Shown here: piece after piece, positions 1-64,000 of the stretch
Layout of the letters: the number at the start of each line of letters is the position of its first letter
How positions within the stretch are numbered: the stretch's first letter is position 1
From: Clostridia bacterium
GTDB lineage: Bacteria > Bacillota > Clostridia > Christensenellales > Aristaeellaceae
Length of the DNA: 64,000 nt
Reading direction: 5' to 3'
Assembly: GCA_017429695.1 (NCBI GenBank)
Contig: JAFROK010000018.1
Location: 1-64,000 of the forward strand
Notes under the pieces: model-generated
Told to the model about the DNA's origin: nothing
The model's input: the letters and a program-made list of their open reading frames with translations, nothing else
The model's database searches: none
Made by a program: the position numbers and the translations under genes

Positions 1-17
1 AGATTATCGGCACTAAA

Positions 18-1082
18 TTATCTGTGCACACAATCGCAGAGTATTGTCGGAATTCCGATTGATGTCAACATTCTGTAAATAGCACTCGCCTTATCACTAT
101 ACAACAGATCCTGTGGCTGTTGATCAAAAGCATGAATCAGCACTTCTCGGTCAGGCAGTTGATTCACCTCGTAGAATGCGCTGTAGTCCCGGTTCCCGGG
201 GAGTTCTGAAATGCGTTTCGCCGTTTCTTCGATATCCAGCGTCCGCAAATTTCCGAGACACTCTGTTTCCACGCCGGTGTTACCAACATACAGTTCTCCG
301 TTCTGGTGAACAGTCATATAGATTTCATCCTGGGGCTGTCTGAATAATGTAGCGATATCCAGTCCTTCTTCCAGCTGCCCCCTGAGCATACCGATCGTAC
401 AGATTTCTTCTGCTAATTCATCTATATTTTGTTTCCACTTCTCAAGCCATGGGCGAATTCTTTGAAAGCTTTCCAAGGAACCGCGGTAAGGTTCAAAATC
501 CGTCATGTGAACATGGGGTGTAAAGTTGGGAACTGCAAAAAATATATAAGCGGGCTGCAACCATTGAATTACTGCGTCGATCTCCAATGCATCATCGGTA
601 AAAAAGCGGTTAAACATCAGGGACACCCCAACCTTCGCACCACAGGATTTCATGAACTCAGCCGCTTCAATCCCGGTCTGAAAGGCACCTTCTCGCCTGA
701 CGATCTCATCATGATGTATCGCATTCCCATGAATTGTTATACCAAAATCATTATAGCCACAGTCAAGGTAAGCCTCAATTACGGCGTTCCGGTCTTTCCG
801 ATGCATCAGCGCAATACCGCTTGTCATTCCGTGGTGATAGTTTTTGATATTTTTCGTAGCGGCAGCACTACGAACAATGGACGCAATCTCCGGATGATTC
901 ATCGGCTCGTTATCCAATGTAAAGCTCGCTTCAAAGGGCAGAAGCTCCGCCAGCTCGTCCAGTTTTTCAATGAACAGCAGGGCATCCTCCGACTTCATCA
1001 TACTACCGGGTCCGCCGTTCACATAGCAATGCTTGCAACGCGTATTACAGCCCGAAAGCAAGAAATCAAAATTTATTTCCAT
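18..1082 (-). CDS. Radical SAM protein
   Basis: A 354-residue protein with the radical SAM cluster CNTRCKHC near the N-terminus (Cys12, Cys16, Cys19), the three ligands of a [4Fe-4S] cluster that cleaves S-adenosylmethionine. The next conserved segment (FTLDNEPMNHPE) fits the strand after the cluster in this fold. Two late cysteines (CDC near the end) may be structural or may bind metal. The substrate is unknown; no RiPP precursor or maturation partner is visible next to it. A weak GAGG lies 6 nt before ATG 1082. It lies 82 nt downstream of the S41 peptidase gene on the same strand, so co-transcription is possible. Lower GC than the core genome suggests accessory DNA. The fold is confident; the function is not. 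Confidence 0.8.
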   Translation of the reverse strand: MEINFDFLLSGCNTRCKHCYVNGGPGSMMKSEDALLFIEKLDELAELLPFEASFTLDNEPMNHPEIASIVRSAAATKNIKNYHHGMTSGIALMHRKDRNAVIEAYLDCGYNDFGITIHGNAIHHDEIVRREGAFQTGIEAAEFMKSCGAKVGVSLMFNRFFTDDALEIDAVIQWLQPAYIFFAVPNFTPHVHMTDFEPYRGSLESFQRIRPWLEKWKQNIDELAEEICTIGMLRGQLEEGLDIATLFRQPQDEIYMTVHQNGELYVGNTGVETECLGNLRTLDIEETAKRISELPGNRDYSAFYEVNQLPDREVLIHAFDQQPQDLLYSDKASAIYRMLTSIGIPTILCDCVHR

Positions 1083-1164
1083 AAAGAACCTCTACAGACT
1101 CCGATTTGTTCGTTTGCTTTTTTCATCGTCCGGATAAATGTAAATTTCGAGATTTTTGAATGGT

Positions 1165-2517
1165 TTATCCTTTTATGATTTCTATTCCCTTTTCCAGAAC
1201 TATGTCCCGGCCTGCTGCGAGGTCTGTGTCTGAAGGTATAATCCTGAAGTCGGGAGCGAAACCTTTATTGTAGATGTCCTCACCATTCTGGGCGATGCAC
1301 CTGCGCGTACAGATACGGAAAAAGCCACCGCTTTCAAGCAATTCGCATAAAGGTTGGCCGCTGGAGCCTGCGGTGTTGTTCCCGACGAAGATCGCGTTCG
1401 TATACATTTTCATCACATCAATGAAATCTTCCGCAGCGGAAAACGTGCTTTGGTTCATCAGCACGACGATCGGACCATTCAACTTTCCGGGAGCGTTGTT
1501 GACGACATTCCTTCCTTCATCCTTGACATAGAATATGTTCTTTTGCATTCGGTAGGCTTTTAAGCTGAACGCGTCATCAGTATATTTCAGTTGCGCCTCA
1601 TCAGGTGAAAGGCCATTGAAGTCATCCCGGAACATCGACCATGCCTTATATGTGGGCTCGTAAATCTGAGCCTCAGCATAACAGCTATGGAATCCACCAC
1701 TGATAAACATAGCAGCGATTGCGTCAGCATTGCTGCTATTCCCGCCACTGTTGCCTCTGACATCGAGGATATATCCCTTCGCATTCTTCAGTTCGTCAAA
1801 ACAGGAATAGATTTTCTCGGTCATGGAGTCATCGTCGAACGATACTATCCTGATAATCGCAATCCCATCGTCTGTGATCTGTACAGTATGAACATCCGAA
1901 CTGCTAATCAATCGCTGGGAAGTGATACCTTGTGGAGCTATATCTGTTTTACTCCATAGGATTTTTGAAGGATCGACTCTATCAAGCCGGATTTCATATT
2001 CTCTCTCATCCTTTGCAAAGGTGAAAACCGCACCGCTTCCACGCCTGCCGAACACAATACTATTCAGCACAAAGATGCTACATGCATCTTCATTGGCATG
2101 CCAGAAGTACGGATAGCAGTATTCTTTTATGTAATCATGAATATCAGTTCCGTCAATTTTGACCAGGGTGCTGAACAGAGGAATATCATCTTTTACATCC
2201 TCGGAGACAGCGACCACGATGATCTCATCTCCCGGCTTTGCAAAGTATACAGGAATCATAGAGAAGTATTCGGCATCCTGGGAAATTTCGTTTGGAAAAC
2301 TGACATCAGTATGCCCATCACCCAGCAAGGCAACGAAACGCTTTAGTTCACGGTAATAATCATAAAGGTCTTTCGTTTCCAGAACCCGTACAAGTGCTTT
2401 TTTGTATTCCGCATCCCAGTCGATGTCTACCTTGTCCCAGAATGCGAAATTGTAAGCAACCTCTTTCCAAATCTTTGATAGTTCGTATATCTTCTGAGCA
2501 TTCGTAATGGTATTCAC
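1165..2517 (-). CDS. S41 family peptidase (C-terminal processing protease-like)
   Basis: A 450-residue protein. The second half carries S41 hallmarks: ILDVRGNSGGNSS, then NQSTFSAAEDF (roughly residues 353-363) holding the presumed nucleophilic serine, then VGNNTAGSSGQP. GDGHTDVSFP in the N-terminal half matches the conserved helical region of this family. There is no signal peptide, membrane segment or obvious PDZ domain, so it probably acts in the cytoplasm, unlike exported CtpA/CtpB proteases. It sits between the NUDIX gene (42 nt upstream) and the radical SAM gene (82 nt downstream) on the same strand, possibly as one transcript. Substrate unknown. Confidence 0.75.
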   Translation of the reverse strand: MNTITNAQKIYELSKIWKEVAYNFAFWDKVDIDWDAEYKKALVRVLETKDLYDYYRELKRFVALLGDGHTDVSFPNEISQDAEYFSMIPVYFAKPGDEIIVVAVSEDVKDDIPLFSTLVKIDGTDIHDYIKEYCYPYFWHANEDACSIFVLNSIVFGRRGSGAVFTFAKDEREYEIRLDRVDPSKILWSKTDIAPQGITSQRLISSSDVHTVQITDDGIAIIRIVSFDDDSMTEKIYSCFDELKNAKGYILDVRGNSGGNSSNADAIAAMFISGGFHSCYAEAQIYEPTYKAWSMFRDDFNGLSPDEAQLKYTDDAFSLKAYRMQKNIFYVKDEGRNVVNNAPGKLNGPIVVLMNQSTFSAAEDFIDVMKMYTNAIFVGNNTAGSSGQPLCELLESGGFFRICTRRCIAQNGEDIYNKGFAPDFRIIPSDTDLAAGRDIVLEKGIEIIKG

Positions 2518-2559
2518 ATTGTGCCTCCAATAAGGAATGCAGTTTCCTGTAATCCCGGT

Positions 2560-3009
2560 TTATTTGATTGATACTGTCCATTCGTCTCCTGAAATCAAAT
2601 ACTGAAACTCTGTCAATTCTGGCGTATTCATCACTTTCAGGAGATCGTCAAAATCATTAACGGTTTTTACTGTTGAAAGGTCGCTGTACTTGATCCATTC
2701 CATTTGGCCTTCATCGGATGAAATAAGGTCGCCCGACCACTGCGTTGCCTTAAACAACAGGACAATATATCTTCCGTTCTCTAAGGGAAACTGTTTTACT
2801 CCGACCAATCTTGGATCAAGAATTGTCAAGCCACTTTCTTCTTTCATCTCGCGGATCACAGCATCAACAAAGGATTCTCCGGGTTCTACATGACCACCAG
2901 GCAGAGCATATCCTCGCCAGTCATTTTTTATTCTGTTTTGAAGCAGTATCCTATCGCCGTCTTGTATCAAGCACAATACTGTCAGTTCAACATTCTCTGT
3001 TCTGCCCAT
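2560..3009 (-). CDS. NUDIX hydrolase
   Basis: A 149-residue protein with a complete Nudix box: GHVEPGE, a seven-residue spacer, then REMKEESGL. This matches G-x5-E-x7-REUxEExGU, which binds divalent metal for hydrolysis of nucleoside diphosphate derivatives. The start MGRTENVELTVLCLI resembles MutT-like housecleaning or nucleotide-sugar hydrolases; the exact substrate cannot be read from sequence. The length is normal for a single-domain family member. A GAGG sequence precedes ATG 3009. It is the first gene of the minus-strand trio NUDIX, S41 peptidase, radical SAM. Confidence 0.88.
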   Translation of the reverse strand: MGRTENVELTVLCLIQDGDRILLQNRIKNDWRGYALPGGHVEPGESFVDAVIREMKEESGLTILDPRLVGVKQFPLENGRYIVLLFKATQWSGDLISSDEGQMEWIKYSDLSTVKTVNDFDDLLKVMNTPELTEFQYLISGDEWTVSIK

Positions 3010-3021
3010 AAAATCATCCTC

Positions 3022-3037
3022 ACAGATCCCGATCTGT
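3022..3037 (-). promoter_or_regulatory. Inverted repeat upstream of the NUDIX gene
   Basis: ACAGATC and GATCTGT form 7-nt arms separated by CC, directly before the ribosome-binding region of the NUDIX gene on the minus strand. It could be an operator or a small 5' UTR hairpin. I could not place a convincing promoter beside it. Confidence 0.3.
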
Positions 3038-3170
3038 CGATAGTTCGTTATCTAAAAATACATACTGTTTATGATTCGACATTAAATAGCACCGATCCTG
3101 TATGTGAATTCTGCATACAGGAAACCAGGCTGCTTATTTTTTACGACAAATGATTCTGCAAAAATTTTCA

Positions 3171-3222
3171 AAAAGTGACTTAAAACAGCCAAAAAATTAC
3201 CTGCACTTATGGAGGGGATTAT
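3171..3222 (+). repeat. Leader repeat copy 1
   Basis: A 16-nt block AAAAGTGACTTAAAAC (3171-3186) continues into a partly matching stretch ending in GGAGGGG. A second copy of the block is at 3853-3868 upstream of the MobC-like gene, followed by a similar purine-rich end. Two copies about 680 nt apart inside the mobile element suggest a duplicated leader or a protein-binding site. Confidence 0.5.
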
Positions 3223-3297
3223 ACGCAAGACTCATCCTCTTCCAGAATGGAGATTGACAAAGCTGGTTATTCCCTGGAAAGGAGGAAGGTGTTTTCA

Positions 3298-3621
3298 ATG
3301 ATGTTGATGATCAAGATGCTGCCTGATTGCACAGACATGACTAAAGCAGATAACAGAATTATTGATCCAATCACAATAGACAATTCTCAGTATAACAAGA
3401 CTTTTTCTGAGGACCATCTCGAAGAGATCAGCCCACAGAGCAAAGCTCTGTGTCGAGGGGATTGGGGGCTGTGCCACCAACAAGCAAAAGTGCAAATGTC
3501 GGACATTTGCCCTGCTTGCAACTTCTCCTTTCACTGCTTCATCAAAATTGCAGAAATGCGGTTTCTCCAAACGCTTATAAATCCTTGTGTTCAGCCAGGG
3601 GGTTGCAATTTTTCCCTTTAG
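3298..3621 (+). CDS. Doubtful small ORF over a structured region
   Basis: An open frame of about 107 codons from an ATG that follows AAAGGAGG, at a long spacing of roughly 12 nt. The first 45 codons read as ordinary soluble protein (LPDCTDMTKADNRIIDPITI). The rest runs through the strong hairpins at 3434-3518 and loses protein-like character. If translated, only the front part may matter, with the hairpins then lying in or after the coding region. I recognise no family. It may be a decayed reading frame over a non-coding element. Confidence 0.25.
   Translation: MMLMIKMLPDCTDMTKADNRIIDPITIDNSQYNKTFSEDHLEEISPQSKALCRGDWGLCHQQAKVQMSDICPACNFSFHCFIKIAEMRFLQTLINPCVQPGGCNFSL
3434..3518 (+). other. 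Pair of strong stem-loops upstream of the mob genes (candidate oriT or structured RNA)
   Basis: Hairpin 1: CACAGAGC (3434-3441), AAA loop, GCTCTGTG (3445-3452), 8 perfect base pairs. Hairpin 2: outer arms CAAGCA (3481-3486) and TGCTTG (3513-3518) enclose an 8-bp stem, GCAAATGT (3492-3499) with ACATTTGC (3503-3510) and loop CGG. They lie about 400-500 nt upstream of the MobC-like and relaxase genes. Relaxase nick sites usually sit beside such inverted repeats, so an origin of transfer is a reasonable guess; a regulatory RNA is the alternative. Confidence 0.4.
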
Positions 3622-3670
3622 TTGAGGGGATGTTTTTCTTCCAGAATCCATTTTCAGGAGGTTTACGAAA

Positions 3671-3784
3671 ATGATTACCAAAGATTATCTGAATCTTCAC
3701 CGGACAGTTAGGCATATATATCTGCTGGTTTCATCAGAGAGGGGTTACTCTTCTCGCCTTAATACGGGGGAGAGGGAAACGTGA
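3671..3784 (+). CDS. Short ORF, 37 residues, hypothetical
   Basis: ATG 3671 is preceded by a perfect AGGAGG (3656-3661) with 9-nt spacing. The frame encodes MITKDYLNLHRTVRHIYL and about 19 more residues before TGA 3782-3784. It has no recognised family. It lies between the stem-loops and the MobC-like gene in the mobile element, where it could be a leader peptide. The strong Shine-Dalgarno sequence is the main evidence. Confidence 0.35.
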   Translation: MITKDYLNLHRTVRHIYLLVSSERGYSSRLNTGERET

Positions 3785-3852
3785 TCGAGCATGCCGGGTT
3801 GACAGCGAAAGGAGATGGTTCCATTGGGCTTATCAGCAGTCACTTTTTTCAC

Positions 3853-3899
3853 AAAAGTGACTTAAAACGTCCCATAAATTGCCTTCAATGGTGAGGAGG
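3853..3899 (+). repeat. Leader repeat copy 2
   Basis: The second copy of AAAAGTGACTTAAAAC (3853-3868), followed after a diverged stretch by GAGGAGG at 3893-3899. That GAGGAGG is the ribosome-binding site for the upstream alternative start (ATG 3910) of the MobC-like gene. The first copy is at 3171-3186. Confidence 0.5.
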
Positions 3900-3942
3900 T
3901 TAATTATCCATGATACCCGAAAAAACGCGAGGAGGAAAAACG

Positions 3943-4326
3943 ATGAGTAAGAAAATGAACATGGAAAAACTGCTGGAAAGACAGGCGAAAGTTCTTCAGG
4001 ACAAGCAGCGGATTGAGATCCAGGAACGCGATATCCGGAAAAGGATTGCCGACGAGGAACGCAGGATCAGGACACACCGCTTGTGCACCCGTGGAGGTAT
4101 GCTGGAAACCTATCTTCCTGATCCTGAAAACATTACGAATGATACGGTCGCAACTCTTCTGTCTGGACTGTTCAGTCTGCCGGCTGCAAAGAAGCTGGTT
4201 GCGGAGATTGCTGATCAGTCTGCCGGTATCGTTTCTTCAGATGATTCTGCCACGAATCAGATTGCGGAAATCCCCGAAGATCCGTATGCCGGGTACGAGA
4301 TTGAAGAGCCCGAAGAGGACGAGTGA
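3943..4326 (+). CDS. DUF3847/MobC-like mobilization accessory protein
   Basis: A 127-residue protein, highly charged and helical at the start (KLLERQAKVLQDKQRIEIQE), followed by IRTHRLCTRGGMLETYL. It resembles the small DUF3847-type proteins found before MobL relaxases in clostridial elements, probably relaxosome accessory or DNA-binding proteins. Two in-frame starts each have a Shine-Dalgarno sequence: ATG 3943 with GAGGAGG 7 nt upstream (chosen), and ATG 3910 with GAGGAGG 10 nt upstream, adding 11 residues. The C-terminal third is acidic and probably disordered. The relaxase gene follows after a 377-nt structured gap. Confidence 0.65.
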   Translation: MSKKMNMEKLLERQAKVLQDKQRIEIQERDIRKRIADEERRIRTHRLCTRGGMLETYLPDPENITNDTVATLLSGLFSLPAAKKLVAEIADQSAGIVSSDDSATNQIAEIPEDPYAGYEIEEPEEDE

Positions 4327-4359
4327 TGAACCGACATGAGGCAACCATTTTCAGAGGAG

Positions 4360-4654
4360 GCGCAATTATACGCACTGTATGTGCGTTAATTGCGCTCTCC
4401 GAGGGTCCCTGCGGGAAGCCCGTTGGCTGCAGCATCGCCGCAGCCAACAACAGGGGTACCCCCTGCGCCGATTGCATCGGCTACCCCTCAACCGAAACAT
4501 TTGCCGGTCATTTTTCAGAAAATGATCACCGGCAGTTTCGGTTGATTCGCTCGGATCCATTCTTGTTAATCAGCCCGCAGGCTGATCATTTCCTCGCTCC
4601 TGGCAGATACCTGTTCCCTGATGTTGGGACTTCATTCCCAACACCGGGAACAGG
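4360..4654 (+). other. Array of six consecutive hairpins between the MobC-like and relaxase genes
   Basis: Six inverted repeats follow each other with little gap. (1) 4360-4395: 15 bp with one bulge, loop TGTAT. (2) 4403-4421: GGGTCCC with GGGA-AG-CCC. (3) 4422-4448: GTTGGCTGC/GCAGCCAAC, 9 bp. (4) 4452-4488: AGGGGTA/TACCCCT enclosing GCCGAT-TGC-ATCGGC. (5) 4489-4544: 22 bp in three segments, outer arms CAACCGAAAC and GTTTCGGTTG. (6) 4610-4654: 17 bp, CCTGTTCCC/GGGAACAGG enclosing TGTTGGGA/TCCCAACA; a small 7-bp hairpin (4569-4586) lies before it. The frame is open here, but the relaxase start is clearly at 4704. It could be an origin of transfer, a structured mRNA leader or an ncRNA. Confidence 0.75.
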
Positions 4655-4703
4655 CTTGCAGCAAACTTGTTCTTGTCATGGGCATCTGATCGGAGGTGAT
4701 ACC

Positions 4704-6317
4704 ATGCCCTGTCCCCATTATAGTATCGGCATCGTCAGCAGAGGTCCAGGCGGAACGAGCCATTCCTGTACGGACTCAGCATCCTACCAGTCCGGCGAAA
4801 AGATCTATTCCGAATACGAAGGCGTCTGGCATTCCGGAAAGCATGTTGAGCGTGTCGTTCATACAGATATTCTTCTCCCGCCGAACGCACCGGAGGAATA
4901 CCGGGATCGGTCCGTATTGTGGAACGCGGTTGATGCCAGTGAAAAGTCTTCTGTTGCGCAGACTGCCCGCCGGATTATTGTCGCATTACCCAGGGAATTG
5001 TCTCTGGAAGAGAACATCGCCCTGATTACTGAACACTGTCAGGAGGAATTCGTGGATAAAGGCATGATCGCGGATATCGCCGTTCATATGGAGAATGACG
5101 GAAATCCGCATGCGCATATTCTGTTGACCGTACGTGCCATGGATGAAAACGGAAAATGGCTTCCGAAAACGAAAACTGCTTATCTGTTGGATGAGAATGG
5201 TGAACGGGTCAGGGACGAGAACGGAAAATACAAAAGAATCCGCATGGATACTGTTGACTGGAATCACCAGGATAAGGCAGAACTCTGGCGTCACGCCTGG
5301 GAGGAAAAGCAGAATCTGTATCTCGAAAAAGCCGGCAGTTCAGAACGGGTTGATATGCGTTCCTACAAACGGCAGGGTGTGGAAAAAGTACCACAGCGGC
5401 ATATGGGACCGGCTATTACCGCGATGGAACGAAAAGGCGTAGAAACCGAGATCGGAAACCGGAATCAGAAGATCAGTTCCGGGAATCAAATTCTGACGGA
5501 ACTGCATCGGATTCTGGAAATGATTCTCAGCATTCTGAAAGCCCTGGCGGACATGATCCGGAGCATCAATACCATTGAGAATCCGGAAGAAAAAAGCATT
5601 CGAGATCTGCTGACTGCATACCGTGATTTGCGGGTTCAGGATCTGAAAAACGACAACCTGAATACAGCGGAAGACAGTGAACTGATCGCGTTTGACAATG
5701 CGCTGTCCTTCGTTACCGAACTGGATGTGAAAACCGTCAGTGATCTGGCAATTCACATCAATGATGTGAATGAAAAAATGATTTCACTGCATGATCAGAC
5801 TATTGGAATTGAAAACCGGTTACAGGACATTGACGCTATCCTTCAGGCGGTTCAGACCATCCGGGAAACGAAGCCGGTTTTCGAAGAATACAGCAAGATC
5901 CATTGGGAATCCGCCCGAGCAAAATATCGGGAAAAACATGGGGCTGAAATGGATAAAGCAGTGAAGGCGAAGGAACTGCTGAAAAAGCTTCATGTATCTT
6001 TACCGGTGAATAAAAAAGCCCTGAGTAAGGAAGCCTCTGAGCTGAGGGCAAAGGTTGAATCCATTCATGCGGATCTGAACAGTTACCGGCAGCAGATGAA
6101 TCAGCTGCAGAATCTGCGGAACTGTATCCGTAAAGTGATTCCGGATGCATTACCTCTGAAGGCCCATGATGAAAAAGTATCGTTCCGGGAAATATCTGAA
6201 AAGTTAAACAACCAGAAGAGCCTGGACCGGATGATGGACCGTGTTACGGATCATATTATCCGCCAGGATGAGCACCAGGAAATGGAAAAGGCTGCTCTGC
6301 CGAAGGAGAGAGAATAA
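4704..6317 (+). CDS. MobA/MobL family relaxase
   Basis: A 537-residue protein. The start ATG 4704 has a perfect GGAGGTGAT immediately upstream; the frame is open back to 4323, but that part is the hairpin array. The N-terminal domain begins MPCPHYSIGIVSRG and contains SASYQSGEKIYSE with the candidate catalytic tyrosine. The HUH metal motif is NPHAHILL (about residues 134-141), preceded by IAVHMENDG. VALPRELSLEENIALI is also typical of MobL. After about residue 230 the chain is mostly helical and coiled-coil. The enzyme should nick one strand at oriT and pilot it into a recipient using transfer machinery supplied in trans. Its stop overlaps the next gene start (TAATG). Confidence 0.92.
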   Translation: MPCPHYSIGIVSRGPGGTSHSCTDSASYQSGEKIYSEYEGVWHSGKHVERVVHTDILLPPNAPEEYRDRSVLWNAVDASEKSSVAQTARRIIVALPRELSLEENIALITEHCQEEFVDKGMIADIAVHMENDGNPHAHILLTVRAMDENGKWLPKTKTAYLLDENGERVRDENGKYKRIRMDTVDWNHQDKAELWRHAWEEKQNLYLEKAGSSERVDMRSYKRQGVEKVPQRHMGPAITAMERKGVETEIGNRNQKISSGNQILTELHRILEMILSILKALADMIRSINTIENPEEKSIRDLLTAYRDLRVQDLKNDNLNTAEDSELIAFDNALSFVTELDVKTVSDLAIHINDVNEKMISLHDQTIGIENRLQDIDAILQAVQTIRETKPVFEEYSKIHWESARAKYREKHGAEMDKAVKAKELLKKLHVSLPVNKKALSKEASELRAKVESIHADLNSYRQQMNQLQNLRNCIRKVIPDALPLKAHDEKVSFREISEKLNNQKSLDRMMDRVTDHIIRQDEHQEMEKAALPKERE

Positions 6318-6637
6318 TGATGGATAATGAACAGGAAAAGCGGATGAATACAACTTCCGCCGTAATCATGGAAGAGCCCGAGAGTACCATGTTTGAAGAT
6401 GAAGAAGAATATGTCCCCATTGATCTGTGCACGAACATTGATTATACCGATGAGCCCCCGCCCGGATTCTTTGACTGGTGGGAAGATGACCGGAATCCGT
6501 TTTCTGAAACGATCATCCGGAAGATTGGAAACACCTGGTACAGCATCAGTACCAGTTGCGATGGAACAGAACCGCTGTTCGATAAAGTAAAACGCCTGAT
6601 TCTGAACGATACGGAAACCAAAAAGGAGGGCAGCTGA
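6317..6637 (+). CDS. TnpW-like transposon-encoded protein
   Basis: A 106-residue acidic protein. The C-terminal part, RKIGNTWYSISTSCDG then LFDKVKRLILND, resembles the short TnpW family of clostridial transposons (IGxTxYxVxxxF...DKIxRLI). The first 70 residues are acidic and Pro/Trp-containing (PPPGFFDWWEDD) and match no family I know. It overlaps the relaxase stop by one base and is followed 2 nt later by the recombinase frame, so the three genes are translationally linked. The function of TnpW is not established; a role with the recombinase is inferred only from position. Confidence 0.6.
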   Translation: MMDNEQEKRMNTTSAVIMEEPESTMFEDEEEYVPIDLCTNIDYTDEPPPGFFDWWEDDRNPFSETIIRKIGNTWYSISTSCDGTEPLFDKVKRLILNDTETKKEGS

Positions 6638-6720
6638 GAATGACAAAACAGGCCAGATATGATAATATGAACTCAAGCACTACGGTACTGTCGGCTGATT
6701 CGAAAAAGGAGGATTTAAAC

Positions 6721-8364
6721 ATGGATCAGCAGCAGATTACCGCGTTATATCTTCGGTTAAGTAACGAAGATGACCTCGAAGGCGAGTCGAATTCCATCCA
6801 GAATCAGCGCAGCATGCTGAAGAAGTATGCCGACGACCACGGCTTCAGGAATACCCGTTTCTTTGTGGATGACGGCTATACCGGCACGAATTTCAACCGG
6901 CCTGCGATGCAGGAGATGCTCTCCCTTGTGGATGAAGGACGGATTGGAACGATCATTGTAAAAGACATGAGCCGGTTTGGACGGGACTATCTGCAGGTCG
7001 GACAGTACATTGAAATCGTATTTCCGACGCGGAATGTCCGGTTCATCGCTGTCAATGACGGTGTGGATTCTGAAAAAGGCGACAGTGATTTCACTCCGTT
7101 CAGGAATCTGTTTAACGATTTCTATGCCAAGGATACGAGCAGGAAGGTTCGTTCTGTCCTGCATGCCCGCGGCATGAGCGGAAAGCACATGAACCGCGCA
7201 CCATACGGATACCTGGATGATCCCATGCGGAAAGGCTACTGGATTATCGATCCTGAAACTGCGCCGATTGTGAAGAAGATCTATGATCTGGCGATGGAAG
7301 GAAACGGCGCTACCCGTATTGCTGGCATCCTGGAGCGTGAGCAGATCGAAACCCCGACCACGGTTTATAACCGGCGTCATGGGAAACCGCTGCCGCCGCA
7401 TCCCTGCCACTGGGAAGACGGAACGACAACGGGCATTCTGGACCGCCCGGAATACTATGGCTGTACCTGCAGTTTCAAAACGTACTCCAAGTCCTACAAG
7501 CTGAAAAAGCGTATTCAGAACAAGCCTGAGGACATGTACATCATTGAAAACACGCAGGATGCCATTATCCCGAAGGAGCAGTGGGACAGGGTACAGGAAT
7601 TGCGGAAACTGCGTCACCGCACTCCGAAGAAGGCGGAACGCAAGGGATTGTTCTCCAGTATCATCTTCTGCGCAGATTGCGGAAGGCGGATGCACTTCTG
7701 TTCCTGTAAGAGCTTTGACAGCTCTCAGGACAATTACCGGTGTTCCCTGTACAAGTCCGGTTACGGTGAATGCACAGCGCATTATGTCCGGGAAGAAGTA
7801 TTGCGGAATATCGTCCTGGAGAGAATCCGCACAGTTACGGACTACGTTCGGCTGGATGCCGTCGGATTCCAGGAAGAATGGATGCACATAACCCGCGACG
7901 AGCAGGAGAGAAGCATCCGGCTTGATCAGAAACAACTGGAAAGAGCACAGAAACGTCTGGAAGATGTGGACAGGCTCATTTCCAAAGTGTACGAAGATTA
8001 TGCTCTTAGGAAGCTGCCGGAAGAACGCTATCTGAAAATGACAGCGGATTACGAAAAGGAACAGGAAAGCCTAAGAACAGAAATCTCCGTAATGAGTGAA
8101 CTGATCGAGGAGCAGCAAGAAGAGAACGACAATTATGACCGTTTCTCCGCGCTGATCAACAAGTACGTGGATATTCCCGAACTGACCGGAACCATCGTGA
8201 ATGATTTTATCAAAAAGATTATCGTTCACGCGCCGGACAAGTCCAGCGGAAAACGGAGACAGAAAATCGAGATTATCTTCAACTTTGTGGGTCAGGTAGA
8301 TATCCCGATCCTGACTGAATCAGTAATTCTGGAACCTACGCCGAGGAAGAAGAAAACTGCGTAA
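6721..8364 (+). CDS. Large serine recombinase (TnpX-like)
   Basis: A 547-residue protein. The resolvase domain starts at ALYLRLSNEDD, where the serine (about residue 14) is the expected nucleophile, then IIVKDMSRFGRDYLQVGQY. A recombinase domain follows (APYGYL...), then a zinc ribbon (FCADCGRRMHFCSC and a later cysteine in YRCSLY), and a C-terminal coiled coil (about residues 400-460). It would excise and insert the element by double-strand strand exchange. ATG 6721 has AAGGAGG with 8-nt spacing and puts the catalytic serine at the usual distance. An upstream in-frame ATG (6640) also has AAGGAGGG and would add 27 residues. Confidence 0.93.
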   Translation: MDQQQITALYLRLSNEDDLEGESNSIQNQRSMLKKYADDHGFRNTRFFVDDGYTGTNFNRPAMQEMLSLVDEGRIGTIIVKDMSRFGRDYLQVGQYIEIVFPTRNVRFIAVNDGVDSEKGDSDFTPFRNLFNDFYAKDTSRKVRSVLHARGMSGKHMNRAPYGYLDDPMRKGYWIIDPETAPIVKKIYDLAMEGNGATRIAGILEREQIETPTTVYNRRHGKPLPPHPCHWEDGTTTGILDRPEYYGCTCSFKTYSKSYKLKKRIQNKPEDMYIIENTQDAIIPKEQWDRVQELRKLRHRTPKKAERKGLFSSIIFCADCGRRMHFCSCKSFDSSQDNYRCSLYKSGYGECTAHYVREEVLRNIVLERIRTVTDYVRLDAVGFQEEWMHITRDEQERSIRLDQKQLERAQKRLEDVDRLISKVYEDYALRKLPEERYLKMTADYEKEQESLRTEISVMSELIEEQQEENDNYDRFSALINKYVDIPELTGTIVNDFIKKIIVHAPDKSSGKRRQKIEIIFNFVGQVDIPILTESVILEPTPRKKKTA

Positions 8365-8381
8365 CCAATCGGCTACGCAGT
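8356..8381 (+). terminator. Possible terminator at the recombinase stop
   Basis: ACTGCGTA (8356-8363) and TACGCAGT (8374-8381) form an 8-bp stem that includes the stop codon of the recombinase gene. It is followed by CTTCCC rather than a T-run, so intrinsic termination would be weak. It could instead protect the mRNA end. Confidence 0.4.
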
Positions 8382-8509
8382 CTTCCCGGGTAAATAGTTC
8401 CTTATGACTATAAACCCTTGAGCTATAAGGCTTTTCTCATGTTCATTGCGTTCTTGATTCATACTTGATATTATACTATCAATGCAACAGTCCCTTTTAG
8501 TATGGTGGA

Positions 8510-8534
8510 GATCCTTCACTGCGTTCAGGATGAC
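8510..8534 (+). repeat. Interspersed REP-like repeat, copy A
   Basis: A 25-nt element beginning GATCCTTCACTGCG and ending CAGGATGAC. On the opposite strand it translates in one frame as the familiar RHPERSEGS-type peptide, a hallmark of this widespread intergenic repeat. A near-identical copy is at 28113-28137 and a diverged one at 25002-25029, all in the same orientation. It lies just outside the right end of the mobile element and so marks chromosomal DNA. Confidence 0.7.
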
Positions 8535-8543
8535 AGGTTGGAA

Positions 8544-9329
8544 TCAACTGAACATCCAGTCTGCGGCTTTGACGATATATTCCTGCCAGAAGTTCATATC
8601 GTGAACGCCGGGGCCTTCGTGGTATTCGTGGGGGATTTCTTCGCTTTCGAGGAAGCGGTGCATGGCACGGTTATTCTCAATGAGAAAATCCTCGGTGCCG
8701 CAGGCCATGAAGATATCCGGGATTTTCTTTCCGGCGGCCTTCAGGTTATGGGCCAGGACTTCCGGGTTTACATCGCGCTGGGCGGCGGTGGAGAGATCGC
8801 CGAAGCATTCGCGGTAATATTCATAATTGGCAACCGGGTTTCCGCCACCGGGCTGGATATCCTTCAGCTCATGCACGATGAGGGCGGAGGACAGGGCGGC
8901 TATTTTGCCGAAACGGTCCGGATAGGCCAGGCCGGTATGCAGCGCGCCAAAGCCACCCATGGAGAGGCCGGCGATATAGGTGTCATCCGGGCCCTGGGCC
9001 AGGTTGAAGGTTTTGCGGACGTAATCGACGAGTTCCTCGCCGACGAGGGTCTGATACTGGCGGCCGGTGGCATCGCCATTCAGATAGAAAGAGTTTTCCG
9101 CGGTGGGCATGACGATGGCGAAATTATACTTTTCCGGGACGCCCCAGGGGACCCAGTTGCCGGCTTTGCCGGTATAGCCATGGAGCAGGAAGAGGGTTTT
9201 CATGGGGCGGGAATGGGCTTCGTCTTTTTCCTGAGGGGCATCCGCACGGGGATCGTTGGGGATCATCATTTCGAAGTTGGCGGTGCGGTGGAGGGCGTTG
9301 GAGAAGTATTCGATGTGCAGGTAAGCCAT
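8544..9329 (-). CDS. Alpha/beta-hydrolase esterase (EstA/esterase D-like)
   Basis: A 261-residue protein without signal peptide. LFLLHGYTG forms the oxyanion-hole strand, GLSMGGFGA is the nucleophile elbow (the serine), and the late GPGVHDMNFW should hold the catalytic histidine. The pattern matches the tributyrin esterase/S-formylglutathione hydrolase group of Firmicutes, which cleave short acyl esters; in rumen or gut bacteria these often deacetylate oligosaccharides. AAAGGAG lies 6 nt before ATG 9329. It sits at the 3' end of the minus-strand operon, 162 nt after trmH, a gap that contains its own inverted repeat, so it may be transcribed separately. Confidence 0.85.
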   Translation of the reverse strand: MAYLHIEYFSNALHRTANFEMMIPNDPRADAPQEKDEAHSRPMKTLFLLHGYTGKAGNWVPWGVPEKYNFAIVMPTAENSFYLNGDATGRQYQTLVGEELVDYVRKTFNLAQGPDDTYIAGLSMGGFGALHTGLAYPDRFGKIAALSSALIVHELKDIQPGGGNPVANYEYYRECFGDLSTAAQRDVNPEVLAHNLKAAGKKIPDIFMACGTEDFLIENNRAMHRFLESEEIPHEYHEGPGVHDMNFWQEYIVKAADWMFS

Positions 9330-9381
9330 GGGGTGCTCCTTTCTTTTTTCAGGGTATCAGACTACTTGGACCGGGGTAACA

Positions 9382-9436
9382 CAGGGGACAGTTCTCTCGT
9401 TCCGGCCGGACACGGAACGATGAAAACCGTCCCCTG
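9382..9436. repeat. Interspersed inverted repeat (GGGGAC...GTCCCC type)
   Basis: Arms CAGGGGAC (9382-9389) and GTCCCCTG (9429-9436), with inner arms CGTTCC (9398-9403) and GGAACG (9414-9419). It fills most of the gap between trmH and the esterase gene. Related GGAAC/GTCCCCC text recurs at 26934-26985. It looks like a dispersed palindromic element and could also end or stabilise the trmH transcript. Confidence 0.5.
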
Positions 9437-9491
9437 CGTTCCGCCCGGGATCTGGTCCGGTGGTTAATGGCGTATAAGAGACCGATGGGTC

Positions 9492-10250
9492 TCAGGGTTT
9501 CGGGGTGTTTTTAAGGTCGTACATCATGATGCCGGCGGCTACGGCGGCGTTGAGGGATTCGGCTCCGCCGTACATGGGGAGTTTGAAACGATGGGTGGCG
9601 ATGGATTTGACTTCATCTGAGATGCCGTTGCCTTCATTGCCGACGATGAGGATCAGCGGCGCGGGGACGGGAGCGCGGGCATAGAAGGGTTCGCCATCCA
9701 GCTGGGAGGAGATGACGGAATAACTGCTGCTCCGGAGAGCGGAGAGGGCAACCGGGAGGGACGCGGGGAAGCTGAAGCCGACACGGAAGATGCTGCCCAT
9801 GGTGGCGCGGACAACCTTCGGGGAGAAGATATCCACGCAATCCGGGGAGAGGAGGATGCCGGTGAAGCCGGCGGCATCCGCTGTGCGGATGATGGTGCCC
9901 ATATTGCCGGGATCCTGAATGCCATCGAGGGCCAGGAGAAGGGAACCCTGCAATTCGCGGGCGCGGATTTCCAGGACGGCAGCGATGCCCTGGGGGGTTT
10001 TGGTATCGCAGACGGACTGAAAGACGCTGTCTGACAGGACGTATGCGGGAATTTCGGGCGGTAAGGGGAAGGCAGGGGTGAAGCCTTCGCGGAGGAGGAG
10101 GGTTTGGACCGGGAAGAAGGAACGAAGGGCTTCTTCGACCATTTTGGGGCCTTCGACCAGGAAGGCGTTTTGGGCGTCGCGGGATTTTTTGTCCTTGAGG
10201 GAACGCCAGGAAAGGACTTTGGGGTTGCGGGATGAGGTGATTTGTTCCAT
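9492..10250 (-). CDS. TrmH/SpoU family RNA 2'-O-methyltransferase
   Basis: A 252-residue protein with the three SPOUT motifs: NMGTIIRTADAAGF, IVGNEGNGIS and LNAAVAAGIMMYDL, in the usual C-terminal trefoil-knot order. The N-terminal part (ITSSRNPKVLSWRSLKDKK) matches the substrate-binding domain of RlmB/TsnR-like enzymes, which methylate ribose 2'-OH in 23S rRNA or tRNA with SAM. The exact target cannot be told. AAGGAG lies 5 nt before ATG 10250. The start is 12 nt after the giant gene, which indicates co-transcription. Confidence 0.88.
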   Translation of the reverse strand: MEQITSSRNPKVLSWRSLKDKKSRDAQNAFLVEGPKMVEEALRSFFPVQTLLLREGFTPAFPLPPEIPAYVLSDSVFQSVCDTKTPQGIAAVLEIRARELQGSLLLALDGIQDPGNMGTIIRTADAAGFTGILLSPDCVDIFSPKVVRATMGSIFRVGFSFPASLPVALSALRSSSYSVISSQLDGEPFYARAPVPAPLILIVGNEGNGISDEVKSIATHRFKLPMYGGAESLNAAVAAGIMMYDLKNTPKP

Positions 10251-10262
10251 AAGAACTCCTTT

Positions 10263-13200
10263 TTAAGGAAGGTTGGCCAGGAGGGTGTTGATCCAGGCGG
10301 CCAGGGAGTCGTAGGGGCGCGGGGTTTCGGAGGGGGTGAAGGAAGCGTCTATCGCTTCGGTGAGGATGGCTTCGCCTTGGGGGGTGAAGGGATGGTAATA
10401 ATCCCCGGTGAAGAAATTCGGGAAGAGAAGCTGGGCTTCGCGGGGGAAGACCCGGCAGAAGCGGAGCAGGAATTCGGGGAGGAGTTCCTCCGGGCGGACG
10501 GAAATCGACGCCGGGGCCGCGGAGGAAGGCGGCAGGTCGGGCGTGAGCTCCTGGAGGACGGAAAGGCCAACGGGGATTTCCATCTTCTTTTCCGCGGAGA
10601 AGAGGAGGGACATGGAGGCGACCCGCTTATTGCGGAACATGGTGAGGAAGCGCCAGAGTTCCTTCTTGAGCGCATCCGGCAGGGATTCCAGCAGGAGGGC
10701 GCCGCGGCCGGCAAGGCAGAGGCTCATCTGCTCCGGCAGGAAGTCGTTCTTGGTGGGATCGGCCGCGATCTGCAACAGGACAAGGCCGGTGAGCATCGTG
10801 AGGTAGCTGAGATGCAGGAGGAGAATGGCACCGAAGCGGCTGGTATATCCTGCGGCGCCGAGCTGCTGCAGGGCGCTGATGAGGTCCGTATAATGATCCG
10901 CCAGGAAATGGTCCAGGGCCAGGCGGGCTTTCTGGATGGCGGCGGGATCATTTTTCGCTTCCTCCATGAGGCGGCCGAGGAGGTTCAGATCCGCCTGGAA
11001 GGCCGGATCCGGCCAGGAGCCGAATTCCCGATAGAGCATGGGCGGATCCTGCAGGAGGGCGGGCAGCAGCATATGATGCACACCCAGGGGGATCTGGCAG
11101 GAACGGGCGGCCTGCGGTTTGCCGCGGAGGAAAAGGGAAATATCCGCTGTGACGGCGCCGAGATCCAGAACCATGAAACCGCCGCGGGTATCCTCCCAGG
11201 CACAGAGACGGAAATAGGCGCCTAAGGCGGCGCTTTCCGAAGCGAAGAGCACTTTGGGGGTGAGATCCAGGAAGGAATTGAAGCCGCTTTCCTCCGAGAC
11301 CTGAACAACGAGGCGGTTGAAGAGTGCATGGAGCCCTTCGCGGCCGGTGGCTTTCATTTCATCCGGGACGGCAAAGCGCCAGGACAGATTCCGGACGCCG
11401 TCGACCCGGGCCTGCAGGGCGGTTATGAGCATGACCTGATGGAGGCAGAGCATATCCGTGAAATCGCTTTTATCATCCCGCTTGAGGCAGGTATGCAGGG
11501 AATCGGACGGGACAGGCACCACATCCTGAATACCCTGGGACATAAAGACAATGCCATCCACAAAGGGAACAGGCGAGACACCGGCGTTTTCCCGGAAAAG
11601 GCGGGAAGCGGTCGGCAGCAGCGCGGAAACCGGAACAGCTGGGAGGAATTCCCGGCGCAGGTTTTCCTGGGTGGAGGCCGGATTGTTCAGGAGAATACGG
11701 ACCATGGTCGGTCCCTGCAGGGGTTTGCGGGTTTCGCCGGAAGAAAGCACGACCGACGTGCCGACGGAACCGAAATCGATGCAGGCGGTGACATGGCCGG
11801 CCGGGGTGATTTCCGGCTCGGGCAGGAGATTCGGCAGCGCGCCGACGGTTTTGCCGTCCCGGGCAAAAAGGAAGGCGACCGGGAACTGGCGGAAGGCGGC
11901 GGAACAGCGCCGGTCCGTATCCTCCACGGGGACCGGAACGGACGAACCGGAAGGAAGGACGGAAAGGGAGAACAGTTCCGGCAGATGGGCATATACATAA
12001 TAGGTATGCCAATGCTCCGGACGGAAGGGAACGGAAGGCCAGAGCGCCAGGGTCGGCAGGTCGTGGGCATAGAGGAAGAGGGTTTCCTCTTCGGTATAGG
12101 TCCGGCGGAGGCGCAGGGTGAAGGCACCGTTCAGGGTGAGGGTGACCCGGAAAGAATGGTCATCCGGATGGTCCAGGTGGATGAAATCCGGCTTCAGGAG
12201 CGCACGGCCTTCCGAGGTGGTGCAGATGGCTACGACCAGGGAAGGCGAAAGCGGCGGAAGCACCGCATCCGGCGAAATGGGCGAATCCGGGATCGGCGTG
12301 GCGCCGGTGCCGAAAGGCAAGACAGAGCACATGACGCCGAAATAGGAATCCCCGATGGCATCCTGCCCGCGGGCAGGGAAGACGGCCAGCTGCTCGCTGA
12401 ACGGATCGGCTGCTTCGCTGCCCAGCGTTTCGCCAAGGCATTCCGAGAGAATGGTATGGATGGACGGAGAAGCGGGATTCCAGGGCCAGACAAGCTCCGG
12501 CGTATGATCTGAGAAGGGCTTTTCCGCCTTGTTCAGGATGCGGGTGACAATATCTTTGCTGGTTTCCGAGGCCTCCTGGAAGCGGGAGAGCAGGGCGGCG
12601 GCTTCCTTTGAAAGCACATCGCGGTAATCATCTGAAACACCGGAAAGCGTGCGGCATTCTTCTTCCATGGCATCCAGGGCTTCGTCCTCGCCGGGAGCAT
12701 GGGCGCTTTCCAGGATCCGGCGGGCGTTTTCACGGGCAAAGGGGACGCCGCGCCAGGTATAGAGCACTTCGCCGGGAATATCGTCACAGGGGGCGGAACG
12801 GAAATTGCGGACGCCGGTGAGGCCGGCTGCCACCGGATCGACCCCGAGGAAATGTTCATAGAAACGGGTGATGCGCTTCAGATCATCCTGATAAGCCGGC
12901 AGCTGCTGCAGGGCGCAGACCGCTTTGACCCGGACGGAGAACCGGAGATCCTCCTCATCGGATTCCTGCTTCAGGGCGGACAGGAAGGAGGAAAGGAACG
13001 CTTTCAGCGGCGAACCGTTTTCCTCCGGCCAGGCGGAGAGCATATCCGAGAGGCGGGAGACGAGCAGGGTACGGTCCCCTTCTGAGAGGGAACGGCATGG
13101 ATCGTCAAAGGTGGCTGAATCCCGGCGATACCAGGTGGCAAAGGGCGGGATCAGGTCACGATGGGCCGGCGTGCGGAAGGCCGGCAGGAAGAGACGGCCG

Positions 13201-15407
13201 GGGATGACCACAGCAAAGGGCAGCTTCGCATCCTCATTGGCCAGGGAGAATATCTGAATACCGGTATCATGAAAACCGGAGAGCCAGCAACGGGGCAGGG
13301 TGGCATCGTTACGGAGGTTATCCACGACCAGCTTCGGCTCATCGCTGAGGCGGCGCTTATAATGCGCCAGGAACAGCATGGCCAGGAGGCCGCGGGCTTC
13401 CGATGTTTCACGGGCCGGATCATAGGCTTCCGGGGGCATGAGTTCCAGGAGGTCCGGGATGGACGTGAGCGGGGTTGCGGGCATGATATCCGGAAGGAGC
13501 GTGGCGGCAGGCCAGTCTCCCTGCGGGAGGGACTGTTTAGCGGCCGTGACAGAGGCGCAGACATCCCAGCAGAGGCGGAGCAGGTCCGTGACCGGATTAC
13601 CGGAGGACAGGGGCCGCGGGCGGGAGACCAGGAGCTTCTGGAGGTCTTTTGAATCCGGCAGGATCACATCCCGCAGCAGAATCGGCAGACGATCGCGCAA
13701 CTCACGGCCGGAGGATTCGGTAATCTTCTCTTTGGCAATTTTGCGAATGGCGGAGAATGCCTCATCCGACAGGATGACCTGGGGCGCAGCAGTATCCGGA
13801 ACGGTATCCGGACGCTCCTCCGGGACTACGGAGATACGCAGGTCCGCTTCGCTCTGGGTGACGGCGGAACGCAGGAGGCGGATGCGGCGCTCCTGGAGGG
13901 CGAAGGTGATATGCTCCGTGGTTTCCGGAGAGAGGGCGGCCATTTTTTTCTCCGCCGTTTCCAGGGCATCACGGCACTTCAGGCAGCAATCCCGGCGGGC
14001 CTGCATGGCCCGGAAGGGACCCACGGCCGAAAGGGCATCACTGCGCATTTTTGTTTCTTCTTCCAGCTGCAGGGCCATCTGTTCCAGCTTCTGCTGGAGA
14101 TGCTCCTCTTCCGTATCTTCCATGGATTCCCGGTGGACCGGGCGAACGCCTTCGAGGCCGGATTCCCGGATTTCCGTACGGGTGACATCGATTTCAGAAG
14201 CGACGGTGATATACCTTCCGCAGGCATCGGTGGCTTTCTGCCAGAGCTGCTGGGCTTCATCCGAATAACGGAGGGCAGCAGGAACGGACTGCAGGAAGGC
14301 GGTGAGCTGCTGCAGGAGGGATTTGAGCGTCTGCTCCAGGATATCCAGGGACGCCAGCTGTTTCGGATCCGGGAAGGAGCCGAAAAGGGAACGGAAAAGG
14401 CCGTTGCGGGAATTCGGCAGGGCCCGGATGCGGGAAGGATGGGCCAGGTAGCTGTGGAGCGTCGGGAGGACATCGGAAAGGAGCCAGCAGGAAAACTCAA
14501 TAAAGGCGGCTACATGAACGGCGCGGAATCCGAGGGAAGCCAGGGAAACCGAGCCGGAAGTTTCACAGGTATGGAGGCCGAATGGGACCGGCTGATCCGG
14601 CGCATAGAAGGCACTGAGGGCACGGGCAGCGGCAAAGAACGCGATGCCGTGGGAATCGGCGCCGGAGAGAATCGTGGGTGGCATGGCAATGAGCCAGATG
14701 GCGTCCGCGCCGGAAGGGACGGATTCGGAAGAGGAACGGACCAGGCCGCGGGAAGACAGATCCCGCAGGAAACGGTCGAGGGAGGGATAGAAGGATTCTT
14801 CCACGGGAAAGGTGGTTTCCGCCAGGGCGAAGACGGAGAGGGCCAAATCGCCGGGCAGCGAGGAACGGAGCCAGGGCAGGAGGGCGAAGAGCAGGCCGGC
14901 GGAAAACGGATCGGCCGGATCGCACAGAAGGGCCAGGCGAACGGGGGCGCCGGAGGCAAGAAGGGCGCGGAGATCATCGATCCAGGTGAAGAAGGGATCG
15001 CAGGAACTGTTCGGGCGGTCATTCAGGAGGCAGGCAAAGGCCCATTCGACGACTTCGCGGTCTTTTTTGAAGGAGAGGGGGAGATTTTTGCCGCGGAGGG
15101 CGGAAAGAAGGGCGACAGAATCCGGATCGTCGGCGAAATCCACCTGGGAAGGCAGGATGACTTCGCAGGAAGAAAAGGAAAAACGTGCCGGGAAGGCCGG
15201 CAGGTTTTCGCCGGGGACCGACACGAGATCATGGCAAAGGGAAAGATCATCCATCAGGGCGCCGGCTGATACGACGGCATCCTGCGCAGAGAGATGAAAG
15301 ATATTCAGTTCTGAAACAGGATTGACCGCGCCGCAGGAGAAGGCGGAAACAATGGTCGGCAGCGCCCTTTCCGGGAAGCTGCCGAGGGTTAGCAAGGTGT
15401 TGTTCAA
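10263..15407 (-). CDS. Giant 1714-residue protein with C-terminal actin/Hsp70-like ATPase domain
   Basis: I recognise no named family. Visible parts: an N-terminal alpha/beta region (about 1-350) starting LLTLGSF, with an ordered pattern that recalls tubulin/FtsZ-like proteins but with the glycine-rich loop replaced by CDPADPFSAG (near 156); a charged coiled coil (about 430-530); a long helical middle; and a C-terminal ATPase fold with phosphate-1 motif CIDFGSVGTSVV (near 1210), phosphate-2 motif LDLGAVTADISLF (near 1415) and adenosine motif LAGRGALLLESLP (near 1570). These spacings fit actin/Hsp70. No signal peptide or membrane segment. The start is TTG 15407 with GGAGG 9 nt upstream, 17 nt after galE; an ATG at 15479 would lie inside galE and lacks such a site. 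Probably in the sugar-transferase operon. Confidence 0.85.
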   Translation of the reverse strand: MNNTLLTLGSFPERALPTIVSAFSCGAVNPVSELNIFHLSAQDAVVSAGALMDDLSLCHDLVSVPGENLPAFPARFSFSSCEVILPSQVDFADDPDSVALLSALRGKNLPLSFKKDREVVEWAFACLLNDRPNSSCDPFFTWIDDLRALLASGAPVRLALLCDPADPFSAGLLFALLPWLRSSLPGDLALSVFALAETTFPVEESFYPSLDRFLRDLSSRGLVRSSSESVPSGADAIWLIAMPPTILSGADSHGIAFFAAARALSAFYAPDQPVPFGLHTCETSGSVSLASLGFRAVHVAAFIEFSCWLLSDVLPTLHSYLAHPSRIRALPNSRNGLFRSLFGSFPDPKQLASLDILEQTLKSLLQQLTAFLQSVPAALRYSDEAQQLWQKATDACGRYITVASEIDVTRTEIRESGLEGVRPVHRESMEDTEEEHLQQKLEQMALQLEEETKMRSDALSAVGPFRAMQARRDCCLKCRDALETAEKKMAALSPETTEHITFALQERRIRLLRSAVTQSEADLRISVVPEERPDTVPDTAAPQVILSDEAFSAIRKIAKEKITESSGRELRDRLPILLRDVILPDSKDLQKLLVSRPRPLSSGNPVTDLLRLCWDVCASVTAAKQSLPQGDWPAATLLPDIMPATPLTSIPDLLELMPPEAYDPARETSEARGLLAMLFLAHYKRRLSDEPKLVVDNLRNDATLPRCWLSGFHDTGIQIFSLANEDAKLPFAVVIPGRLFLPAFRTPAHRDLIPPFATWYRRDSATFDDPCRSLSEGDRTLLVSRLSDMLSAWPEENGSPLKAFLSSFLSALKQESDEEDLRFSVRVKAVCALQQLPAYQDDLKRITRFYEHFLGVDPVAAGLTGVRNFRSAPCDDIPGEVLYTWRGVPFARENARRILESAHAPGEDEALDAMEEECRTLSGVSDDYRDVLSKEAAALLSRFQEASETSKDIVTRILNKAEKPFSDHTPELVWPWNPASPSIHTILSECLGETLGSEAADPFSEQLAVFPARGQDAIGDSYFGVMCSVLPFGTGATPIPDSPISPDAVLPPLSPSLVVAICTTSEGRALLKPDFIHLDHPDDHSFRVTLTLNGAFTLRLRRTYTEEETLFLYAHDLPTLALWPSVPFRPEHWHTYYVYAHLPELFSLSVLPSGSSVPVPVEDTDRRCSAAFRQFPVAFLFARDGKTVGALPNLLPEPEITPAGHVTACIDFGSVGTSVVLSSGETRKPLQGPTMVRILLNNPASTQENLRREFLPAVPVSALLPTASRLFRENAGVSPVPFVDGIVFMSQGIQDVVPVPSDSLHTCLKRDDKSDFTDMLCLHQVMLITALQARVDGVRNLSWRFAVPDEMKATGREGLHALFNRLVVQVSEESGFNSFLDLTPKVLFASESAALGAYFRLCAWEDTRGGFMVLDLGAVTADISLFLRGKPQAARSCQIPLGVHHMLLPALLQDPPMLYREFGSWPDPAFQADLNLLGRLMEEAKNDPAAIQKARLALDHFLADHYTDLISALQQLGAAGYTSRFGAILLLHLSYLTMLTGLVLLQIAADPTKNDFLPEQMSLCLAGRGALLLESLPDALKKELWRFLTMFRNKRVASMSLLFSAEKKMEIPVGLSVLQELTPDLPPSSAAPASISVRPEELLPEFLLRFCRVFPREAQLLFPNFFTGDYYHPFTPQGEAILTEAIDASFTPSETPRPYDSLAAWINTLLANLP

Positions 15408-15424
15408 GAGTATGAACCTCCGGT

Positions 15425-16441
15425 TCAGGTATGGTAGCCTTTCGGGTTTTGGCTCTGGAAGCGGTAGGTGTCGCGGCACATGTCCTCGAGGTTCTTTTCA
15501 GCTTCCCAGCCCAGGAGGGCTTTGGCCTTGGACGGGTCGGCATAGTTTTCGGCAATGTCGCCGGGGCGGCGGGGGGCAATGACATAGGGGACGTTGACGT
15601 TATTCACCTTCATGAAGGTGTTGACCAGGTCCAGGACGGAATATCCGTGGCCGGTGCCGAGGTTGATGATTTCGCTGCCGGTATGGCCGGCCGCGTAATC
15701 GCAGGCTTTGACATGGCCGCGGGCCAAGTCGACCACATGGATGTAGTCCCGGACGCCGGTGCCGTCGGGCGTCGGATAGTCATTGCCGAAGACGGAGAGC
15801 TGTTTCAGCTCGCCGACGGCGACCTTGGCGACATAAGGCATGAGGTTATTCGGGATGCCGGAGGGATCCTCGCCGATGAGGCCGGATTCATGGGCGCCGA
15901 TGGGGTTGAAATAACGGAGGAGGACAACGCTCCATTCCGGATCGGCTACGGTCTGGCCCTCGAGGATTTTCTCGATCATGTATTTGGTCCAGCCGTAGGG
16001 GTTGGTGCAGCCGAGGGACTGCATATCCTCCCGGTAGGGCACTTCGGGCTGGTTGCCGTAGACCGTTGCGGAGGAAGAGAAGACGATCTTTTTGACACCA
16101 TGGGCCTGCATGGTTTCGCAGAGGGTGAGGGTGGTGTCGAGATTGTTGCGGTAATAACGCAGCGGCTGGGAGACGCTTTCGCCGACGGCTTTGAGGCCGG
16201 CAAAGTGGATGACGCAGTCGAAGGCGTTTTCATCGAAGATGCGGTTCATCGCCTCGCGGTCGGAAACGTCGGCTTCGTACAGCGGGACGGAGCGGCCGAC
16301 GATCTTTTCGATGCGGCGGACGGACTCGGCGGAGCTGTTGATGAAGTTGTCGACGATGACGGGGGTGTGGCCGGCGTTGATGAGTTCGACGCAGGTATGG
16401 GAGCCGATGAAGCCGGCCCCGCCGGTGAGAAGTATTTTCAT
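15425..16441 (-). CDS. galE: UDP-glucose 4-epimerase
   Basis: A 338-residue short-chain dehydrogenase-type epimerase. The NAD-binding GGAGFIGSH is at the N-terminus, and the YxxxK catalytic pair is in YGWTKYM (about residue 150). RYFNPIGAHESGLIGEDP and GTGVRDYIHVVDLA are GalE signatures. It interconverts UDP-glucose and UDP-galactose (or the N-acetyl forms). It sits after a sugar nucleotidyltransferase and a sugar-phosphate transferase, which suggests supply of UDP-sugars for a surface glycan. Its stop is 17 nt before the TTG start of the giant gene. The length matches the family. Confidence 0.95.
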   Translation of the reverse strand: MKILLTGGAGFIGSHTCVELINAGHTPVIVDNFINSSAESVRRIEKIVGRSVPLYEADVSDREAMNRIFDENAFDCVIHFAGLKAVGESVSQPLRYYRNNLDTTLTLCETMQAHGVKKIVFSSSATVYGNQPEVPYREDMQSLGCTNPYGWTKYMIEKILEGQTVADPEWSVVLLRYFNPIGAHESGLIGEDPSGIPNNLMPYVAKVAVGELKQLSVFGNDYPTPDGTGVRDYIHVVDLARGHVKACDYAAGHTGSEIINLGTGHGYSVLDLVNTFMKVNNVNVPYVIAPRRPGDIAENYADPSKAKALLGWEAEKNLEDMCRDTYRFQSQNPKGYHT

Positions 16442-16464
16442 GGAATTGTACCTCTGTTAATTAA

Positions 16465-17370
16465 TTAAAGAGCAGGGGGATAGGCGCCGGCTTCGTGGAG
16501 TTTTTTGAGTTCGCCGGCTACGTAGTCTTTGTCCTCTTTATAGGTGACGCCGAACCAGACGGATTTGGTGGAAAGGACATCAACCTCAAGGCCCTTGGTG
16601 TGCATGAGGGTGTCGACCAGGGCGGGAAGGAGGCATTCCTTCTTCAGGGGATCGCCTTCGCCGTTATTCAGGAAGTCCGCCAGGTATTTCTTGCCATCTT
16701 CAAAGAAGGACGGCGCGAAGCCCCAGAGGTTCATGGATACGAGGGCGTCCGAATCCAGGATGATGCCGTTCGGGTCATCGTGGATATCGCGGATGGTGCC
16801 GTCCGGGAAGGGCAGGATGCTGTAGGTTTCGGTGACCTTGACGAGATGGTTGTTTTCATCGGTGGTGCAGACACCACGGGTGACATGGCCGTTTTTGGAA
16901 ACGGTGTTTTTGAGGTAATAGGCGACCATGGAGGCTTTGTTTTCTTCGGTCTGCAGTCGCTTCAGGGATTCCGCCATAGCCCGGAAAGCTTCCTTGCCGT
17001 AATAATCGTCCGCGTTGATGACAGCAAAGGGCTCATGAATGAGGCCGGCGGCGCAGACCACGGCATGGACGGTGCCATAGGGCTTCACGCGGTCCGCCGG
17101 GGGAACGAAGCCCTTGGGCAGGGTGTCGTATTCCTGATAGGCATAGGCCACTTCCACCTTTTTGGCAATCTTATCGCCGATCATTTCGCGGAAGAGGGAA
17201 TCCATGCTCTTGCGGATGACGAAAACCACTTTGGTGAAGCCGGCTTCCACCGCGTCATGGATCGAATACTCCATCAGGATTTCCCCGTTCGGTCCGATCC
17301 GGTCAATCTGCTTGTTGCCGCCGTAGCGGGATCCCAGTCCGGCTGCCATGATTAAGAGTGTAGTGTTCAT
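16465..17370 (-). CDS. Sugar-phosphate nucleotidyltransferase-like protein
   Basis: A 301-residue protein beginning MNTTLLIMAAGLGSRYGG, the nucleotide-binding GxGxR signature of NDP-sugar pyrophosphorylases. YGTVHAVVCA and INADDYYGKEAF give the substrate and metal-binding segments. These enzymes join a sugar-1-phosphate to UTP, CTP or dTTP. The sequence is not a standard GalU, and the sugar is unknown. Its start overlaps the upstream sugar-transferase stop by 4 nt and galE follows 23 nt later, so it probably feeds the same glycan pathway. Confidence 0.85.
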   Translation of the reverse strand: MNTTLLIMAAGLGSRYGGNKQIDRIGPNGEILMEYSIHDAVEAGFTKVVFVIRKSMDSLFREMIGDKIAKKVEVAYAYQEYDTLPKGFVPPADRVKPYGTVHAVVCAAGLIHEPFAVINADDYYGKEAFRAMAESLKRLQTEENKASMVAYYLKNTVSKNGHVTRGVCTTDENNHLVKVTETYSILPFPDGTIRDIHDDPNGIILDSDALVSMNLWGFAPSFFEDGKKYLADFLNNGEGDPLKKECLLPALVDTLMHTKGLEVDVLSTKSVWFGVTYKEDKDYVAGELKKLHEAGAYPPAL

Positions 17371-18776
17371 TTTTTGATCTCCTCTTTTTGCAGAATATTC
17401 TTATCCGGGGCCTGGGTAAAGCCCTGGGTAGATTCTTTTTTGGTGAGGACGGTGAACGTCCGCAGGAGCAGCTTGATATCCAGCCAGATGGAGAAGCTTT
17501 CGATATACATCATATCGAGCATGAGCTTATCCTCGGCTGTGGTATTGTAGCGGCCCTCGATCTGGGCATAGCCGGTGAGGCCGGCCTTCATTTTTTCGCG
17601 GTAGACGAAGGAGGGAAGCTCCATCTTATACCGGGCAACATTGGCCATCATCTCCGGCCGGGGACCGACGAGGGACATATCCCCGATGAGGATATTCCAG
17701 AACTGGGGGATTTCATCCAGGCGGTACTTGCGGAGGAAGGAGCCGACCCTGGTGATCCGGGGATCGTCCACGGTGATCGAGGTCTGGAAGGTTTCATCTT
17801 CTGAATTGGGCACCATGGTACGGAATTTGCGGATGGTGAAGGTGCGGCCGTCCGCGGTGAGGCGGGACTGCCGGAAAATAACCGGGCCGCCGTCCTCCAG
17901 CTTGATCAGGAGGGAGATGATGAGAATGAAGGGAATGAAGAAAACCAGGGCCAGGAAGGAAATAACCATATCCCCGATGCGCTTCATGACACGCTGGAAA
18001 ACCGTTGTTTTGTTATATTCCATTGAAAGGAAGGCTGCATCGTCCACGATGGCGGGGCGGGCGTTACAGAGCATGATATCCTGGAGCTGGGCTTTGCACA
18101 TGACGTCCTTGCGGTCATCATAACAGATTTTGAGGAGGGGGAATTTCGCGTCTTCCGGGACCTGGGCGAGGAAAACGACATCCGCCCGGTCGATCCGGAC
18201 TTCCAGGTCCGGCACGTTATACATGACGGCATCATCCACCCGCCACTGGAGCTTATAGCGGCCAATTTTGCGGCGGATTTCATCCTCCTGGGAGGGGGAA
18301 CCGAGGATGATGAGGCAGCTGCGGGGAGGATGGAAATAGAAATACAGCTCATTGCCGAAACGGACAAAGACGATAATGATAACGGCCTGGACCACCATGC
18401 AGATGATGAGCATGGGAAAGTCCGGGCCGAAGAGGATAAGATGGTCGTTGTTATTTTCGTTGACGTTCATGATCTGCAGCTGCAGATAGGTGACGAGATC
18501 GGTAAACACAGTGCCTGCGATCATGGCGGAGATGACGGGCTTGGACTTTTTGCGGCCGACATCGAAACCGCCGTAGACGGCATGCATGGCAAAAGACATG
18601 GCCGAGAAGGTGAGCAGCGTGGTGGCCAGGGTACGGTTAATGACCGTGAGGAAAAAGCTGTTGCGGGACATAAACCAAAAGAAGGCAGCACCCAACATGA
18701 AGTAAAGGCATAAAGCCATCACCCCGATGAGCAGATCTGTCTTCGTCTGATGAAATGAACGAGCTCCAGACGCCAC
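17367..18776 (-). CDS. Polyprenyl-phosphate sugar-1-phosphate transferase (WcaJ/CpsE-like)
   Basis: A 469-residue membrane enzyme: four N-terminal TM helices, a Rossmann-like middle domain (LIILGSPSQEDEIRRKIG), one more membrane segment (VISFLALVFFIPFILIISLL), then the bacterial sugar transferase domain with GGPVIFRQSRL, IRKFRTM and MSLVGPRPE. It transfers a sugar-1-phosphate to undecaprenyl phosphate, the first step of exopolysaccharide or capsule synthesis. The start is taken as GTG 18776, with GGAGGGG 7 nt upstream. An ATG at 18821 has no ribosome site and would lie upstream of the predicted transcription start. First gene of the minus-strand operon. Confidence 0.9.
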   Translation of the reverse strand: MASGARSFHQTKTDLLIGVMALCLYFMLGAAFFWFMSRNSFFLTVINRTLATTLLTFSAMSFAMHAVYGGFDVGRKKSKPVISAMIAGTVFTDLVTYLQLQIMNVNENNNDHLILFGPDFPMLIICMVVQAVIIIVFVRFGNELYFYFHPPRSCLIILGSPSQEDEIRRKIGRYKLQWRVDDAVMYNVPDLEVRIDRADVVFLAQVPEDAKFPLLKICYDDRKDVMCKAQLQDIMLCNARPAIVDDAAFLSMEYNKTTVFQRVMKRIGDMVISFLALVFFIPFILIISLLIKLEDGGPVIFRQSRLTADGRTFTIRKFRTMVPNSEDETFQTSITVDDPRITRVGSFLRKYRLDEIPQFWNILIGDMSLVGPRPEMMANVARYKMELPSFVYREKMKAGLTGYAQIEGRYNTTAEDKLMLDMMYIESFSIWLDIKLLLRTFTVLTKKESTQGFTQAPDKNILQKEEIKK

Positions 18777-18811
18777 CGGAATACCCCTCCATTTCCATAA
18801 AATACGGGGAA

Positions 18812-18840
18812 ATTTTACCATAATATAAAGAAACGGTCAA
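18812..18840 (-). promoter_or_regulatory. Promoter of the sugar-transferase operon
   Basis: On the minus strand: -35 TTGACC (18840-18835), a 17-nt spacer, and -10 TAAAAT (18817-18812). Transcription would start near 18805, which rules out the ATG at 18821 and supports GTG 18776. It faces away from the divergent promoter at 18887-18915. Confidence 0.8.
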
Positions 18841-18886
18841 CCGGAGCGGAAAATGCGGCGAAAATGCGGGGCGAGCGAAAAAACGG

Positions 18887-18915
18887 TTTACAATGCGCAT
18901 TAATAATGTTAAAAT
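18887..18915 (+). promoter_or_regulatory. Promoter of the low-complexity membrane protein gene
   Basis: -35 TTTACA (18887-18892), a 17-nt spacer, -10 TAAAAT (18910-18915). It is divergent from the sugar-transferase promoter, with 46 nt between the two -35 boxes. It probably drives the downstream genes through tilS and hpt, whose frames overlap. Confidence 0.7.
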
Positions 18916-18987
18916 TTTATATTGAACTGCTATACGATTCTGGCAGTTTATGGACAGCGCCGCAGGGCGGCGGAAAGGGAATCATGC

Positions 18988-20775
18988 ATGAATCAGAACG
19001 GATTTGAACCTCGCAATACGCCTGGTTATTCATATGGACAACCGAACAGCTATCCGCAGGGCGGATACCCGGCAGCCGGCGCGCCTCAGCAGGGCGGAAT
19101 GCAGAACCCGGCGGCCGGATATCCACAGAATGCCGCGGCATTCCAGCCGCCGCAGGGCGGGAACCTGTTTGCCCAGAACACACCGGCATTCGGCTATCCT
19201 CCCGTTCAGGGCGGCAGCGGATATACGCCCGCCGCACCGACACCCGCGGCAGGCGGGTATGCGCCGACGCCCCAGATGACAACGACCGGCGGATATACCC
19301 CCACGCCCCAGATGGCTACCACCGGCGGATACAATCCTGTGAACCAGAGCGGATATACACCGACGCCTCCCGCTTCCGTAACGGGCGGCTACGCACCGGC
19401 ACCCGGAGCGCCGGTGACGGGCGGATACAGCCCGGTTCCGCCGGCAGCATCGGTGAACACCGGATACAGTCCCGTGCCGCCGGCCGCGGCAGGCACCGGA
19501 TACAACACATATGCCCAGCAGCAGGCGCAGCCGGCCGGAAGCTTTATTCCGCGGACGCCGTACAGCCCCGGATATACGAGCCCGGGATACCAGCCGAGCT
19601 ATCCGAAGCCCGCGGCTAACGGATATCCCCAGGGATATTCCGCGTACAACCAGATGGGGCGGGCACCGCAGACCACCGCACCGCAACAGCCGCCGGCTCA
19701 GGTTCCCCTGAACGGGGGCGGATACAAGCCGCAGCAGGCCAATGTGCGCAGGAGGCCGATGGACAGGAACGATATCCTGCTGCTCGGCATCAGTGGCGTG
19801 CTGATTCTGCTGTTTATCCTGGCGCTTGTGGTGGACGGCGGAACCAGCCTGATTATGAAGCTGCTTTTCCTGATTCCCGCGGCGGGAACGATCGCGCTGC
19901 TGTGGCTGAAGCCGATTACGGCGGACAACAAGCGGTTCTGTTTTACCGTTGTTGCCGGGGCCATGTGCATCATTATGGCGATTAACGTGTTTACCAACGG
20001 CAAGCAGCCGACGGACCGGACAAACCGGAACACGACAACCGCCAGCCAAAGCACGGGCACGGATACCAGCGGAAACGGAAACACCGGCAAGGACAGTACA
20101 ACCACGATCAACAACAATGTGGCGAATTACGGCGACAGCAACATACAGCAGAACACAACTTCCACGACGCCGACGCCTGAACCGGAAACCAACATCAGCG
20201 CGCTGAACCGGGCGGTTGAATTCTTCGGCTACTGGAGCCAGAACGAGCTGGACAACATGGTGGCCCTGTGCTCGCCGAGCTGGCAGGTGAAACAGGAGAA
20301 TCCCAAGAAAGCCCTGTTCCAGGTGCTGCAGAACCGGGTACCGATCGGCGAGATTACCCTGCGAAATGATCCGGGCCAGGTGGGAGACAGCCTGAACTTC
20401 CTGTTTGACGTGACGGTGAGCCGGAACAACGGGAAACCGGCGGAAGATTTCCGGATGAACGTGCGGATGGTACAGGAAAGCGGCGAATGGTATGTGGACC
20501 CGAACAGCCTGATTTCCAACGAGGTGCAGGAGACGCCGGATCCCAACGCGACACCGGTGGTGACGCCCACACCGACACCCCATACGGACGGCAACACCAC
20601 GCTGTACTACAACCCGGACGGCGGCAAGCTGTATCACCGGGACGCGAACTGCATCAGTATTCACAGTAAATACCTGCCGCTGAAGGGATCTTTCACCTAT
20701 TCGCAGATCAACGATGCGCAATATGCTTCACTGGAGCCCTGCAACGTCTGCGGCGCGCCGCTGAGAGGGAACTGA
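18988..20775 (+). CDS. Membrane protein with Pro/Gly/Tyr/Gln-rich low-complexity N-terminus
   Basis: 595 residues. Residues 1-255 are disordered and repetitive, with units such as TTGGYTPTPQM. Then come three hydrophobic segments (about 263-285, 290-308, 320-338), a Thr/Asn/Ser linker, a folded domain (about 415-515) and a short C-terminal module (about 545-595) with YYNPDGG, YHRDANC (Cys555) and CNVCGAP (Cys585, Cys588), which could bind zinc. Start ATG 18988 follows GGAAAGGGA; an ATG at 18922 lies too near the predicted transcription start. The stop overlaps the tilS start (ATGA). No family recognised; the layout resembles the VanW protein gene at 25091. Confidence 0.85.
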   Translation: MNQNGFEPRNTPGYSYGQPNSYPQGGYPAAGAPQQGGMQNPAAGYPQNAAAFQPPQGGNLFAQNTPAFGYPPVQGGSGYTPAAPTPAAGGYAPTPQMTTTGGYTPTPQMATTGGYNPVNQSGYTPTPPASVTGGYAPAPGAPVTGGYSPVPPAASVNTGYSPVPPAAAGTGYNTYAQQQAQPAGSFIPRTPYSPGYTSPGYQPSYPKPAANGYPQGYSAYNQMGRAPQTTAPQQPPAQVPLNGGGYKPQQANVRRRPMDRNDILLLGISGVLILLFILALVVDGGTSLIMKLLFLIPAAGTIALLWLKPITADNKRFCFTVVAGAMCIIMAINVFTNGKQPTDRTNRNTTTASQSTGTDTSGNGNTGKDSTTTINNNVANYGDSNIQQNTTSTTPTPEPETNISALNRAVEFFGYWSQNELDNMVALCSPSWQVKQENPKKALFQVLQNRVPIGEITLRNDPGQVGDSLNFLFDVTVSRNNGKPAEDFRMNVRMVQESGEWYVDPNSLISNEVQETPDPNATPVVTPTPTPHTDGNTTLYYNPDGGKLYHRDANCISIHSKYLPLKGSFTYSQINDAQYASLEPCNVCGAPLRGN

Positions 20776-22130
20776 TGAACCGGCTGGAGGAACTGCGGCA
20801 CAAGATGGATCCGCTGCCGGACGGACGGTGCCTGATCGGCCTCTCCGGCGGGGCGGACAGCGTGGCCCTGGCGATGCTGGCGGCAGGCAGGGAAAACACG
20901 GAAGCGGTTCACGTCAACCACGGCCTGCGGGGCGCGGAATCGGACGGGGACGAAGCATTCGTGCGGGAACTGTGCGAAAAGATTCGGTTGCCGCTGCATG
21001 TGTACCGGGCCGACCTGCAGGGAAAGCGGGACGAGAACACGGCCCGGGAAGCGCGATTCCGGTGCTTCCGGGAATGCATGGCGGAGACCGGTGCGGATTA
21101 CCTGGCGCTGGCCCATCACGCCGACGACCTGGCCGAAACGTTCATGATGCGGCTGATCCGCGGCGCCGGCCCGGAAGGGCTGGGCTGCATGAAGGCGGCG
21201 GACGAGCGGGACGGCATCCGGATGGTGCGGCCGATGCTCCGGATGCGGCGGGAAGAAATACGGGAAGCGCTGCGGGAAAGCCAGATTCCGTGGCGGGAGG
21301 ATTCCAGCAACAGCAGCGACGCCTACCTGCGGAACGACGTCAGGATGCGGCTGATGCCGATGCTGGAGGCGATGAATCCCGGCGCGGCCGGACGGATTGC
21401 CGAAACGGCCCGGCAGATGGCCGCAGAAAACGGGATCCTGGCGGAAGCGGCGGAGGAATTCCTGCAGCAGCACGCGGGAGACCGGTGGCTGGATTACAGG
21501 GCGCTGGGAGGCGAGAAGCCGGCCATGCAGCGCAGGATCCTGCGGCAATGGTGGCGGCAGAACGCACCGCGGATGGCGGAACACGAGCTGAACGCCGTAC
21601 AGACAGAACGGCTGGCAGCGCTGGTTACCGGGGAGGTCGGAAAGATCAACCTTCCGGGAGGACTCCACGCGGAGAAAGGCCGGCAGGCGCTGCACCTGAC
21701 CGGATTTGCGGAAACGCTTCCCGCGGAGGTGCCGGTGCTGGGAGAGAAAACAGACTTCGGTCCGATTACCCTGTTGGCCGGACCGGGACGGGGAAATCCC
21801 GGGGACGGAAAGCGGGAGCAGGAAGTGCCGGCGGGATGGGCAGACGGATGCGTGATCCGCACCCGGCAAAGCGGCGACCGGATTACCCCTTTCGGCATGG
21901 CGGGGAGCCGGAAACTGCAGGACTACCTGACCGACCGGGGAATTGACGCCCCGTGGCGGGACCGGATTCCTCTGATTTGCCGGGGAAACGAGGTGCTGCT
22001 GGTGGCCGGCGTCGGCGCGGGCAGCATTCCCCGGTGGACCGGAGAGAAGGACTGGATACGACTGACCTGGCAGGGCGACATGCCCTGGGAACGGATAGGA
22101 GGCAAAGGAAACCATGGATCAGAACGCTGA
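20775..22130 (+). CDS. tilS: tRNA(Ile)-lysidine synthase
   Basis: A 451-residue protein with the PP-loop ATPase motif SGGADS (residues 24-29), then HVNHGLRGAES and LALAHHADDLAETFMMRL. RPML and WREDSSN are also typical. A C-terminal TilS domain follows (RTRQSGDRITPFGM, KLQDYLTDRGI). It attaches lysine to C34 of the tRNA-Ile(CAU) anticodon, which is essential for reading AUA. Start and upstream stop share ATGA, and hpt begins 17 nt before the tilS stop. The tilS-hpt-ftsH order is widely conserved in Firmicutes. Confidence 0.95.
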   Translation: MNRLEELRHKMDPLPDGRCLIGLSGGADSVALAMLAAGRENTEAVHVNHGLRGAESDGDEAFVRELCEKIRLPLHVYRADLQGKRDENTAREARFRCFRECMAETGADYLALAHHADDLAETFMMRLIRGAGPEGLGCMKAADERDGIRMVRPMLRMRREEIREALRESQIPWREDSSNSSDAYLRNDVRMRLMPMLEAMNPGAAGRIAETARQMAAENGILAEAAEEFLQQHAGDRWLDYRALGGEKPAMQRRILRQWWRQNAPRMAEHELNAVQTERLAALVTGEVGKINLPGGLHAEKGRQALHLTGFAETLPAEVPVLGEKTDFGPITLLAGPGRGNPGDGKREQEVPAGWADGCVIRTRQSGDRITPFGMAGSRKLQDYLTDRGIDAPWRDRIPLICRGNEVLLVAGVGAGSIPRWTGEKDWIRLTWQGDMPWERIGGKGNHGSER

Positions 22131-22677
22131 AATTTACCAGGACCTGGACAGAATCCTGGTGACCCGGGAAAAGATTGCCAAAAAGGTGAAGGAACTCGGA
22201 CAGAAAATTGCGGAGGACTACGCCGGGAAAAGCCCGGTGATGATCTGCATCCTGAAAGGCGCATGCGTATTCTTTACCGACCTGATCCGGGAAACGCCGC
22301 TGCCCCTGACGACCGATTTTATGGCGATTTCCAGCTACGGCAGCGCCACGAAGACAAGCGGTGTCGTGCGGATCCTGAAGGACCTGGACAACGATATCCT
22401 CGGGAAGGACGTTATTATTGTTGAAGATATCGTGGATACGGGCATCACGCTGAACTACCTGATGAAGATCCTGATTCAGCGGGGAGCCGCATCGCTGCGG
22501 ATTGCCGCCCTGCTGGACAAGACGGCCCGGCGGAAGGTGCCGGACCTGAAAGTGGACTATGTATGCTTTGACATTCCGGATGCCTTTGTGGTAGGCTACG
22601 GCCTGGACTACGACCAGAAGTACCGGAACCTGCCGGACATCGGGATCCTGTCGCCGAGAATTTACGGCGATAAATAA
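22114..22677 (+). CDS. hpt: Hypoxanthine phosphoribosyltransferase
   Basis: A 187-residue purine salvage enzyme. The PRPP-binding motif is VIIVEDIVDTGIT; CILKGACVFFTDLI forms the first loop and SYGSATKTSG the flexible lid. It converts hypoxanthine or guanine plus PRPP to IMP or GMP. The start overlaps the end of tilS by 17 nt, with AGGAGGCAAAGG upstream of ATG 22114. In B. subtilis Hpt and TilS form a complex that regulates ftsH; whether this happens here is not visible. Confidence 0.95.
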   Translation: MDQNAEIYQDLDRILVTREKIAKKVKELGQKIAEDYAGKSPVMICILKGACVFFTDLIRETPLPLTTDFMAISSYGSATKTSGVVRILKDLDNDILGKDVIIVEDIVDTGITLNYLMKILIQRGAASLRIAALLDKTARRKVPDLKVDYVCFDIPDAFVVGYGLDYDQKYRNLPDIGILSPRIYGDK

Positions 22678-22747
22678 AGAACGAAAGCACGAAAGCAACT
22701 GAAGAATAACAGCGTCACCGCAGGAAGGTGACAGGGAGGACAAGACA

Positions 22748-24919
22748 TTGAAGAAAAAGCCATCCAGAGGGATTATCGGCTATGTGATCCTGCTGGGAAC
22801 ACTGCTGGTGATTGCCATTCTGCTCAACGGCGGGCTGGGCCAGACCGTGAACAAACGGTATGAATATCCGCAGATCCTGGAATGGATTGAACAGGGAAGG
22901 ATCGGGAAGGTTGCCATCCGGAACAACACCATGGTCGGTATGTTCGTAAAGGGCGAGACCAAGGTTGCGGACAGTGATTTCCCGGAACGCAGCTATGATT
23001 TTGAGACCACCATTCCGGACGATTTTGTTGAAACCGCGCGGCAGATGAAGGTGAACAGGCTGAACGCGGAAACGCTGAAGAAGCAGAACGAATCGGCACA
23101 GGCCAGCGGAACAACGGAAACGGCAGACGCCGGGAAGACGGAAACCGCCCTGGTGACCCTGAGCGATATTACGGAAAACGACCTGGATTTCACCGTTCAG
23201 TACCGTGCGCCCGTGACGGTTCCGTGGTGGTATGAATTTATTCCGTACCTGATTATGCTGGGCATCCTGATTATTGCCTGGTATGTGATGATGCGCGCGC
23301 AGGGCGGCGGCGGACGGGTGATGAACTTCGGCCGGAGCAAGGCGCGGATGCAGGATCCGTCCAAGAACAAGGTGACGTTTGCCGACGTGGCCGGCGCGGA
23401 CGAGGAAAAGGAAGAACTCCAGGAAATGGTTGACTTCCTGAAGAACCCGAAGAACTATATTGAAGCCGGCGCGCGGATTCCCAAGGGCGTATTGCTGGTG
23501 GGACCTCCCGGAACCGGTAAAACACTGCTGGCCAAAGCCGTGGCGGGAGAGGCGGGCGTGCCCTTCTTCTCCATCAGCGGCAGCGACTTTGTTGAAATGT
23601 TCGTCGGCGTCGGCGCGAGCCGTGTGCGCGACCTGTTTGAACAGGCCAAGAAGGTAGCCCCCGCGATTGTTTTCATTGACGAAATTGACGCAGTGGGACG
23701 CCACCGCGGCGCCGGCCTGGGCGGCGGCCATGATGAACGCGAACAGACACTGAACCAGCTGCTGGTAGAGATGGACGGCTTTGCCGTGAACGAAGGGATT
23801 ATCGTGATGGCGGCGACCAACCGCCGGGACATCCTGGATCCGGCATTGATGCGGCCCGGCCGGTTTGACCGGCAGGTGACGGTGAACTATCCGGACCAGG
23901 GCGGCCGGGTGGCGATCCTGAAGGTGCACAGCAAGGGAAAGAAGCTGGATGACGACGTGGACTTGGAGAACATCGCGAAGCGGATGCCATATGCCACCGG
24001 CGCCGACCTGGAAAACGTGATGAACGAAGCGGCTATCCTGGCGGCACGGTCCCGGAAAACGAAGATTGACCAGCAACTGCTGATTGACGCGATTGCCCGG
24101 GTGCAGATGGGCCCGGAGAAGAAGAGCCACAAGGTAAACGAAAAAGACCGGCGGATGGTGGCCTATCACGAAGGCGGCCATGCGATCGTCGGCCACCTGC
24201 TGGAAGGCTGCGATGAGGTGCACCTGATTACCATCGTGCCCCGCGGACAGGCTGCCGGACATACCCTGGCCCTGCCGGCGGAAGAGCATGACAATATCAG
24301 CCGCAGCCAGCTGCTGGACCAGATTGCCATGATGCTGGGCGGACACGCCGCGGAAGAAGTGGCGCTGGGCGAGATTTATACCGGTTCCTCCAGCGACCTG
24401 AAGCGGGCGACGGAAATCTGCCGCAAGATGGTGACCCAGTTCGGCATGAGCGAAGAGATCGGGACAATCTACCTGGGCAGCGACCAGGAAGTGTTCGTCG
24501 GCATGGAATTCGGCCAGAGCCGCGAATACAGCGAGGAAGTTGCCGCGAAGATCGACCGCGAAGTGGCCGCCATGCTGAACAGGGCGTATGAAATTGCGAA
24601 GAACATCATCCGGGACAAGAAGGACCGGCTGGACCTGCTGGTGGAAGCACTGCTGAAGCAGGAGACCCTGAACCGGGCGGAATTCCTGGCGCTGATGGAA
24701 ACCGGCGAGATTCCGGAAGGCCTCGGAGAGGATAAGCCGCGGACCACGCAGGAAGTGCTGCGCGATAACGCGGACGCGATCCGTGAATACGAGGAAAAGC
24801 AGGCGCAGGAGAAAACGAAGGAACAGGCGAAGGAAGAGGCGCCGGAACCGGAAGACCAGCCGGAAGAAACAACGGAAGAAGCGTCTGTGGAGCAGAAAAG
24901 CAGCAATCAGGGAAATTAA
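22748..24919 (+). CDS. ftsH: ATP-dependent zinc metalloprotease FtsH
   Basis: A 723-residue membrane AAA+ protease. TM1 is near residues 9-29; an extracytoplasmic segment follows; TM2 is about residues 160-180 ([16 protein letters not shown]). Walker A is GPPGTGKT (about 252), Walker [12 protein letters not shown], then the second region of homology ([19 protein letters not shown]). The zinc site is HEGGH (about 474). The last 60 residues are acidic, Glu/Gln-rich and disordered. It degrades membrane and some soluble proteins. The start is TTG 22748 with GGGAGG 8 nt upstream. It follows hpt by 70 nt. Confidence 0.97.
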
Positions 24920-25001
24920 GGAGTGCGAATGAGATTCTTGCTCTGCATGTGATCTGTTACCCAAATACCCATGAAGGGCACAGGTCAAATAGATTTGGAC
25001 A

Positions 25002-25029
25002 GATCATCATTGCTTACGCTTAGAATGAC
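25002..25029 (+). repeat. Interspersed REP-like repeat, diverged copy B
   Basis: Begins GATCATCATTGC and ends AGAATGAC, an imperfect relative of the repeats at 8510 and 28113. It lies in the 171-nt gap between ftsH and the VanW gene; nothing else is evident in that gap. Confidence 0.45.
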
Positions 25030-25090
25030 AGAATGACGTTCGGAGCGAAATTGGGATTGGATATGATTCATAAGATGGAAAGGAGGGGAA

Positions 25091-26908
25091 ATGATGGCCG
25101 GTGAAAGAAGACGGCAGACTGCGCGGCAGGCGCAGCCGCAGCAACCGCCGCAGCGCGTTCAGCAGGCGGCCCAGGCCATGAATTATCCGCCTCCTTCCGG
25201 CGTTCAGCGGGGATATGTGCCCCAGAACACCAACGGATACAGGACGATGGGATCCTATACGGGACCGGTATATCCGGGACAGGGATACAACGGACCGCAG
25301 CAGACGAGCCAGAATACCGGCGGGATGCAGTATGTTTCCTCCATGACCGGGAGCACGCGCGGATTTGTGATGCAGGGCAACACCGGCAGCATGGAAACGG
25401 CCAAGAAACCGGCAAAAGGAAGGCCCGCCAGCAAAGCGCTGATCATTACGGTGATCGTGATCGTACTGGCCGCGGTAGCCGGGGTAGCCTACGGGATTAC
25501 TTCGCTGATTGACCGGAACAAAAAAGATGAGGTGCAGAAGGCTGAGCAGAGCCGGATTGAAGAAATCCGCAGCGAGCTTGGCAAATATGACAACCTGTAC
25601 TTCCCGGGCGTATATGTGGACGGCATCCACCTGGGCGGCATGACGCCGGAGCAGGCCAAGAACTATGTCCAGAGCCAGATCCAGCAGCGAAACGACGCCT
25701 GGTATGTGGACCTGTCCTACCAGGGAAACGTATTCTATACAATCAAAGCCAGTATGCTCGGGATGGAAGTGAACCCGGACGAGGTGCTGAACAAGGCATG
25801 GGAACCCGGACATTACGGCACGCTGGATGAACGCTACCAGACGATGCTGCGGCTGAGGGAAGAACCGTATGAAGACTACACGGCCCAACCCAGCGGCGAT
25901 ACCACGGTGATTGACAGCATCCTGGCGGAAATCAAGCGGCAGCTGGACCGGCCGGCAACCGACGCGGCCGTATCAGAATTCCGGGCGGACCTGAATGATC
26001 CTTTCATCTTTACGGATGAAATCAACGGGATGAACCTGAACACCGAAACGCTGAAAACGCGGCTGTATCACATGGTTTCCACCATGGAAAGCGGACTGGT
26101 GGAGATTATTCCCGATATCATTGAGCCGGCGGTGAAGCGGGCAGACCTTGAAAAGATTTATGCCAAGCGGTCATCGGTATATACCCGGATTGACAAGCAT
26201 TCCCCGGAAAACCGCAACGACAATATCCGGCTGGCTTTCTCCAAGATCAACGGATATGTGCTGAATCCCGGAAAGAAGTTCAGTTTCAACAAGGTGGTCG
26301 GCAACCGGAGCACAAAAAACGGATTCAAGACCGCGATTGAGTATGTTTACGGCGAGCATGTGGAAGGGGTCGGCGGCGGCGCCTGCCAGGCCAGTACCAC
26401 GGTTTACCAGGCGGCAATCAAGGCCGGGCTGGAAATTAACGAACGGCATGCTCACTCCGATTCCGTGAGCTATACCGAATACGGCAAAGACGCGACGGTA
26501 TCCGACACGAAGGGCCATGAGAAGGACCTGCGGTTTACGAATACCACGGATCATCCGATTTACTTCAAGGCGGAAGTGGTAGCGGACCCCAGCAACAAGA
26601 ACCGGCTGATTGCCCAGGTGACGCTGTATGGCGAGGACCTGGGGAATGTGCGGTATGACCTGATATCGGAACTGGTTGAGACGATTCCGGCGCCGCTGGA
26701 ACCGCAGTATATCAAGGACAAGAACAAGGAATACGTCATTTTTACGGACGAGCAGAAATCCGTTTCCGAAGCCAAGGAAGGGTACGTTTACAAGAGCTAC
26801 CGGATCAAATATGAAGACGGGATTGAAACGGAACGGAAAGAACTGTTCACCGACACGTATAAGCCAAAGGCGGAGAAGATTTACGTCGGGGTTTATACAC
26901 GAGATTAG
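25091..26908 (+). CDS. VanW family protein with low-complexity cytoplasmic N-terminus
   Basis: A 605-residue protein. Residues 1-110 are Gln/Pro/Gly/Tyr-rich and disordered (PQQPPQRVQQAAQ). One TM helix follows (LIITVIVIVLAAVAGVAYGI, about 117-136), then a peptidoglycan-binding-like domain (YVDGIHLGGMTPEQAKNYV) and the VanW domain (about 360-510) with LNPGKKFSFN, GGGACQASTTVYQAA and HSDSVSYTEYG. The final part (TERKELFTDTYKP) resembles a G5-type end. VanW proteins are cell-surface proteins of unclear biochemistry found with vancomycin resistance and sporulation genes. Strong GGAGGGG before ATG 25091; a second ATG (25094) is adjacent. Confidence 0.88.
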   Translation: MMAGERRRQTARQAQPQQPPQRVQQAAQAMNYPPPSGVQRGYVPQNTNGYRTMGSYTGPVYPGQGYNGPQQTSQNTGGMQYVSSMTGSTRGFVMQGNTGSMETAKKPAKGRPASKALIITVIVIVLAAVAGVAYGITSLIDRNKKDEVQKAEQSRIEEIRSELGKYDNLYFPGVYVDGIHLGGMTPEQAKNYVQSQIQQRNDAWYVDLSYQGNVFYTIKASMLGMEVNPDEVLNKAWEPGHYGTLDERYQTMLRLREEPYEDYTAQPSGDTTVIDSILAEIKRQLDRPATDAAVSEFRADLNDPFIFTDEINGMNLNTETLKTRLYHMVSTMESGLVEIIPDIIEPAVKRADLEKIYAKRSSVYTRIDKHSPENRNDNIRLAFSKINGYVLNPGKKFSFNKVVGNRSTKNGFKTAIEYVYGEHVEGVGGGACQASTTVYQAAIKAGLEINERHAHSDSVSYTEYGKDATVSDTKGHEKDLRFTNTTDHPIYFKAEVVADPSNKNRLIAQVTLYGEDLGNVRYDLISELVETIPAPLEPQYIKDKNKEYVIFTDEQKSVSEAKEGYVYKSYRIKYEDGIETERKELFTDTYKPKAEKIYVGVYTRD

Positions 26909-26933
26909 GACGGGTATCTGAGGCTATGGTCGG

Positions 26934-26985
26934 AACTGTCCCCCGCCGTTCCGGAAACCGGCTATGCTGGTATTGACAGGGGCAG
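26934..26985. repeat. Partial copy of the GTCCCC/GGGGAC dispersed element
   Basis: GGAACTGTCCCCCGCCGTTCC followed within 50 nt by GACAGGGG. It shares words with the inverted repeat at 9382-9436 and lies in the convergent gap between the VanW and aldolase genes. Confidence 0.35.
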
Positions 26986-27020
26986 GTATCCAAAACTGTG
27001 TCTCACCGATTTAACGGGAT

Positions 27021-27060
27021 AAAAAACGGAGGCTCCGATGAATGGAGCCTCCGGATTTTA
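27021..27060 (-). terminator. Intrinsic terminator of the aldolase gene
   Basis: CGGAGGCTCC (27027-27036) pairs with GGAGCCTCCG (27044-27053), 10 bp with a 7-nt loop. On the minus strand it is followed by TTTTTT (27026-27021). On the plus strand ATTTTATTT follows, so it may also act on the VanW gene transcript. Confidence 0.88.
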
Positions 27061-27072
27061 TTTGGGGTGGGA

Positions 27073-28011
27073 TCAGGCTTTGCCGTCGCAGCCGAGCACG
27101 TCCTTGATCTTATGCGCCACCATGTCATGCACAGCCTGACGGGCGGGCTTGAGATACTGACGGGGATCGAAGTGATCCGGATGCTCCGCGAAGTACTTAC
27201 GGATGACAGCGGTCATGGCCAGGCGGATATCGGAGTCGATATTGATCTTGCAGACCGCGCTGCGGGCCGCCTGACGGAGCTGCTCTTCCGGAATGCCGAT
27301 GGCGCCGGGCATGTTGCCGCCGTATTTATTGATTTCGGCAACGAATTCCTGCGGAACGGAAGAAGAACCGTGCAGGACGATCGGGAAGCCGGGCAGCTGC
27401 TTGGAGCACTCTTCCAGCACGTCGAACCGGAGCTGGGGCTTGGTGCCGGGCTTAAACTTGTAAGCGCCGTGGCTGGTGCCGATGGCGATGGCCAGGGAGT
27501 CGCAGCCGGTGCGGGTTGCGAAATCGACCACTTCTTCGGGATGGGTGTACATGGCCTTGTCGGCATCGACGGAAACTTCGTCTTCCACGCCGGCCAGGGT
27601 GCCGAGTTCCGCTTCGACCACGACGCCGTGATCATGCGCGTATTCAACGACCTGACGGGTGAGGGCAATGTTTTCTTCGTAGGGCTTGGAGGAAGCGTCG
27701 ATCATAACGGAGGTGAATCCGCCGTCGATGCAGCTCTTGCACAGTTCGAAGGAATCGCCATGGTCCAGGTGCAGGCAGATCGGGATATCGGGATTCAGCT
27801 CAACAGCGGCCTCAACCAGCTTGACCAGGTAGGTATGGTTGGCATAGGCACGGGCGCCCTTGGACACCTGCAGGATGACGGGAGCCTTCAGCTCGCCGGC
27901 AGCATCGGTGATGCCCTGGATGATTTCCATGTTGTTGACATTGAAAGCGCCGACGGCGTATCCGCCGGAATAAGCCTTCTTAAACATCTCGGTTGTGGTA
28001 ACAAGTGGCAT
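27073..28011 (-). CDS. fba: Class II fructose-bisphosphate aldolase
   Basis: A 312-residue zinc-dependent aldolase. AYSGGYAVGAFNVNNMEI at the start and HLDHGDSFE with the metal histidines are class II signatures. EAELGTLAG, IGTSHGAYKF and GSSSVPQEF bind the dihydroxyacetone phosphate half. It interconverts fructose-1,6-bisphosphate with DHAP and glyceraldehyde-3-phosphate in glycolysis. ATG 28011 has AAGGAGG with about 8-nt spacing; the upstream open frame has no such support. It is a single-gene unit with its own promoter and terminator. KbaY/GatY-type substrate specificity is possible but less likely. Confidence 0.93.
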   Translation of the reverse strand: MPLVTTTEMFKKAYSGGYAVGAFNVNNMEIIQGITDAAGELKAPVILQVSKGARAYANHTYLVKLVEAAVELNPDIPICLHLDHGDSFELCKSCIDGGFTSVMIDASSKPYEENIALTRQVVEYAHDHGVVVEAELGTLAGVEDEVSVDADKAMYTHPEEVVDFATRTGCDSLAIAIGTSHGAYKFKPGTKPQLRFDVLEECSKQLPGFPIVLHGSSSVPQEFVAEINKYGGNMPGAIGIPEEQLRQAARSAVCKINIDSDIRLAMTAVIRKYFAEHPDHFDPRQYLKPARQAVHDMVAHKIKDVLGCDGKA

Positions 28012-28041
28012 AAGAAAGACCTCCTTCGTCTTGATGAGGAA

Positions 28042-28070
28042 ATTATAGCACACTGACGGGTTGTTGAAAA
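28042..28070 (-). promoter_or_regulatory. Promoter of the aldolase gene
   Basis: Minus strand: -10 TATAAT (28047-28042) preceded by TGC, an extended -10. A 17-nt spacer separates it from a weaker -35, TTTTCA (28070-28065). The leader to ATG 28011 is short. Confidence 0.7.
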
Positions 28071-28112
28071 GGGGAATTTCAGCTGGGGGAATTTGCATCG
28101 CCCTGGGAAGGA

Positions 28113-28137
28113 GATCCTTCGCTGCGCTCAGGATGAC
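28113..28137 (+). repeat. Interspersed REP-like repeat, copy C
   Basis: Begins GATCCTTCGCTGCG and ends CAGGATGAC; nearly identical to the copy at 8510-8534. It lies between the divergent aldolase and nfnA promoters. Confidence 0.7.
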
Positions 28138-28245
28138 GATCCGGGCGGGTGCTCGCTAAGTGTTTGTCTGTTTTTGACCGAAAAATGAAACAAAAAGACT
28201 GTCCATGCGTTTCAAAAGAAGTACGAAAACAGTACGGAAAACAAG

Positions 28246-28274
28246 TTGCGTGGCGGTGGAGAAAAGAGTAAAAT
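28246..28274 (+). promoter_or_regulatory. Promoter of the nfnAB operon
   Basis: -35 TTGCGT (28246-28251), a 17-nt spacer, -10 TAAAAT (28269-28274). Transcription would begin about 28281, giving a short leader to GTG 28308 that contains GGAGGGG. Confidence 0.65.
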
Positions 28275-28307
28275 GTTCTGTATTCTGATGTAACGGAGGG
28301 GAAGAAC

Positions 28308-29150
28308 GTGTATCCCATCGTCAAAAAGCGCGTACTGAATGAAACCACTACCCTGATGGAAATTGAAGCGCCGCTGGTTGCGCGGAAAGCTTTGCCCGGA
28401 CAGTTTATCATTTTCCGGATTGATGAGGAAGGCGAGCGGGTGCCGCTGACCATTGCCGGATATGACCGGGAAAAGGGAACGGTGACGATTATCTTCCAGA
28501 AGGTCGGATATACGACCGAAAAGCTGGATTCCCTGAACGAGGGAGACAGCCTGATGGACTTTGTGGGTCCGCTGGGCGAGCCCAGCAGCACGGAAGGCAT
28601 CAAGCGCTGCGCTGTGATCGGCGGCGGACTGGGCGTGGCGATTGCGTATCCCCAGGCAAAGGCGCTGCACGACGCGGGCGCGGAAGTGGACCTGATTGTC
28701 GGATTCCGCAACGAGCACCTGATTATCCTGAAGGATGAACTGGAAGCGGCGTGCACCAACCTGATTATCATGACAGATGACGGCAGCAACGGCAACAAGG
28801 GCTTTGTGACCCAGGCGCTGGAGAAGCAGATCCAGGCCGGACGGGAATACGACACCGTGATTGCCATCGGGCCGCTGCCGATGATGAAGGCCGTGAGCGA
28901 GATGACGCGGCCGCTGGCGATCAAGACGATCGTGAGCATGAACCCGATTATGATCGACGGCACGGGCATGTGCGGCGGATGCCGGCTGACCGTGGGCGGC
29001 GAAACCAAGTTTGCCTGCGTGGACGGGCCGGACTTTGACGGCCACCTGGTGGACTTTGACGAGGCGATGGCCCGGGGCCGGATGTTCCGGCCGGAGGAAG
29101 CCAAAGCCAGGGAAAAGCACATCTGCAATCTGACAGGGGAGGCGAGATAA
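28308..29150 (+). CDS. nfnA: NfnA-like FAD/NAD-binding and [2Fe-2S] subunit
   Basis: 280 residues, GTG start with GGAGGGG upstream. The FAD-binding barrel contains FIIFRIDEEGERVPLTIAG, GPLGEPS follows, then the NAD(P)-binding GGGLGVAIAYPQA. A C-terminal cysteine cluster (GMCGGCRLTVGG, near residues 222-225, then FACVDG) binds [2Fe-2S]. It matches the sulfide/dihydroorotate dehydrogenase electron-transfer family. Paired with the next gene it forms NfnAB, which couples ferredoxin and NADH oxidation to NADP+ reduction by electron bifurcation. The gap to the partner is 3 nt. A glutamate synthase small-subunit partner is the alternative label. Confidence 0.85.
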   Translation: MYPIVKKRVLNETTTLMEIEAPLVARKALPGQFIIFRIDEEGERVPLTIAGYDREKGTVTIIFQKVGYTTEKLDSLNEGDSLMDFVGPLGEPSSTEGIKRCAVIGGGLGVAIAYPQAKALHDAGAEVDLIVGFRNEHLIILKDELEAACTNLIIMTDDGSNGNKGFVTQALEKQIQAGREYDTVIAIGPLPMMKAVSEMTRPLAIKTIVSMNPIMIDGTGMCGGCRLTVGGETKFACVDGPDFDGHLVDFDEAMARGRMFRPEEAKAREKHICNLTGEAR

Positions 29151-29153
29151 AAA

Positions 29154-30536
29154 ATGGCGAATATGAGTCTTCAGAAGCATCCCATGCCGGAACAGGATCC
29201 GGTGGTCCGCGCCGGTAACTTCAAGGAAGTGGCGCTGGGATATACCCGGGAAATCGCGATGGAGGAAGCGGACCGCTGCCTGCACTGCAAGAATATGCCC
29301 TGTGTTTCCGGATGCCCGGTGAACGTGCCGATTCCGGATTTTATTGAAAAGATCAAGGCCGGCGACATTACCGGCGCTTACCAGATTATCCGCAGCCAGA
29401 ACGCGCTGCCCGCGATCTGCGGCCGGGTATGTCCCCAGGAATCCCAGTGCGAAAGCAAATGCGTGCGCGGGATCAAGGGCGAACCGGTGGGCATCGGCCG
29501 GCTGGAACGCTTTGCGGCGGATACCGCCATGGCGGAAGGAACAGCCAAAGCAGAACAGAAACCGGCCTGCGGCAAAAAGGCCGCGGTGATCGGCAGCGGC
29601 CCTGCGGGACTGACCTGCGCGGGCGAACTGGCCAAGGCCGGATGGGACGTGACGATTTACGAAGCGCTGCACACCGCCGGCGGCGTGCTGATGTACGGCA
29701 TTCCGGAATTCCGGCTGCCGAAGGCGCTGGTGAGCCGCGAAATTGCCAGCCTGAAGGATATGGGCGTCAAGATTATCACCAACGCGGTGGCCGGCAAGGC
29801 GTTTACCGTTGACGAGCTGCTGGCGGAAGGCAACGACGCCGTATTCATCGGCAGCGGCGCGGGCCTGCCCAATTTCCAGAAGATTCCCGGAGAGAGCCTG
29901 TGCGGCGTATACTCCGCGAACGAATTCCTGACCCGCCTGAACCTGATGAAGGCCTACACCTTCCCGGAGCATGACACGCCGGTGAAGGTCGGCAGCCGGG
30001 TGGCGGTTATCGGCGGCGGCAACGTGGCGATGGACGCGGCCCGCTGCGCGAAGCGACTGGGCGCCGAGGTGACGATTGTTTACCGCCGGAGCGAAAAGGA
30101 AATGCCGGCCCGGGCGGAAGAAGTGCACCACGCGAAGGAAGAGGGCATCATCTTTAAGATGCTGACCGCGCCGACCCGCATCAATGGCGACGAGAACGGA
30201 TTCGTGAAGGGCATGGAGTGCATCGAAATGCAGCTGGGCGAGCCGGATGAGCGGGGCCGGAGACGGCCGGTGCCGGTTGCCGGGAGCGAATTTGAACTGC
30301 CTGTGGAAACCGTGATTGTGGCCATTGGCAACAGCCCGAATCCGCTGATTAAGAAAACCACGCCGGACCTGCCCACCGAAAAATGGGGCGGCATCCAGAC
30401 CGACGAAAACGGCCGGACCGGCAAGAAAAACGTATACGCCGGCGGCGACGCCGTGACCGGCGCGGCAACCGTAATCCTGGCCATGGGCGCCGGGAAAAAG
30501 GCCGCGGCCGCGATTCTGGAGGATCATCCGGACTGA
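29154..30536 (+). CDS. nfnB: NfnB/GltA-type NADPH oxidoreductase
   Basis: 460 residues. N-terminal cysteines CLHCKNMPCVSGCPVN and a later ICGRVCPQESQCESKC bind two [4Fe-4S] clusters. The FAD site is AAVIGSGPAGLTCAGELA and the NADP site AVIGGGNVAMDAAR. Such proteins are often annotated as homotetrameric NADPH glutamate synthase (gltA), but no glutamate synthase large subunit is present and the nfnA neighbour supports NfnB. Cytoplasmic. It shares the operon with nfnA; the DnaD-like gene follows 19 nt later. Confidence 0.85.
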   Translation: MANMSLQKHPMPEQDPVVRAGNFKEVALGYTREIAMEEADRCLHCKNMPCVSGCPVNVPIPDFIEKIKAGDITGAYQIIRSQNALPAICGRVCPQESQCESKCVRGIKGEPVGIGRLERFAADTAMAEGTAKAEQKPACGKKAAVIGSGPAGLTCAGELAKAGWDVTIYEALHTAGGVLMYGIPEFRLPKALVSREIASLKDMGVKIITNAVAGKAFTVDELLAEGNDAVFIGSGAGLPNFQKIPGESLCGVYSANEFLTRLNLMKAYTFPEHDTPVKVGSRVAVIGGGNVAMDAARCAKRLGAEVTIVYRRSEKEMPARAEEVHHAKEEGIIFKMLTAPTRINGDENGFVKGMECIEMQLGEPDERGRRRPVPVAGSEFELPVETVIVAIGNSPNPLIKKTTPDLPTEKWGGIQTDENGRTGKKNVYAGGDAVTGAATVILAMGAGKKAAAAILEDHPD

Positions 30537-30555
30537 ACAGGGAGGAACAGAAAAC

Positions 30556-32040
30556 GTGACATTCGCCTTTGACGATAAATATACAATGTTTGACGTCACT
30601 CCCGTGGAGAACCAGTTTATTCTGGAACATCTCCCGGGAGCCCGGGGCGATTATGTCAAAGTTTACCTGTACGGCCTGATGCACTGCTACCATCCCTCGG
30701 AAGAGCTGACGCCGGAGAGCATGAGCCATGACCTGAACATCCCCGTGGAGGAGATCCTGGCGGCATTCCGGTACTGGGAGCGGCACGGCGCGGTGCGCCG
30801 GATCAGCGACCGGCCGCCGGCATGGCAGTATGTGAGCTTTAAGGAGCAGACCACATCCGTGACGGATATCGACCCGGAATACGCGGCGTTCTGCCAGGCG
30901 CTGGAAGACGCCTTTGACGGAAAACGGGTATTCCGCGGGAGCGAAATGGCGGCAATCTACGAATGGAAGGAAGGCGACCTGCGGCTTCCGACCGAAGTGA
31001 TCCTGATGCTGCTGAACTACATGACGCGCTGCAAGGGCAAGAATTTCAAGATTTCCGACGCGGAAAAGAAGGCCCTGGTACTGGCCCAGGAAGACGCACG
31101 GACCGAAGAAAAAGCGGCGGCCGTGCTGGCCCGCGATGAGGCAGAAAACTCCGGAATGCGGGAAATCCTGCAGATTCTGGGGAAACGGGGCCTGCCGTCG
31201 GAACCGAACATGCGGCTTTATGTCAAATGGACCCGGGACTGGGGATTTACCCAGGACGGGATCAAGGCAGCCTGCGGCAAAATGGAAAAGGACGACCCCA
31301 ACCTGGCAATTCTGGACAAAATTCTGGAAAACACATACAACAGCCAGAAAAAGGCTGACGGGGATACGCTGGGCAAAGAAGCCGTGGAAAAGGCTTCCCT
31401 CGATCATGAAAACCTGGTGAAGGTGATGAAATACCTGGGCCGGAGCGGCCGGGTTACCGACTATCAGGAGAAAATGTACCGGGAGATGCTGCAGATTTAT
31501 CCGCAGGAGATTATTGAAATCGGCGCGGAGGAATGCGGGCGGAAACGGAAGGATCCGGAATCGCTGCTGAAGCTGCTGACCTCCTGGAAGGAACGCGGGT
31601 TTACCACAAAAGAACAGGTGGAGACGCACATCCGGATGTTCCGGGCGAAGGAGGATTTCCTGAAGCAGCTTCGCGGAAGGTGGAACAGCCGGGAGACGGA
31701 TCCGGGCGGACGCCACATGGAAATGCTGGGCCGATGGGAAGACGAACTGGGCATGAGCCGGGAGCTGATCATGAAAGCCGCGGATTACGCCGCCGACGTG
31801 CAGCGGCCGATGGCCTATATGGACGCGCTGATGACCCGGTATGCCGAAAAGGGAATCCGGACGGCGGAAGAAGCCGAAAAGGACCGCAGGGAGTTTTCGG
31901 GCCAGTATAAGGAGATCGCCCAAAAAGCTGCGGAGAAGAGCGTGCCGGCGCAGGACTACCACCAGCGGGATTACTCCGGGGCCCAGGAAGCGGCTTTTGA
32001 ACGAATGATGAATCTGGACAGCGAGGGAAACCATGCGTGA
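30556..32040 (+). CDS. DnaD-domain replication initiation protein (DnaB/DnaD-like)
   Basis: 494 residues. The N-terminal winged helix region (FILEHLPGARGDYVKVYLYG, then LNIPVEEILAAFRYWERHG) matches DnaB/DnaD primosome proteins. Two helical DnaD-type modules follow (ILGKRGLPSEPNMRLYVKW, and LGRSGRVTDYQEKMYREML). In Firmicutes these proteins help load the replicative helicase. The C-terminal 80 residues are charged and helical. The start is GTG 30556 with GGGAGG about 10 nt upstream. It overlaps the next gene, a DnaI/DnaC-like loader, by 8 nt, which supports a joint role. Confidence 0.78.
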   Translation: MTFAFDDKYTMFDVTPVENQFILEHLPGARGDYVKVYLYGLMHCYHPSEELTPESMSHDLNIPVEEILAAFRYWERHGAVRRISDRPPAWQYVSFKEQTTSVTDIDPEYAAFCQALEDAFDGKRVFRGSEMAAIYEWKEGDLRLPTEVILMLLNYMTRCKGKNFKISDAEKKALVLAQEDARTEEKAAAVLARDEAENSGMREILQILGKRGLPSEPNMRLYVKWTRDWGFTQDGIKAACGKMEKDDPNLAILDKILENTYNSQKKADGDTLGKEAVEKASLDHENLVKVMKYLGRSGRVTDYQEKMYREMLQIYPQEIIEIGAEECGRKRKDPESLLKLLTSWKERGFTTKEQVETHIRMFRAKEDFLKQLRGRWNSRETDPGGRHMEMLGRWEDELGMSRELIMKAADYAADVQRPMAYMDALMTRYAEKGIRTAEEAEKDRREFSGQYKEIAQKAAEKSVPAQDYHQRDYSGAQEAAFERMMNLDSEGNHA

Positions 32041-33019
32041 GGATCTGTTAAACGAACTGGAAGCCGAATACGCGGCCCGGCGGGCGGAGGACGAACGGAT
32101 CGAAGAAGCCCGGGCAGCCGAGATCCGGGAGAAATTTCCGGTGATCCAGCAGCTGAAACAGCAGCGACAGGACCTGGTGCGGAGCCGGATTATGACGCTC
32201 GGTACCGGGAAGGTGCCGGCGGGAAACGAAGGCTCCCTGCCGGAACAGGTGGAAGCACTGAACCGGAAGATCAGGGAGGAACTGAAAAAAGCCGGCCTGC
32301 CGGAAGACTACCTGGCACCGGTTTACCAATGCGCGCTGTGCAAAGACACGGGATACACCGGGACGCCGGTGAAGGAACCCTGCAGCTGCCTGAAAGCCGC
32401 CTACCAGCAGAAGCTGGCCGAAAGGATCGGCCTGGCGGGCGGGGAAACGGAGACGTTTGAAAACTTCAGCCTGGAGATGATTCCGGACGAACGGGAAGAA
32501 GGGCAGCGGTTTTCCCAGCGGGATATCAGCCGGATTGCCCGGAACCACTGCGAAAAGTGGGCCGACAGCTATCCAAACAACGAATACCATACCATCACGC
32601 TGAGCGGCGAATCCGGACTGGGAAAAACATTCCTGATGCATGCCATGGCCCGGCGGCTGATTGAGCGGGGGTTCAGCGTGCTGACGATCAGCGCGTACCA
32701 GTTCCTGCAGACGGCCCGGAAAAGCTTTTTTGAAAACGACAACGGGCTGGATGAGCTGATCAACGTGCCGATCCTGATGATGGATGACCTGGGCAGCGAA
32801 CCGCTGATGAAAAACGTTACGATTGAAGCACTGTATGTGCTGATCAATGAACGGCAGAACCGGGGGCTGTCCACGGTGATATCCACCAACCTGGACATGA
32901 ATGAATTTACCAAAAGGTATACGGAGCGGATCGGATCCCGGATTGACAATCCGCGGCACAGCCTGGTGATTGTACTGAAAGGAAAGGACCTGCGGAAGGC
33001 CGGCGGTGGACGGAAATGA
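32033..33019 (+). CDS. DnaI/DnaC-like helicase loader ATPase
   Basis: 328 residues. An N-terminal helical part is followed by a zinc-binding motif (CALCKDTGY, then EPCSC, about residues 100-120) as in B. subtilis DnaI. The AAA+ domain has Walker A GESGLGKTF (about 193), Walker B ILMMDDLGSEP, and sensor-1 region STVISTNLDM; the box VII arginine is likely in RIGSRID. It should load DnaB-type helicase onto DNA together with the upstream DnaD-domain protein, which it overlaps by 8 nt. Confidence 0.87.
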   Translation: MREDLLNELEAEYAARRAEDERIEEARAAEIREKFPVIQQLKQQRQDLVRSRIMTLGTGKVPAGNEGSLPEQVEALNRKIREELKKAGLPEDYLAPVYQCALCKDTGYTGTPVKEPCSCLKAAYQQKLAERIGLAGGETETFENFSLEMIPDEREEGQRFSQRDISRIARNHCEKWADSYPNNEYHTITLSGESGLGKTFLMHAMARRLIERGFSVLTISAYQFLQTARKSFFENDNGLDELINVPILMMDDLGSEPLMKNVTIEALYVLINERQNRGLSTVISTNLDMNEFTKRYTERIGSRIDNPRHSLVIVLKGKDLRKAGGGRK

Positions 33020-33354
33020 ATATTCAGATTTACAGCAGCAAGAAGAATTTTGACGTTCAGAAAGCGGAACGGTATTTCAAGGAACGGCGGATTCCGTTTC
33101 AGAGCATGGACCTGAAAAAGCACAAGCTGGGAGAGCGGGAGATCCGGCTGATGATCAGCGGGATCGGGATGGAGAAACTGCTGGACCGGGAGGACAACCG
33201 GGTGAAGGAACATCCGGCGTGCTATTACAACCAGGCGGACATGCTGGTTGCGGCAATCCAGGAAGCGCCGTGGCTGGTGCGGACGCCGATTGTGCGGAAC
33301 GGGAACAAGGTGACCGTCGGATATCAGCCGGAGGTCTGGGCCACTTGGGAATAA
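33016..33354 (+). CDS. ArsC/Spx-like thioredoxin-fold protein lacking the redox cysteine
   Basis: 112 residues, the normal length of the arsenate reductase/Spx family. IYSSKKNFDVQKAERYFKE aligns with the active-site loop and first helix, but the CxxC or single-Cys position is occupied by KKNFD. LVRTPIVRNGNKVTVGY matches the family C-terminus with its conserved arginine. Without the cysteine it cannot work as a classical arsenate reductase or disulfide-switch Spx; a binding role is more likely. It overlaps the DnaI-like gene by 4 nt and ends the operon at a terminator. Confidence 0.8.
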   Translation: MNIQIYSSKKNFDVQKAERYFKERRIPFQSMDLKKHKLGEREIRLMISGIGMEKLLDREDNRVKEHPACYYNQADMLVAAIQEAPWLVRTPIVRNGNKVTVGYQPEVWATWE

Positions 33355-33362
33355 AATGAAAG

Positions 33363-33390
33363 CGGACGGAAGAAGTTTTCCGTCCGTTTT
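33363..33390 (+). terminator. Intrinsic terminator after the ArsC-like gene
   Basis: CGGACGGAA (33363-33371) pairs with TTCCGTCCG (33378-33386), 9 bp, then TTTT. It lies between convergent genes and ends the nfnAB-to-arsC-like transcript. Confidence 0.88.
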
Positions 33391-33394
33391 CTGA

Positions 33395-33628
33395 TCAGGC
33401 CAGGTCGTCGAGGCGGTCGCGGATGTCGTCGATCAGGTCGTCGAGGGATTCGAGGGATTCTTCCCATTCCTCGTATTCCTCGCTGTCCTCATCATCGGGC
33501 TCCAGGGCCTGCTGGTGGTCGTAGAACTGGTCCAGTTCGTCCAGGAGGGACTGCAGTTCGTCGGCGCTCATGCTGTCGAGATCGAGATCGTCCAGGTCAT
33601 CGGGGGAGAAGAAATCGTCGGGGGACAT
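33395..33628 (-). CDS. Small highly acidic protein, hypothetical
   Basis: 77 residues with 33 Asp or Glu (about 43%) and heptad-like leucines in the last third (LESLDDLIDDIRDRLDD). It is predicted helical at the C-terminus and disordered at the front (SPDDFFSPDDLDDLDLDS). It has no signal peptide, cysteine or recognised family. A GAGGTGCC sequence precedes ATG 33628. It lies 19 nt downstream of the SpoIID/LytB gene on the same strand, so it probably shares that transcript. Such proteins may act as nucleic-acid mimics or metal buffers, but nothing here selects among these. Confidence 0.7.
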   Translation of the reverse strand: MSPDDFFSPDDLDDLDLDSMSADELQSLLDELDQFYDHQQALEPDDEDSEEYEEWEESLESLDDLIDDIRDRLDDLA

Positions 33629-33647
33629 ATACAGGCACCTCTCTTTT

Positions 33648-35309
33648 TTACTCAGTTATTTCCGTTACTTTTTCAACGAATGAAGTCATGATGTAGCCTT
33701 CGGTGGTGTCGGTTCTGACTTTGGCCCAACCGGGAACGTCCATATCGTCCAGGACGATGAGGTGCTGATGCTTATAGAGGCGCATAATGACCGAGGCCGC
33801 GGGGGACGCGTCGGCACGGAGGTTCAGGCTGCTGTCATCCGCGATGTTCTCCACGGAAACGACATAGGCGCCTTCCGGCAGGTCGGTTTCCGTGACCGGC
33901 ATCAGTTCCTGGGGCGCGGCGGTTTCCGTGACAATTTCCTCCGGCTGGACAGTGAGCAGTTCAGAAGCGACCGGGATGGCCGGCGTTTCGCCGGTATAGC
34001 GGAGGATTTCGCTGCCGGGGAAATAGAAAGCGATGATCTGGTCAAAGGTGACGCCGTCTTTGGAGGCCATGTACTGGGCGCCGCGCTGGCTGAGGCCGAC
34101 CCCGTGGCCGTAACGGGCGGTGACCAGGCGGAAGGTAGTTTCGGTTTCCTCGACGGTCATGATTTCATTGGAGGAGGAAGCCACGCGGAGGCCGAGGGCA
34201 TCCAGCACATCCGGGAAGACCTGCAGGGTGACGGTGACCGGGCCGGCAGATTCAAAATCGCCGGAAGCGGACCTTTTGCCGGAAACATTCATGCTGATTT
34301 CCAGCTCCGTCATCAGGCGGCTGGGTGAATCATAGCGGGGGGTTTTGAGCTGCACGGCGGTGATTGCATCCACCCGGAAGGCTTCTTCGGATTGGACGAA
34401 GCCGCCTTTTTTCCAGGATGCGGTACTGAAAACCGCTTCGCGCAGGAGGCGGGAAATGCGGCGGTAGAGGCCGGTGCCGTCCTTGTTCAGCTCGACCGTG
34501 CGGGTGACGCTGTCCGGATTGGCAGCATCCCAGGGATCGTCCTTCATTTCGTAGCAATCGGCATAATTGGTGCCGCCCCATACATGGGAGGGAAGCTCGG
34601 TCTGGCCGCCGTTGCTGGCGGAATACCAGGCTTCGATGAGCTTTCCGCCGGCGGTGATGACCAGGCCGGCGGTTTCTTCGACAGCCTTGGCTGATTTCGT
34701 ATTGGAGGCAACCACCGCACGGAAGACCTGGTCGTTTGTCGTATCGACCACGTCCCAGTCCCCGGTGCTGCCGATTTTACGCATGGCATAGGTCCGGGCG
34801 CAGACGGCCTGGGCTTTGAGGGCTTCCAGCGGGAAGCTTTCGCTCATTTCATTGGGCACAACGCCAGGAAGGTAGTCCTCCAGATTCAGGCTGAGGACCG
34901 GCTGGATTTTATCTTCCGCGATGGTGAGGGACAGATCGCCCGGATAGACGCCGGCGGCATTCAGCCCGATGCGGAGGGCCGGCGGATCGCCCCCGTCATC
35001 CCGGCGGAAAAGCGTGACGGAGGAACCCATGGGCACAGAGGCCCCGGAAAAGAAGAGGACAAAGCGGTTATTCCGCAGTTCGACGGTCATTTCGCTTCCG
35101 CGGGGGAAGAGCATTTCGACATCATCGCTTTTGAGCAGATACTGGCCTTCAAGGCGGATATCCATCCGGGTGGTGATATTCAGGCGCCGGAGGAGGACCC
35201 GGAGGAGCGGCGCTTCCGCCGCACAGGAGGCGGAGGGAAGGCAAAGGAAAACCGCAAGGGCCAGCACGCCCAGGAGGAAAAGGGTACGGCGGAATATATG
35301 CTTCATCAT
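33648..35309 (-). CDS. SpoIID/LytB domain exported protein with C-terminal SH3 module
   Basis: 553 residues. A signal peptide (KHIFRRTLFLLGVLALAVFL, cut near PSASCAAEA) precedes a beta-rich part and the SpoIID domain: LEDYLPGVVPNEMSESFPLE, KAQAVCARTYAM, AWYSASNGGQTE and HGVGLSQRGAQYMA. SpoIID enzymes are lytic transglycosylases that act on denuded glycan strands, in engulfment or elsewhere. The end has an SH3b-like segment (SSLNLRADASPAASVIMRLY). The start is ATG 35309, with AGGAG 8 nt upstream; the frame is open further upstream, but that lies over the promoter. Confidence 0.85.
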   Translation of the reverse strand: MMKHIFRRTLFLLGVLALAVFLCLPSASCAAEAPLLRVLLRRLNITTRMDIRLEGQYLLKSDDVEMLFPRGSEMTVELRNNRFVLFFSGASVPMGSSVTLFRRDDGGDPPALRIGLNAAGVYPGDLSLTIAEDKIQPVLSLNLEDYLPGVVPNEMSESFPLEALKAQAVCARTYAMRKIGSTGDWDVVDTTNDQVFRAVVASNTKSAKAVEETAGLVITAGGKLIEAWYSASNGGQTELPSHVWGGTNYADCYEMKDDPWDAANPDSVTRTVELNKDGTGLYRRISRLLREAVFSTASWKKGGFVQSEEAFRVDAITAVQLKTPRYDSPSRLMTELEISMNVSGKRSASGDFESAGPVTVTLQVFPDVLDALGLRVASSSNEIMTVEETETTFRLVTARYGHGVGLSQRGAQYMASKDGVTFDQIIAFYFPGSEILRYTGETPAIPVASELLTVQPEEIVTETAAPQELMPVTETDLPEGAYVVSVENIADDSSLNLRADASPAASVIMRLYKHQHLIVLDDMDVPGWAKVRTDTTEGYIMTSFVEKVTEITE

Positions 35310-35382
35310 CAATATAACTCCTGAAAAAATAATGTGTGTTTTGAACCGGGGGATTTCCCCCGCTTCGCACAAGACGGTATTG

Positions 35383-35411
35383 ATTATACCAAATATCAAA
35401 ACGGTTGCCAA
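35383..35411 (-). promoter_or_regulatory. Promoter of the SpoIID/LytB gene
   Basis: Minus strand: -35 TTGGCA (35411-35406), a 17-nt spacer, -10 TATAAT (35388-35383). It sits back to back with the yicC promoter. The strong housekeeping-type boxes argue against sporulation-specific control. Confidence 0.8.
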
Positions 35412-35440
35412 AACATTTTTCTTCCCCGGAGCCGGATCGG

Positions 35441-35469
35441 TTGAATTTTAAAGGAAGCGATGATATAAT
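35441..35469 (+). promoter_or_regulatory. Promoter of the yicC-remA-gmk-rpoZ-coaBC operon
   Basis: -35 TTGAAT (35441-35446), a 17-nt spacer, -10 TATAAT (35464-35469). The predicted start is about 35476, 22 nt before ATG 35498. Confidence 0.8.
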
Positions 35470-35497
35470 TTTCTGACAACGAACAGGGGGCGAGGCC

Positions 35498-36370
35498 ATG
35501 CGGAGCATGACAGGATGCGGCAACGGGAGAATCCGGAAGGACGGATGGGAGGTTACCGCGGAAATCAGGACGGTGAATCACCGCTTTCTGGATATCAGCC
35601 TGCGGCTGCCCCGGAACCTGGTTTTTCTGGAACAGACAATCCGGAACGGAATCGGCGCGCGGATCCGGAGGGGACACGCGGACGTTTTCCTGACCGTACG
35701 GAACACGGAGACATCCGCGGTTCAGGCGGAAGCGGATTTTGACCTGGCGGCCCATTACCTGCGCATTGCGGCCGAACTGGCCGAAAAGACCGGCACAGAG
35801 AACGACATGACGGTGAGCCGGGTGCTGCGGATGGAGGGCGTTACCTCTGTTACGGAGCGGGAGATGGACCAGGAAAAGGTTGCCGCCCTGTGTGCGGAGG
35901 CGGTGGACGTGGCGATGGACCAGGTGGTTGCCATGCGGGAAAAGGAAGGCGAGAACCTGCGGGACGACCTGGATACGCACCTGAAGGAAGCAGCGGCGCT
36001 GCGGGAAAAGATCCTGGCGCGGGCGCCGGGCGTGGTGGCGGACTACCGGGAAAAACTGGAAACCCGGCTGAAGGCCATGGGGGCGGAAGGCATCGATCCC
36101 CAGCGGCTGGCCCAGGAGGTCGCGATTACCGCGGACCGGTGCGCGATTGACGAGGAGCTTTCCCGGCTGCTGAGCCACATCCGCCAGATGGAAACCTACC
36201 TGGACGCGAAGGAAGAAATCGGCAAGAAAATGGATTTCCTGATTCAGGAAATGAACCGGGAAGCCAATACCATCGGATCGAAAGCATCCGACGCGGAAAT
36301 CGCCCAGCATGTGGTTGACCTGAAGAGCGAAATTGAGAAACTTCGGGAACAGATCCAGAACGTGGAGTGA
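35498..36370 (+). CDS. yicC: YicC family endoribonuclease-like protein
   Basis: 290 residues. The start MRSMTGCGNGR, then EIRTVNHRFLDI and the C-terminal EMNREANTIGSKASD, are the standard YicC/YloC signatures; the DUF1732 end is complete. E. coli YicC is an RNase implicated in small-RNA decay. It lies first in the conserved cluster with remA, gmk, rpoZ and coaBC and is 6 nt from remA. Cytoplasmic. Confidence 0.93.
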   Translation: MRSMTGCGNGRIRKDGWEVTAEIRTVNHRFLDISLRLPRNLVFLEQTIRNGIGARIRRGHADVFLTVRNTETSAVQAEADFDLAAHYLRIAAELAEKTGTENDMTVSRVLRMEGVTSVTEREMDQEKVAALCAEAVDVAMDQVVAMREKEGENLRDDLDTHLKEAAALREKILARAPGVVADYREKLETRLKAMGAEGIDPQRLAQEVAITADRCAIDEELSRLLSHIRQMETYLDAKEEIGKKMDFLIQEMNREANTIGSKASDAEIAQHVVDLKSEIEKLREQIQNVE

Positions 36371-36376
36371 AGCAGG

Positions 36377-36634
36377 ATGAAACTGGTGAATGTCGGATAC
36401 GGCAATATGGCCTCTGTTCCGCGGCTGATCGCAATTGTTTCCCCGGACGCCGCACCGGTGCGCCGGATGATCCAGGACGCGCGGGACGGCGGACGGGTGA
36501 TTGACGCCACCTGCGGGCATAAAACAAGGGCCGTGCTGGTGATGGATTCGGAACATGTGATTCTTTCTCCGCTGCTGCCGGAAACGGTGGCGGCGCGAAT
36601 TGACGAAAGAAAGGACGGGGAAGAGAACGCATGA
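36377..36634 (+). CDS. remA: RemA/DUF370 family DNA-binding protein
   Basis: 85 residues. LVNVGYGNMASVPRLIAI then SPDAAPVRRMIQDARDGGRVI is the full DUF370 pattern. B. subtilis RemA activates biofilm matrix operons, and oligomeric rings wrap DNA. Position between yicC and gmk is conserved across Firmicutes. The stop overlaps the gmk start by 4 nt. The target genes here are unknown; the surface glycan operon at 10-18 kb would be a candidate only by analogy. Confidence 0.9.
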   Translation: MKLVNVGYGNMASVPRLIAIVSPDAAPVRRMIQDARDGGRVIDATCGHKTRAVLVMDSEHVILSPLLPETVAARIDERKDGEENA

Positions 36635-37233
36635 AAGAAACCAGAAAGGGAATGCTCCTGGTGATCTCCGGACCTTCCGGTACCGGCAAGGGAACGCTGG
36701 TGGGCAAGCTGCTGGAAAAAGACCCGACATTTGCCTTCTCCGTCAGCGTGACGACCCGGGCCCGGCGGGAAAATGAGATTGAAGACGTACATTACCACTT
36801 TATTTCTGAAGCGGAATATGATAAACTGCTCGGCGAGGATGCGTTCCTCGAGCACGCAAGCGTGCACGGCCACCGCTACGGCACCCTGAAGAGCGAAGTA
36901 TACGCCCGGATGGAAAAGGGGCAGAATGTGCTGCTGGACATTGATCCGCAGGGCGCCCGGGCCGTGATGGAAAAAGTACCGGACTGCGTGAGCGTGTTTA
37001 TCCTTCCCCCCAGCTATCACGATCTGAAGGTCCGCCTCCATACCCGCAACACGGAGCAGGAGGAGGAAATCCTTCGCCGGGTGCACAATGCCCGGGGCGA
37101 AATCGAACAGATGAACCGATACCGTTATCTGGTGGTGAATGATGACCTGGAGCTGGCCTTTGATCAGCTCTCCGCCATCGTCCGGGCTGAAAAACAGAAT
37201 TCGGTCCGTTATTTCCCGGTAATTGATGAATGA
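36631..37233 (+). CDS. gmk: Guanylate kinase
   Basis: 200 residues. The P-loop is GPSGTGKG (residues 14-21). GMP-binding residues lie in SVTTRARRENEIEDVHYHF and in EHASVHGHRYGT. LLDIDPQGARAV is the conserved core strand. It phosphorylates GMP to GDP. It overlaps remA by 4 nt, and rpoZ follows at 17 nt, the standard cluster order. Confidence 0.97.
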   Translation: MKETRKGMLLVISGPSGTGKGTLVGKLLEKDPTFAFSVSVTTRARRENEIEDVHYHFISEAEYDKLLGEDAFLEHASVHGHRYGTLKSEVYARMEKGQNVLLDIDPQGARAVMEKVPDCVSVFILPPSYHDLKVRLHTRNTEQEEEILRRVHNARGEIEQMNRYRYLVVNDDLELAFDQLSAIVRAEKQNSVRYFPVIDE

Positions 37234-37249
37234 CAGGAGGAAAAAGAAC

Positions 37250-37471
37250 ATGTCCATTGTTGATCCGAGCGTACTGGAGCTGCTGAACCACGCGGAAAGC
37301 CGCTATACCCTGGTTGTGGAAGCCAGCAAGCGGGGCCGCGAAATTGTGAACGGCGCGATGCCGATGATCGACGCGGAAGGCATGAAGCCGCTGAAGACCG
37401 CTGTGGAGGAAATCAACCGCGGGCTGCTGACTTACGACAATCCCGTTGAACCGGAGGAGCAGATTCAATGA
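37250..37471 (+). CDS. rpoZ: RNA polymerase omega subunit
   Basis: 73 residues starting MSIVDPSVLELLNHAESRYT, with LVVEASKRGREI as the conserved omega core. It promotes RNA polymerase assembly. ATG 37250 has AGGAGG (37233-37238) upstream; an earlier in-frame ATG at 37223 overlaps gmk and is less likely. It overlaps coaBC by 4 nt. Confidence 0.92.
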   Translation: MSIVDPSVLELLNHAESRYTLVVEASKRGREIVNGAMPMIDAEGMKPLKTAVEEINRGLLTYDNPVEPEEQIQ

Positions 37472-38676
37472 CAGACCTGACCGGCAGAGAAATTGTGCTG
37501 GGAGTGACGGGAGGCATTGCCGCGTACAAAAGCGCGGAGATTGTCTCCCGTTTGCGTCATCTGGGCGCCCATGTGCATGTAATCATGACGAAGAACGCGA
37601 CGGAGTTCGTTTCACCGCTGACATTCCAGACGCTGAGCGCCAACCAGGTGGTGACGGATACGTTTGCCGCGCCTGAATACTGGAATGTGGAGCATGTGGC
37701 GCTGGCCAAGCTGGCGGAAGTGTTTGTGATTGCCCCGGCGACGGCCAATATCCTGGCGAAGATGGCAGCGGGCATTGCAGACGACATGCTGTCGACGACC
37801 GTGCTGGCCACGAAAGCGCCGGTCCTGGTGGCGCCGGCCATGAACACGGGCATGTGGACCGCGGCGGCGACGCAGGAGAACGTGAAGACGCTGAAGGCAC
37901 GGGGCGTACAGTTTGCCGGGCCGGACAGCGGAATCCTGGCTTGCGGGGATACCGGCGCCGGCCGCATGAGCGAGCCGGAGGAGATTGTTGAGGCGATCGG
38001 CAGAATCCTGAACGCAAAAAAGGACCTGCAGGGGAGCCGGGTGCTGATTACCGCCGGGGCGACCCGGGAGCGGCTGGACCCGGTGCGGTTCCTGACGAAC
38101 GATTCCAGCGGGAAGATGGGATTCGCGCTGGCGGAAGCGGCCCGGGAACGGGGAGCGGAGACCACCGTGGTATGCGGCAGCGTATCCGTGGCGGCGCCGG
38201 AGGGCGTGCGCATTGTGAAAATAGAGTCTGCACGGGACCTGCTGGACGCCATGATGAAGGAAGTGCCGGAGCAGGATATCATCATCCAGGCGGCGGCGGT
38301 GGCGGACTACCGGCCGGAAAAACGCTGCGATACCAAAATCAAGAAAAAAAGCGGCGAAGCGATGACGCTGACGCTGGTGGAGAACCCGGACGTTGCCCGG
38401 GAGGTCGGGAAGATCCGGAAAGCAGGGCAGGTCCTGGTCGGATTTGCCGCGGAAACGGATCATGTGGCGGCGAATGCCCAGGACAAGCTGAAGAAAAAAA
38501 ACCTGGACATGATCGTGGCCAACGACGTAACAAAAGAAGGCGCCGGCTTTAACACCGACACCAACATTGCCGCCCTGATTACTTCCGCTGGCATACAGGA
38601 GTATCCCCTGATGGCCAAGCGGGAGCTGGCGGATATCATTCTGGACAAGATTGTGGAAATGCGGGAAAAGGCTTAA
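37468..38676 (+). CDS. coaBC: Bifunctional phosphopantothenoylcysteine decarboxylase/synthase
   Basis: 402 residues. The N-terminal CoaC flavoprotein has VTGGIAAYKSAEIVSRL, the active-site histidine in NVEHVALAK, PAMNTGMW and ACGDTGAGRM. The C-terminal CoaB half has ITAGATRERLDPVRFLTN, AAVADYRPE and the lysine-rich KIKKKSGE loop. It makes 4'-phosphopantetheine for coenzyme A. It overlaps rpoZ by 4 nt and meets rsfS tail to tail, sharing 4 nt. Confidence 0.95.
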   Translation: MTDLTGREIVLGVTGGIAAYKSAEIVSRLRHLGAHVHVIMTKNATEFVSPLTFQTLSANQVVTDTFAAPEYWNVEHVALAKLAEVFVIAPATANILAKMAAGIADDMLSTTVLATKAPVLVAPAMNTGMWTAAATQENVKTLKARGVQFAGPDSGILACGDTGAGRMSEPEEIVEAIGRILNAKKDLQGSRVLITAGATRERLDPVRFLTNDSSGKMGFALAEAARERGAETTVVCGSVSVAAPEGVRIVKIESARDLLDAMMKEVPEQDIIIQAAAVADYRPEKRCDTKIKKKSGEAMTLTLVENPDVAREVGKIRKAGQVLVGFAAETDHVAANAQDKLKKKNLDMIVANDVTKEGAGFNTDTNIAALITSAGIQEYPLMAKRELADIILDKIVEMREKA

Positions 38677-39038
38677 TCCGGGGACGACTGGTCAAAGGGA
38701 AGATCCAGCGTATTGGTGCCGTCGTTCCAGAGGCGGTCCAGGCCGTAGTAAGCCCGCTCATCCCGGTGGAACAGATGGACCATTAAATGTCCGTAATCCA
38801 ATACAGCCCAGCGGCCCTCATTGCGGCCTTCGCTGCGGCGCAGCCGGAGCCCATGCTCCGCCATCAGGTCATCGACGGCATCAGCCAGGGCGGTGACCTG
38901 ATTTGCTGTGCGGCCGGTGGCAATGAGCATATAATCGCACAGGACCGTGAGATGCCCGACCTTCAGGACGACGATGTCGGACGCTTTTTTTTCGTAGAGC
39001 AGCTGCGCCAGCTGCAGGGTGAGTTCCTGATCTTCCAT
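38673..39038 (-). CDS. rsfS: Ribosomal silencing factor RsfS
   Basis: 121 residues. KASDIVVLKV, CDYMLIATGRTANQVTALAD and EGRWAVLDYGHLMVHLF are the conserved RsfS/YbeB motifs. It binds ribosomal protein L14 and blocks subunit joining in starved cells. ATG 39038 has AGGAAT-type spacing upstream (CGAATGGAGGAATCCC on the minus strand). It is 37 nt downstream of the nadD-yqeK gene, a conserved pairing. Confidence 0.93.
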   Translation of the reverse strand: MEDQELTLQLAQLLYEKKASDIVVLKVGHLTVLCDYMLIATGRTANQVTALADAVDDLMAEHGLRLRRSEGRNEGRWAVLDYGHLMVHLFHRDERAYYGLDRLWNDGTNTLDLPFDQSSPD

Positions 39039-39075
39039 GGGATTCCTCCATTCGTTTCGGATGATGATATGATAT

Positions 39076-40257
39076 TTATGATTGCAGGGTTTTGAGCCAG
39101 GCAATGGTTTCCTTTGTACGGGGATGCAGGAAAGCGCCTTTGCGTTCGACGAAGCCGGCCGTGTTTTCCAGGGACATGAGCAAGGCTTTTTCCAGGGAGG
39201 TTTCGGACACGGCACGGATTTCCTCCAGGAAGGGATAGGGCTCCCGGGTGGGCTCGATGGAATCGGAAAGGCAGACGCACATGGCGAGGCGGCTCATGCC
39301 CGCACAGCCGGTGTTATGATACCGGATCGCATCGAGAATTTCGGGATCCTTCATACCGTAATCCCGCTCGGCCAGGAAAGCGCCGACGAGGGAATGAAGC
39401 AGGGCGGAGCTGGCCAGGAAGGCTTCGTCATCGGTGATGCCGTTTTCCCGGGCGAGGCGCTGCATTTCGGGAAGGGGCAGATGCTTGGCGCAGTCATGCA
39501 GGAGGCCGGCTTTTTCCGCCTTGAGCGGATCTTCGCCGAAGCGCTCGGCCATCCGGCGGGCGGAATACGCCACCGCCAGGGAATGGGCATAGCGGTGTGG
39601 CCGGAGGGCGGAGAAGAGGCGGTCCAGCCACGGGCCGGATTCCGGCACCCGGGCGGGAAGGCCGTAAAGCCCTTTGGACTGAATATACTCCAGGACGCAG
39701 ACATCCAGCCCTTCCGGCTCAACTCCTTCCGCCAGGGCGGAACGGATGGCGCCGGAAGCGAAGGGGGACGGCGGCATCGGGATGATTTCGACTTTGCCGC
39801 CCAGGCGGCGGACCTCTTCGGCCGCGGCGGCAACGGCGTCCGCTCCGGCCTCATCCGGCCGGGCGCAGACCAGGAACCGGCAACAGGGCAGGAGTTCTTC
39901 CGCCCTTTTCCAGCGGGGCAGGCGAAGCAGCGCGTCCGCGCCGATGATCCAGAAGAGCTTCGCATCGGGATAAGCCGACTGAAGATGCGGGAGGGTATCG
40001 GCGGTATAGGTGGGGCCTTCCCGGTCCAGTTCCAGGCGGGAGGGAACCAGGAGGCTATCACCGCGGCAGGCGGCGACCACCATTTTCCAGCGGTCTTCCC
40101 CGGAGACAGCACACTCTTTATACGCCGGCATACCGGAGGGAAGGACCAGCACCCGGTCCAGCCGGGCGGAGGACGCGGCGAAGCGGGCGGCCTGCAGATG
40201 GCCGAAATGAACAGGATCAAAGGTTCCGCCGAGAATGCCGATACGCTGTTTTGCCAA
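39076..40257 (-). CDS. nadD: NadD-YqeK fusion: nicotinate-nucleotide adenylyltransferase plus HD-domain phosphohydrolase
   Basis: 393 residues, about twice the length of NadD. Residues 1-200 are NadD: GILGGTFDPVHFGHL with the HxGH nucleotide-binding motif, and the later FASGAIRSALAEG in place of the usual SSTxIR. Residues 210-393 are YqeK: HRYAHSLAVAYSA, GLLHDCAKHLP (the HD pair) and HNTGCAGM. NadD makes deamido-NAD; YqeK-type proteins hydrolyse diadenosine tetraphosphate. The two are usually separate neighbours in Firmicutes and are one open frame here. GGGAGGGG precedes ATG 40257. Confidence 0.92.
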   Translation of the reverse strand: MAKQRIGILGGTFDPVHFGHLQAARFAASSARLDRVLVLPSGMPAYKECAVSGEDRWKMVVAACRGDSLLVPSRLELDREGPTYTADTLPHLQSAYPDAKLFWIIGADALLRLPRWKRAEELLPCCRFLVCARPDEAGADAVAAAAEEVRRLGGKVEIIPMPPSPFASGAIRSALAEGVEPEGLDVCVLEYIQSKGLYGLPARVPESGPWLDRLFSALRPHRYAHSLAVAYSARRMAERFGEDPLKAEKAGLLHDCAKHLPLPEMQRLARENGITDDEAFLASSALLHSLVGAFLAERDYGMKDPEILDAIRYHNTGCAGMSRLAMCVCLSDSIEPTREPYPFLEEIRAVSETSLEKALLMSLENTAGFVERKGAFLHPRTKETIAWLKTLQS

Positions 40258-40277
40258 GAGAGAACCCCTCCCGAGGA

Positions 40278-40296
40278 TTTATAATCGTATTATAAA
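40278..40296. promoter_or_regulatory. Palindrome upstream of nadD-yqeK
   Basis: TTTATAAT (40278-40285), CGT, ATTATAAA (40289-40296): perfect 8-bp arms. On the minus strand it includes a TATAAT that could be the nadD -10 box, but no good -35 was found. It may combine a promoter with an operator. Confidence 0.4.
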
Positions 40297-40350
40297 CGAA
40301 AATCTTTTCTGTGGGAAGAGCCGGAAAAGACAAAAACTTTCAGGAAATGC

Positions 40351-40379
40351 TTGCAATTTGTTTTTTTTCATGATAATAT
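40351..40379 (+). promoter_or_regulatory. Promoter of rpsT
   Basis: -35 TTGCAA (40351-40356), a 17-nt spacer containing eight consecutive T, -10 TAATAT (40374-40379). Confidence 0.75.
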
Positions 40380-40424
40380 ACCGAGCGATGGTTTTTTAAG
40401 GATCCTAAGGGGAGGTGAACCAAG

Positions 40425-40691
40425 TTGCCGAATATCCAGTCCGCAAAGAAACGCGTGAAGGTCAGCGAGAAGAAGAATCTGAGGAACCGCATCGTAAAGA
40501 GCGGCCTGCGTACCTCTGTCCGCAAGTTTGATGCCGCGGTTGCCGCTGATCCGAGCAAGGCCAATGAGCAGTTGTCCGCGACATCCGCTGTGATTGACAA
40601 GGCCGCGTCCAAGGGCGTTATTCATAAGAATGCCGCTAATCGGAAAAAGGCCCGTCTGGCGAAGCAGTTGAACAAGGCTGCCGCTGTGTAA
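40425..40691 (+). CDS. rpsT: 30S ribosomal protein S20
   Basis: 88 residues, basic, starting MPNIQSAKKRVKVSEKKNLRN, with the helical KGVIHKNAANRKKARLAKQL end typical of S20. It binds 16S rRNA at the 5' domain. The start is TTG 40425 with a strong GGGGAGGTGA; rare start codons in rpsT are known in other bacteria and can limit its expression. Single-gene unit with its own promoter and terminator. Confidence 0.96.
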   Translation: MPNIQSAKKRVKVSEKKNLRNRIVKSGLRTSVRKFDAAVAADPSKANEQLSATSAVIDKAASKGVIHKNAANRKKARLAKQLNKAAAV

Positions 40692-40715
40692 GCGAAAATC
40701 GCGTGTGATAAAACT

Positions 40716-40743
40716 CCCTTCCAGAAACCGGAAGGGGTTTTTT
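40716..40743 (+). terminator. Intrinsic terminator of rpsT
   Basis: CCCTTCC (40716-40722) pairs with GGAAGGG (40730-40736), followed by TTTTTT (40738-40743). Confidence 0.88.
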
Positions 40744-40859
40744 CTGTTCCGGCGCCGGGACGGAAAAAACTCCGGGAAGAAAAGGCAGATGTGATCCGTT
40801 GGAATGTATGTAAGCGGGTTGGCAAAGCGAAAAAATCCGCGGAACGGAGATGAGCACCG

Positions 40860-41480
40860 ATGAAGAAGATGAACCGGCTGTTCTGTATACTGGCAGGGGT
40901 ATGCATGATCGTGAGCATACTGGCCATGTCGCTGGGCGAAAGCAGCGGCAAGCCGGCCGCGGAAGCGCCGGAGGAAGCCGGACTGGCTGAGATCCAGGGC
41001 ATCCTGGACGTGCAGCCGGTGGGCGATATGGAAGGAATGGACCTGGAGGCGCTGACCACCGCGCTGGCGGAAAACGCTTTCGGGGAATATTATGATCCCG
41101 TATCCGGATTCAGGATGCTGTATCCCTCCATTCTCCTGTTTGATGAAGAGGAAAAAGGATTGGTTGCCCTGAGCGATGACGGAAACATCCGGATGACGAT
41201 TGAGAGCACGCCGGACGGCGGGCAGCTGTCTGTGCCGGCGCTGATGAAAGCCGTCCAGATGGAGAATCCGGACGCCTTAATCCGGGAGTATACGGATCCA
41301 GCATGCTTTGTGAAGGAAACCACCGCGGAAGGGGAATACCGCATCGACTTTTACTGCCTCTCCGGGGAATGGCTGCATCATGTGATCCTGACATGTCCCG
41401 AAAAGGAAAAGGAAACCATTATCCCTTATGTCGAATATATGATTCATTCCATGACAAACGATAACGGCGAACAGGGCTGA
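40860..41480 (+). CDS. Exported protein, hypothetical
   Basis: 206 residues. An N-terminal hydrophobic segment (LFCILAGVCMIVSILAMSL) looks like a signal peptide or anchor; no lipobox is evident. The mature part has an acidic stretch and then a compact alpha/beta-looking domain (FRMLYPSILLFDEEEKGLVA to the end), resembling small lipoprotein-like domains but matching no family I can name. It is followed 26 nt later by the SH3-repeat protein; both are exported and probably co-transcribed. The function is unknown. Confidence 0.75.
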   Translation: MKKMNRLFCILAGVCMIVSILAMSLGESSGKPAAEAPEEAGLAEIQGILDVQPVGDMEGMDLEALTTALAENAFGEYYDPVSGFRMLYPSILLFDEEEKGLVALSDDGNIRMTIESTPDGGQLSVPALMKAVQMENPDALIREYTDPACFVKETTAEGEYRIDFYCLSGEWLHHVILTCPEKEKETIIPYVEYMIHSMTNDNGEQG

Positions 41481-41506
41481 GACCGGGAAAAGGAGCATTG
41501 AAAGCC

Positions 41507-42475
41507 ATGAAGAAACATCCGTTACTCAGGAAAGCCGCGGTGGTACTGGCTTTGACGGCTGCCTGCATCCTGATCATGATCTGCACGGCAGGCGCAGAAA
41601 CTGCAACGGTTTATGGCGGCTGGCTGAAGCTGCGTACCAATCCGTCCCTCAACGCGGGCACGCTGGCCAGCTATCCTACCGGAACGGTGGTGACGGTCAA
41701 CGGACAGAACGGGTCATGGTATTCTGTGACGGCCCCGGACGGGATGAACGGATGGATGCTGGGGACCTACCTGCGGTTCCAGGGCAGCGGCGGCTCTTCC
41801 GGCGGCAGCGGCAATGCGAAGGTGACGAGCCAGAACGGACTGAACGTCCGGCTGAGAACGGGCCCCGGAACAGGATATACCGTGCTTGGCTCCTATCCGC
41901 CCGGGACGTCGGTGACCATCCTGAGTTCCGGCAAAGACTGGAGCAAGGTCCAGATCGGCAATTTTACCGGATATATGATGAGCAAGTACCTGACCGGAGG
42001 CGGCGGATCGGGCTCGGATTTTAAGCCGACGACACTGCCGGTGCCCAGCGGCTACACCGTATGGGTGACCAGCAAAAACGGACAGGGCGTTAATTTCCGG
42101 GAGGGACCGTCGCAGCATTACGTGTCGATCGGCTTTTACGGCGTCGGCACTGAAGCGACCATGCTGAGCCTCGGGAACACCTGGAGCTACATCAAGATCG
42201 GCGACAGGAACGGATACATGATGACGAAATTCCTGACGACAACGAAGCCGGAGGGAGGCGGAGGAGGGGAAATCATTCCCCAGGGCGAAGCCATCGTAGT
42301 CAGCATGAACGGAAAGGACGTCAACCTGCGCACCGCGGCATCGCTCAATTCCCAGGTGATCCGGACCTATCCGGTGGGGACATCGCTGACGATCATTACC
42401 CGGGGCGACCAGTGGTACTTCATTCATATCGGTGACGACTACGGATATATGATGAAGAAGTTTATCCGGGAATAG
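41507..42475 (+). CDS. Exported protein with four SH3b repeats
   Basis: 322 residues. A signal peptide (LLRKAAVVLALTAACILIMI, cut near AGAETA) is followed by four bacterial SH3 repeats, each ending in a GWMLGTYL or GYMMxKFL/GYMMSKYL box. Linkers between repeats are Gly/Ser-rich (SGGSSGGSG). There is no catalytic domain, so it probably binds peptidoglycan or glycans at the surface. ATG 41507 has AGGAG 11 nt upstream; TTG 41498 is only 2 nt from that site and is rejected. Confidence 0.87.
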   Translation: MKKHPLLRKAAVVLALTAACILIMICTAGAETATVYGGWLKLRTNPSLNAGTLASYPTGTVVTVNGQNGSWYSVTAPDGMNGWMLGTYLRFQGSGGSSGGSGNAKVTSQNGLNVRLRTGPGTGYTVLGSYPPGTSVTILSSGKDWSKVQIGNFTGYMMSKYLTGGGGSGSDFKPTTLPVPSGYTVWVTSKNGQGVNFREGPSQHYVSIGFYGVGTEATMLSLGNTWSYIKIGDRNGYMMTKFLTTTKPEGGGGGEIIPQGEAIVVSMNGKDVNLRTAASLNSQVIRTYPVGTSLTIITRGDQWYFIHIGDDYGYMMKKFIRE

Positions 42476-42512
42476 TTTAGTGGTTAATGGTTAGTGGTTA
42501 GTGGTTAGTTGA
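42475..42512 (+). repeat. TTAGTGG heptamer minisatellite
   Basis: About five tandem copies of a GGTTAGT/TTAGTGG unit (one with an A insertion) start at the stop codon of the SH3-repeat gene. Similar short tandem words occur at 56696-56726. It is non-coding with no detectable secondary structure. Confidence 0.75.
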
Positions 42513-42568
42513 CAGGTAAAAGTTGACAAAAATGTTTCAGAAATGTGAAAGAAATAGTGCCATATCCC

Positions 42569-42597
42569 TTTCCATTTTGAACTGAGTCGTGTATAAT
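42569..42597 (+). promoter_or_regulatory. Promoter of the cdaA operon
   Basis: -10 TATAAT (42592-42597) with a weak -35 TTTCCA (42569-42574) at 17-nt spacing. A GGGAGGG ribosome site follows before ATG 42627. Confidence 0.55.
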
Positions 42598-42626
42598 AAA
42601 TCAGATTCGAAGGGAGGGATGCGTGG

Positions 42627-43490
42627 ATGAACGATATCATGGCTACCATTCGCAACATGATATGGACCATTACGCACCGCCTCCATTTTACAGACATCAT
42701 TGATATCCTGATTGTGGCTGTGATCCTGTATGAGCTGCTGCTGCTGACCCGGCATACCCGGGGCAGCGCGCTGCTGCGGGGTCTGTTTCTTTTGCTGGTG
42801 ATTGCGTTCCTGAGCAGCCTGTTCGGACTGGTGAGCCTGAACTGGCTGCTGACGATCATCCTGCAGAACGGCGCGCTGGTGCTGATTATCCTGTTCCAGC
42901 CGGAACTGCGGAAGGCACTGGAAAAAATGGGCCGGGGCCGGTGGTTCCACAAGAGCAGCAAGAAGGCCAATGTGGAAGATGAATCGGACATCCTGATCCA
43001 GGAGATTATGCAGACGGTATCCGACCTGAGCAAACGCCGGGTCGGCGCGCTGATCGTTTTTGAACGGCAGACGGGGCTGGAGGATGTGATTGAAACCGGC
43101 ACAAGGCTGAATGCCGCCATATCGGCGCCGCTGCTGGAAAACATTTTTGAACCGAATACCCCCCTGCATGACGGCGCGGTGGTCATCCGCGACGATACGG
43201 TTGAAGCGGCCGCATGCATCCTTCCGCTGGCGGAGGCCAGCGGCGTCAGCCGGGAACTGGGAACCCGCCATCGCGCCGCGGTCGGGATCAGTGAAAACAC
43301 AGACGCGATCGTGATCGTCGTTTCCGAAGAAACCGGCGTGATCAGCATGGCCCAGGACGGCGTGCTGACCCGGCCGATGACTTCCCACGACCTGCACCAG
43401 CTGCTGAAGCAGCTCTACTCCGACAGAGAGACCTGGGTTTCCTCCCTGATGAAAATCCTGCGTTCGGGAATGGAGGGATCCGGTAAATGA
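42627..43490 (+). CDS. cdaA: Diadenylate cyclase CdaA
   Basis: 287 residues. Three N-terminal TM helices (residues about 15-75) are followed by the DisA_N domain with RVGALIVFE, LHDGAVVI (about 180) and GTRHRAAVG (about 213), the DGA and RHR catalytic motifs. It makes c-di-AMP from two ATP, controlling potassium and cell-wall homeostasis. It overlaps cdaR by 4 nt. Full family length. Confidence 0.96.
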   Translation: MNDIMATIRNMIWTITHRLHFTDIIDILIVAVILYELLLLTRHTRGSALLRGLFLLLVIAFLSSLFGLVSLNWLLTIILQNGALVLIILFQPELRKALEKMGRGRWFHKSSKKANVEDESDILIQEIMQTVSDLSKRRVGALIVFERQTGLEDVIETGTRLNAAISAPLLENIFEPNTPLHDGAVVIRDDTVEAAACILPLAEASGVSRELGTRHRAAVGISENTDAIVIVVSEETGVISMAQDGVLTRPMTSHDLHQLLKQLYSDRETWVSSLMKILRSGMEGSGK

Positions 43491-44965
43491 GCCAACAGAC
43501 CAGGAAGAAAAAATGGCAAGATATCCTGCAACTGCTGAAAAAAGCCCTGCGGCACCTGTTTCTGCATAACGGATGGGTGAAACTGCTGGCGCTTGTGATT
43601 TCCATTTTGCTGTGGGCCGGGCTGATTTCCCAGGATCCGAACGTGACCCGGAACAAGGTTTTCCAGAATGTAAACATTGCCATCCAGAACAGCGACAGCG
43701 ACCGGCTGTATACCAACCGGGGCAAAATTGTGACCAGCGACCTGGACGAACTGCTGAAGAACGTTACCGTGACGGCATCCGTGCCCCAACTTCAGTATGA
43801 AAACGCCGACGCATCCGCCTATAATCTGCGGATTGACCTGAATGAACTGAGGAGCAACGGGGATTCCGTGCAGGAGCTGCGCATCCAGTATGACGACGAC
43901 GCCACATACGGCGATGTGATCAACATCAGCCCGTCTTCCATCCGGGTGAACGTGGAAGAGCTGTTTACCTATCAGAAAGTGCCGATTACCGTAAGGACCG
44001 AAGGGGAGACGCCGGAAGGCTGGTACATGGAAAAGCCGACGCCGGCGCCGACCACCGTATCCGTGAGCGGACCGATTTCGATTGTGAAGGAAGTATCCCG
44101 CGGAATTACGACCCTGGACCTGGGCACGCTGGAATGGGAAGAGGACACCATCCGGGCCATCGGTGAAATCAAACTGATCAACCGCCGGGGCGACGAGATC
44201 AAAAATTCGCTGCTGGTGATTTCCAGTGAAGGCAACAAGAACGATACCGTGCTGATTGAAGCATCCATTATGCCTACGCGGGAATACAAGCTGAAGGACC
44301 TGATCCAGATTAAAGGCGAGCCCGCGGAGGGATACCGCCTGACGGAGGAGCCTGTTTTCAGCCCGGAAAGCATTACGATTGCGGCCAGCGAAGAAACCCT
44401 GGAACGGCTGGACGAAATGACGCCGGAATCCCGGGCCGACGCACTCCTGGATGCCAGGACCTTTGACATTACCGATATGACGGAAACCGGCGTGTTCAAT
44501 GTTACGGTCAAAAAGCTTTCGCTGGACAATGTTTCCGTTACGAAGCCTGAAGCCGGCAAAACCGTCTCCGTTACGGTGTCCATCCAGGCGACGCGGGAAT
44601 ACAGCCTGCGAAACATGGTGGACTTCAGCGGGGAACTGGCGCAGGGCTATATGATTGTTGACGAACCGGTGTATACGCCGGAGAATATGCTGGTTGCCGG
44701 AAACGAGGAAATCCTGAAAGCGCTGGATGAAATGCCGGCGGACGAACGGGCGGATATGCTGCTTGAATCCAGGATGCTGGATCTGACCGGGTTGTCCCAT
44801 TCCACCGTATTTACGGTCAACGCCAGGGAGCTGACCATGGAGAACGACCGACTGGTTGTGCTGAAACCGGATGACGACCAGGCTATCCAGGTGTCAGTTG
44901 AAATTGCGCCGATTGATCCCGGTGAGGCAGAGGACTACACGGTGACGGAAGAAACAGAGCCCTGA
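43487..44965 (+). CDS. cdaR: CdaA regulatory protein CdaR (YbbR domains)
   Basis: 492 residues. One N-terminal TM helix (LLALVISILLWAGLI) is followed by an extracytoplasmic part built of YbbR repeats, with recognisable starts at VPITVRTEGETPEGWYME and at REYKLKDLIQIKGEPAEGY and REYSLRNMVDFSGELAQGY. CdaR modulates CdaA at the membrane. The 4-nt overlap with cdaA is the conserved arrangement. The third member of that locus in many Firmicutes, glmM, does not follow; a membrane protein does. Confidence 0.9.
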   Translation: MSQQTRKKKWQDILQLLKKALRHLFLHNGWVKLLALVISILLWAGLISQDPNVTRNKVFQNVNIAIQNSDSDRLYTNRGKIVTSDLDELLKNVTVTASVPQLQYENADASAYNLRIDLNELRSNGDSVQELRIQYDDDATYGDVINISPSSIRVNVEELFTYQKVPITVRTEGETPEGWYMEKPTPAPTTVSVSGPISIVKEVSRGITTLDLGTLEWEEDTIRAIGEIKLINRRGDEIKNSLLVISSEGNKNDTVLIEASIMPTREYKLKDLIQIKGEPAEGYRLTEEPVFSPESITIAASEETLERLDEMTPESRADALLDARTFDITDMTETGVFNVTVKKLSLDNVSVTKPEAGKTVSVTVSIQATREYSLRNMVDFSGELAQGYMIVDEPVYTPENMLVAGNEEILKALDEMPADERADMLLESRMLDLTGLSHSTVFTVNARELTMENDRLVVLKPDDDQAIQVSVEIAPIDPGEAEDYTVTEETEP

Positions 44966-44986
44966 GCGATGTAAAAGGAGTCTCCC

Positions 44987-45787
44987 ATGGGAGGTTATGC
45001 TTCAGCCTGTATTAAGATCCTGATCGGATGGATTGCGTCTTTCGCGGAACAGATATGGTCCATTTTCACGAATCAGGCGGGCAAGTCCAACAACCTGATA
45101 TCCTGGGCCGGCGATCACTGGAAAGCGATCGTTGTGATCCTGTGCATATTCGGCGCCCTCGCGGACCTGGCGGTATATCTGTTCCGCTGGGAACCGATCA
45201 AGGTATGGAAAAGCTATTTCAGGAGAAAAAGGAAAAAGAACCGGATCACATGGCCGGCGGAAGACGAAGTGCCTTCCTATGACCAGCCCTATGATGAGCA
45301 ATATGATCAGGCAGACGCGCCGTATGACGATCCCTATGATGAGGAATATGGCGCGCCGCCGGCCAGGGTGCCGTATTTCGCTTCCAACCGGCCGCAGGCA
45401 GTACCCGGCGTGCCGGACAGCGGTAAGGCGGACGAATACGGGGCGGAGGAGCATACGGCCCGGTATCCTGTTCAGCCGGCTGAAATGCCGGCGGATGAAC
45501 CGCCGAGATATTCCGCGCCGAACATGCCCGCGCCGCCTGAATACCGGGCGCTGTATCAGCGGCCGGAAGCCAGAAGCAGCGAACCGGAAGGCAGCATGAC
45601 GGAAAAGAACCTGGAAAAAGTGATCGGCCCGCGCCGGAGAAAATTCCGGGTGAACGAACTGTTCAGCGATTCGGAAGAGAATCCGGTCCATTTTGAGGCA
45701 CCGAAGCCCGTGATTGACAAGAATGAGGCATACCACGCGCCGGTTTATCCGAGCAACTGGAAGGACAGCGGAGAAGATTTTTCATGA
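44987..45787 (+). CDS. Membrane protein with acidic Tyr/Pro-rich tail, hypothetical
   Basis: 266 residues. Two hydrophobic segments (IKILIGWIASFAEQIWSIF, and AIVVILCIFGALADLAVYLF) are followed by a basic patch (RRKRKKN) and a disordered tail with YDQPYDEQYDQ-type repeats. The end (RRRKFRVNELFSDSEENPVH) could be a binding motif. The basic patch after the last helix suggests a cytoplasmic tail. It follows cdaR by 21 nt and overlaps the next ATPase gene by 4 nt. The family is unknown. Confidence 0.75.
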   Translation: MGGYASACIKILIGWIASFAEQIWSIFTNQAGKSNNLISWAGDHWKAIVVILCIFGALADLAVYLFRWEPIKVWKSYFRRKRKKNRITWPAEDEVPSYDQPYDEQYDQADAPYDDPYDEEYGAPPARVPYFASNRPQAVPGVPDSGKADEYGAEEHTARYPVQPAEMPADEPPRYSAPNMPAPPEYRALYQRPEARSSEPEGSMTEKNLEKVIGPRRRKFRVNELFSDSEENPVHFEAPKPVIDKNEAYHAPVYPSNWKDSGEDFS

Positions 45788-46476
45788 ACCAGCAGATATT
45801 CGGAAGCACCCGGTTTATTGTACTGACCGGGAATTACGGCAGCGGGAAGACGGAAATCGCCCTGAATCTGGCGATGGATTACGCGGGAAGCGGACAGCGG
45901 ACGACGCTGGTGGACCTGGACATTGTGAATCCGTATTTCCGGAGCGGCGAGAAGAAACAGGAGCTGGAAGAAGCCGGGATCCGCGTGCTGATGCCCACCT
46001 ACGCGCTGACCACCGTGGACATTCCCGCACTGCCGGCGGAAATCCAGAGCGTATTTGAGATGCCTTCCGATCGGGTTGTGTTTGACGTGGGGGGAGACGA
46101 TACCGGCGCGGCCGCGCTGGGAAGATACCATCCCGCGTTTGATGCACGGAAAAACAATACCCGGATGGCGCTGGTGATCAACTGCATGCGTCCGCTGACG
46201 CAGAACGAAGCGGACATCATCGACCTGGCGGAACGCATTCAGAACAGAAGCCGGATGAAGATTGACATGATGATCAACAATACGAACCTGGCGGATGAAA
46301 CCACACCGGAAATGGTGGCGGACGGGGAGAAAATCGTTGCAGCGTGCGCGGCAAAAATGGGCATCTCCGCTGTAGCCACCGCAGCCAAACCGGAAATCCT
46401 GGCGAAACTGGGAACCTGCCTGCCCGTGATCCCGGTCCGCCGGTATATGGCGCCGGAATGGATGGAGGAAATATGA
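45784..46476 (+). CDS. P-loop ATPase, MinD/CobQ-like
   Basis: 230 residues. P-loop GNYGSGKTE, then TTLVDLDIVNPYFRSGEKK and RVVFDVGGDDTGAAAL. The layout (Walker A, an aspartate in DLDIVNPYFR, then DVGGD) resembles SIMIBI nucleotide-binding proteins of the MinD/ParA/CobQ group, but the deviant Walker A lysine of ParA is absent. No neighbour suggests cobalt or hydrogenase work. It overlaps the upstream membrane protein gene by 4 nt and the downstream methylase gene by ATGA. Its role is unknown. Confidence 0.8.
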   Translation: MNQQIFGSTRFIVLTGNYGSGKTEIALNLAMDYAGSGQRTTLVDLDIVNPYFRSGEKKQELEEAGIRVLMPTYALTTVDIPALPAEIQSVFEMPSDRVVFDVGGDDTGAAALGRYHPAFDARKNNTRMALVINCMRPLTQNEADIIDLAERIQNRSRMKIDMMINNTNLADETTPEMVADGEKIVAACAAKMGISAVATAAKPEILAKLGTCLPVIPVRRYMAPEWMEEI

Positions 46477-47780
46477 GCAATCAACTGCCGGAAGCTTTTC
46501 TGGACCGGGTGCGGAAGCAGCTGGGGGATGAGCTTCCGGCTTTTTTATCGGCCATGGCGGAAGAAGCGGTACGCGGAATCCGATATAACCCACTGAAACC
46601 CGAGGGAAAGACGGCCTGTCCGAATGGGCGGGAGCCGATTCCATGGGAGGAAAACGGATATTACCTGGCAGGCGGCGAGACGCCCGGCATCACCATATGG
46701 CATGAAGCAGGAGCGTTTTACCTGCAGGATCCGGCGGCCATGATTCCGGTGAACGTGCTGAAGCCACAGCCGGGCGAAAGGATCCTGGACCTTTGTGCGG
46801 CGCCGGGCGGAAAATCCACACAAATCGGCGCAGCAATGCGGGGCGAGGGGCTGCTGATATGCAATGAGCCGGTGCCGAAGCGCGCGATGATCCTGAGCCG
46901 GAACCTGGAACGCATGGGGGTTGCCAACGCTGCGGTGGTATGCGCCATGCCGGAGATGCTGGTGAAAAAGTGGCCGGAGGGCTTCGACGCGGTGCTGGCC
47001 GATGTGCCGTGCTCCGGCGAAGGCATGTTCAGGAGGGAGCCGGCGGCCAGGGACGAGTGGTCCCCGGAACAGGCGGAAGGCTGCGCCGAGCGGCAGCGGG
47101 GAATCCTGGAAGCTGCGGCGCGGATGGTCCGGCCCGGCGGACGGCTGGTTTATTCCACCTGCACATTCAATCCGGCTGAAAACGAAGAAAATATCCGGTG
47201 GTTTATCCGGAACAATCCGGAATGGCGTACGGAGGCTTTTGCACTGCCCGGAATCAGCGGAGCGGACGGGATGTTTACATGCTGGCCGCACCGGACAGGG
47301 GGAGAAGGACAGTTTGCCGCGCTGCTTCGCCGGGATGGGGACAGGACGGCCTACATGGAAACGGATGCATCCGTGCCCAAGGCCGGGAAGCAGGAAATCC
47401 GGATGCTGCGGGACATGCTGCCGGAGCTTCCGGAAGCAACGCATATGATCGGGAATACGCTGGTGTATATGCCGGAATTTCCGGATGTGAAAGGAATTAA
47501 AGTATACCGGCTGGGCATGCACCTGGCGGAGATCAAGGGGAAGCACATGGTGCCGGATCACGCGGCGGCGTATTACGCCTGCCAGGTCGGCGTGCAGCAT
47601 ACGGAGCTGCTGCCTGATGCAGCATTGAAATATATGGCTGGAGAACAGGTGGAAGGTAATGAAAACGGATGGACGGTTGTATGCTGCAAGGGAATGCCAC
47701 TCGGATGGGGCAAGGGAAGCAGCGGGGTGGTGAAGAACCATTATCCGAAGGGACTGTGGAACGGGAGACTGATGGCCTGA
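46473..47780 (+). CDS. rsmF: RsmF-like rRNA m5C methyltransferase
   Basis: 435 residues. The SAM-binding motif is LDLCAAPGGKSTQIG; the catalytic cysteines lie in DVPCSGEGMFRREP and YSTCTFNPAENE, the hallmark of RsmB/NOP m5C methylases; PCSGEGMFR points to the RsmF/YebU branch. The C-terminal domain (about residues 300-435) carries the PUA-like and NOL1/RsmF-type segments. It methylates cytosine in 16S rRNA. ATG 46473 overlaps the preceding stop; a longer upstream frame was rejected because it would lie deep inside the ATPase gene. Confidence 0.88.
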   Translation: MSNQLPEAFLDRVRKQLGDELPAFLSAMAEEAVRGIRYNPLKPEGKTACPNGREPIPWEENGYYLAGGETPGITIWHEAGAFYLQDPAAMIPVNVLKPQPGERILDLCAAPGGKSTQIGAAMRGEGLLICNEPVPKRAMILSRNLERMGVANAAVVCAMPEMLVKKWPEGFDAVLADVPCSGEGMFRREPAARDEWSPEQAEGCAERQRGILEAAARMVRPGGRLVYSTCTFNPAENEENIRWFIRNNPEWRTEAFALPGISGADGMFTCWPHRTGGEGQFAALLRRDGDRTAYMETDASVPKAGKQEIRMLRDMLPELPEATHMIGNTLVYMPEFPDVKGIKVYRLGMHLAEIKGKHMVPDHAAAYYACQVGVQHTELLPDAALKYMAGEQVEGNENGWTVVCCKGMPLGWGKGSSGVVKNHYPKGLWNGRLMA

Positions 47781-47825
47781 AAAATAAACGATGCTGTTGT
47801 TATACCAGCAGAGAGGAGTCCAGCG

Positions 47826-48443
47826 ATGAGTACAATCCGGAATGTTGTTTTTGATATGGGGAATGTGATGATACACTTTGATCCTGAAGTATTTATCGAC
47901 CGGGAGAATATCATGGATCCGGATGACCGCCGGCTCATTATGAACGAGCTGTTTCTGTCAGTGGAATGGGCCCAGATGGATGCCGGTATTTTGACAGAGG
48001 AAACCGCAGAACCGCTCATTATGCGGCGGTTTCCGGAACGGCTGCAGCCGGTTGTCCGGAATCTCCTTTATAACTGGGCCATCCCAAGAGCAGAGATTGA
48101 TGGAATGAAGGAACTGGTGATTGAACTGAAAGAAGCCGGGTACGGCGTTTTTCTGCTGAGCAACGCCAGCGTTGCACAGCATCGTTACTGGCCATTGGTT
48201 CCTGCAAGCCAGTATTTTGACGGTAAACTGATTTCATGCGATGTGAAAGTTGTTAAACCCATGTGGGAAATATACCAAATGTTCACGGACCGGTTTGGCC
48301 TGGATCCGGAAGAATGCATGTTTATCGATGATGCACCGAGTAACGTGGCGGCAGCGATTGCCTGCGGATGGAAAGGCATCGTTTTCCATGGCGACGCAGA
48401 AGAATTACGAAATAAATTACGCGAAGCAGGAATCAATATCTGA
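47826..48443 (+). CDS. HAD-superfamily hydrolase (YihX-like)
   Basis: 205 residues. Motif I is VFDMGNVMIHFD, with Gly replacing the second Asp as in many HAD IA-variant-3 proteins. Motif II is LLSNAS, motif III the lysine in VKVVKPMWEIY, motif IV FIDDAPSNV. The cap is alpha-helical. The closest named relatives are YihX-like alpha-D-glucose-1-phosphate phosphatases; the substrate is unproven. GAGAGGAG precedes ATG 47826. The 3' gap holds the ABC importer promoter. Confidence 0.85.
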   Translation: MSTIRNVVFDMGNVMIHFDPEVFIDRENIMDPDDRRLIMNELFLSVEWAQMDAGILTEETAEPLIMRRFPERLQPVVRNLLYNWAIPRAEIDGMKELVIELKEAGYGVFLLSNASVAQHRYWPLVPASQYFDGKLISCDVKVVKPMWEIYQMFTDRFGLDPEECMFIDDAPSNVAAAIACGWKGIVFHGDAEELRNKLREAGINI

Positions 48444-48526
48444 TGATGTGCTGAAAATTTCAGATCATGTCCGGACATATAGAGGGATTTATCATCGGAT
48501 TCAGTACAAAGATGTGAAAAATGGTA

Positions 48527-48554
48527 TTGATTTTTCCGGAAAAATATATATAAT
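48527..48554 (+). promoter_or_regulatory. Promoter of the ABC importer with internal perfect palindrome
   Basis: -35 TTGATT (48527-48532), a 16-nt spacer, -10 TATAAT (48549-48554). TTTTTCCGGAAAAA (48531-48544) is a perfect 14-nt palindrome between the boxes, a classic operator position for a repressor. The regulator is not obvious nearby. Confidence 0.75.
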
Positions 48555-48608
48555 TATATCCAGTAAGCGGCGGAAACCGCAAAATATCATACATAAAGGA
48601 GAATTGGT

Positions 48609-49904
48609 ATGAAAAAATTTGTATCCGTTTTACTGGTGCTTGCGCTTGCACTGAGCGTCTTCTCTTTTGCGTCTGCAGAGACAGTGGAAGAGATTATTGC
48701 CCAGGCGCAAGAGATGACGCTGGAAGAACTTTTCCAGAAAGCTGTTGAAGAATCCAACGGCAAGCGTTTTGATGCGGTCGGCAACTCCAGCCGCGGCAAG
48801 AGCGTCCTGCCCTTGTTTGTGGCAGAACTGCAGAAGATTGATCCTAACTACGTGCTGGACGGCGCGGATGACGGCTGGCAGCAGCCCAAGGAAAACAAGA
48901 TTTTTGACCAGCTTACCAAGGATATTGAAGGCAGCAATCATACTTTTGCGATGACCCTGATTCAGGACGGTAACCAGATTCAGAGCAAAATGCTGGACAC
49001 CGGCCTCCTGCTGAACTTCGTTCCGAAAGAGTGGCGCGAAGCTGAAGGCGTTGCCAAGGAAAACAATGAAACGCCCCTGGCACTGCAGACCCTGAATAAG
49101 GTATTCATGTTCAATAACACCGGCAGCAAAACCTTCAAGAACATGTGGGATTTCGTCCGGGAAGGCGAACATCCGCTGTTCATGGGCGTCAACTCCGAAC
49201 TGGTCGGCAAAAACTTCCTGTACATGATGACGAATGAGAAGTACGCCACCTGGGCAAAGGAAGCCTACGAAGTCTGGGATGGCAAGAGTGAAGTGTATGA
49301 CGAACTGATTGAAGACATCAAAGCGGACTGCGAAGACCTGGGCCTGACGGGCGAAAACGCCAACTACGGTCTGGCATGGGTTTACCTCTGGTGTGAAGCT
49401 TATAAAGAAGAAACCGACGATGGCCCGATCTGCACCACCCTGGTGACGAAGAGCGCCGTGGACCAGGCTGGCCTGCTGGTTTACTCCAAGCTGCGCAGTG
49501 TTGAAGAAACGGACGAGTCCTCTGTGAACAATATCACGGTAGCGGCTTATCAGGATGACTATGTCGGTATCGGCGGATATGCCTACAAACACTATCTGAT
49601 GCTGACAAAGACCAGCACACTGCCCTGGACATCCTGCGCCCTGATTGCCTATATGACAACAACTGAAGCCGGTTTCCATGCCTGGGGCAAGGATATGGGC
49701 GGATATGCTCCGGTGCCTGCCTGCATGACCGACCACAGCAAAGACGGTTATGTTGATGGCGTGGATACCTATCCGGCCAAGAATGACCGTGGATATGACT
49801 GGTGGCTGAACGAAGGCAAACTGGTTGTTGAAGATCCGGCGTACTGCGCTCAGGTTTCCGGCATGATGGGTCCGTACATCGACGGTATCGTGAATGCCAA
49901 GTAA
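48609..49904 (+). CDS. ABC transporter substrate-binding protein
   Basis: 431 residues. A signal peptide (KKFVSVLLVLALALSVFSF, cut after FASA) is followed by a family-1 extracellular solute-binding fold with no lipobox. It has the two-lobe layout of Fe(III)/spermidine/2-aminoethylphosphonate binding proteins; AYMTTTEAGFHAWGKDMGGY is a conserved end segment. The substrate cannot be read: acidic and aromatic residues are plentiful. The permease and ATPase genes follow in the same operon. AAAGGAGAATTGGT precedes ATG 48609. Confidence 0.87.
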   Translation: MKKFVSVLLVLALALSVFSFASAETVEEIIAQAQEMTLEELFQKAVEESNGKRFDAVGNSSRGKSVLPLFVAELQKIDPNYVLDGADDGWQQPKENKIFDQLTKDIEGSNHTFAMTLIQDGNQIQSKMLDTGLLLNFVPKEWREAEGVAKENNETPLALQTLNKVFMFNNTGSKTFKNMWDFVREGEHPLFMGVNSELVGKNFLYMMTNEKYATWAKEAYEVWDGKSEVYDELIEDIKADCEDLGLTGENANYGLAWVYLWCEAYKEETDDGPICTTLVTKSAVDQAGLLVYSKLRSVEETDESSVNNITVAAYQDDYVGIGGYAYKHYLMLTKTSTLPWTSCALIAYMTTTEAGFHAWGKDMGGYAPVPACMTDHSKDGYVDGVDTYPAKNDRGYDWWLNEGKLVVEDPAYCAQVSGMMGPYIDGIVNAK

Positions 49905-49936
49905 TTCAGGCTGAATCAATTCAATTAAACGATGCG

Positions 49937-49969
49937 GGCGGCGCGTCGGCATAAGTCCGGCACGCCGCC
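49937..49969 (+). terminator. Intercistronic hairpin between binding protein and permease genes
   Basis: GGCGGCG (49937-49943) pairs with CGCCGCC (49963-49969), extended inward by five more pairs after one mismatch; loop of 7 nt. TCTTTCC follows. Such hairpins often raise binding-protein mRNA above permease mRNA by partial termination or 3' protection. Confidence 0.65.
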
Positions 49970-50008
49970 TCTTTCCTTACCGGGAAAAAAGGAGATGGGA
50001 GGAAAGGT

Positions 50009-51934
50009 ATGGAAGCTGCCAAGAAACAAAATGTCAGCAATCTGCGCCGGAAATGGAACAAATTCTGGACGTATATATCCAAACCGCAGAACGCGATCCT
50101 GCTGGTGCTGGGCATCATCCTGACCGTGACCACGATTTATCCGATGGTTACGATCCTGAATGATACGGTTCAGATTCATCCGGGAAGCATAGACGCCCCG
50201 GATCCGAACGCTTCAGGCGCCAAAGCGCTTGAAAAGGAAGCGGAAAAAGAGGCTGCCCATTTCACACTTCTGGGAAATGAAATGACAACCTATAACTGGG
50301 TCAACCTGTTTACGGGGACAGAGATCACACGAATTAACCGGAAGCGGGTGGAGATGGCCGTGGCGGCCACTTACCTGATTCCGGCACTGAAAAACTCTGT
50401 ACTGATCAGTATATTTGCCTGTTTCGGGGCGATCCTGTACGGCGGAATTTTCGCATATCTGGTGACAAGGACAAACCTGAGATTCAAAAAATACTTAAGC
50501 GCTATCTTTATATTTCCCTATATCATGCCGCAATGGACATTGGCGGTTATGTGGGAAAACCTGTTTGACAGTGCGGCCATTACCGGCGGCAGCGACGGTC
50601 TGTTTGCCTCGCTGTTCGGTATCAACATGCCGCAGTGGTGGTGCGAAGGACTGTTCCCGGTATCCCTGGTGCTTTCGATCCACTACGCGCCGTTCGCCTA
50701 TATCCTGATCGGCGGTATTTTCCGGAACATGGACGCCAACCTGGAAGAGGCGGCTACCATCCTGAACACTCCGCGGTACAAAACATTCGCGCGGGTGACA
50801 CTGCCGCTGGTAAAACCTGCCATTCTGAGCACGATCCTGCTGGTATTTTCCAGTGCGATGGGGTCCTATCCAATTCCGCACTACCTGGGGTTGGATACAC
50901 TGTCAACAAGGTATGTGCAGATGAATGCAGACCGGGCCGGACAAGCGAGTATCCTGGCGGTCATCATGATGCTGTTTGGTATCCTGATTATGATCGTAAA
51001 CCAGAAAACAACATCCGGCCGGAAGAATTATACGACTGTTACAGGCAAGAGCGGACAAAGCAGCCTGGTGAACCTGAGACTGGCACGGACTCCGATCTCG
51101 ATCCTGTTTATCCTGCTGACATTGTTTATGGGTATTTTCCCGATTATTCTGTTTGCGGTTGAAACGTTCCTGCCTAATCCTGGCGACTACTCCTTCCTGA
51201 AGGGCAACACCAGTGCCCTGACCACCAAATGGTGGCTGAACAACGAGAATGTTACCGAACAAGGCATGTACGGACAGAAGGGTATTCTGTACAACGCGGA
51301 AATATGGAACGCGTTTAAAGGAACCTTCATTGTGGCAATCTGCTGTGCCCTTGCAGCCGGTATCATTGGTACGCTGATCGGCTACTGCGTCAGCAAAAAC
51401 CGGAGGAGCAAGTGGGCAGCATATGTCAACAACATCGCATTCCTGCCATATCTGATGCCGTCGCTGGCCGTAGGCGTTGCCTTCTTTATCCTGTCAGCCA
51501 ACATTCCCAATTTGTACAACTCTTTCCTGCTGCTGATCCTTGCCGGTACGGTGAAATACATTCCGTTTGCAAGCAGAAGTTCACTGAACTCGATGATGCA
51601 GCTGTCCGGGGAAATTGAGGAAGCTGCCATCATCCAGGATATTCCCTGGTGGAAACGAATGGGCCGGATTATTATTCCGATCCAGAAGACATCGATCATC
51701 AGCGGATTCCTGCTTCCGTTCATGACGTGCCTGCGTGAACTGACACTGTTCATGCTCCTGTGCGGACAGGGCAAGATCATTACCACCATGCTGGGATACT
51801 TTGATGAGATGGGCCTGTATGCATTCTCCAGTGGTATCAACCTGATCCTGATCATTATGATCCTGGCGTTTAACGCGCTGATTAACAAGCTGACCGGCGC
51901 AAGTATTGACTCCGGAATCGGCGGAGACTCCTGA
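50009..51934 (+). CDS. ABC transporter permease, fused double domain (FbpB-like)
   Basis: 641 residues with about twelve TM helices in two permease halves. The EAA loops are LEEAATILNTPRYKTFARVT and IEEAAIIQDIPWWKRMGRII. A single polypeptide with two BPD_transp_1 domains is typical of FbpB-type iron(III) and 2-aminoethylphosphonate permeases. The N-terminus has about 30 cytoplasmic residues. It is probably a component of one importer with the genes before and after. GGAGATGGGAGG precedes ATG 50009. Confidence 0.9.
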   Translation: MEAAKKQNVSNLRRKWNKFWTYISKPQNAILLVLGIILTVTTIYPMVTILNDTVQIHPGSIDAPDPNASGAKALEKEAEKEAAHFTLLGNEMTTYNWVNLFTGTEITRINRKRVEMAVAATYLIPALKNSVLISIFACFGAILYGGIFAYLVTRTNLRFKKYLSAIFIFPYIMPQWTLAVMWENLFDSAAITGGSDGLFASLFGINMPQWWCEGLFPVSLVLSIHYAPFAYILIGGIFRNMDANLEEAATILNTPRYKTFARVTLPLVKPAILSTILLVFSSAMGSYPIPHYLGLDTLSTRYVQMNADRAGQASILAVIMMLFGILIMIVNQKTTSGRKNYTTVTGKSGQSSLVNLRLARTPISILFILLTLFMGIFPIILFAVETFLPNPGDYSFLKGNTSALTTKWWLNNENVTEQGMYGQKGILYNAEIWNAFKGTFIVAICCALAAGIIGTLIGYCVSKNRRSKWAAYVNNIAFLPYLMPSLAVGVAFFILSANIPNLYNSFLLLILAGTVKYIPFASRSSLNSMMQLSGEIEEAAIIQDIPWWKRMGRIIIPIQKTSIISGFLLPFMTCLRELTLFMLLCGQGKIITTMLGYFDEMGLYAFSSGINLILIIMILAFNALINKLTGASIDSGIGGDS

Positions 51935-51951
51935 AAGAGAGGGAAGAAGAA

Positions 51952-53277
51952 ATGGCAAGAATTGAATTGTCTCATGTGACGAAACGCTGGGGCGGATTTT
52001 ATGCGGTAGATGATCTGGATCTGCTGATTGATGACAACGCGTTTGTGACGCTGCTGGGACCTTCCGGCTGCGGCAAAACCACGACGCTGCGGATGATTGC
52101 CGGTCTGGAAACACCGACAACCGGACGGATTACGATTGATGATATGGTGGTATTCGACAGCGACGCCGGGATCAATATTCCTCCGAACAAGCGCCGCGTC
52201 GGGTTCCTGTTCCAGAACTATGCCCTGTGGCCGAATATGACCGTGTTCAAGAACATCGCTTTCGGCCTGAGCAACATCAAGGAAGCCGGGCTTTCCGTCA
52301 CGGCTGACGGCGAGCTGATCCGTGATCCGAAAGCGGGCGGCACGCCCCGGAAACTGACCAAGGACGAGATCAAAAGGATCGTGGACCGGGTTAGCGCAAT
52401 CGTTAAGATCCAGCCCTTTATGGACCGGTATCCCGGCGAACTTTCCGGCGGTCAGCAGCAGCGTGTGGCCATTGCCCGGACGCTTGCGCCGAGTCCCCGG
52501 GTGCTGTTCATGGATGAACCACTGTCCAACCTCGACGCGAAACTGCGGCTGGAAATGAGATCAGAACTACAGCGCCTGCATTTGTCCACCGGAAGCACTT
52601 TTGTATACGTGACGCATGACCAGATGGAAGCCATGACGCTGGCCACGAAGATATGCCTGATTTCGAACGGTGTGCTGCAGCAATATGACGAACCGCTGAC
52701 TGTTTACAACAAGCCGAACAATACCTTTGTAGCGGACTTCGTCGGCAATCCGGCAATCAACTTTATGAATGCGACCGGAAGACAGGAATCGGACGGATCT
52801 TTCAGCTTTAAGCTTCTGGACAAATACGAAGCCTCCTTTAAGCCATCCGAGAAAATCGACCTGAATGACTGGTACGGCGTTGCAGAGAAGGAAATTGCTG
52901 CGTTTGAAGCCAAGGTGCGGCCGGAAGAAAAAACGAACAAGGACGTTCCTTTCAAGTATCCGGTTCACATGGTGAATGATGAACCCGACAAGGAAGATTT
53001 CACCAGGGAAGATTTTGTCATTGGTGTCAGACCGGAATTCATTTCCATTACGGACGACGGACCGATTGAAGGTGAAATCTTCTCTGCCATGCCTACCGGT
53101 ATGGAAACGACCGTCCGGGTGAAAGTAGGGAACTTCCTGCTGACCGGCGTGGTATTCGGCGGCGTCACATACAAACTGGGCGAGAAGGTCCGGCTGAAAT
53201 TCACCGGGGACGGCACAAGCATTTATTCCCGGATCAACGGCAGGCTGATTGCCACAGGAAAGCTGAAGGTCAAGTAA
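51952..53277 (+). CDS. ABC transporter ATP-binding protein (FbpC/PotA/MalK-like)
   Basis: 441 residues. Walker A GPSGCGKTT, Q-loop FQNYALWPNM, signature LSGGQQQRVAIAR, Walker B VLFMDEPLSNLDAKL, H-loop YVTHDQMEAM. The family TOBE domain forms the C-terminal third. An insert of about 25 residues (AGLSVTADGELIRDPKAGG) lies between Q-loop and signature. It energises import of the binding protein's ligand; the permease stop is 17 nt upstream. Confidence 0.93.
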   Translation: MARIELSHVTKRWGGFYAVDDLDLLIDDNAFVTLLGPSGCGKTTTLRMIAGLETPTTGRITIDDMVVFDSDAGINIPPNKRRVGFLFQNYALWPNMTVFKNIAFGLSNIKEAGLSVTADGELIRDPKAGGTPRKLTKDEIKRIVDRVSAIVKIQPFMDRYPGELSGGQQQRVAIARTLAPSPRVLFMDEPLSNLDAKLRLEMRSELQRLHLSTGSTFVYVTHDQMEAMTLATKICLISNGVLQQYDEPLTVYNKPNNTFVADFVGNPAINFMNATGRQESDGSFSFKLLDKYEASFKPSEKIDLNDWYGVAEKEIAAFEAKVRPEEKTNKDVPFKYPVHMVNDEPDKEDFTREDFVIGVRPEFISITDDGPIEGEIFSAMPTGMETTVRVKVGNFLLTGVVFGGVTYKLGEKVRLKFTGDGTSIYSRINGRLIATGKLKVK

Positions 53278-53316
53278 AGCGTAAACAAACTGGTACCCAT
53301 TGAAAAATATCTGACA

Positions 53317-53366
53317 AATAATCCGGTTGCGAGGCAAGAAAATGCTTGACTTGCAGCCGGATTATT
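53317..53366 (+). terminator. Inverted repeat ending the ABC operon, overlapping the rplM promoter
   Basis: AATAATCCGGTTGC (53317-53330) pairs with GCAGCCGGATTATT (53353-53366), 14 bp with one G-U. CAAG and CTTG nest inside. No clean T-run follows. The right arm overlaps the spacer and -10 flank of the rplM promoter, so the DNA serves both units. Confidence 0.6.
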
Positions 53367-53374
53367 GATATTAT
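53346..53374 (+). promoter_or_regulatory. Promoter of rplM-rpsI
   Basis: -35 TTGACT (53346-53351), a 17-nt spacer, -10 TATTAT (53369-53374). The boxes lie in and just after the right part of the inverted repeat at 53317-53366. Confidence 0.85.
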
Positions 53375-53375
53375 G

Positions 53376-53484
53376 TTCGTTGGCATCAAAAGCTCCGCTA
53401 GCCCCGGTAGCTCTTGACACTGTTCTGAACGTGCGACCATCACGGGAGGAGAACCATCTACCATTACTCGAGGAGGAAATTCCC
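53376..53484 (+). promoter_or_regulatory. rplM 5' leader, possibly an L13-type leader RNA
   Basis: About 105 nt of transcribed leader precede TTG 53485. TCAAAAGCT pairs imperfectly with AGCTCTTGA, and outer GTTC/GAAC can close the structure. CACGGGAGGAGAACC follows. Firmicutes rplM genes often carry an L13 autoregulatory leader; a covariance search would be needed to confirm one here. Confidence 0.45.
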
Positions 53485-53916
53485 TTGAAGACATTTATTC
53501 CGAAGACTGCCGACATCGACCGGAAATGGTACGTTGTTGACGCAGATGGAATGGTGCTGGGCCGCCTGGCCAGCCAGGTCGCGAACATTCTTCGCGGCAA
53601 GAACAAGCCCATTTATACCCCCAACATGGATACCGGTGATTATGTGATCATCATCAATGCTTCCAAGGCTGTGCTGACCGGCAAAAAGCTGGATCAGAAA
53701 ATTTACTATCATCACAGCGGATATGCCGGCGGTCTGAAAGAGACCAAGTATCGCAAACTGATGGCCGAAAAGCCTGAATTCGCGATCCGCCGTGCCGTTG
53801 TGGGCATGCTGCCCAAGGGACCGCTGGGACGCCAGATGGCCAGGAAGCTGAAGGTATATGCCGGTGCCGAGCACGACCAGGCCGCTCAGAAGCCTGAAGT
53901 GCTGGACCTGAAGTGA
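53485..53916 (+). CDS. rplM: 50S ribosomal protein L13
   Basis: 143 residues. [47 protein letters not shown] and [19 protein letters not shown] are L13 signatures. The start is TTG 53485 with GAGGAGG upstream; the frame is open to 53365, but that covers the leader. It is followed 23 nt later by rpsI, the universal pair. Confidence 0.97.
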
Positions 53917-53939
53917 GACGCGGAAAGGAGTAACAACAA

Positions 53940-54329
53940 ATGGCTAAGGGAGAATACAGTGCTGTAGGTCGCCGCAAGAAAGCCGTTGCCCGCGTTCGTC
54001 TGGTTGCCGGCGATGGTAAAATTGTGATTAACAAGCGCGACATTGATGACTATTTCGGACTGGAAACGCTGAAGATGACAGTCCGTCAGCCCATGAACCT
54101 GACCAACGTCGGCAATTACGACGTGATGGTCAACGTCAAGGGCGGCGGCCTGAGCGGCCAGGCCGGTGCGATCCGCCATGGCATCAGCCGGGCGCTGTGC
54201 AAGACGGATCCGGAACTCCGGGGCACCCTGAAGAAGGCCGGTCTGCTGACCCGTGACCCTCGTATGAAGGAACGGAAAAAGTACGGTCTCAAAGCTGCCC
54301 GCCGGGCTCCGCAGTTCAGCAAGCGCTGA
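53940..54329 (+). CDS. rpsI: 30S ribosomal protein S9
   Basis: 129 residues. [19 protein letters not shown] at the start, [19 protein letters not shown], and the basic tail ending APQFSKR that reaches the P-site tRNA. Preceded by AAAGGAG. Second gene of the rplM-rpsI unit, closed by the terminator at 54352. Confidence 0.97.
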
Positions 54330-54351
54330 TTTACGGATTTATACTTTTCAA

Positions 54352-54378
54352 CCCTGCACCTTACGGTGTGGGGTTTTT
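54352..54378 (+). terminator. Intrinsic terminator of rplM-rpsI
   Basis: CCCTGCACC (54352-54360), loop TTAC, GGTGTGGGG (54365-54373), 9 bp including two G-U pairs, then TTTTT. Confidence 0.82.
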
Positions 54379-54390
54379 CCGTTTCATCCA

Positions 54391-54419
54391 TTGATTTTGA
54401 CGGATCAATCCGGTATACT
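54391..54419 (+). promoter_or_regulatory. Promoter of queT
   Basis: -35 TTGATT (54391-54396), a 17-nt spacer, -10 TATACT (54414-54419). Transcription would begin near 54426, at the palindrome that leads into the riboswitch. Confidence 0.75.
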
Positions 54420-54438
54420 GGCATCTGCGCGTACGCGC

Positions 54439-54481
54439 GGTGAGTTCGAGACCTTCCTCACCTAAAACAAAACTAAAGGAG
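54439..54481 (+). ncRNA. preQ1-I riboswitch
   Basis: Stem GGTGAG (54439-54444) with CTCACC (54457-54462); the 12-nt loop begins with the conserved TTC and contains ACCTT; the A-rich tail (TAAAACAAAACTAAAGGAG, 54463-54481) ends in the Shine-Dalgarno sequence of queT. Loop CCTT can pair with tail AAGG to make the H-type pseudoknot, so ligand binding would hide the ribosome site. This is the preQ1 class I architecture, and the downstream gene is a queuosine precursor transporter, as known for this class. Confidence 0.87.
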
Positions 54482-54490
54482 AAAGAGAAA

Positions 54491-55006
54491 ATGAAAAAGG
54501 AACCTACCAAATTCGTTGCCTACGGAGGCATTATTGCCGCACTGTATGTTGTGCTGACATACATCGCGAACATGCTGGGAATTGCCAGCGGCGCGATCCA
54601 GGTGCGGCTGTCCGAGGCACTGACCATCCTGCCGATATTTACGGCGGCAGCAGTGCCGGGACTGACCATCGGATGCCTGCTGGCGAACCTGCTGACCGGC
54701 TGCGTCATGTGGGACGTGGTTTTCGGAAGCCTGGCGACACTGATCGGCGCCATCGGAACACGTATGCTTAAGAATAAGCCTTATGTGGCATGGATCCCGC
54801 CGGTTGTCAGTAATGCTGTGATTGTTCCGATCGTCCTGATGAAAGCCTACGGCGTGGAAGATGTGACCGTTTTCGGATCAACTTTTGCAGGAAACGCACT
54901 GTGGCCGATGCTGGTTCTGACAGTTGGCATCGGTGAAGTGATCAGCTGCGGACTGCTGGGCCTCATGCTCTACCATGCGCTGAAAAAGACGAATATTCCG
55001 TTCTGA
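54491..55006 (+). CDS. queT: QueT family queuosine-precursor transporter
   Basis: 171 residues with about five TM helices. FVAYGGIIAALYVVLTYIAN, VRLSEALTILPIF and LLANLLTGCVMWDVVFGSLA are family motifs. It is an S component that uses an ECF module encoded elsewhere to import preQ1 or related bases. ATG 54491 lies 9 nt after AAAGGAG in the riboswitch tail. A longer open frame to 54440 covers the riboswitch and is rejected. Confidence 0.92.
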   Translation: MKKEPTKFVAYGGIIAALYVVLTYIANMLGIASGAIQVRLSEALTILPIFTAAAVPGLTIGCLLANLLTGCVMWDVVFGSLATLIGAIGTRMLKNKPYVAWIPPVVSNAVIVPIVLMKAYGVEDVTVFGSTFAGNALWPMLVLTVGIGEVISCGLLGLMLYHALKKTNIPF

Positions 55007-55124
55007 CAGGGGAAAGAGGATTACGAGCAAAATAAAAACGGGGAAATCATTGAAACCGGCAAATGACCGGTGTATAATAACCTCAGCTGCTGAAAACAGC
55101 GAAAGATAAAGGAGGAAAATGACG

Positions 55125-55823
55125 ATGAAGAAACTGACAGCTGTTCTGCTGGCCCTGGTTCTGGTGCTGGCGGCCGCTTCCGTGATCGCGGAAGAGGACA
55201 AACTCTTTACCCATGATGAGTTTATGGCGGCGGAGAACGACACGGAAGTGCGCGTTTTGACGACCGTGCAGGCGACCCAGAGCTGGTGGGACGGCAAGAT
55301 CACCGTTTACGCTCAGGGCCCGGATGGCGCTTATTTCATCTACAACATGGCCTGCTCCGAAGAGGATGCCGCCAAGCTGGTGCCCGGCACCAACATCTTG
55401 GTTCACGGATTTAAGGGCGAGTGGAGCGGTGAAATCGAAATCCTGGACGCCACGTTTGAATTCGCGACTGCTTATATTCCGGAAGCGGAAGACGTGACCG
55501 CCCTGCTTGGAACCGATGAACTGATCAACCATCAGAACGAGTTCGTCGCTTTCAAAGGCATGACCGTTGAAGCGTATGACGAGACCGGCGCGGCCTTCGC
55601 CTACAAGAACGCCGAAAACAAGACGGACGACCTGTATTTCAAGGTTTCCAAGGATGGCCAGACTTATGATTTCTGCGTGGAATTCTATCTTTGCGGACAG
55701 GACACCGATGTTTACAAGGCCGTTGAAGCCCTGAACGTCGGCGACGTGATCGACATGGAAGGCTTCCTGTACTGGTACAACGGCGCCAACCCCCACATCA
55801 CCAAGGTTACGCCTGCCCAGTAA
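55125..55823 (+). CDS. Exported OB-fold-like protein, hypothetical
   Basis: 232 residues. A signal peptide (KKLTAVLLALVLVLAAASVI, cut near IAEE) is followed by two similar beta-rich segments: TEVRVLTTVQATQSWWDGKI to DATFEF and NEFVAFKGMTVEAYDETGAA to the end. The layout (short barrel-like segments with GTNILVHGFKGEWSGE and VGDVIDMEGFLYWYNG) recalls nucleic-acid- or ligand-binding OB-fold lipoproteins. No lipobox. ATG 55125 is 9 nt from GGAGG; ATG 55119 is only 3 nt away. A terminator follows. Confidence 0.75.
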   Translation: MKKLTAVLLALVLVLAAASVIAEEDKLFTHDEFMAAENDTEVRVLTTVQATQSWWDGKITVYAQGPDGAYFIYNMACSEEDAAKLVPGTNILVHGFKGEWSGEIEILDATFEFATAYIPEAEDVTALLGTDELINHQNEFVAFKGMTVEAYDETGAAFAYKNAENKTDDLYFKVSKDGQTYDFCVEFYLCGQDTDVYKAVEALNVGDVIDMEGFLYWYNGANPHITKVTPAQ

Positions 55824-55847
55824 AAAACGGACATCCAATAAATCCGA

Positions 55848-55880
55848 CAGCCCGGCGGAGCTTTTCCGCCGGGCTGTTTT
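55848..55880 (+). terminator. Intrinsic terminator of the exported protein gene
   Basis: CAGCCCGGCGGA (55848-55859) pairs with TCCGCCGGGCTG (55865-55876), 12 bp, 5-nt loop, then TTTT. Confidence 0.92.
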
Positions 55881-55926
55881 CGTGGGGCGGGGTTGCAATC
55901 ATCCGGAAAACATGGTAATATCATTA

Positions 55927-55954
55927 TGTTGTATTGATACATTATAATACAACA
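55927..55954 (+). promoter_or_regulatory. Candidate operator upstream of the GntR regulator gene
   Basis: TGTTGTATT (55927-55935) and AATACAACA (55946-55954) form 9-bp perfect arms around a 10-nt centre. A TATAAT (55943-55948) lies at the right arm. The position over a probable -10 box, 18 nt before the start codon of a GntR regulator, suggests autoregulation. Confidence 0.65.
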
Positions 55955-55971
55955 GAAATGAGGAAGCCGGA

Positions 55972-56682
55972 TTGAAAAGATTACAGAGCGTCAGTTCCAG
56001 CCCGCTGTATCATCAGCTGATGCAGCGGATTGCAGATGATATTGAAAAGGGCAATTATCCGGTCGGCAGCCGGATTCCGCCGGAACACGAACTGGAGGAA
56101 ACTTACCAGGTGAGCCGGGTGACTGTGCGCCGGGCCCTTGCGGAGCTGACCGCGGAAGGGCTGCTGGAGCGGAAACAAGGGAAAGGAACTTTTGTTTCCA
56201 CGCCCAGGATCAGCCAGGACCTGAAGAGCATTCACAGTTTTCATGATTCCTGTAAGATGAACGGTGTGAAGGCCGGAACACGGGTGGTTCATGTGACGGA
56301 GATGGACGCGGACCCGACGGATATAGCGGACCTGAACCTGCGGCAGGGAGACCGGGTGGTGGAAACGCTGCGGGTGAGAAGCGCGGACGGGGAGCCGGTG
56401 GCGCTTGAGAAGAACCATTTTTCGACCGTGTATTCCTACCTGGAGAATGAAAACCTGAATGGAAGCCTATATAATGTGCTGCGGGATTACGGGGTGGAAC
56501 CCAAGCAGGCCACACATGATATTTCGATGACATTCGCGACAGAAGCGCAGGCGAAGCTGCTGAATATTGAAACCGGAAGCCCGCTGATGCGGCTGAAGGA
56601 AGTTGTTTATGACCAGAAGGGGCGGCCGCTGCATAACAGCGTTCAGCTGATCCGGGGAGACCGGTTTGTTTTCAGAATCTGA
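55972..56682 (+). CDS. GntR/HutC family transcriptional regulator with UTRA domain
   Basis: 236 residues. The winged helix is LYHQLMQRIADDIEKGNYP to YQVSRVTVRRALAELTAEGL and the wing KQGKGTFV. The UTRA ligand domain (about 85-236) has DRVVETLRVRSADGEPVALE. Such regulators bind sugars or amino-sugar phosphates and usually repress. The start is TTG 55972. No transporter gene is adjacent, so the target is unknown apart from its own operator. Confidence 0.88.
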   Translation: MKRLQSVSSSPLYHQLMQRIADDIEKGNYPVGSRIPPEHELEETYQVSRVTVRRALAELTAEGLLERKQGKGTFVSTPRISQDLKSIHSFHDSCKMNGVKAGTRVVHVTEMDADPTDIADLNLRQGDRVVETLRVRSADGEPVALEKNHFSTVYSYLENENLNGSLYNVLRDYGVEPKQATHDISMTFATEAQAKLLNIETGSPLMRLKEVVYDQKGRPLHNSVQLIRGDRFVFRI

Positions 56683-56695
56683 ATGTGGTAATATT

Positions 56696-56726
56696 AGGTA
56701 TCAGATGTCAGGTATCAGGTGACAGG
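56696..56726 (+). repeat. Short tandem repeat of the ATCAGGTGTCAGG type
   Basis: ATTAGGTATCAGATGTCAGG, then GTATCAGGTGACAGG: three to four imperfect units of TATCAGG/TGTCAGG. A comparable heptamer array is at 42475-42512. Non-coding. Confidence 0.55.
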
Positions 56727-56796
56727 AGCTTGCGGGTTATGTGAGGCCGTTTCGGGAAACGGCTTTGTGACTTAAGATCATAACAGGAGTTAAAAA

Positions 56797-57264
56797 ATGG
56801 CAGAAGAAACGAGTTTGAGTGAACAGGTGCAGACGCAGGTGGCGGAAAAGCCGAAGAACAATATTTTCAACGGGGCCCTTCGGATGGTTAAAGGCGAGAG
56901 TACGGCCAAACTGATTGAGAACTTTACATCCGAAATGACGCTGGTTGCGGAAGGCCTCTGCGAGGACCAGAGCAAGCTTCGCAGGGAAGTAGATCACGCG
57001 GCGACCGAACAGGACCGCCGGATTCAGCGGCTGGAGAGCAAAATTGACGTGGTGGATTCGTCGCTGGATGAAGAGAAGACAGCCCATGACCAGGCGCTGA
57101 CGGAGCTGCGGAACCGCCTGGCTGCCATCGAAAAGAAAGTGAACAAAGAACCATCCAAAGGAAAGAAAGGCGAGCGGAACCGGATCCGGGACCTGACGTG
57201 GCTGATCGGGGTCGCGGGGGCTGTGGTGATTGTCATTTTGCTGATTAAGCATTTCCTGCCCTGA
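56797..57264 (+). CDS. Coiled-coil tail-anchored membrane protein, hypothetical
   Basis: 155 residues. A charged N-terminus is followed by a coiled coil (about residues 60-115, DRRIQRLESKIDVVDSSLDE), a basic linker and one C-terminal TM helix (LIGVAGAVVIVILLIKHFL). This resembles tail-anchored scaffold proteins. No family recognised. The next gene, also of unknown function and with hydrophobic helices, follows 21 nt later, then dapF. Confidence 0.75.
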   Translation: MAEETSLSEQVQTQVAEKPKNNIFNGALRMVKGESTAKLIENFTSEMTLVAEGLCEDQSKLRREVDHAATEQDRRIQRLESKIDVVDSSLDEEKTAHDQALTELRNRLAAIEKKVNKEPSKGKKGERNRIRDLTWLIGVAGAVVIVILLIKHFLP

Positions 57265-57285
57265 CGGAAAGGAGAAGCAGCGAAA

Positions 57286-57822
57286 ATGAAAACATACGAG
57301 GAAATCGTAAAGGAATACAGGAAGCGGCAGCACGATACGGTGGTGGATACCATTGCCACGGGCCTGACGTATGTGGATGAGATCGCGGTTGACACCGGCC
57401 TGCTGGAGGAAACCGGCATCCTGACGGAACTGACGCAGAGCGTGACGGGCATCCTGCCGTTTGTGATTATTTCAGCAACAGAAGGCACGAAGGTGCTGCT
57501 GAAGCGGAAACCCGGAAAAACAGGACTGAAAGACGGCGCGTTCCGGATGGCTAAGACCGGCGCTGCGCTGGGCGTCGGCGCGGCGGTGAGCGGGATGACC
57601 GGATTCTGGGCGGCGATTCCTGTGACCATGGGTGTGCGGGCGCTGTTTGACCGGTATCGGAGCAAGGCGCTGACCGGACGGCGGGTGCAGGGGCGGATTC
57701 AGCGGCTGCAGGAGCTGAACAAAATGATCCGGCATGAAGGGGTTCAGAATGAAAGTGAACCATACCAGGCTGAGGATGGGGAATTTATTAACAGTGATCA
57801 GCTGGTTGTGATTTCGGAATAA
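57286..57822 (+). CDS. Hypothetical protein with hydrophobic centre
   Basis: 178 residues. A helical soluble start (YEEIVKEYRKRQHDTVVDT) is followed by two hydrophobic, Gly/Ala-rich segments (SVTGILPFVIISATEGTKVL and ALGVGAAVSGMTGFWAAIPV) and a charged helical end. It may be membrane-associated or bind lipids. AAAGGAG precedes ATG 57286. It sits between the coiled-coil protein gene and dapF (15 nt). Unknown function. Confidence 0.72.
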   Translation: MKTYEEIVKEYRKRQHDTVVDTIATGLTYVDEIAVDTGLLEETGILTELTQSVTGILPFVIISATEGTKVLLKRKPGKTGLKDGAFRMAKTGAALGVGAAVSGMTGFWAAIPVTMGVRALFDRYRSKALTGRRVQGRIQRLQELNKMIRHEGVQNESEPYQAEDGEFINSDQLVVISE

Positions 57823-57837
57823 AGAGGATGAAATGAA

Positions 57838-58635
57838 ATGAAGTTTACGAAAATGCACGGGATCGGGAATGACTATATTTATGTCAACTGCTTTGAGGAG
57901 CGGGTGAAGGATCCTGTGCGGGCGGCGATTGAATTGAGCGACCGGCATTTCGGCATCGGCAGCGACGGACTGGTGCTGATTCAGCCATGTGCTGAAGCGG
58001 ACTTTGAAATGCGGATGTTCAACGCGGACGGAAGCGAATCTGAAATGTGCGGAAACGCCACCCGGTGCATCGGGAAATATGTCTATGAGCGGGGACTGAC
58101 CGACAAAACGGAGATTACGCTGAAGACCGGCGCGGGCATCAAACGGCTGATGATCAACGCGGAAAGCGGGATTGTACGGTCCGTAAAGGTGGATATGGGC
58201 GAGCCGGAGGTGCTGGGCATTAAGGAAACGATCCAGGCCGGAAATGAGACCTTTACCATGACCCGGGTGAGCATGGGCAACCCGCATGCGGTGATTTTTG
58301 TTGATGACGCGAACGCCTTTGACGTACACCGGATCGGGCGGATCATTGAATGCCATCCCATGTTTCCGAACAGGACGAATGTGGAATTTGCCACCATCCG
58401 GAACCGGGAAGAGATCCGGATGCGCGTATGGGAGCGGGGAAGCGGAGAAACATGGGCCTGCGGAACCGGCGCGTGCGCCACACTGGCTGCCGCAGCGGTG
58501 AACGGGCTGAGCGAAAAAAAGGCCGTTCTGAAGCTGAACGGCGGTGATCTGATGATTGAATGGGCAGATGGTGTGATATTCCAGGAAGGCCCGGCAGCGT
58601 TTGTGTATGACGGGGTGACCGCGGAAGACTATTAA
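57838..58635 (+). CDS. dapF: Diaminopimelate epimerase
   Basis: 265 residues. KMHGIGNDYIYVNC starts the fold; the two catalytic cysteines lie in EMCGNATRC (about residue 72) and ACGTGACA (about 209). GSDGLVLI and MRMFNADGSESE are also conserved. It makes meso-DAP for peptidoglycan and lysine. The stop overlaps the convergent hypothetical gene by 4 nt. Confidence 0.95.
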   Translation: MKFTKMHGIGNDYIYVNCFEERVKDPVRAAIELSDRHFGIGSDGLVLIQPCAEADFEMRMFNADGSESEMCGNATRCIGKYVYERGLTDKTEITLKTGAGIKRLMINAESGIVRSVKVDMGEPEVLGIKETIQAGNETFTMTRVSMGNPHAVIFVDDANAFDVHRIGRIIECHPMFPNRTNVEFATIRNREEIRMRVWERGSGETWACGTGACATLAAAAVNGLSEKKAVLKLNGGDLMIEWADGVIFQEGPAAFVYDGVTAEDY

Positions 58636-60032
58636 TCAACCAGGACCATATCCAGAACGCCGTAATCCTCCAGGTCATCCATGACGCTCTGGCAGGAACT
58701 GACCGGCAGCTCATCCAGGAAATTCAGGATACCGAAAAACAGGGGACGCCGGATACGATGGACGAAATCGTCCATCGTTTTGTCGTTGACGTTAAAAATG
58801 GCGATGCAGGAGGAAAAATCATCCAGGGAGTAAGCGGGGACGGAAGAGGGCGCCACCGGGACCAGGGATCCGGTGATGGACAGGACTTCCGCAATGTTGT
58901 TTCCGCTTTCATCCACAGGCTGGGACAGGCGGATGGAAAAAGAACCGTCTTCCCGGCTTTCGCCGTGGAAGATCATTTCCGTGTTCGGATAGATGATGCC
59001 GCCGATGGCCAGCTCCGCATCGAAAGACGCGGCCATGGGCCAGGCGGCTGGCCAGTTGTTCATATCCAGGGAAAGGGAAAGGAGGGATTCGGGCAGATCG
59101 GTTTCTTCCGAATCTTCCGGCAGGCTGTAGGAGCCGTTCAGATCCAGCGACCAGAGATTGTTCAGGAGGGATGTCTTCCAGGAAAGACGGGGCAGATAGC
59201 CGTTCTCTGTGGCCGGAAGGGTCAGCGCCCATTCGGATTCGCTGTCGCTTTCGGTGCGGGTAAAGAGGACTTCCTTTTGCGCATTGGTCCAGGTGACGGA
59301 GGGGCCGTTGACCGTTACTTTCAGGTTTTTGCCGCCGGAAACCTGATTGAGCAGGTATTCCGGGAGACGGTTAAACTCGGTTTCCATGACATAGCCTTTT
59401 TCCGCCGGGAGGGACAGAGAATAAATCCAGTATTTGAGCCGGCTGTCGGAATGAAGAACTTCCGCCCAGTCCTGGGAAAGGGATTTCAGTTCCTTGGCAG
59501 TGACGTTGCGGCTTTTCTGAATATTGCCGAAGCGGCTGCTGAAGGCAGCGGCCATGCCGGAAAAGGCGTTTTCCGTGACATAGGGATAGAGCAGGGTGGC
59601 GTATTGGAGAGGAATGCGGAGATTGTTCCAGGTTTTATAGGCAAACTCCATCAGTACCAGATTCTGGAACCATAGGGTTTCGTCGCCGAGCAGCGGCGAG
59701 GTCAGGCCCATGTGCTCCGGAATCCCATAGAGGCGGAAGGAAATGGCAGCGTCAGGATTGGTGACCGGAATGACCGTGGCATTCAGGTCAACGGATTTTG
59801 AGGCTGGCTGGCAGGTGATGTTTCCTTTCAGTTCAAGCATATTCAGCAGATCCGCGTATCCCTGCATATGGGAACGGATCCTGGCCGGGAACACATCCGC
59901 ATTCATATGAAAGAGGAGATCAAAATCATAGGAATATACTTCGGGGACCTCTTCCCCGAAGGCGGATATGCTTGAGCAGGACAGAATCAGGATCAGCAGA
60001 AATGCGAGCAGTCGTTTCATTGGTAGCATCAT
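58632..60032 (-). CDS. Large exported protein, hypothetical
   Basis: 466 residues. A hydrophobic signal peptide (KRLLAFLLILILSCSSISAF) has a serine-rich end; ILSCS could be a lipobox, so a lipoprotein is possible. The rest is a mixed alpha/beta exported domain (Trp/Leu-rich, few cysteines) with no family I recognise. ATG 60032 has AAAGGA upstream; longer frames lack support. It lies 31 nt downstream of the CHAP-type protein gene on the same strand, which suggests joint expression. Confidence 0.75.
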   Translation of the reverse strand: MMLPMKRLLAFLLILILSCSSISAFGEEVPEVYSYDFDLLFHMNADVFPARIRSHMQGYADLLNMLELKGNITCQPASKSVDLNATVIPVTNPDAAISFRLYGIPEHMGLTSPLLGDETLWFQNLVLMEFAYKTWNNLRIPLQYATLLYPYVTENAFSGMAAAFSSRFGNIQKSRNVTAKELKSLSQDWAEVLHSDSRLKYWIYSLSLPAEKGYVMETEFNRLPEYLLNQVSGGKNLKVTVNGPSVTWTNAQKEVLFTRTESDSESEWALTLPATENGYLPRLSWKTSLLNNLWSLDLNGSYSLPEDSEETDLPESLLSLSLDMNNWPAAWPMAASFDAELAIGGIIYPNTEMIFHGESREDGSFSIRLSQPVDESGNNIAEVLSITGSLVPVAPSSVPAYSLDDFSSCIAIFNVNDKTMDDFVHRIRRPLFFGILNFLDELPVSSCQSVMDDLEDYGVLDMVLVD

Positions 60033-60063
60033 CGGAAGCATCCTTTCAGCCGTCGGAAGGGTT

Positions 60064-60990
60064 TTAAAGATCGTCATCATCGTCGTCGATGACCTGCCAG
60101 GTGCGGGGATCCAGGTCCCGCTTAGCGGCGACGACCTCATCCAGGCACAGCTGGGTATAGATATTGGCAATTCCAGAAGGGCGGAGCTGATGCTGCTCCT
60201 GGAAAACACGGACAGTTTCGGCGGTTAACGTGTCATAGACGCCCGTCATTCCGGCGGGATCCATCAGGTCCAGGTAGATCAGCTTTTCCTGGAGCTGGCG
60301 GACTTTTTCACCCCGGTTGCCGCCGTGCATCGTGATATCCGCCACGTCATGCACGGTGCCATAGCCGAGAATGCGGGTATAGTTCAGTTCGTAAACATCC
60401 CGGGCGACGGAATCGGGCTTGTTGCCTTCGATGACGTGAATCAGGACTTCGCCGGTTTCCGTGTCGCGGGTGCAGTATTCCACCAGCGCCACATGATCGG
60501 TATCCGTGTCACTGGTCCAGGTAAAGAAGATCCAGTCTCCCGGCTGGGGAATATAATCCCCGGAATTGATGAAGGAGGAACGGCCTTTCAGCCACTCGTA
60601 GCCCCATTCATCGATCGGGCCTTTCCGGATCACATAGCGGCCGGCGGTGATGAACCAGCTGCGGCCGGTATTGGAAGCGGAGTAGCGGGGATAGACCTGA
60701 TTGAGCAGGGAAGTGCCGTAGCGCTGATCCACCTGGTCCACACACCAGCACTGGAATTCAGCGCACCACTGGCAGTACGGATCGCCCGCCCATTCGCCGT
60801 ATTTGGTGCGGCCGTGTTCCTCCTCGGTGTAGCCGACTTCTTCCGATGCAACCTCAAGCAGCCGGTTCACATAGTCCGGAACCGGCCATTGGGGCGGAAT
60901 GATTTCCTCGTCGGCCAAAGCAGCCGGCAGCAGGAAAAGCGGCAACACAAAAAGCAGGAGCACCGCTGCAAAACGGCGGGAAGGTAACAT
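60064..60990 (-). CDS. Exported CHAP-type amidase with peptidoglycan-binding domain
   Basis: 308 residues. A signal peptide (RRFAAVLLLFVLPLFLLPAA) is followed by a CHAP-like cysteine-histidine amidase domain: YCQWCAEFQCWCVDQ with the candidate nucleophile and DTDHVALVEYC with the histidine. A PGB_1-type domain (GEKVRQLQEKLIYLDLMD, then GVYDTLTAETVRVFQEQH) and an acidic tail end the chain. It probably cleaves cell-wall peptides. ATG 60990 has GAGGAGG 6 nt upstream. Confidence 0.83.
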   Translation of the reverse strand: MLPSRRFAAVLLLFVLPLFLLPAALADEEIIPPQWPVPDYVNRLLEVASEEVGYTEEEHGRTKYGEWAGDPYCQWCAEFQCWCVDQVDQRYGTSLLNQVYPRYSASNTGRSWFITAGRYVIRKGPIDEWGYEWLKGRSSFINSGDYIPQPGDWIFFTWTSDTDTDHVALVEYCTRDTETGEVLIHVIEGNKPDSVARDVYELNYTRILGYGTVHDVADITMHGGNRGEKVRQLQEKLIYLDLMDPAGMTGVYDTLTAETVRVFQEQHQLRPSGIANIYTQLCLDEVVAAKRDLDPRTWQVIDDDDDDL

Positions 60991-61032
60991 CCGATTCCTC
61001 CTCACAAAATAACAGGCGGAAAAGTACTAAAC

Positions 61033-61062
61033 AGGCGGGTGCAGTTAATTACACCCGCCTGA
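61033..61062 (-). terminator. Intrinsic terminator of rplJ-rplL
   Basis: CAGGCGGGTG (61033-61042) pairs with CACCCGCCTG (61053-61062), 10 bp, 10-nt loop. On the minus strand TTTAGTACTTTT follows. Confidence 0.83.
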
Positions 61063-61077
61063 ACATAAACCAGGGAA

Positions 61078-61452
61078 TTATTTGATTTCGACGGTCGCGC
61101 CAACAGCCTTGAACTGCTCGGCGATCTTCTCGGCTTCTTCCTTGGAAACAGCTTCCTTGATGGTCTTGGGAGCGGATTCCACGATGTCCTTGGCTTCCTT
61201 CAGGCCCAGGCCGGACACGACTTCGCGCACAACCTTGATGACCTTGATCTTTTCGGAACCGGCATCCTTCAGGACGACGTCGAATTCGGTCTTTTCTTCA
61301 GCGGCTTCAGCAGCAGCGCCACCGGCAGCGGGGCCACCGGCAACGGCGATCGCGCCGGTCACGCCGAACTTTTCTTTCATTTCGTCAACAAGTTCTTTTA
61401 CCTGAAGCAGAGTCATCGACTCGATGGCTTCGAGAATTTCCTGATTCGTCAT
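61078..61452 (-). CDS. rplL: 50S ribosomal protein L7/L12
   Basis: 124 residues. [20 protein letters not shown] is the dimerising N-terminus; an Ala/Gly-rich hinge follows ([18 protein letters not shown]), then the C-terminal domain ([39 protein letters not shown]). It forms the stalk that recruits translation factors. It is 54 nt downstream of rplJ. Confidence 0.97.
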
Positions 61453-61506
61453 TTTAAATTTCCTCCAATTAAATTCGTTTGTTACGCGGCTATGCCGCAG
61501 TCAGTG

Positions 61507-62007
61507 TCAGGCTGCTTCCTTCTTTTCGGCGATCTGCTCGAGAACGGAAACCAGCGCAGAAACGGGGGATACGAGGCAACCGACCATCGTGGCCAGCAGT
61601 TCTTCCTTGCTGGGGGTCGCGGCCAGTTCCTTGATCATCTTGACATCAGCCACATCGGTACCGACGAGGCCACCCTTGATTTCCAGGGAGGTCAGCTTGT
61701 TCTTTTCGATGAAGGTATTGATGATCTTCGGAGCGGAGGTCACATCCTTGGTACCGAAAACGAACGCGTTGGGGCCTTCCAGCAGGGCATCCAGGCCTTC
61801 GATGTTCAGCTCAGCCAGAGCGCGGGCGACCAGACGGTTCTTCAGGACGCAGTAATGTACGTCGTTCTCACGGCACTGCTTCCGGAGCTCGGTCACCTGT
61901 TCAACCGTCAGGCCGCTGTAGGAACAAATCACCATGGATTCGGCACCTTTCAGCTTTTCGACGATATCAGCGACGACTTGCTTTTTGATTTCGAGATTGC
62001 TGCTCAT
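61507..62007 (-). CDS. rplJ: 50S ribosomal protein L10
   Basis: 166 residues. KKQVVADIVEKLKGAESMVI and YSGLTVEQVTELRKQCREN are L10 motifs; the C-terminal helix binds L7/L12. The start has AGGAGGTGCAATACAAGCA upstream. It is regulated by the L10 leader at 62010-62160, which in related bacteria is bound by L10-L12. Confidence 0.96.
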   Translation of the reverse strand: MSSNLEIKKQVVADIVEKLKGAESMVICSYSGLTVEQVTELRKQCRENDVHYCVLKNRLVARALAELNIEGLDALLEGPNAFVFGTKDVTSAPKIINTFIEKNKLTSLEIKGGLVGTDVADVKMIKELAATPSKEELLATMVGCLVSPVSALVSVLEQIAEKKEAA

Positions 62008-62009
62008 TG

Positions 62010-62175
62010 CTTGTATTGCACCTCCTGACCGGTTCAGAATAAAGAAACCCTTGCGTGCAGGCGCAAGGGAATAAAATCAATTCGCTCACACCTCGGCAGG
62101 CGGGGAACCCCTTTAAACCGGAAGATCCGGTACCGGCTGTCTACGGCACTGGTTTCTTAAAAACCTTTGGTACTA
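62010..62175 (-). ncRNA. Ribosomal protein L10 leader with attenuator
   Basis: The minus-strand transcript contains CCAGTGCCGTAGACAGC and, further on, GCCGAGGTGTGAGC, the hallmark words of Firmicutes L10 leaders. A stem of CCCTTGCG with CGCAAGGG (62048-62069) followed by TTTCTTT (62047-62041) forms the terminator, ending 34 nt before ATG 62007. Free L10-L12 would favour the terminator. Confidence 0.82.
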
Positions 62176-62220
62176 TAGCACAGGGTGAAAGGTTTGTCAA
62201 GGAGATTCTTCGCTTATGGT

Positions 62221-63432
62221 TTACCAGGAGGCGTTCATAGCTTCGCGGACGCACTGCTGATGCATATCGTCCACTTTGCCGGAGCCGTGGGTTTTGCTCT
62301 TATAGAAATGAATACAGAAATGTCCGTCGAAATTATTGTTGGAAATCGTGGAGGTGCCGTGGGGCATACCGTTCATGGAGCCGGCATACACATGGCCGTT
62401 ATATTTGACCAGGACCGGACGGCGGCGCCAGCTCCAATGACCGTAGATGCTCTTGAGGATTTTGGTATCGGAAGCGGTTTTCGGTTCGGCGTCGATATGG
62501 TTGTAACCGCTCCAGCGCTTGACGGTGAATACCTTGCCGGTTCGGACATCCTTGACCTGGAAGGTGGCGCCCTTCGGGATGATGTTCTTGCCGCCGTTGA
62601 ACCAGTCCAGGCGTTCGGTTTTTCCGCTGCCGGAGGAGGCTTTTTTCGCATCGGAGCTGTTGAGCTTCTTCAGGGTGGCGGAATTAACTTCGCCGGTTTC
62701 CTTCAGGCCGTTTCTTTTCTGGAAGGCCTTGACTGCGGACTTGGTGCCGTTGCCGTAATCCCCGTCGATGGAGCTGTCGTAATAGCCGAGGGACTTCAGC
62801 TTTTTCTGGACCTTTTTGACCGCTTCGCCGGTATCGCCGGGTTTGCAGGTGCCGTCGGAAGAACCACTGCTCTTGGAAGAGGAAGAAGAGGAGGAAGCCT
62901 TTTTCGCATCGGAGCTGTTGAGCTTCTTCAGGGTGGCGGAATTGACTTCGCCGGTTTCCTTGAGGCCGTTTCTTTTCTGGAAAGCCTTGACCGCAGATTT
63001 GGTGCCATTGCCATAATCGCCGTCGATGGAGCTATCGTAATAACCCAGGGACTTCAGCTTTTTCTGGACCTTTTTGACCGCTTCGCCGGTGTCGCCGGGT
63101 TTGCATGTTCCGTTTGAAGACGAAGAGGAAGAATTCTTTGATGAACTATTATTGGAAGAAGAGGAGTTTCCTCCTTTGGAAACAGAAACATATTTTTTGC
63201 CCACATATCCGGTTTTTCCGTTGACCGTTACTTTATACCAGCTGCCGGAAGTGCCGTTGATGGTGACTTTGGTGCCTTCCTTCAGGACTTTGATGACGTC
63301 GCTGTCCGTGGAGGCGGCTTTACGCATATTCAGGGAACTGGCAGTCACGGTTCCGGTATCCGCCAGGGCGAAAACAAAAGGAATCAGACAGAGGAGCAGC
63401 ACGACCAGGACGGCAAAATGCCACCGTTTCAC
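62221..63432 (-). CDS. Exported SH3 and double peptidoglycan-binding protein with possible L,D-transpeptidase-like end
   Basis: 403 residues. A signal peptide (FAVLVVLLLCLIPFVFALA) is followed by an SH3b repeat (SLNMRKAASTDSDVIKVLKE), a Ser-rich linker, two near-identical PGB_1 domains (KPGDTGEAVKKVQKKLKSLG), and a C-terminal domain of about 130 residues. The latter has NGMPHGTSTISNNNFDGHFCIHF, close to the H-G-x...H-G-C pattern of YkuD L,D-transpeptidases but with HFC instead of HGC. Cell-wall binding is certain; catalysis is an open question. Confidence 0.82.
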   Translation of the reverse strand: MKRWHFAVLVVLLLCLIPFVFALADTGTVTASSLNMRKAASTDSDVIKVLKEGTKVTINGTSGSWYKVTVNGKTGYVGKKYVSVSKGGNSSSSNNSSSKNSSSSSSNGTCKPGDTGEAVKKVQKKLKSLGYYDSSIDGDYGNGTKSAVKAFQKRNGLKETGEVNSATLKKLNSSDAKKASSSSSSSKSSGSSDGTCKPGDTGEAVKKVQKKLKSLGYYDSSIDGDYGNGTKSAVKAFQKRNGLKETGEVNSATLKKLNSSDAKKASSGSGKTERLDWFNGGKNIIPKGATFQVKDVRTGKVFTVKRWSGYNHIDAEPKTASDTKILKSIYGHWSWRRRPVLVKYNGHVYAGSMNGMPHGTSTISNNNFDGHFCIHFYKSKTHGSGKVDDMHQQCVREAMNASW

Positions 63433-63643
63433 GGGAAAGACTCCTTTCTATCTGAACATTCACGTTCATATTATTACAAAATTGTTACGATGTCAACAAC
63501 AATATTTAATAATATGTTAGAAAAAATTCAATATTAGCAGGTAAAATGCTGAAGAATGCAAGAAATGCTTTGTTTTTGATGACATCAGATGGAAGATGTG
63601 ATATATTAAATCAGTTATGATCCATTGGACTTAAGGAGGATGA

Positions 63644-64000
63644 AAATGCTGACTCAGGCGCCCAGGGGAACAAAGGACGTACTGCCGACAGAGAGCTACA
63701 GATGGCAGTACCTGGAGGACAGGATGCGCAAAGCGGCCGCGCTGGCCGGCTTCCGCGAAGTAAGGACCCCTGTTTTTGAACATACCGAGCTCTTTCTGCG
63801 GGGCGTCGGGGATACGACGGATATTGTGCAGAAGGAAATGTACACATTCAAGGACAAAGGCGACCGCTCCATTACGCTGAAGCCGGAAGGAACGGCCGGC
63901 GCGGTCCGCTGCTTCCTGGAAAGCAATCTGTATGCGGAGGCGCTTCCGTGCAAAATGTATTACCTCAACGCGCCGATATTCCGATATGAAAATCCCCAGA
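63644..64000 (+). CDS. hisS: Histidyl-tRNA synthetase, N-terminal part (cut by the window end)
   Basis: 119 codons visible, open at the right edge. [11 protein letters not shown] is the classic HisS start, then [20 protein letters not shown] and [16 protein letters not shown] (motif 2 region). It attaches histidine to tRNA-His. AAGGAGG 7 nt before ATG 63644. The upstream 211 nt has no T-box specifier or GGTGG word, so T-box control is not supported. Confidence 0.95.

Follow-up and report, generated by a model that had tools for sequence, protein, structure and literature searches.

The window analysed here (a stretch of 64,000 nucleotides from a Clostridia bacterium) carries on its minus strand a large gene whose product very probably joins a tubulin-like front to an actin/Hsp70-like back. 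The open reading frame of 1714 codons and a stop, read from 15407 to 10263, is real as the first-pass annotation had claimed, the strand being absent from that account. It begins with a TTG codon preceded by a ribosome-binding-like GGAGG and occurs as a single copy in the genome. The gaps of 17 nt to the stop of the upstream gene (15425) and 12 nt to the start of the downstream gene (10250) agree with the spacing of 12-17 nt given earlier. By recognition we take these neighbours to be galE-like and trmH-like, and an NTP-transferase-like gene sits between galE and a sugar transferase gene. The genome also holds one PF00091 match, taken as its canonical FtsZ. The features of the locus are as follows.

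15425..16441, minus strand: galE-like gene directly upstream; no functional link to the fused gene is implied
15417..15421, minus strand: GGAGG, ribosome-binding-like, nine bases 5' of the TTG start
10263..15407, minus strand: gene (1714 codons and a stop) for the predicted fusion of a pseudo-tubulin with an actin/Hsp70-like part
14508..15407, minus strand: residues 1-300, tubulin/FtsZ-like fold (structure prediction, fold search, profile comparison)
15369..15386, minus strand: LGSFPE at residues 8-13, in the position of the T1 loop (alignment)
14895..14924, minus strand: CDPADPFSAG at residues 162-171, in the position of the T4 loop, glycine-rich signature lost (alignment)
13818..14507, minus strand: residues 301-530, helical tail with homology to that of a separate tubulin gene (structure prediction, profile comparison)
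14103..14141, minus strand: residues 423-435, coil of low confidence carrying the motif P-V-H-R-(x4)-D-T-x-E-E (structure prediction, alignment)
11802..13772, minus strand: residues 546-1202, helical at first and beta-rich further on; most of it has homology to the N-terminal portion of a separate ATPase gene (structure prediction, profile comparison)
10527..11801, minus strand: residues 1203-1627, actin/MreB/Hsp70-like ATPase domain (structure prediction, fold search)
11754..11777, minus strand: phosphate-1 motif DFGSVGTS, residues 1211-1218 (sequence, model, alignment)
11142..11168, minus strand: phosphate-2 motif LDLGAVTAD, residues 1414-1422 (sequence, model, alignment)
10695..10712, minus strand: adenosine motif AGRGAL, residues 1566-1571 (sequence, model, alignment)
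9492..10250, minus strand: trmH-like rRNA methyltransferase gene directly downstream

Elsewhere in the window, relaxase-like and serine-recombinase-like reading frames lie close together at 4323-8364, probably marking the edge of a mobile element, and the minus strand at 62221-63432 encodes a secreted-looking protein with two near-identical tandem peptidoglycan-binding-like repeats; both were recognised by eye.

Direct database searches were of little help. The whole fused protein gave chance-level matches only in Pfam and NCBIfam, a scan of viral contigs returned no relatives, and profiles of the tubulin, ATPase and lipoprotein sequences described below found nothing significant among the sequences of solved structures. 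PF13809 was matched neither by the protein nor elsewhere in its genome, and PF06723 (MreB) was not matched by the protein.

Structure prediction and profile comparison were more informative. The model of residues 1-560 (pLDDT 85, pTM 0.82) has FtsZ/tubulin entries or tubulin-containing complexes as its 45 best VIA rows, and Foldseek alone gave no match at E 0.001, the best tubulin row standing at E 6e-3 (TM 0.26/0.41). The front half aligned by hhalign with the profile of separately encoded Tubulin_2-type tubulins (see below) over 550 columns, helical tail included, with a probability of 99.8 and an E-value of 8e-28; a control profile reached a probability of 0.1. The tubulin-like front proposed from the bare sequence is thus borne out, and a tubulin nucleotide-binding-domain fold is supported by model and profile alike. 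Its nucleotide loops have decayed. Opposite CDPADPFSAG the intact separate tubulins carry FGGTGASG at the T4 loop, as expected from the suggestion that a glycine-rich loop had gone at this place, and the glycine-rich GGGTG(S/T)G-type T4 signature of FtsZl1/Tubulin_2 is absent from the window protein and from all fused rows. At the T1 loop, GGTGNK-type in intact relatives, the fused rows keep just G9 of the glycines. The loss of these motifs speaks against GTP binding in the front of the fused protein and favours the tubulin half as the one fold expected to be inactive.

The back half presents the opposite picture of intact motifs. Residues 546-1714 were modelled with a pLDDT of 83.6, and MreB, FtsA, DnaK and actin top the list of the fold search, in keeping with the actin/Hsp70-like back that had been claimed; matches to the ATPase domain took up the whole list for this model. 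Against the profile of separate ATPases (A4, which includes the window row itself) the probability was 100 over 1013 columns. The three motifs stand in the order first described, with spacings of 204 (D1211-D1415) and 152 (D1415-G1567) close to the earlier 205 and 155. Their phosphate-binding residues D1211, G1213, D1415 and G1417 are identical in 32/32 other aligned rows, so that conservation among homologues holds as well; D1422 is kept in 31/32 and K1309 in 28/32, and G1567-R1568-G1569 in 31/32, the remaining row being gapped. From these motifs we infer that the C-terminal half probably catalyses ATP hydrolysis. A stretch at about residues 1525-1549 reaches a 19-residue hydropathy of 2.08, above the usual transmembrane cut-off, and forms a helix inside the predicted ATPase fold. 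The segment ahead of the domain, about residues 1085-1202 (window 11802-12155), is beta-rich and has W-P and W/Y positions conserved also in the split relatives.

Two identities were rejected. An Hsp70 chaperone does not fit, as the roughly 85 mostly helical residues C-terminal to the ATPase domain are too few for a substrate domain. SrfB, the other candidate, had no Pfam backing, no SrfB family being among the matches of the window protein or of five split ATPases scanned.

The fused architecture is common to 32 aligned sequences (A1, the window protein among them), and identity to the window protein is 33-49% in the remaining 31. Among 100 genomes searched, 43 matched: the source genome itself, 37 of the 44 others of the genus, four of the same family and one of the same order. 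The seven genomes of the genus lacking a match are 60-83% complete, and, the source genome apart, all 13 members of the genus with a completeness of 91% or more carry the fused gene. A scan of named genomes gave 32 fused loci, labelled as uncultured Clostridiales, Clostridia or Lachnospiraceae, many of them from ruminant or horse gut samples. For the eight closest pairs, dN/dS was 0.12-0.23 over residues 1-300 and 0.02-0.11 over the ATPase domain, rough values with several dS above 1 and members shared between pairs. The tubulin half is maintained, as its dN/dS shows, and purifying selection acts on both halves by this computation.

Outside the genus, 17 genomes were matched by the whole protein or by profiles of the ATPase half. 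Five of them (G046, G052, G057, G058 and G081) came from the 100-genome search; nine more came from a survey of the order, in which 19 of 396 genomes matched, own and genus included; G521 and G703 were found in a search of 391 genomes (3/391 with the source genome), and G1057 was the sole match besides the source genome in a survey of the phylum (2/378). Within the family of G703, G703 alone matches among 13 genomes. In 17/17 of these genomes the two halves are separate genes, with a tubulin-like reading frame directly upstream of the ATPase reading frame on the same strand (the L115 tubulin reads as two pieces). At L033:7416-10625 (G046) the ATPase gene lies in several frames beside a decayed tubulin, possibly a pseudogene or an assembly error, and this tubulin was recognised solely from its resemblance to the tubulins of L103, L031 and L104. 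Among 11 split tubulins scanned, a set that leaves out the decayed ones of L031, L033 and L103, Tubulin_2 (PF13809) was matched by 10 at E 0.01 and the Tubulin GTPase model by six. One of the five split ATPases scanned, that of the distant homologue L138, passes the MreB_Mbl cut-off (E 9.6e-7).

The T4 GGTG is present in 14/17 split tubulins (L032, L034, L035, L104-L111, L115, L116 and L138) and lost in L031, L033 and L103 as well as in the fused rows. In a tree built from 25 rows, 10 of them fused and 15 split (L033 and L138 left out), the fused rows group together (100/100), joined next by L103 and L104 (95/91) and then by L031; some of the outer branches are long and attach at uncertain points. 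Since L104, from a sister genus, keeps the T4 GGTG, the loop must have been lost more than once or in steps. We hold it as nearly certain that both folds are correctly assigned and that the fused protein descends from a separate tubulin/ATPase pair.

The tail of the fused tubulin half contains a segment of a different kind. P423, V424, H425, R426, D431, T432, E434 and E435 are identical in 32/32 other rows, and the coil that carries residues 423-435 has a pLDDT of about 58. L103 has a counterpart, TVHRHDMEDNEAEK, L031 and L104 have weak traces only, and alignment found none in the intact split tubulins. Residues 423-435 may be a docking peptide directed at a partner or at the ATPase half, and this invariant PVHR-DTxEE segment is, as we infer, the strongest clue to a docking role of the pseudo-tubulin.

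The split operons offer more context. A lipoprotein-like gene lies upstream of the pair in 13/17 split loci and was not seen in the DNA examined of L031, L033, L103 and L104, the L103 contig ending inside galE. A lipoprotein profile run against 17 genomes (the window genome and 16 split ones, G1057 left out) matched strongly in six, weakly in three f23 genomes and at 9.7e-4 in G285. It had no match in the other 7/17, which include the window genome and G424, G521 and G703, the last three having the gene by position despite the profile miss. None of 37 genomes of the genus, own included, matched it. A DxSxS-type MIDAS motif and a later TD motif typify vWA domains. Most of seven aligned lipoprotein-like rows show a lipobox-like Cys followed by D-x-T/S-x-x-M-x-G and LSxIxTD-type motifs; Pfam VWA was not matched by eight such proteins scanned, and a six-row profile had no significant match among solved structures. 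The vWA motif is given in PMC2875224. The recurrence of vWA-type partners, one of the expectations raised at first, is supported for the split relatives and by motif only. A small hydrophobic reading frame follows the lipoprotein-like gene in most split loci. At all three f23 loci a large reading frame lies close downstream of the pair (L035:2405-6532, L109:11321-15598 and L110:9375-11207); that of L035 matches Sel1 repeats and NPCBM, and the L109 and L110 copies are similar by BLAST. In L116, MotA/ExbB-like and OmpA-like genes follow, just below Pfam cut-offs. PADLOC, applied among the 17 split loci to L116 only, calls them ZorA (E 3e-11) and ZorB (E 5e-19); they occupy L116:11499-13971 (G703) in the apparent tubulin/ATPase operon, with a 1139-aa reading frame after them. 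A link between Zorya-type motors and FtsZl1-type systems is possible.

Among known systems the closest is FtsZl1 (FtsZ-like 1; Tubulin_2, PF13809). As far as the available part of PMC2875224 (Makarova and Koonin 2010) describes it, FtsZl1 resembles the fused protein in having an N-terminal domain of tubulin type with a long helical tail behind it, and its operons contain vWA, OmpA-type and membrane proteins, which the split relatives share in part; its partners are listed there as vWA, GTPase, kinase and OmpA. A patchy distribution and a canonical FtsZ in the same genome are further FtsZl1-like traits. In contrast to FtsZl1, the partner here is an MreB/Hsp70-like ATPase, and in this genus both form one chain in which the GTP loop is lost. 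In that same part of PMC2875224 no MreB/Hsp70-like ATPase partner is mentioned; the word 'hsp70' is absent from the text of the paper, and 'actin' is found there in a general sense, in 'actinobacteria' or in references. PMC9871819 regards the Tubulin_2 proteins as divergent and places them at the root of its tree; neither 'actin' nor 'hsp70' appears in the text. By profile and motif search we saw no MreB/Hsp70-like ATPase near canonical FtsZl1 in L129-L133, five of the seven genomes in the class that match PF13809 strongly; by eye, the match of L134 looks like chance and that of L135 like ordinary FtsZ. At E 5 the split-tubulin HMM (A5) picked up none of the five canonical loci of FtsZl1. Compared with an alignment led by canonical FtsZl1 (five canonical rows and L116), the split tubulins reached an hhalign probability of 97.9 over 203 columns, and it is this value together with the PF13809 matches that links them to canonical FtsZl1.

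The ATPase domain shares with MreB, FtsA, actin and Hsp70 (ASKHA) ATPases the fold and the phosphate-1, phosphate-2 and adenosine motifs in the same order, and differs from them in having a tubulin and some 650 conserved residues in front of it. The FtsZl1-type tubulin is of a known kind; what is new is the actin-like partner, the fusion and the loss of the GTP loop. A literature search, which covered few subscription papers, found neither a tubulin/actin-like fusion nor this gene pair, and we know of no natural protein with both cytoskeletal folds in one chain.

We propose that the ancestor was a two-protein machine, an FtsZl1/Tubulin_2-type tubulin and an MreB/Hsp70-like ATPase encoded side by side, of which the fused form would be a streamlined descendant. 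ATP binding and hydrolysis would open and close the C-terminal domain, the sole remaining engine. The N-terminal pseudo-tubulin would no longer cycle GTP and would serve as a fixed docking platform, with the PVHR-DTxEE peptide docking either to a partner or to the ATPase half. Inactive NTPase relatives act as docking scaffolds in other families. The split operons, with their vWA-like lipoprotein, small membrane protein, tubulin, ATPase and, once, ZorA/ZorB-like motors, suggest a platform on the cytoplasmic side of a cell-envelope complex. The fused form would do without the lipoprotein and, from within the cytoplasm, probably organises a process at the envelope. We regard this explanation as a whole as reasonably probable, and give a dead tubulin scaffold coupled to an ATP engine a slightly better than even chance. 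An envelope role, suggested by the membrane and lipoprotein-like genes that the split operons contain and by analogy with the published FtsZl1 proposal, is put forward tentatively.

The MreB-like half could instead polymerise with ATP as a cytomotive filament that the tubulin half decorates or caps. The closest solved folds are indeed those of filament formers (MreB, FtsA, MamK, ParM and actin), but DnaK and EutJ, which are not known as filament formers, score nearly as well (16.7 and 16.2 against 17.9), the 1200-residue extension ahead of the domain might crowd a filament, and polymerisation is not predicted by fold alone; we think a filament unlikely. An organiser of surface-glycan synthesis or export is less likely still. 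An NTP transferase (20/32), a sugar transferase (17/32) and galE (14/32) do recur near the fused gene, and the galE side and trmH are common to the sister genus (L103, L104). However, 7/25 fused loci whose upstream sequence extends to about 10 kb (L058, L061, L066, L067, L069, L073 and L078) have none of the three, although a trmH homologue lies downstream in 31/32 fused loci, the exception being L073, where the sequence ends first. Among the DNA examined of 17 split loci, homologues of the genes that flank the fused gene in the window were found at E 1e-8 in L103 and L104 only. Glycan genes upstream in 18/25 fused against 2/17 split loci leave the original guess of glycan export weak, and fit an inherited gene order within a clade rather than functional evidence.

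Anti-phage defence is improbable. The ZorA and ZorB calls near the tubulin/ATPase pair of L116 speak for it, but no Zorya genes were recognised at the window locus, the fused protein had no PADLOC match at E 0.01 (Zorya and other defence families included), and the gene is present in each of the 13 most complete other genomes of the genus, beside housekeeping-type genes. That the front half has a generic Rossmann-type fold instead of tubulin, as nucleoside hydrolases and InhA among the best Foldseek rows might suggest, is most improbable.

The streamlined tubulin and ATPase machine remains our preferred reading. At its widest, and still tentatively, it would comprise a natural protein that unites the tubulin and actin superfamilies in a single chain, a dead tubulin scaffolding an actin-like ATP engine, together with an undescribed class of envelope machine (vWA-like lipoprotein, membrane protein, tubulin and actin-like ATPase) with an obligate NTPase pair. 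The family provides a natural series, from the intact pair through a decayed tubulin still split to a decayed tubulin fused, which lets the use of a tubulin to its actin-like partner be tested once GTP is dispensable. An actin-like partner is also suggested for at least some uncharacterised FtsZl1-type systems.
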